Source: Thoreauomyces humboldtii (lineage: Eukaryota; Chytridiomycota; Chytridiomycetes; Spizellomycetales; Powellomycetaceae). From it: DNA of 10,684 nt. The stretch covers positions 1 to 10,684 of the forward strand of contig JADGJA010000788.1 of the NCBI GenBank assembly GCA_027596035.1, in the 5' to 3' direction. Position numbers and translations under genes: made by a program. Positions 1 to 10,684 of the stretch are shown here, piece by piece (the first letter of the stretch is position 1; each line of letters begins with the position of its first letter). The notes under the pieces are model-generated. The model was not told the DNA's origin, ran no database searches, and saw only the letters and a list, made by a program, of their open reading frames with translations.

Positions 1-472
1 CCTCCCCCCCATTTTTGGTTTTTGTATCTTATTTTTGATCTGCGGGGAAGGTGGAACCGGCCTCTTCTATAACGGTACAGCAACGGCCACCGGATATCAT
101 TTTTCAATGCACAGCTCCCGTTGCCCTGACTGTCCCTATCTGCGGAATCAAGTCACATCAGCGGAAGGCGGAAGCAGCAGAGGTGCTTCGGCCCGGAAAC
201 CTATGGAGGACTTGGCTCTTCGATGTCCGTGACAGCGCTCGCGATCGGCACTACCGACAGTTCGGGATTCGGTTCGGGTGCACCTCACCAGCGCTCCCCG
301 GACACCAAGCCGTTTTCTTTTTTTCTTGGTTTTTATTTCGGTGACGATATCTGTACAGGTACAGCATGGTCCATTGGTATAGGCGGTTCTCAATCTGTTA
401 ACACTTCTTCTGAACACCCTGTTCCCCCCAGCCTTTCCCTGACATCTCTTGCTTGAATATCACTCTCCTGCA
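1..472. other. 5' flank of the cell-wall protein gene, no gene seen
   Basis: No convincing gene. The open frames on both strands overlap one another, have no recognisable domain and look like chance frames of GC-rich DNA. There is a T-rich patch at about 316-340 and a short tandem of the hexamer GTACAG at about 353-364. The last 50 bases before the ATG at 473 are pyrimidine-rich, as is common for fungal transcription start regions. No clear TATA box lies at a sensible distance. Confidence 0.5.
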
Positions 473-1218
473 ATGTTCGCACCCGTCATCCTTCTTCCGT
501 CGCTTCTGCTCCTTCTGTCCTCAGCTGTCTTGCCAGTCCTGGCAGCAGAGGATGCAGACCCTTCAACCGCACAGCTCGTCTTCCCGACCACCCCGATCAC
601 TTCCACGGTGTGGGTGGCCGGCCAGCAGAGTCCCATCACCTGGACCCTTCCTGACGGATATCCAACCGCCGTCACCGACCTGACGATCGAGCTCGGAGTC
701 GGGCAGAACACGACGGTCGAGGGAAGCGGAATCTTCGTGTCCAAGGACGTCCCATACCCCGCAACCCTCACCTTGAACTACGTGGTTCCCGCCAACCTCA
801 CCGCTCGACAGTACTGTTTGATCTTCACCGGAAAGAGTGACTCGGGCACCGTCTACGGTCCCAACTACGCTACATGTAAGGTTTCCTGTCCATGGTTCTT
901 CCCATGCCATGCATGCTCCGAATCAATCGCATCTGACATCCTGACCTTGCAGGGTTTACCGTCAACGCCGCGGGTACCGCTGCAGCATCAATCCCGCCCG
1001 TCCCATCGAGCGTCTCCACGCCTGCTACCGTAGCCTCCGCAGCCACAGTCGCTGCTGCTGCCTCCACGCCGGTCGTAGCGCCCTCCTCCTCCTCCTCCTC
1101 CTCGGTCGCTGGTGCGGCTGCCACGCAGGCTGCCAGCGCCCATTCCGGTGCAGCAAGTCTTGCGGTTGGTCTTCTCGGGTTCCTGACCGCGTCGGCCCTC
1201 ATGGCTGTGACCTTGTAG
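473..1218 (+). CDS. GPI-anchored Ser/Ala-rich cell-wall protein, Kre9/Knh1-like
   Basis: Two exons, 473-875 and 953-1218, joined over a 77-nt intron (donor GTAAGG, acceptor TTGCAG, CTGAC branch-like sites at about 932 and 941), give 222 residues. Residues 1-24 form a signal peptide with a Leu-rich core. Residues about 33-138 resemble the Kre9/Knh1 N-terminal domain of fungal Ser/Thr-rich surface proteins: the beta-strand pattern with the SPITWT motif at 53-58 and a closing FTV strand just after the splice. N79 and N108 are N-glycosylation sequons. A Ser/Ala/Thr/Pro linker (about 145-200, with a run of seven serines) leads to a hydrophobic tail (about 202-222) after a small-residue site, the layout of a GPI-anchor signal. 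The product is therefore probably an outer-surface or wall protein; Kre9 relatives act in beta-1,6-glucan assembly, but that role is inferred. The ATG at 473 is preferred to an upstream in-frame TTG at 449 because only it puts the signal peptide at the N-terminus. Confidence 0.85.
1083..1103 (+). repeat. CTC/TCC trinucleotide microsatellite
   Basis: Six to seven tandem CTC/TCC units inside exon 2 of the cell-wall protein gene encode the poly-serine run of the linker. Unit-length changes stay in frame, so the linker length could vary between strains. Confidence 0.8.
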
Positions 1219-2016
1219 AGATTCTCGGTGGCACTTTCCAGGGAATACCTGTTGGATACCTGATGGCGTACTTTCCCCCATCAATTACTGCACATACACA
1301 CCCGTCCCCTTGACTAATAGCTGTTGCACTCCCTGATGCGTCAAGGGCGCATCCTGGTTCCTCTAGTGTTGCAGAAAATATATCAGATGCGTTTTGACGT
1401 ACAGTACGGTATGAATGCCGGAGTCAGCAGACTCAGCAGAGAGTGATTTTAGAGAAGGCGGGGGGGGGATTGTCAAACCCTGTGAAACTTCGAACGTCAA
1501 TGCGGCAACGAGCACACAGACCGTCCGTCGTGCCACGACAAGAAGCGGGCACAGAGGATACAGCACAGAGGGCCAACGCGATGAACGCGATGGAAGAAGC
1601 CTGTCGCTATGAAATGTGCGCGCTGGGCCGCGTAACCTCGTGTAACGCCGGTCTCTCTACTGTGTAAATCTCCAACAGAAGAAGCAGAGAATGCAAACAT
1701 GGATTGTTCTTGATGTTCGTGCGACCCATCGAAGCGGCAAGGCGTGACAAGCCCCAAAAGGAAAATCAATTTTTAGGCAGTGGCACGGTGTGCGCTTACG
1801 ACGGAGGATCCTTCGTTCGATCAGAACAAACGGAAATCCTTGCACATGTGGGGTGCGTCACCGTGCGTGGACCGTGGACGGGAAAAAAGACACATCTCGT
1901 CGGGAGGGGTAGGAGGATCAACTTTCCTCGAACGTGTCAGGGTCAACGACACACCTGCGCGGGGTCTCGATCAAGAATGGTGGACCGAGCTGGCAGCGGG
2001 ATAGGGAGCGTCGGTC
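1219..2016. other. Intergenic region, no gene recognised
   Basis: About 800 bases between two plus-strand genes. Open frames occur on both strands but overlap each other, lack domains, and none has a convincing start context or splice partner. A run of G at about 1459-1467 is the only low-complexity feature. The right part presumably holds the promoter of the ribonuclease gene. Confidence 0.5.
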
Positions 2017-2023
2017 TATAAAG
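2017..2023 (+). promoter_or_regulatory. TATA box of the ribonuclease gene
   Basis: TATAAAG lies 75 bases upstream of the ATG at 2092, leaving room for a short CA-rich 5' leader. A clean TATA box suggests a strongly inducible gene, which is common for secreted enzymes; inducibility is inference. Confidence 0.6.
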
Positions 2024-2091
2024 TCCGGGAGGGGACAGGCAACGCTTCCAGATCCCCACCCTTCTCCAACAGACATCCAAACACGACCATC

Positions 2092-2691
2092 ATGCACTCT
2101 TCCACCATCCTCGCTCTCCTGCTCTGCGCGACCGCCGCCACCGCCTCTCCCTTGTCCAGCCGTCAGGCTGAGTCCTGTGGCAAGGTCGAACTCACTGCGG
2201 ATGACATCCACAACGCTCTCGTCCAGGCTGCCTCGACCCCCATTACCAAATTCTCCAAGCGTTTCGAGGCATACCCCCACCAGTACGACAACCGTGAAGG
2301 CTTCCTGACCGGCACCTGCGCCGAGAAGTCGTCCCAGGGTCTTACCTACGAGTTCCCCATCATCCGCGGCGGAACCTGGCACACTGGCGACAAGCAGCCC
2401 GGATTGTACAGGGTCGTTTACTACCTCACCGGCTCCACCGCCACCTTGTGCGAGGCTGTCTACCACGGAAGCGGCGAGAACTTCTTGCTCTGCAAGCCCG
2501 AAGGAACCCCCTCCGGCGGCGATGCCACTGTCGCCCCCACCGAGACCGCCACCGAGACTGCCACCGAGACCGCGACTGCGACCGAGACCGCTACCGAGAC
2601 CGCCACTCAGACGGCCTCCGAGACGTCAACCGAGACTGCCACCGAGACCGAGACCACTGCTGAATCCACCGCTACCCCCACCGACTTTTAG
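2092..2691 (+). CDS. Secreted guanyl-specific ribonuclease, N1/T1 family
   Basis: Intronless, 199 residues. Residues 1-18 are a signal peptide ending in an Ala-rich cleavage site. The middle (about 27-135) matches the RNase T1/F1/U2 fold family: a YPHQY block carrying Y61 and H63, E87 in a YEFPI strand, R107 in an RVV strand, and H125 and F131 near the end. These correspond to T1 Tyr38, His40, Glu58, Arg77, His92 and Phe100, so the whole active site is present. C29-C134 should form the conserved terminal disulphide and C76-C120 a second one. Such enzymes cut single-stranded RNA after guanosine through a 2',3'-cyclic phosphate. From residue about 144 an acidic Thr/Glu/Ala repeat tail replaces the usual end of the family; there is no hydrophobic GPI tail. 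The start is fixed by the signal peptide and the good context (ACCATCATG). It could serve nutrition or act as an effector; the sequence does not say. It converges with the nitronate monooxygenase gene. Confidence 0.9.
   Translation: MHSSTILALLLCATAATASPLSSRQAESCGKVELTADDIHNALVQAASTPITKFSKRFEAYPHQYDNREGFLTGTCAEKSSQGLTYEFPIIRGGTWHTGDKQPGLYRVVYYLTGSTATLCEAVYHGSGENFLLCKPEGTPSGGDATVAPTETATETATETATATETATETATQTASETSTETATETETTAESTATPTDF
2539..2661 (+). repeat. Degenerate TETA-coding minisatellite
   Basis: Tandem 6/12-base units of the type ACCGAG-ACYGCN encode the Thr-Glu-Thr-Ala tail of the ribonuclease (residues about 150-190). Silent third-base differences between units and a few substitutions (Gln, Ser) show the array is not freshly expanded. 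The tail is acidic and dense in threonine, so O-mannosylation is plausible. Confidence 0.8.
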
Positions 2692-2909
2692 ATGGAAAGA
2701 GTAGAAATATGTGCCCATTGTATATAGAAATTAAGAGGCTCCTTAATAGACAGTTTATTCAGCTCATTTCTGTACGGCGGCGGAAGTCGAGCACCATTGA
2801 GCGAAGAAAATGAAAAAGTTCAGTACAAAGCGCAGGCCACTCTTGTACACCGTATGAGAACTTTGCTTTGCTTCATTCCAGCTGCAAATCGATCGCTTCA
2901 GACTATACT
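2692..2909. other. Shared 3' intergenic region between convergent genes
   Basis: This 218-base gap holds the 3' ends of the plus-strand ribonuclease gene and the minus-strand nitronate monooxygenase gene. It is A/T-richer than the genes just after 2700, as expected for 3' UTR and polyadenylation sequence, but no exact AATAAA is present on the plus strand. Confidence 0.5.
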
Positions 2910-4142
2910 TCAAAGGCGACTCTTTCCCACCGCAGCGCGAGCCGAAGCAGCAACCGCACCACCGATCTCCAAGCAGTCGAACGCTTCTTCCACAATCCTC
3001 TGCACGACCAGTGCAGCCGGCCAGACTCCCCGCACGAGCCCGACGCCTTGTCCCGCACCGACATGAGCAACGTCAAAATCACCCTCCTTCAGAGCGCGGT
3101 CGTACATCGGCTGCCATGCTTTCATCGCCTGCCTGTCCTCGACGTCCAACTCCTGCGTGACGTTGTTACAAAGCACGCGAAAGCCGTAGTGATCCGGCCA
3201 CGGCGTCCCTCGAAGATGGTCGAACACGCGCGTACGAGTGGTCGAGAGTCCCCCATCGACGGTGGACACGAGAAGCTGCTTTCCTCCTTCTGGCATAGCA
3301 GACTCGTGCGTGGCGCAAAAGCGTGTGCCGATGACGACGCCGCTGGATCCAAGCATCAGTGTCGCTGTGAGGAACATGAAGGACGTTCGGGAGTCAGGGC
3401 CATAGGAAAGCACGATACGCAATGGGCAGATGATGATGCATAGGTACGGCGCCTCGAAAGGGTACCTGCCAATTGCCGACCATCCGAGACTCCTCCGGCC
3501 GCGAGGACTGGAACATCGATTCGTTCCGCGATCTCAGGGAGCAGGCAGAACGTCGAAGCGTTCAGAGTGCGTCCATGACCGCCAGCCTCGCTCCCCTGAG
3601 GATCAATGTGAGAGCGTTAGAGGCCACCCCTTGTTGGTTGGTGACGCCTGGGGGTCTTTGCATGTCAGTCTCTGGGACACTGCACTGGGACTTGCCTGAG
3701 CGACAACGACATCGACCCCATAGAACTCTGCCGCTCGGATGGCTTCTTCGACCGTCTGGACCTGAACCATGACCTTGACGTCTGGTGCCTCTTCGCGCAC
3801 TCTCTCGAGATGCTTTCCGAAGTCCCCGAAAGAGAACCATATGGCGGCAGGGCGACAAGCCAGTGCGGCGCTGAGGAGTTCCGGATACTTGTCGAGCCAC
3901 CATGTGATGAATCCGATGCCAGCAGCCCCAGTCATGCCCTGCTGCTTCCGCAACTGGCTAACCTGGGCCCACTGCGTCGTGATCCAGTTTGGATCGGTTG
4001 CGTAGCCCACTCCCAGAAGCGCCAGACAGCCGGCGTTCGCCACCGCAGCAACGAGACGGGCGTGGGCGACGCCAGCCATAGGGGCCAGAACGATGGGATG
4101 GGTTATCGCAAACAGCGCCGTGAGTTCTGTGCTGATGGACAT
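2910..4142 (-). CDS. Nitronate monooxygenase (2-nitropropane dioxygenase family)
   Basis: Three exons on the minus strand, 4142-3696, 3595-3466 and 3364-2910, give 343 residues, a normal length for the family. The enzyme is an FMN-dependent TIM barrel that oxidises alkyl nitronates to carbonyl compounds and nitrite. Landmarks in order: PMAG at 21-24; GIGF at 75-78; SFG at 104-106; VVVAQ-GSEAGGHGR at 145-158 with the catalytic histidine H156; AAGG at 181-184 (phosphate binding); and GVVIGTRF at 201-208. Intron 1 (3596-3695, 100 nt) has a GC donor, AG|GCAAGT, with a CTAAC branch site and acceptor CTCAG; intron 2 (3365-3465, 101 nt) is GTACCC...CACAG, phase 1, with CTGAC. Both joins fall inside conserved motifs, which confirms them. 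The methionine at 4142 is chosen because the barrel begins directly after it; the open frame extends upstream without homology. Divergent neighbour: an acyltransferase gene starting at 4657. Likely role: detoxification of nitro compounds such as propionate-3-nitronate; this is family knowledge. Confidence 0.9.
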
Positions 4143-4656
4143 TTTGATCTTGGGGAAGGATTGGAAACTGAAGGAGAACCGGGCAAAAGGCGATGACTGC
4201 GTACCATGTACCGTGTACCGTACCGTACCCCAGGTACCGGTAAGCACACTTCGAACCGCAGGTATCTCTGGCGCTCGGGTTGCCGGAGGCTTTACCGGTT
4301 CTTCAGTTTTACCTGGGTGCCAGAAGCGTGGGACGATGACGCACGCGCCTCCCTCTCCTCCTGTAAGTCCTGTTGCCCCTGCTCTCTTCCTGTTTTCCTC
4401 GCCCCCTCTTTCTTTCCTTTTTCTTCTTCTTTCTTTTTGCTTTTGGCTTTCACACACCGCCGGCAGCACACATCCCCCGGTACGCTGCGTGCGCGCACTT
4501 TTACTCTTGCCGCTGCCCGATACGTACTTTACCTTACCCCCTTTGGTGTCCCACCTCGCCTCGTTAACCCTCCAGGTACCCCATTGCCCACATTCTTTCA
4601 AGCGACCCTTTGTTTCCCGTCCGCATAACACCTCGCATACAGCGACTCCCAAAAGG
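4143..4656. promoter_or_regulatory. Divergent promoter region with GTACC cluster
   Basis: This 514-base spacer separates the start codons of the nitronate monooxygenase (minus) and the acyltransferase (plus). Six GTACC pentamers begin at 4201, 4208, 4215, 4220, 4225 and 4234, the last forming a palindromic GGTACC; another GGTACC is at 4575-4580. A pyrimidine-rich tract runs about 4345-4445, typical of fungal core promoters lacking a TATA box. Open frames crossing the spacer have no recognisable domains. Shared regulation of the two genes is possible but unproven. Confidence 0.55.
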
Positions 4657-6304
4657 ATGCCTCCCCACGCCCCAGATGAAGTCACTCACCAGGTGCAGCC
4701 AGCTTCCGTTCCTTTGCCAAACAAGGAGCTGTTGACCGGTCGCGACAACATGTTCATTACCATCGAGGATGAGTTCCACGCGGTATGATTCCCATCAGGG
4801 AAGTCCAGATTCCATGCACCGTACCTGAAGCCTCTCGATTTTCTTTAGATGAACGTTTCCGGTCTTTACACGTTCCCTGAGACCATGACCGCTGACGAGT
4901 TGAAGACCCACATCGCCGCCTTTGCAGAGTCTTTCCCGAGATGTAGGCAACGGGTCGTTCAGCCAGATGGCCTCTTCAAAAGGCCGTACTGGGAGGCCCA
5001 CCAGCAGTACACGGTGGATAATCACTTCACTCGGATTCAACTCCCGGCTTCCGGTTCGGCTCAGGCTTTGATGGACCTTGTCGGACCTATGCACTCGGCG
5101 GAGCTCGACAAGTCAAAGCCGTTGTGGCATTGCTATTGGTTCGATGGCCTCGTGGACGAGAACGATAAGCCCAAACGAGTCATTCTTTTCACTGCCCATG
5201 TGAGTGTTTTAGGAACTCTGGGTCATAGGCTCATCGAACCCGGTCTGACCTTTCATGGTGTCTCAGCACGCCATTGCCGATGGACAAGGCTTTGTACGTC
5301 GCCTTCTGGCTTACGTGGCCTCGCAAGATCCCACCATCAAGGACGCGAGCTCCCTTCAGTACAGCGCCGGTCATCACGCCAAGGCCGCGGTGACCGCTGC
5401 GAACACCGGCGCCCCTGCCGATGCCTCCATGGTCGCCGCCCGCACCACTCAAGCACTCGCAGCGCGCATCCACGGTCTTGTTGTCCTTGCCATGGCGGTT
5501 CTTGCTTACCTTTACAACATGCTCCTCATCGCTCTTACGCCTCGCAACTCCTACACGACCCGCACAAACACGACCCAAAAGCAGGCGTCGTGGACCACAT
5601 CCCACATCGACCTTCAGACCATCAAAGACATCAAGAACCAGTATAAAGTGACTGTGAACGACGTCCTTACAGCTTGCGTTGGCGCGGCTCTTGGTGGACA
5701 CCTACCCGCGGACGTTCAGGACCCGCGGTTTTGGCTCCTCATCCCTACGTCCATGCGTCGACCAGACGACACATCGGCGAGCAACAAGAGCAGCGGTTAC
5801 ATCCTTCCCGTGCTCAACGGTGCTGGCGTGAATGTAGCAGAGCGTATTCACGCTGTGCACGGTGCCATGAAGTACTCCAAAGCCAGTCCAGAAGCGATCG
5901 TCAACTACTCGGTGCTTGACATCGTCTTCCGCTTTCCCAACCTTTGGAAACTTCCCTTTGCCGGCGTCTTCCTCATGGGGTCGCAGAAGCTGCATGGTGT
6001 CCTCACCAATGTCCCTGGACCCATGCAGACGATTCGATGGGGCTCTCACGCTATCGAAGGCATGTGTGCGTTCATTCCACAAGCTGGACCCAACTCCGTG
6101 TCATGCGCCGTCTACACCTACAACGGGGCAGTCACCCTTTCCGTCTTCATGGACCACATCCCTGGAGACGAGTCGTTCGGCGACAATGCCGCTCGCAACA
6201 TCGTCAAATCTTTCGAGACCGCCGTGCGGGCTGCGTCGCTCTACGCGCAGGCGAACGCCATCGAGTTCGGCACCACGACGGCGATTGCTAAGAAGATCCA
6301 GTAG
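4657..6304 (+). CDS. Wax ester synthase/diacylglycerol acyltransferase (WS/DGAT)-like O-acyltransferase
   Basis: Three exons, 4657-4782, 4849-5199 and 5267-6304, with introns of 66 nt (GTATGA...TTTAG) and 67 nt (GTGAGT...CTCAG), both phase 0, give 504 residues. Members of this family transfer the acyl group of acyl-CoA to long-chain alcohols or diacylglycerol to make wax esters or triacylglycerol. Landmarks: PLW at 133-135; the catalytic HHAIADG motif at 159-165, with the second exon ending on H159 and the third starting on H160; a hydrophobic segment at about 228-249, probably membrane-associated; VNDVLTA at 289-295; and NVPGP at 407-411. All family motifs are present, so an active enzyme is expected, probably at the endoplasmic reticulum or lipid droplet. 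The ATG at 4657 is the nearest in-frame methionine before the first conserved block. Actual substrate (wax ester, triacylglycerol or other ester) cannot be read from sequence. It is divergent from the nitronate monooxygenase gene. Confidence 0.92.
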
Positions 6305-6890
6305 TAGCGGACTCTTGTGAAGCTAGCCGGTGGCATTTGGAACCTGGACCTATTCCTGATCTATATCCTTTCATACTCATGGATTTTCCTTCGTAATCTT
6401 TTCCACATTTTTAATCTTAAATGATTTTATCTCATCTTCCCAGCACCACGGATAGCCACTGTCCTTCCAGCGTGCAAATCGCACATGTGAGAGGTCCCGA
6501 TATTGGCGTGCCGATGTGCTGTGCCACCCCAACCCGCTCCTCATCTTCAAGTTTTTAGTATGGTCATGGCAATGCCCACCGTACTTCCGTCTTGCCCCAA
6601 AAATTACCAAACATGGTTTGAGCAAGCATGATAATTAGCCATTATCAAATCTTGAATAGCGACCTTCCCAAGATTCCTCAAAACCAAAGTCCAAGTTAGC
6701 ATTCTTTGTTTGTTCGTTCTGGTGGTTTGAGTAGTTTGCATCTGCCTGAGAGCCACATTACCCTGGACGATCAAGTGGCTACCTGCGTGTTCTTCTGATG
6801 TCTTTCGAGCAAAGTTAACCGTGCCCTCCACTTTTGTGAAAGTTTCGGCCACCTTCAACCCTCCGGGTAGGTGCCGTAAATCCCCCCTCA
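6305..6890. other. 3' flank and AT-richer intergenic DNA, no gene recognised
   Basis: After the acyltransferase stop the first 100 bases are AT-rich and likely hold the 3' UTR and polyadenylation site. The remainder is clearly poorer in GC than the genes to the left. A minus-strand frame at 6604-6891 shows no domain and abuts the copia remnant, so it is more likely old transposon-derived or random sequence. The edge at about 6890 is where similarity between the two copia 3'-end copies stops. Confidence 0.45.
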
Positions 6891-7198
6891 CGAAGGTGGG
6901 AGCTATCTAAACTAGTCTAGTGGAGAACTGTGCCTCCTGGAGTGAGGACTTGTACGTTCTCGCCTGCTTCACTCAACAGTCCCCTCAAGTGAGAGTTGTC
7001 GCTGGTGAAGTGGACCTCCATATCCTTGCTTGTATCGAGACGCCGGATACCCATTGTGTCCTTGTGCTTTTTGAAAGCGGGCCTTGGTAAAGGCTTCGTC
7101 ATGGTGTCGGCGGCCATGTCCGCGGTAGCCTTGTACGTGAGGACGATGGTTCCGTCGGAAACCTTCTCTCCAAAGAAGTGGTGTCGCACGCCGATATG
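6891..7198. repeat. Direct repeat copy 1 (copia pol 3' end)
   Basis: Matches 9168-9478 in the same orientation over about 310 bases. By eye there are about 21 differences, roughly 93% identity, many of them C/T or G/A transitions. The similarity starts at a shared CGAA(A)GGTGGG and ends at CCGATATG, where copy 2 changes to foreign sequence. Confidence 0.9.
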
Positions 7199-7287
7199 CT
7201 TGGTCTGTGCGTGATGGACTGGGGTGTTCGCCAATGCGATCTGTGAGCAGGACGGCGCAGCTGTGGGAACTGATAGTTGAATGTATA
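6917..7287 (-). pseudogene. Ty1/copia pol 3' end, RNase H C-terminal part, copy 1
   Basis: The minus-strand translation carries the classic copia RNase H ending: an IALANTPVHHAQTKHIGVRHHF block, then a TYKATADMAADTMTKPLP block, and a stop at 6917-6919. The upstream part of the domain (the VALSSTEAEY region expected in this family) is missing. The frame just before the IALANT block looks shifted by one base: the bases just upstream read as VLLTD in the neighbouring frame, as in the DNQSAIALA region of intact elements. It continues, after an intervening LTR, the reverse transcriptase remnant at 7437-8190. It is therefore a dead fragment and not an expressed host gene. Confidence 0.85.
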
Positions 7288-7436
7288 TGTTGGTAAAGCT
7301 TACTCGACTAAAGGGGAGAGAGCCGAGGGGAAAGGAGACTATCTAAGGAGTGGCTGTGCTCCTGCTATGTGTGTCCGGGTACGCCGGACACAGGCGCAGG
7401 TGAGACAACGGGTAGGATGACCTACCCCCGCCAACA
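7288..7436 (-). mobile_element. Short LTR (149 bp) inserted in the copia RNase H region
   Basis: Read on the minus strand the segment starts TGTTGGCGGGG and ends TTTACCAACA, giving perfect TGTTGG/CCAACA termini with the TG...CA ends of an LTR. It interrupts the copia frame directly after the RNase H motif SDADW and DKDTRR. An inverted partial relative is at 8521-8639, about 88% identical by eye. Flanking bases (AGACG before, TATAC after) do not form a 5-bp target duplication, so a simple solo-LTR insertion is not proven; a deletion of the RNase H centre accompanies it. Confidence 0.6.
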
Positions 7437-8190
7437 CGTCTTGTGTCCTTGTCCTCTGTCCAATCCGCATCCGAATAGGCTGCGATGCGAATATCGGCGT
7501 CGTCAAGTCCGTCCAGGAAATCCGGTTGAAGTACCAGTGCGTGGTCCATTATGCCGATGAGGTATCGAATAACCCCCGTCGCGGCGCGGGTGTGCCTCGG
7601 ACGGCCGTGCGCAGTATCGGAATAGAGTTGAGACTGGGTATGCAATGCACGCCCTTGTGACACAAACTCCATGCATGATGGAACCAATCATTTGCTGGTG
7701 CAGCTTGATGTCAGCCGGTGTGTTTTCCGCGAGCTTCTTGTCATGCCCCTCCATACTGGCAATGGTGTCGTTGTCCGGAAGAGCGATGAGGCGTGTGGTA
7801 GAAGGCATTGGGATGAGATTAGGCTTTGCTTCTGAGAGTCCAAAGCGCTTTGCTACCTTCTTAATGTACAGATCCTGCGAGAGAGCGATAGTACTTGATC
7901 TTCTGATCAGATCGATTTTCATGCCGAAAAAGAATTCCAAGATCCCGCAGTCCTTCATCTTGAACCGTTTTGCGAAGTCCTTCCAAATTGCGTGAAGCGT
8001 TTTGGCGTCTTTTGAGGCCATGATGATGTCATCGACGTAGACTCCGATGAGTTCAATTCCGTTGGACAAATTGCGGTAGAATACGCATGAGTCCCCTAGG
8101 CAGGGTGCGAATCCAATGGAAACGGGGTACTTGGTGAGGAGCTTGCTTCAGAGTCGCGCGGCTTGTTTGAGGCCATACATGTTGAGCAGA
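7437..8190 (-). pseudogene. Ty1/copia reverse transcriptase and start of RNase H, decayed
   Basis: On the minus strand the order is: a MYGLKQAARL block of the RVT_2 reverse transcriptase family, then a TGA stop at 8150-8148 where the family has tryptophan, then the catalytic YVDD motif at 8039-8028. The connecting region (EFFFGMKI, then LYIKKVAKRFG) follows, then the MIGSIMHG and ARPSEAHP blocks. A frameshift at about 7590 moves the reading to another frame, which continues with GVIRYLIG and AYSDADWTEDKDTRR of RNase H before being cut by an LTR at 7436. Gag, protease and integrase parts are not found next to it. The stop, the frameshift and the cut show it is inactive. Confidence 0.9.
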
Positions 8191-8193
8191 CCC
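8180..8193. repeat. 14-bp direct repeat, left copy
   Basis: TGTTGAGCAGACCC here recurs exactly at 8642-8655. The pair brackets a 448-base block that is unrelated to the reverse transcriptase on its left. It may be a target-site duplication or a microhomology at a recombination joint. Confidence 0.5.
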
Positions 8194-8520
8194 AGTTGTG
8201 GAGGTGCTCGACACTTGTGATAATGCTATGTAGCTTACTTGATGATATGCACTGTTTCCTCAGCGGGGACAGACATTCTGTGGCTGTGCTAGTACATCGA
8301 GTAGCACATCTGGCTAATGGGATGTGTCATCCCGGAGACCTCCTGTGTGACTCATACCTTCAGGTGACTCGCTGTCACTCACAGCACCTTGACAGGTCCC
8401 GTCCAGGTGTGCCGGGTGAATATGACGGGAGTCTTCCCTTTACCACACTCCTCTCAGGCTTGGTATGCCAGGGCATGGCAAGCCTGTTGCCAAAGAGGGA
8501 AGACAAGGCGTCTCGGAAGC
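8194..8520. other. Unidentified insert sequence, possibly internal end of another retroelement
   Basis: No recognised protein on either strand. It interrupts the minus-strand copia reverse transcriptase. Near its right end an imperfect hairpin (8431-8504) and a purine-rich stretch (about 8492-8508) come just before the LTR-like start at 8521. A purine tract directly upstream of a TG end is what the 3' end of a plus-strand LTR element would look like. That reading is tentative. Confidence 0.35.
8431..8504. repeat. Nested inverted repeat (imperfect hairpin)
   Basis: Outer arms GTCTTCCCT (8431-8439) and AGGGAAGAC (8496-8504) are perfect complements. Inner arms CAGGCTTG (8455-8462) and CAAGCCTG (8479-8486) are also perfect, with a further ATGCC/GGCAT pairing at the tip. 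The arms are separated by unequal unpaired bases. Confidence 0.75.
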
Positions 8521-8639
8521 TGTTGGCGGGGATAGGTCATTTTACCCACTGTTTCACCTGCGCCTCTGTCTGGCGTACCCAGACACACATAGCAGGAGCA
8601 CAGCCACTCCTCAGATAGTGTTCTTTCCCCTCAGTTCTC
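8521..8639 (+). mobile_element. Partial LTR, inverted relative of the 7288-7436 LTR
   Basis: Begins TGTTGGCGGGG and follows the minus-strand copy for about 119 bases with about 14 differences, most of them transitions. It then loses similarity before the CCAACA end is reached, so the right terminus is missing or diverged. Orientation is opposite to the copy at 7288-7436, giving an inverted pair about 1.1 kb apart. Confidence 0.65.
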
Positions 8640-8742
8640 TTTGTTGAGCAGACCCGTTGAGGGGAGAGCTCGGCACTGTTGACGGACACATTGTTTGAGC
8701 ACCGATCGTAGTCTCCGCAGAGATGGTGTGGGTGCCTGACAT
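8617..8742 (-). pseudogene. Possible copia gag N-terminus
   Basis: A minus-strand ATG at 8742 opens about 41 codons (MSGTHTISAETT at the start, Ser/Thr-rich) that end at a TGA soon after entering the inverted LTR fragment. It follows an LTR-like, TATA-containing stretch, the place where gag would begin, and its composition resembles copia gag starts. No conserved gag domain is present in so short a piece, so this is a weak call. Confidence 0.3.
8642..8655. repeat. 14-bp direct repeat, right copy
   Basis: Exact copy of 8180-8193 at the other end of the 8194-8641 block. It lies inside the possible gag start on the minus strand. Confidence 0.5.
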
Positions 8743-9167
8743 TCTTGCTAACAATGTTGCTGGGAAGCCTCAGATACTGATGAAGCCACGCCTTGGCGGT
8801 GACGGCAGCTTGACGGGTTCCGGGAGGAGAGGACAGCGTCCTTGGTTGGCAGGTGTTGGCTGCCGGATTGGTGCCCCGGAAGGATGACGAGGCTGGAAAA
8901 TGATAACCTTACAATGTAGTGAGAGTACAGTGTAAGCTCTGCCGTGTTATTGTGAAAGTCCTTGAAGAAAAGAGGGAGGGGAATGCCGATCAGGGTGCTT
9001 TATATCCTGGAAGTCGTCCCTCCCCAGAGGTCTCGGTTCGGCCGCTGGCAGATCCCTGGCTTGGCTGGTACTGGCTGCGTATGGCGCAGCCATCCATTTG
9101 TCATACCGGGAACAACCAGAGCTTGTCCGAGTAGAAACAGAAAGAAGAGAAAAAGAAGAAAGAGTGA
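8743..9167 (-). mobile_element. LTR-like / 5' leader stretch of a copia element
   Basis: On the minus strand this lies between a pol 3' end (9478-9168) and a possible gag start (8742), the position of a shared LTR and leader. It has TATAAA at 9004-8999 followed by a pyrimidine-rich stretch, and an upstream perfect hairpin GGCTGCG-TATGG-CGCAGCC (9073-9091). A purine run on the plus strand covers about 9134-9164. I could not fix the TG...CA limits or a standard primer-binding site, and the sequence does not recur after copy 1 of the pol end. Confidence 0.4.
8999..9004 (-). promoter_or_regulatory. TATA box in LTR-like stretch
   Basis: TATAAA on the minus strand, about 260 bases upstream of the possible gag ATG at 8742, fits a U3 promoter driving the copia element. 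It is supported only by its position and motif. Confidence 0.4.
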
Positions 9168-9478
9168 CGAAAGGTGGGAACTATCTAAACTAGGTCTAGT
9201 GGAGAACTGCGCCTCCTGAAGTAGGGCCTTGTACGTTCTCGCCTGTTTCACTCAACTGTCCCCTCAAGCGAGAGTTGTCGCTGGTGAAGTGGACCTCCAT
9301 ATCCTTGCTTGTATCGAGACGCCAGATACCCATTGTGTCCTTGTGCTTTTTGAAAGCGGGCCTTGAGAGAAGGCTTCGTCATGATGTTGGCGGTCATATC
9401 CGCGGTAGCCTTGTACGTGAAGACGATGGTTCCCTCGGAAACCTTCTCTCCAAAGAAGTGGTGTCGCACGCCGATATG
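9168..9478 (-). pseudogene. Ty1/copia pol 3' end, RNase H C-terminal part, copy 2
   Basis: Minus-strand reading enters at GVRHHFFGEKVSEGT and passes TYKATADMTANIMTKP, then shifts frame relative to copy 1 at about 9360-9372 (GGTAAAGG in copy 1 against GAGAGAAGG here). It therefore lacks the normal C-terminus. The upstream side is cut in mid-domain at 9478/9479 by unrelated fibre-like sequence. It is the second half of the direct repeat with 6891-7198. Confidence 0.85.
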
Positions 9479-10605
9479 TTGATCAACTGGAAACCGGCAT
9501 TTGTGTCACTTGTTGGTGATTTTACTCCAATGGAAAGCGACTTGTTCATACCTATTCCACCTGCAACTTGAAGAGCCCGTGTTATAGGATAAAATGCATT
9601 GGTTGTGTTCAGCAATTGTAACGCTCCAGAAACTGTTGATAAACCATTCACAGTCAACCCTCCGTTTAGCAATACATTTCCACTAGCAACCTGAAGCGCA
9701 TAAGGATTAGTTATCGTGGTATTTGTACCAGCAATTGGAGCACCAAAGATGTAAACAGTAGCAGCCGCTGTCCTAACTACACCTGTGTTCGTCGCAGTCA
9801 ATGTTGGAGCATTGATTGAATTGTATTGAAGACTTGTCGCGTTTGTTCCAGATGCAGCCGTTGTCGAGTCCAAAAGAGTGCTTGTTGCTTGATTTATATA
9901 TGTTCCAACAAAGAGCGATTTACCAACTGCCAAGCCACCTGCCACCTGCATTGCTCCTGATGTTGCAGAGACGAGTCTGTTGTCAAAAGAATTTGCATAG
10001 AAGGAATAGCTGATGCTACAATCAAATTCGCACTTGTCGCGCTTGTAAAGTACATATTCCCACTGTATGGTGCCGAAGTGGACACGCATCCGATTCCGAT
10101 GAATCCAACTGCACCTCCTGTAGAATTTGCAAACTGAATACTCGAATAACCATTTGCTGACAAGTTTTGAATACGAACTGCATCAGTTGCGGATGTTGTC
10201 TGGAATACATGCTGACCAGTTGAAGATGCTCCAACGAACAGACTTTTTCCAATTGCTACCCCTCCCGAGACTTGAAGCGCACCTGTTGTTACAGAAGATG
10301 AGTCTGTCGTCTGCGGGATATTGACACTGCCTCCTTGAGTGACCAACTGGATAGGTTTGGACCCCGTGGCTAAAATTGTCATGGCATCTTGATTGTATCC
10401 TGCCAAGCCACTTCCATCAAGTCCTAGATAGCCGCCAATACCGCTCGTCGTGTTCTTAAAGTATAGGGAAGTCTACGAAGTACCGCTTCCAATAATCTGA
10501 CTAATAATCCCAGTTCCAGTCAGAGTCAACGATGTCAAACCTTGCGTAGGAGAGAGTGAAATGTTAACTCCTGAAACGCTAAAAGCAGATGAGAATGTTA
10601 GATTG
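9479..10605 (-). pseudogene. Virus-like repeated fibre/tail protein fragment, decayed
   Basis: The minus strand encodes a Gly/Ser/Thr/Asn-rich, beta-structured protein. A block of the type GALQVSGGVAIGKSLFVG occurs at 10283-10230 and again at 9957-9904 and 9579-9526 with substitutions; a looser copy (YALQVASGN...GGLTVNG) lies at about 9706-9643. Between them are GYLGLDGSGLAGYNQDA and TGSKPIQLVTQGG segments. Such repeats are known to me from large Nucleocytoviricota genomes and from phage tail fibres, not from fungal proteins; this attribution is from memory of the pattern and not from a search. A TAG stop (10475-10473) interrupts the frame and a probable one-base deletion at 9969/9968 shifts it. 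The DNA is AT-richer (42-45% GC in two lines counted) than the fungal genes. The left end is sharp at 9478/9479; the right end is uncertain, about 10605. It has no start or stop of its own, so only an internal part is present. Confidence 0.6.
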
Positions 10606-10684
10606 TTCTGTGAGCATGGCTGGGCCGCCAGGACACCGACATGGGACTATGATGAGGGAAGTGAAGCTTAGCTGTATTCAGGGA
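10606..10684. other. Right flank of the fibre-like segment, origin unclear
   Basis: The last 80 bases appear GC-richer again around 10617-10645 and no longer give the Gly/Ser/Thr/Asn-rich fibre pattern on the minus strand, though the frame stays open for a while. They may be host or transposon sequence beyond the insertion, but the stretch is too short to identify. Confidence 0.3.

Follow-up and report, generated by a model that had tools for sequence, protein, structure and literature searches.

Polinton-like viruses are elements of about 14–40 kb, often with terminal inverted repeats. The portion of the survey by Bellas and Sommaruga (2021; PMC7805220) considered here reports one such virus in the chytrid Spizellomyces punctatus, whose group carries a chitinase, along with genes for a capsid protein, an ATPase and a helicase in Allomyces; it also proposes that such viruses infect fungi. 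The same passages recall a Glomus Polinton without a capsid gene and describe integrated elements with either RVE integrases or tyrosine recombinases. The fibres of Polinton-like viruses are described, in the cited part of PMC12220804, as attaching to pentons and binding the host cell; they contain PF06536 domains, and retrotransposon inserts have been found in fibre genes. In addition, the passages cited of a 2017 survey (PMC5294986) list Gonapodya, Allomyces and Rhizophagus as early fungi with giant-virus genes. As far as the cited parts of the two surveys go, the 2017 work included fungi and threw out polinton-like ATPases, and a 2023 protist survey (PMC10120064) left fungi out, so both would have missed elements of this kind in chytrids.

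Here, we analyzed a window of 10,684 nucleotides, by which we mean the whole stretch of DNA examined. It is contig 757 (C757) among the 823 contigs that make up the 20.67-Mb assembly of Thoreauomyces humboldtii, a member of the Chytridiomycota (Powellomycetaceae, Spizellomycetales) and not the basidiomycete that an initial sequence-only reading had supposed. With a probability of about 0.92, one stretch of this window is a decayed fibre-gene fragment of an endogenous Polinton-like virus of this chytrid. The features of the window are listed in Table 1.

Table 1. Fibre fragment and flanking repeats in the window (positions of the whole stretch).
Feature	Position	Strand	Basis
Copia-type retrotransposon remains	6893–8069	−	RVT_2 match at 7503–8069, PF07727 E 2.7e-16; repeat map
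Copia-type piece, second copy (93.5% vs 6893–7198), stopping exactly at the fibre fragment	9171–9478	−	Repeat map
Broken, truncated fibre (spike) gene fragment, probable endogenous Polinton-like virus	9479–10611	−	DNA and protein matches to C216/C622 copies
Fibre repeat block 3, ALQVAGG..KSL	9526–9576	−	
Fibre repeat block 2, AMQVAGG..KSL	9904–9954	−	
Fibre repeat block 1, ALQVSGG..KSL	10230–10280	−	
TGSKPIQLVT segment	10338–10367	−	
LGLDGSGLAG segment	10398–10427	−	
Dispersed repeat truncating the fibre fragment on the right	10606–10684		7 genome places including the window

The three or four ALQVxGGxxxxKSLxxG blocks that the sequence-only reading had pointed out are indeed present, three fitting the strict pattern A[LM]QVxGGxxxxKSLxxG and a degenerate fourth starting at 9699 on the minus strand. 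The three strict blocks fall on the minus strand of 9479–10605, whereas no strict block turned up in 3000 random sequences matched for trinucleotide composition, and none is present in the six frames of window positions 1–9478. The LGLDGSGLAG and TGSKPIQLVT segments were likewise read correctly; in a by-eye comparison, both are retained in altered form in the copies on C122 and C663, and the former also in those on C216 and C622. The difference in base composition was borne out by both measures used: GC content is 44.3% in the fragment versus 56.4% in the host part (1–6892), and the tetranucleotide distance between the two is 0.576, against a maximum of 0.379 among 29 overlapping host pieces of equal length. 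The corresponding distance from the fragment to a viral stretch of C663 is 0.303. The left edge is sharp, as had been noticed, and lies at 9478/9479, at the end of the copia-type repeat; on the right, the fragment extends to near 10611, and the dispersed repeat sets in at about 10607–10609.

The fragment represents about residues 1–287 of a 526-aa open frame on C216, together with some 86 residues upstream, and its DNA identity to the C216 and C622 copies is 90.5–91%. It matches the single C216 frame in two different frames and contains one TAG. Since both ends have been lost to retrotransposon or other repeat sequence, the frame has changed and a stop is present, this copy would have been inactivated and is, judged from its sequence, dead and no longer functional. 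No other viral gene of the window contig was found among the matches of the viral-gene searches.

The remainder of the window contains host genes for a ribonuclease (PF00545), a nitronate monooxygenase and a wax synthase/DGAT-type enzyme. The ribonuclease (2092–2691, E 7.1e-10) looks secreted and has a long Thr/Glu-rich repeat tail. A short repeat at 7242–7436 and 8521–8640 recurs, 97% alike, at C663 8110–8304, in overlap with an ORF of the viral fibre region; within the window, 7317–7436 and 8521–8640 form an inverted pair (88%) flanking the reverse transcriptase piece, and the repeat is possibly a small DNA transposon. A copy of the right-flank repeat was also observed on C501, together with a PF19263 match.

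Searched at both DNA and protein level, this genome matched the fibre sequence on 11 contigs, namely C757 (the window), C622, C216, C730, C653, C663, C122, C198, C712, C565 and, weakly (E 4.5e-4), C221. Bases 1–1407 of C216, upstream of its fibre copy, read N. Among ten protein-database matches to the C216 frame, the best was P0001 (41% identity over 61%), a protein of 730 aa with ALQVAGG blocks and a C-terminal S74 chaperone domain, whose gene lies on a 46-kb contig listed under Sphagnum tenellum; this contig may belong to an unrecognised virus or to a microbe of the moss. The PHROG families matched by P0001 number 16; most are tail-fibre families, and most are matched through the S74 end of the protein. 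The two proteins have ALQVxGG-type blocks in common, while the S74 end is a feature of P0001: no S74 domain was found in the Thoreauomyces fibre ORFs scanned, a set to which the C-terminal pieces on C730, C653 and C198 do not belong, and the C216 frame matched no PHROG family. More generally, the fibre and capsid proteins matched no Pfam or PHROGs family at strength, and the matches of the fibre frames were weak. The proximal fibre ORF of C712 matched PF06536 below the cut-off (E 5.5e-4), and F5/8C-like domains, likewise below the cut-off, were seen in the fibres of C663 and C712. In sequence searches of the PDB, the fibre returned one weak match, taken as chance, and the proximal ORF nothing useful; the structure model of the fibre head (pLDDT 55) was too poor to search with. 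The gene would encode a long, probably trimeric spike that may reach from the capsid and bind a receptor on the cell, built from an adenovirus-like proximal ORF, shaft modules of the ALQVxGG-KSL type, at least two divergent C-terminal head types and, in some copies, discoidin-type (F5/8C) domains.

The genes beside other members of the family place it with a virus. On C712, the fibre ORFs are followed, in this order, by a 570-aa ORF named X, the gene for a 365-aa capsid protein, the penton-like ORF, part of an ATPase gene and an integrase gene. C663 carries an ATPase, pieces of the penton-like, capsid and X genes, and a fibre. C601 combines the proximal part of a fibre with ATPase, penton-like, capsid, X and integrase genes, and C597 has the same genes except for the integrase; within the stretches examined of these two contigs, the ALQV shaft was not seen. 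The conserved ORF near the capsid gene is found on C565, C597, C601, C602, C663 and C712 and has no Pfam match at strength; the name penton-like is our presumption from gene order in such viruses. Matches to the packaging ATPase family PF04665 lie above the cut-off on C597, C712, C601, C602 and C663, a family that also has matches in one bacterium and one archaeon among the 14 control genomes. Retroviral-type integrases with a chromodomain, both domains above the cut-off, were found on C565 (PF00665 3.9e-8, Chromo 4.8e-10) and C602 (PF00665 5.1e-11, Chromo 6.4e-6), while the rve match on C712 and the ATPase piece on C565 fall just below their respective cut-offs. PF19263, which we take to be a helicase family, has a match about 6 kb from the capsid gene on C597, and C681 combines such a match with an integrase match. 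Further PF19263 matches in long open frames were seen on C109, C501 and C681. DNA polymerase B (PF03175) was detected only on C718, in two pieces at 9036–10509, where 20 viral queries gave no match on the 3.8 kb examined, and perhaps comes from a linear plasmid or other mobile element. The Adenovirus/Ulp1-type protease PF02902 was matched only on C807 and C403, neither of which is a capsid contig, the contigs being incomplete and no control genome giving a match either. On the stretches examined of these short contigs, no complete element was seen.

Besides its penton-like protein and predicted double jelly-roll capsid, the virus family carries an A32-type packaging ATPase and a chromodomain-bearing integrase of retroviral type; one capsid contig also has a presumed helicase of the PF19263 type. 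The family has integrated repeatedly into the chytrid genome, probably by means of its integrase after past infection. With the capsid, packaging and integrase genes adjoining relatives of the fragment, and with the S74 domain and tail-fibre PHROGs of P0001, the viral origin proposed for the fragment stands; the kind of virus and the host named with it do not.

The capsid protein on C565 is predicted to adopt a double jelly-roll fold (model pLDDT 85.5), and Foldseek and VIA-align matched the model to the capsids of PBCV-1, Sputnik, mavirus and PRD1. The 365-aa protein of C712 is 100% identical to a deposited T. humboldtii protein. A first capsid search yielded five proteins, from Thoreauomyces, from a 323-kb contig of Powellomyces hirtus and from three contigs of 18.8–24.9 kb. 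A profile search yielded 15 matches, of which 11 have a named host, in every case a chytrid (Gaertneriomyces, Geranomyces variabilis, Phlyctochytrium arcticum, Powellomyces hirtus); three lie on contigs of 0.92–1.73 Mb. In all, the capsid family occurs in five named chytrid genera. No S. punctatus protein was among the capsid matches, for which nearly 8000 candidates were scored, and because the protein searches scored only those candidates with most words in common, further hosts may be missed. A capsid tree of 19 rows consists of two fully supported clades, with Thoreauomyces in both; it omits P0025 and P0026 (partial) and the fragments of C601, C602, C408, C812 and C663, and the capsid alignment A3 omits P0020 and P0026. 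In IMG/VR, no relative turned up for the capsid, fibre or integrase sequences, an absence of little weight given that this type of scan depends on short conserved words. The link to Polinton-like viruses already described is therefore based on fold and gene content.

The same capsid model bears on the giant virus (Nucleocytoviricota) from which the sequence-only reading had derived the fragment. Its best PDB matches are Nucleocytoviricota capsids, giant-virus genes are on record in early fungi in the cited part of PMC5294986, and the best match of the fibre, P0001, sits on a 46-kb contig. The fold, however, is common to double jelly-roll viruses generally, including virophages and PRD1, and three capsid relatives lie on contigs of 18.8–24.9 kb. 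Neither the NCLDV capsid family PF04451 nor the late transcription factor PF04947 was matched, although the control genomes were equally silent. The linked genes are compact, and since this gene set with its retroviral-type integrase and chromodomain belongs to a small Polinton-like virus, a giant-virus source is unsupported, and we consider it improbable. Giant-virus genes may still lie elsewhere in the genome. The sequence-only reading called past infection or DNA capture by a fungus little documented; integrated DNA viruses are already described for early-diverging fungi in the passages cited of PMC7805220 and PMC5294986.

Selection was examined by simple NG86 counts on short pieces. In all ten chosen comparisons, dN/dS was 0.02–0.35, with 0.18–0.26 for the three that include the window piece; two comparisons of capsid copies indicate strong constraint. 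Together with the open frames of some copies, such low values could suggest a family of surface or spore proteins, whether or not of viral derivation, that the fungus has retained for its own use. We regard this as very unlikely: the fibre family lies within capsid gene clusters, the window copy is broken, and dN/dS in three capsid and penton comparisons is lower still (0.02–0.12), as virus replication predicts. The low ratios imply that most changes between copies seem to predate loss of function, which fits virus replication before or between insertions. Contamination, or a misassembly in which phage or metagenomic sequence was joined to a contig of the fungus, might account for the sharp edges in so fragmented an assembly, where the window junction could be a mis-join. 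It is just as hard to credit, given that the family is also matched on ten further contigs, weakly on one of them, that several of these contain long stretches with a GC content like the host's, and that capsid relatives lie on contigs of 0.32–1.73 Mb in three other chytrid species.

Comparison of the fibre copies revealed a mosaic of shafts and heads. C216 and C730 are 86% identical over 162 shaft residues versus 32% over 119 head residues, and the same contrast holds for C216 against C653 (shaft 74%, head 30%) and C198 (shaft 64%, head 29%). The last 110 residues of C730 are instead 86–87% identical to those of C198 and C653, and the head of C216 is 95% identical to that of C622 and 63% to that of C122. 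Copies with closely similar shafts thus carry two divergent C-terminal heads, each common to several copies. At 29–32% identity, the two head types are distantly related; scored on the head alone, C730 and C653 exceeded all 500 shuffles, whereas C198 did not. High shaft identity beside low head identity suggests that heads, and hence possibly receptors, have been exchanged by recombination; alternatively, the heads might have diverged by rapid change alone.

Little is known about the double-stranded DNA viruses of fungi. It is possible, though in our view less likely than not, that chytrids carry their own family of dsDNA viruses with two deep capsid lineages, which may still pass between fungal hosts as infectious particles and whose fibre genes may swap heads, recording repeated receptor change by recombination. 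A capsid family in five chytrid genera, constrained capsids and mosaic-looking fibres make fungal infection testable in cultured chytrids.

Within the open-licence literature (reports elsewhere may exist), the Thoreauomyces elements add to the chytrid Polinton-like viruses already known and cover more chytrid genera than the cited part of PMC7805220. One of their closest known counterparts is the S. punctatus group described there, likewise represented by a Polinton-like virus in the genome of a chytrid from the same order; compared from its description rather than its sequences, it comprises one fungal element, whereas Thoreauomyces has two deep capsid lineages in several copies. The fibres resemble those of cryptophyte Polinton-like viruses, which, in the passages cited of PMC12220804, are also long and modular, with the avian-adenovirus fibre domain PF06536 and phage-like parts, and whose genes, like the window copy, have been disrupted by retrotransposons; S74 is common in the cryptophyte fibres, whereas the scanned Thoreauomyces ORFs have F5/8C-like domains and unassigned heads instead. 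Unlike Polintons/Mavericks proper, the Thoreauomyces elements show no protein-primed polymerase or protease linked to the capsid genes on their incomplete contigs, and a presumed PF19263 helicase is found on capsid contig C597. With Polintons/Mavericks proper they share a retroviral-type integrase with chromodomain, an A32-type ATPase and a double jelly-roll capsid, predicted here from the structure model.
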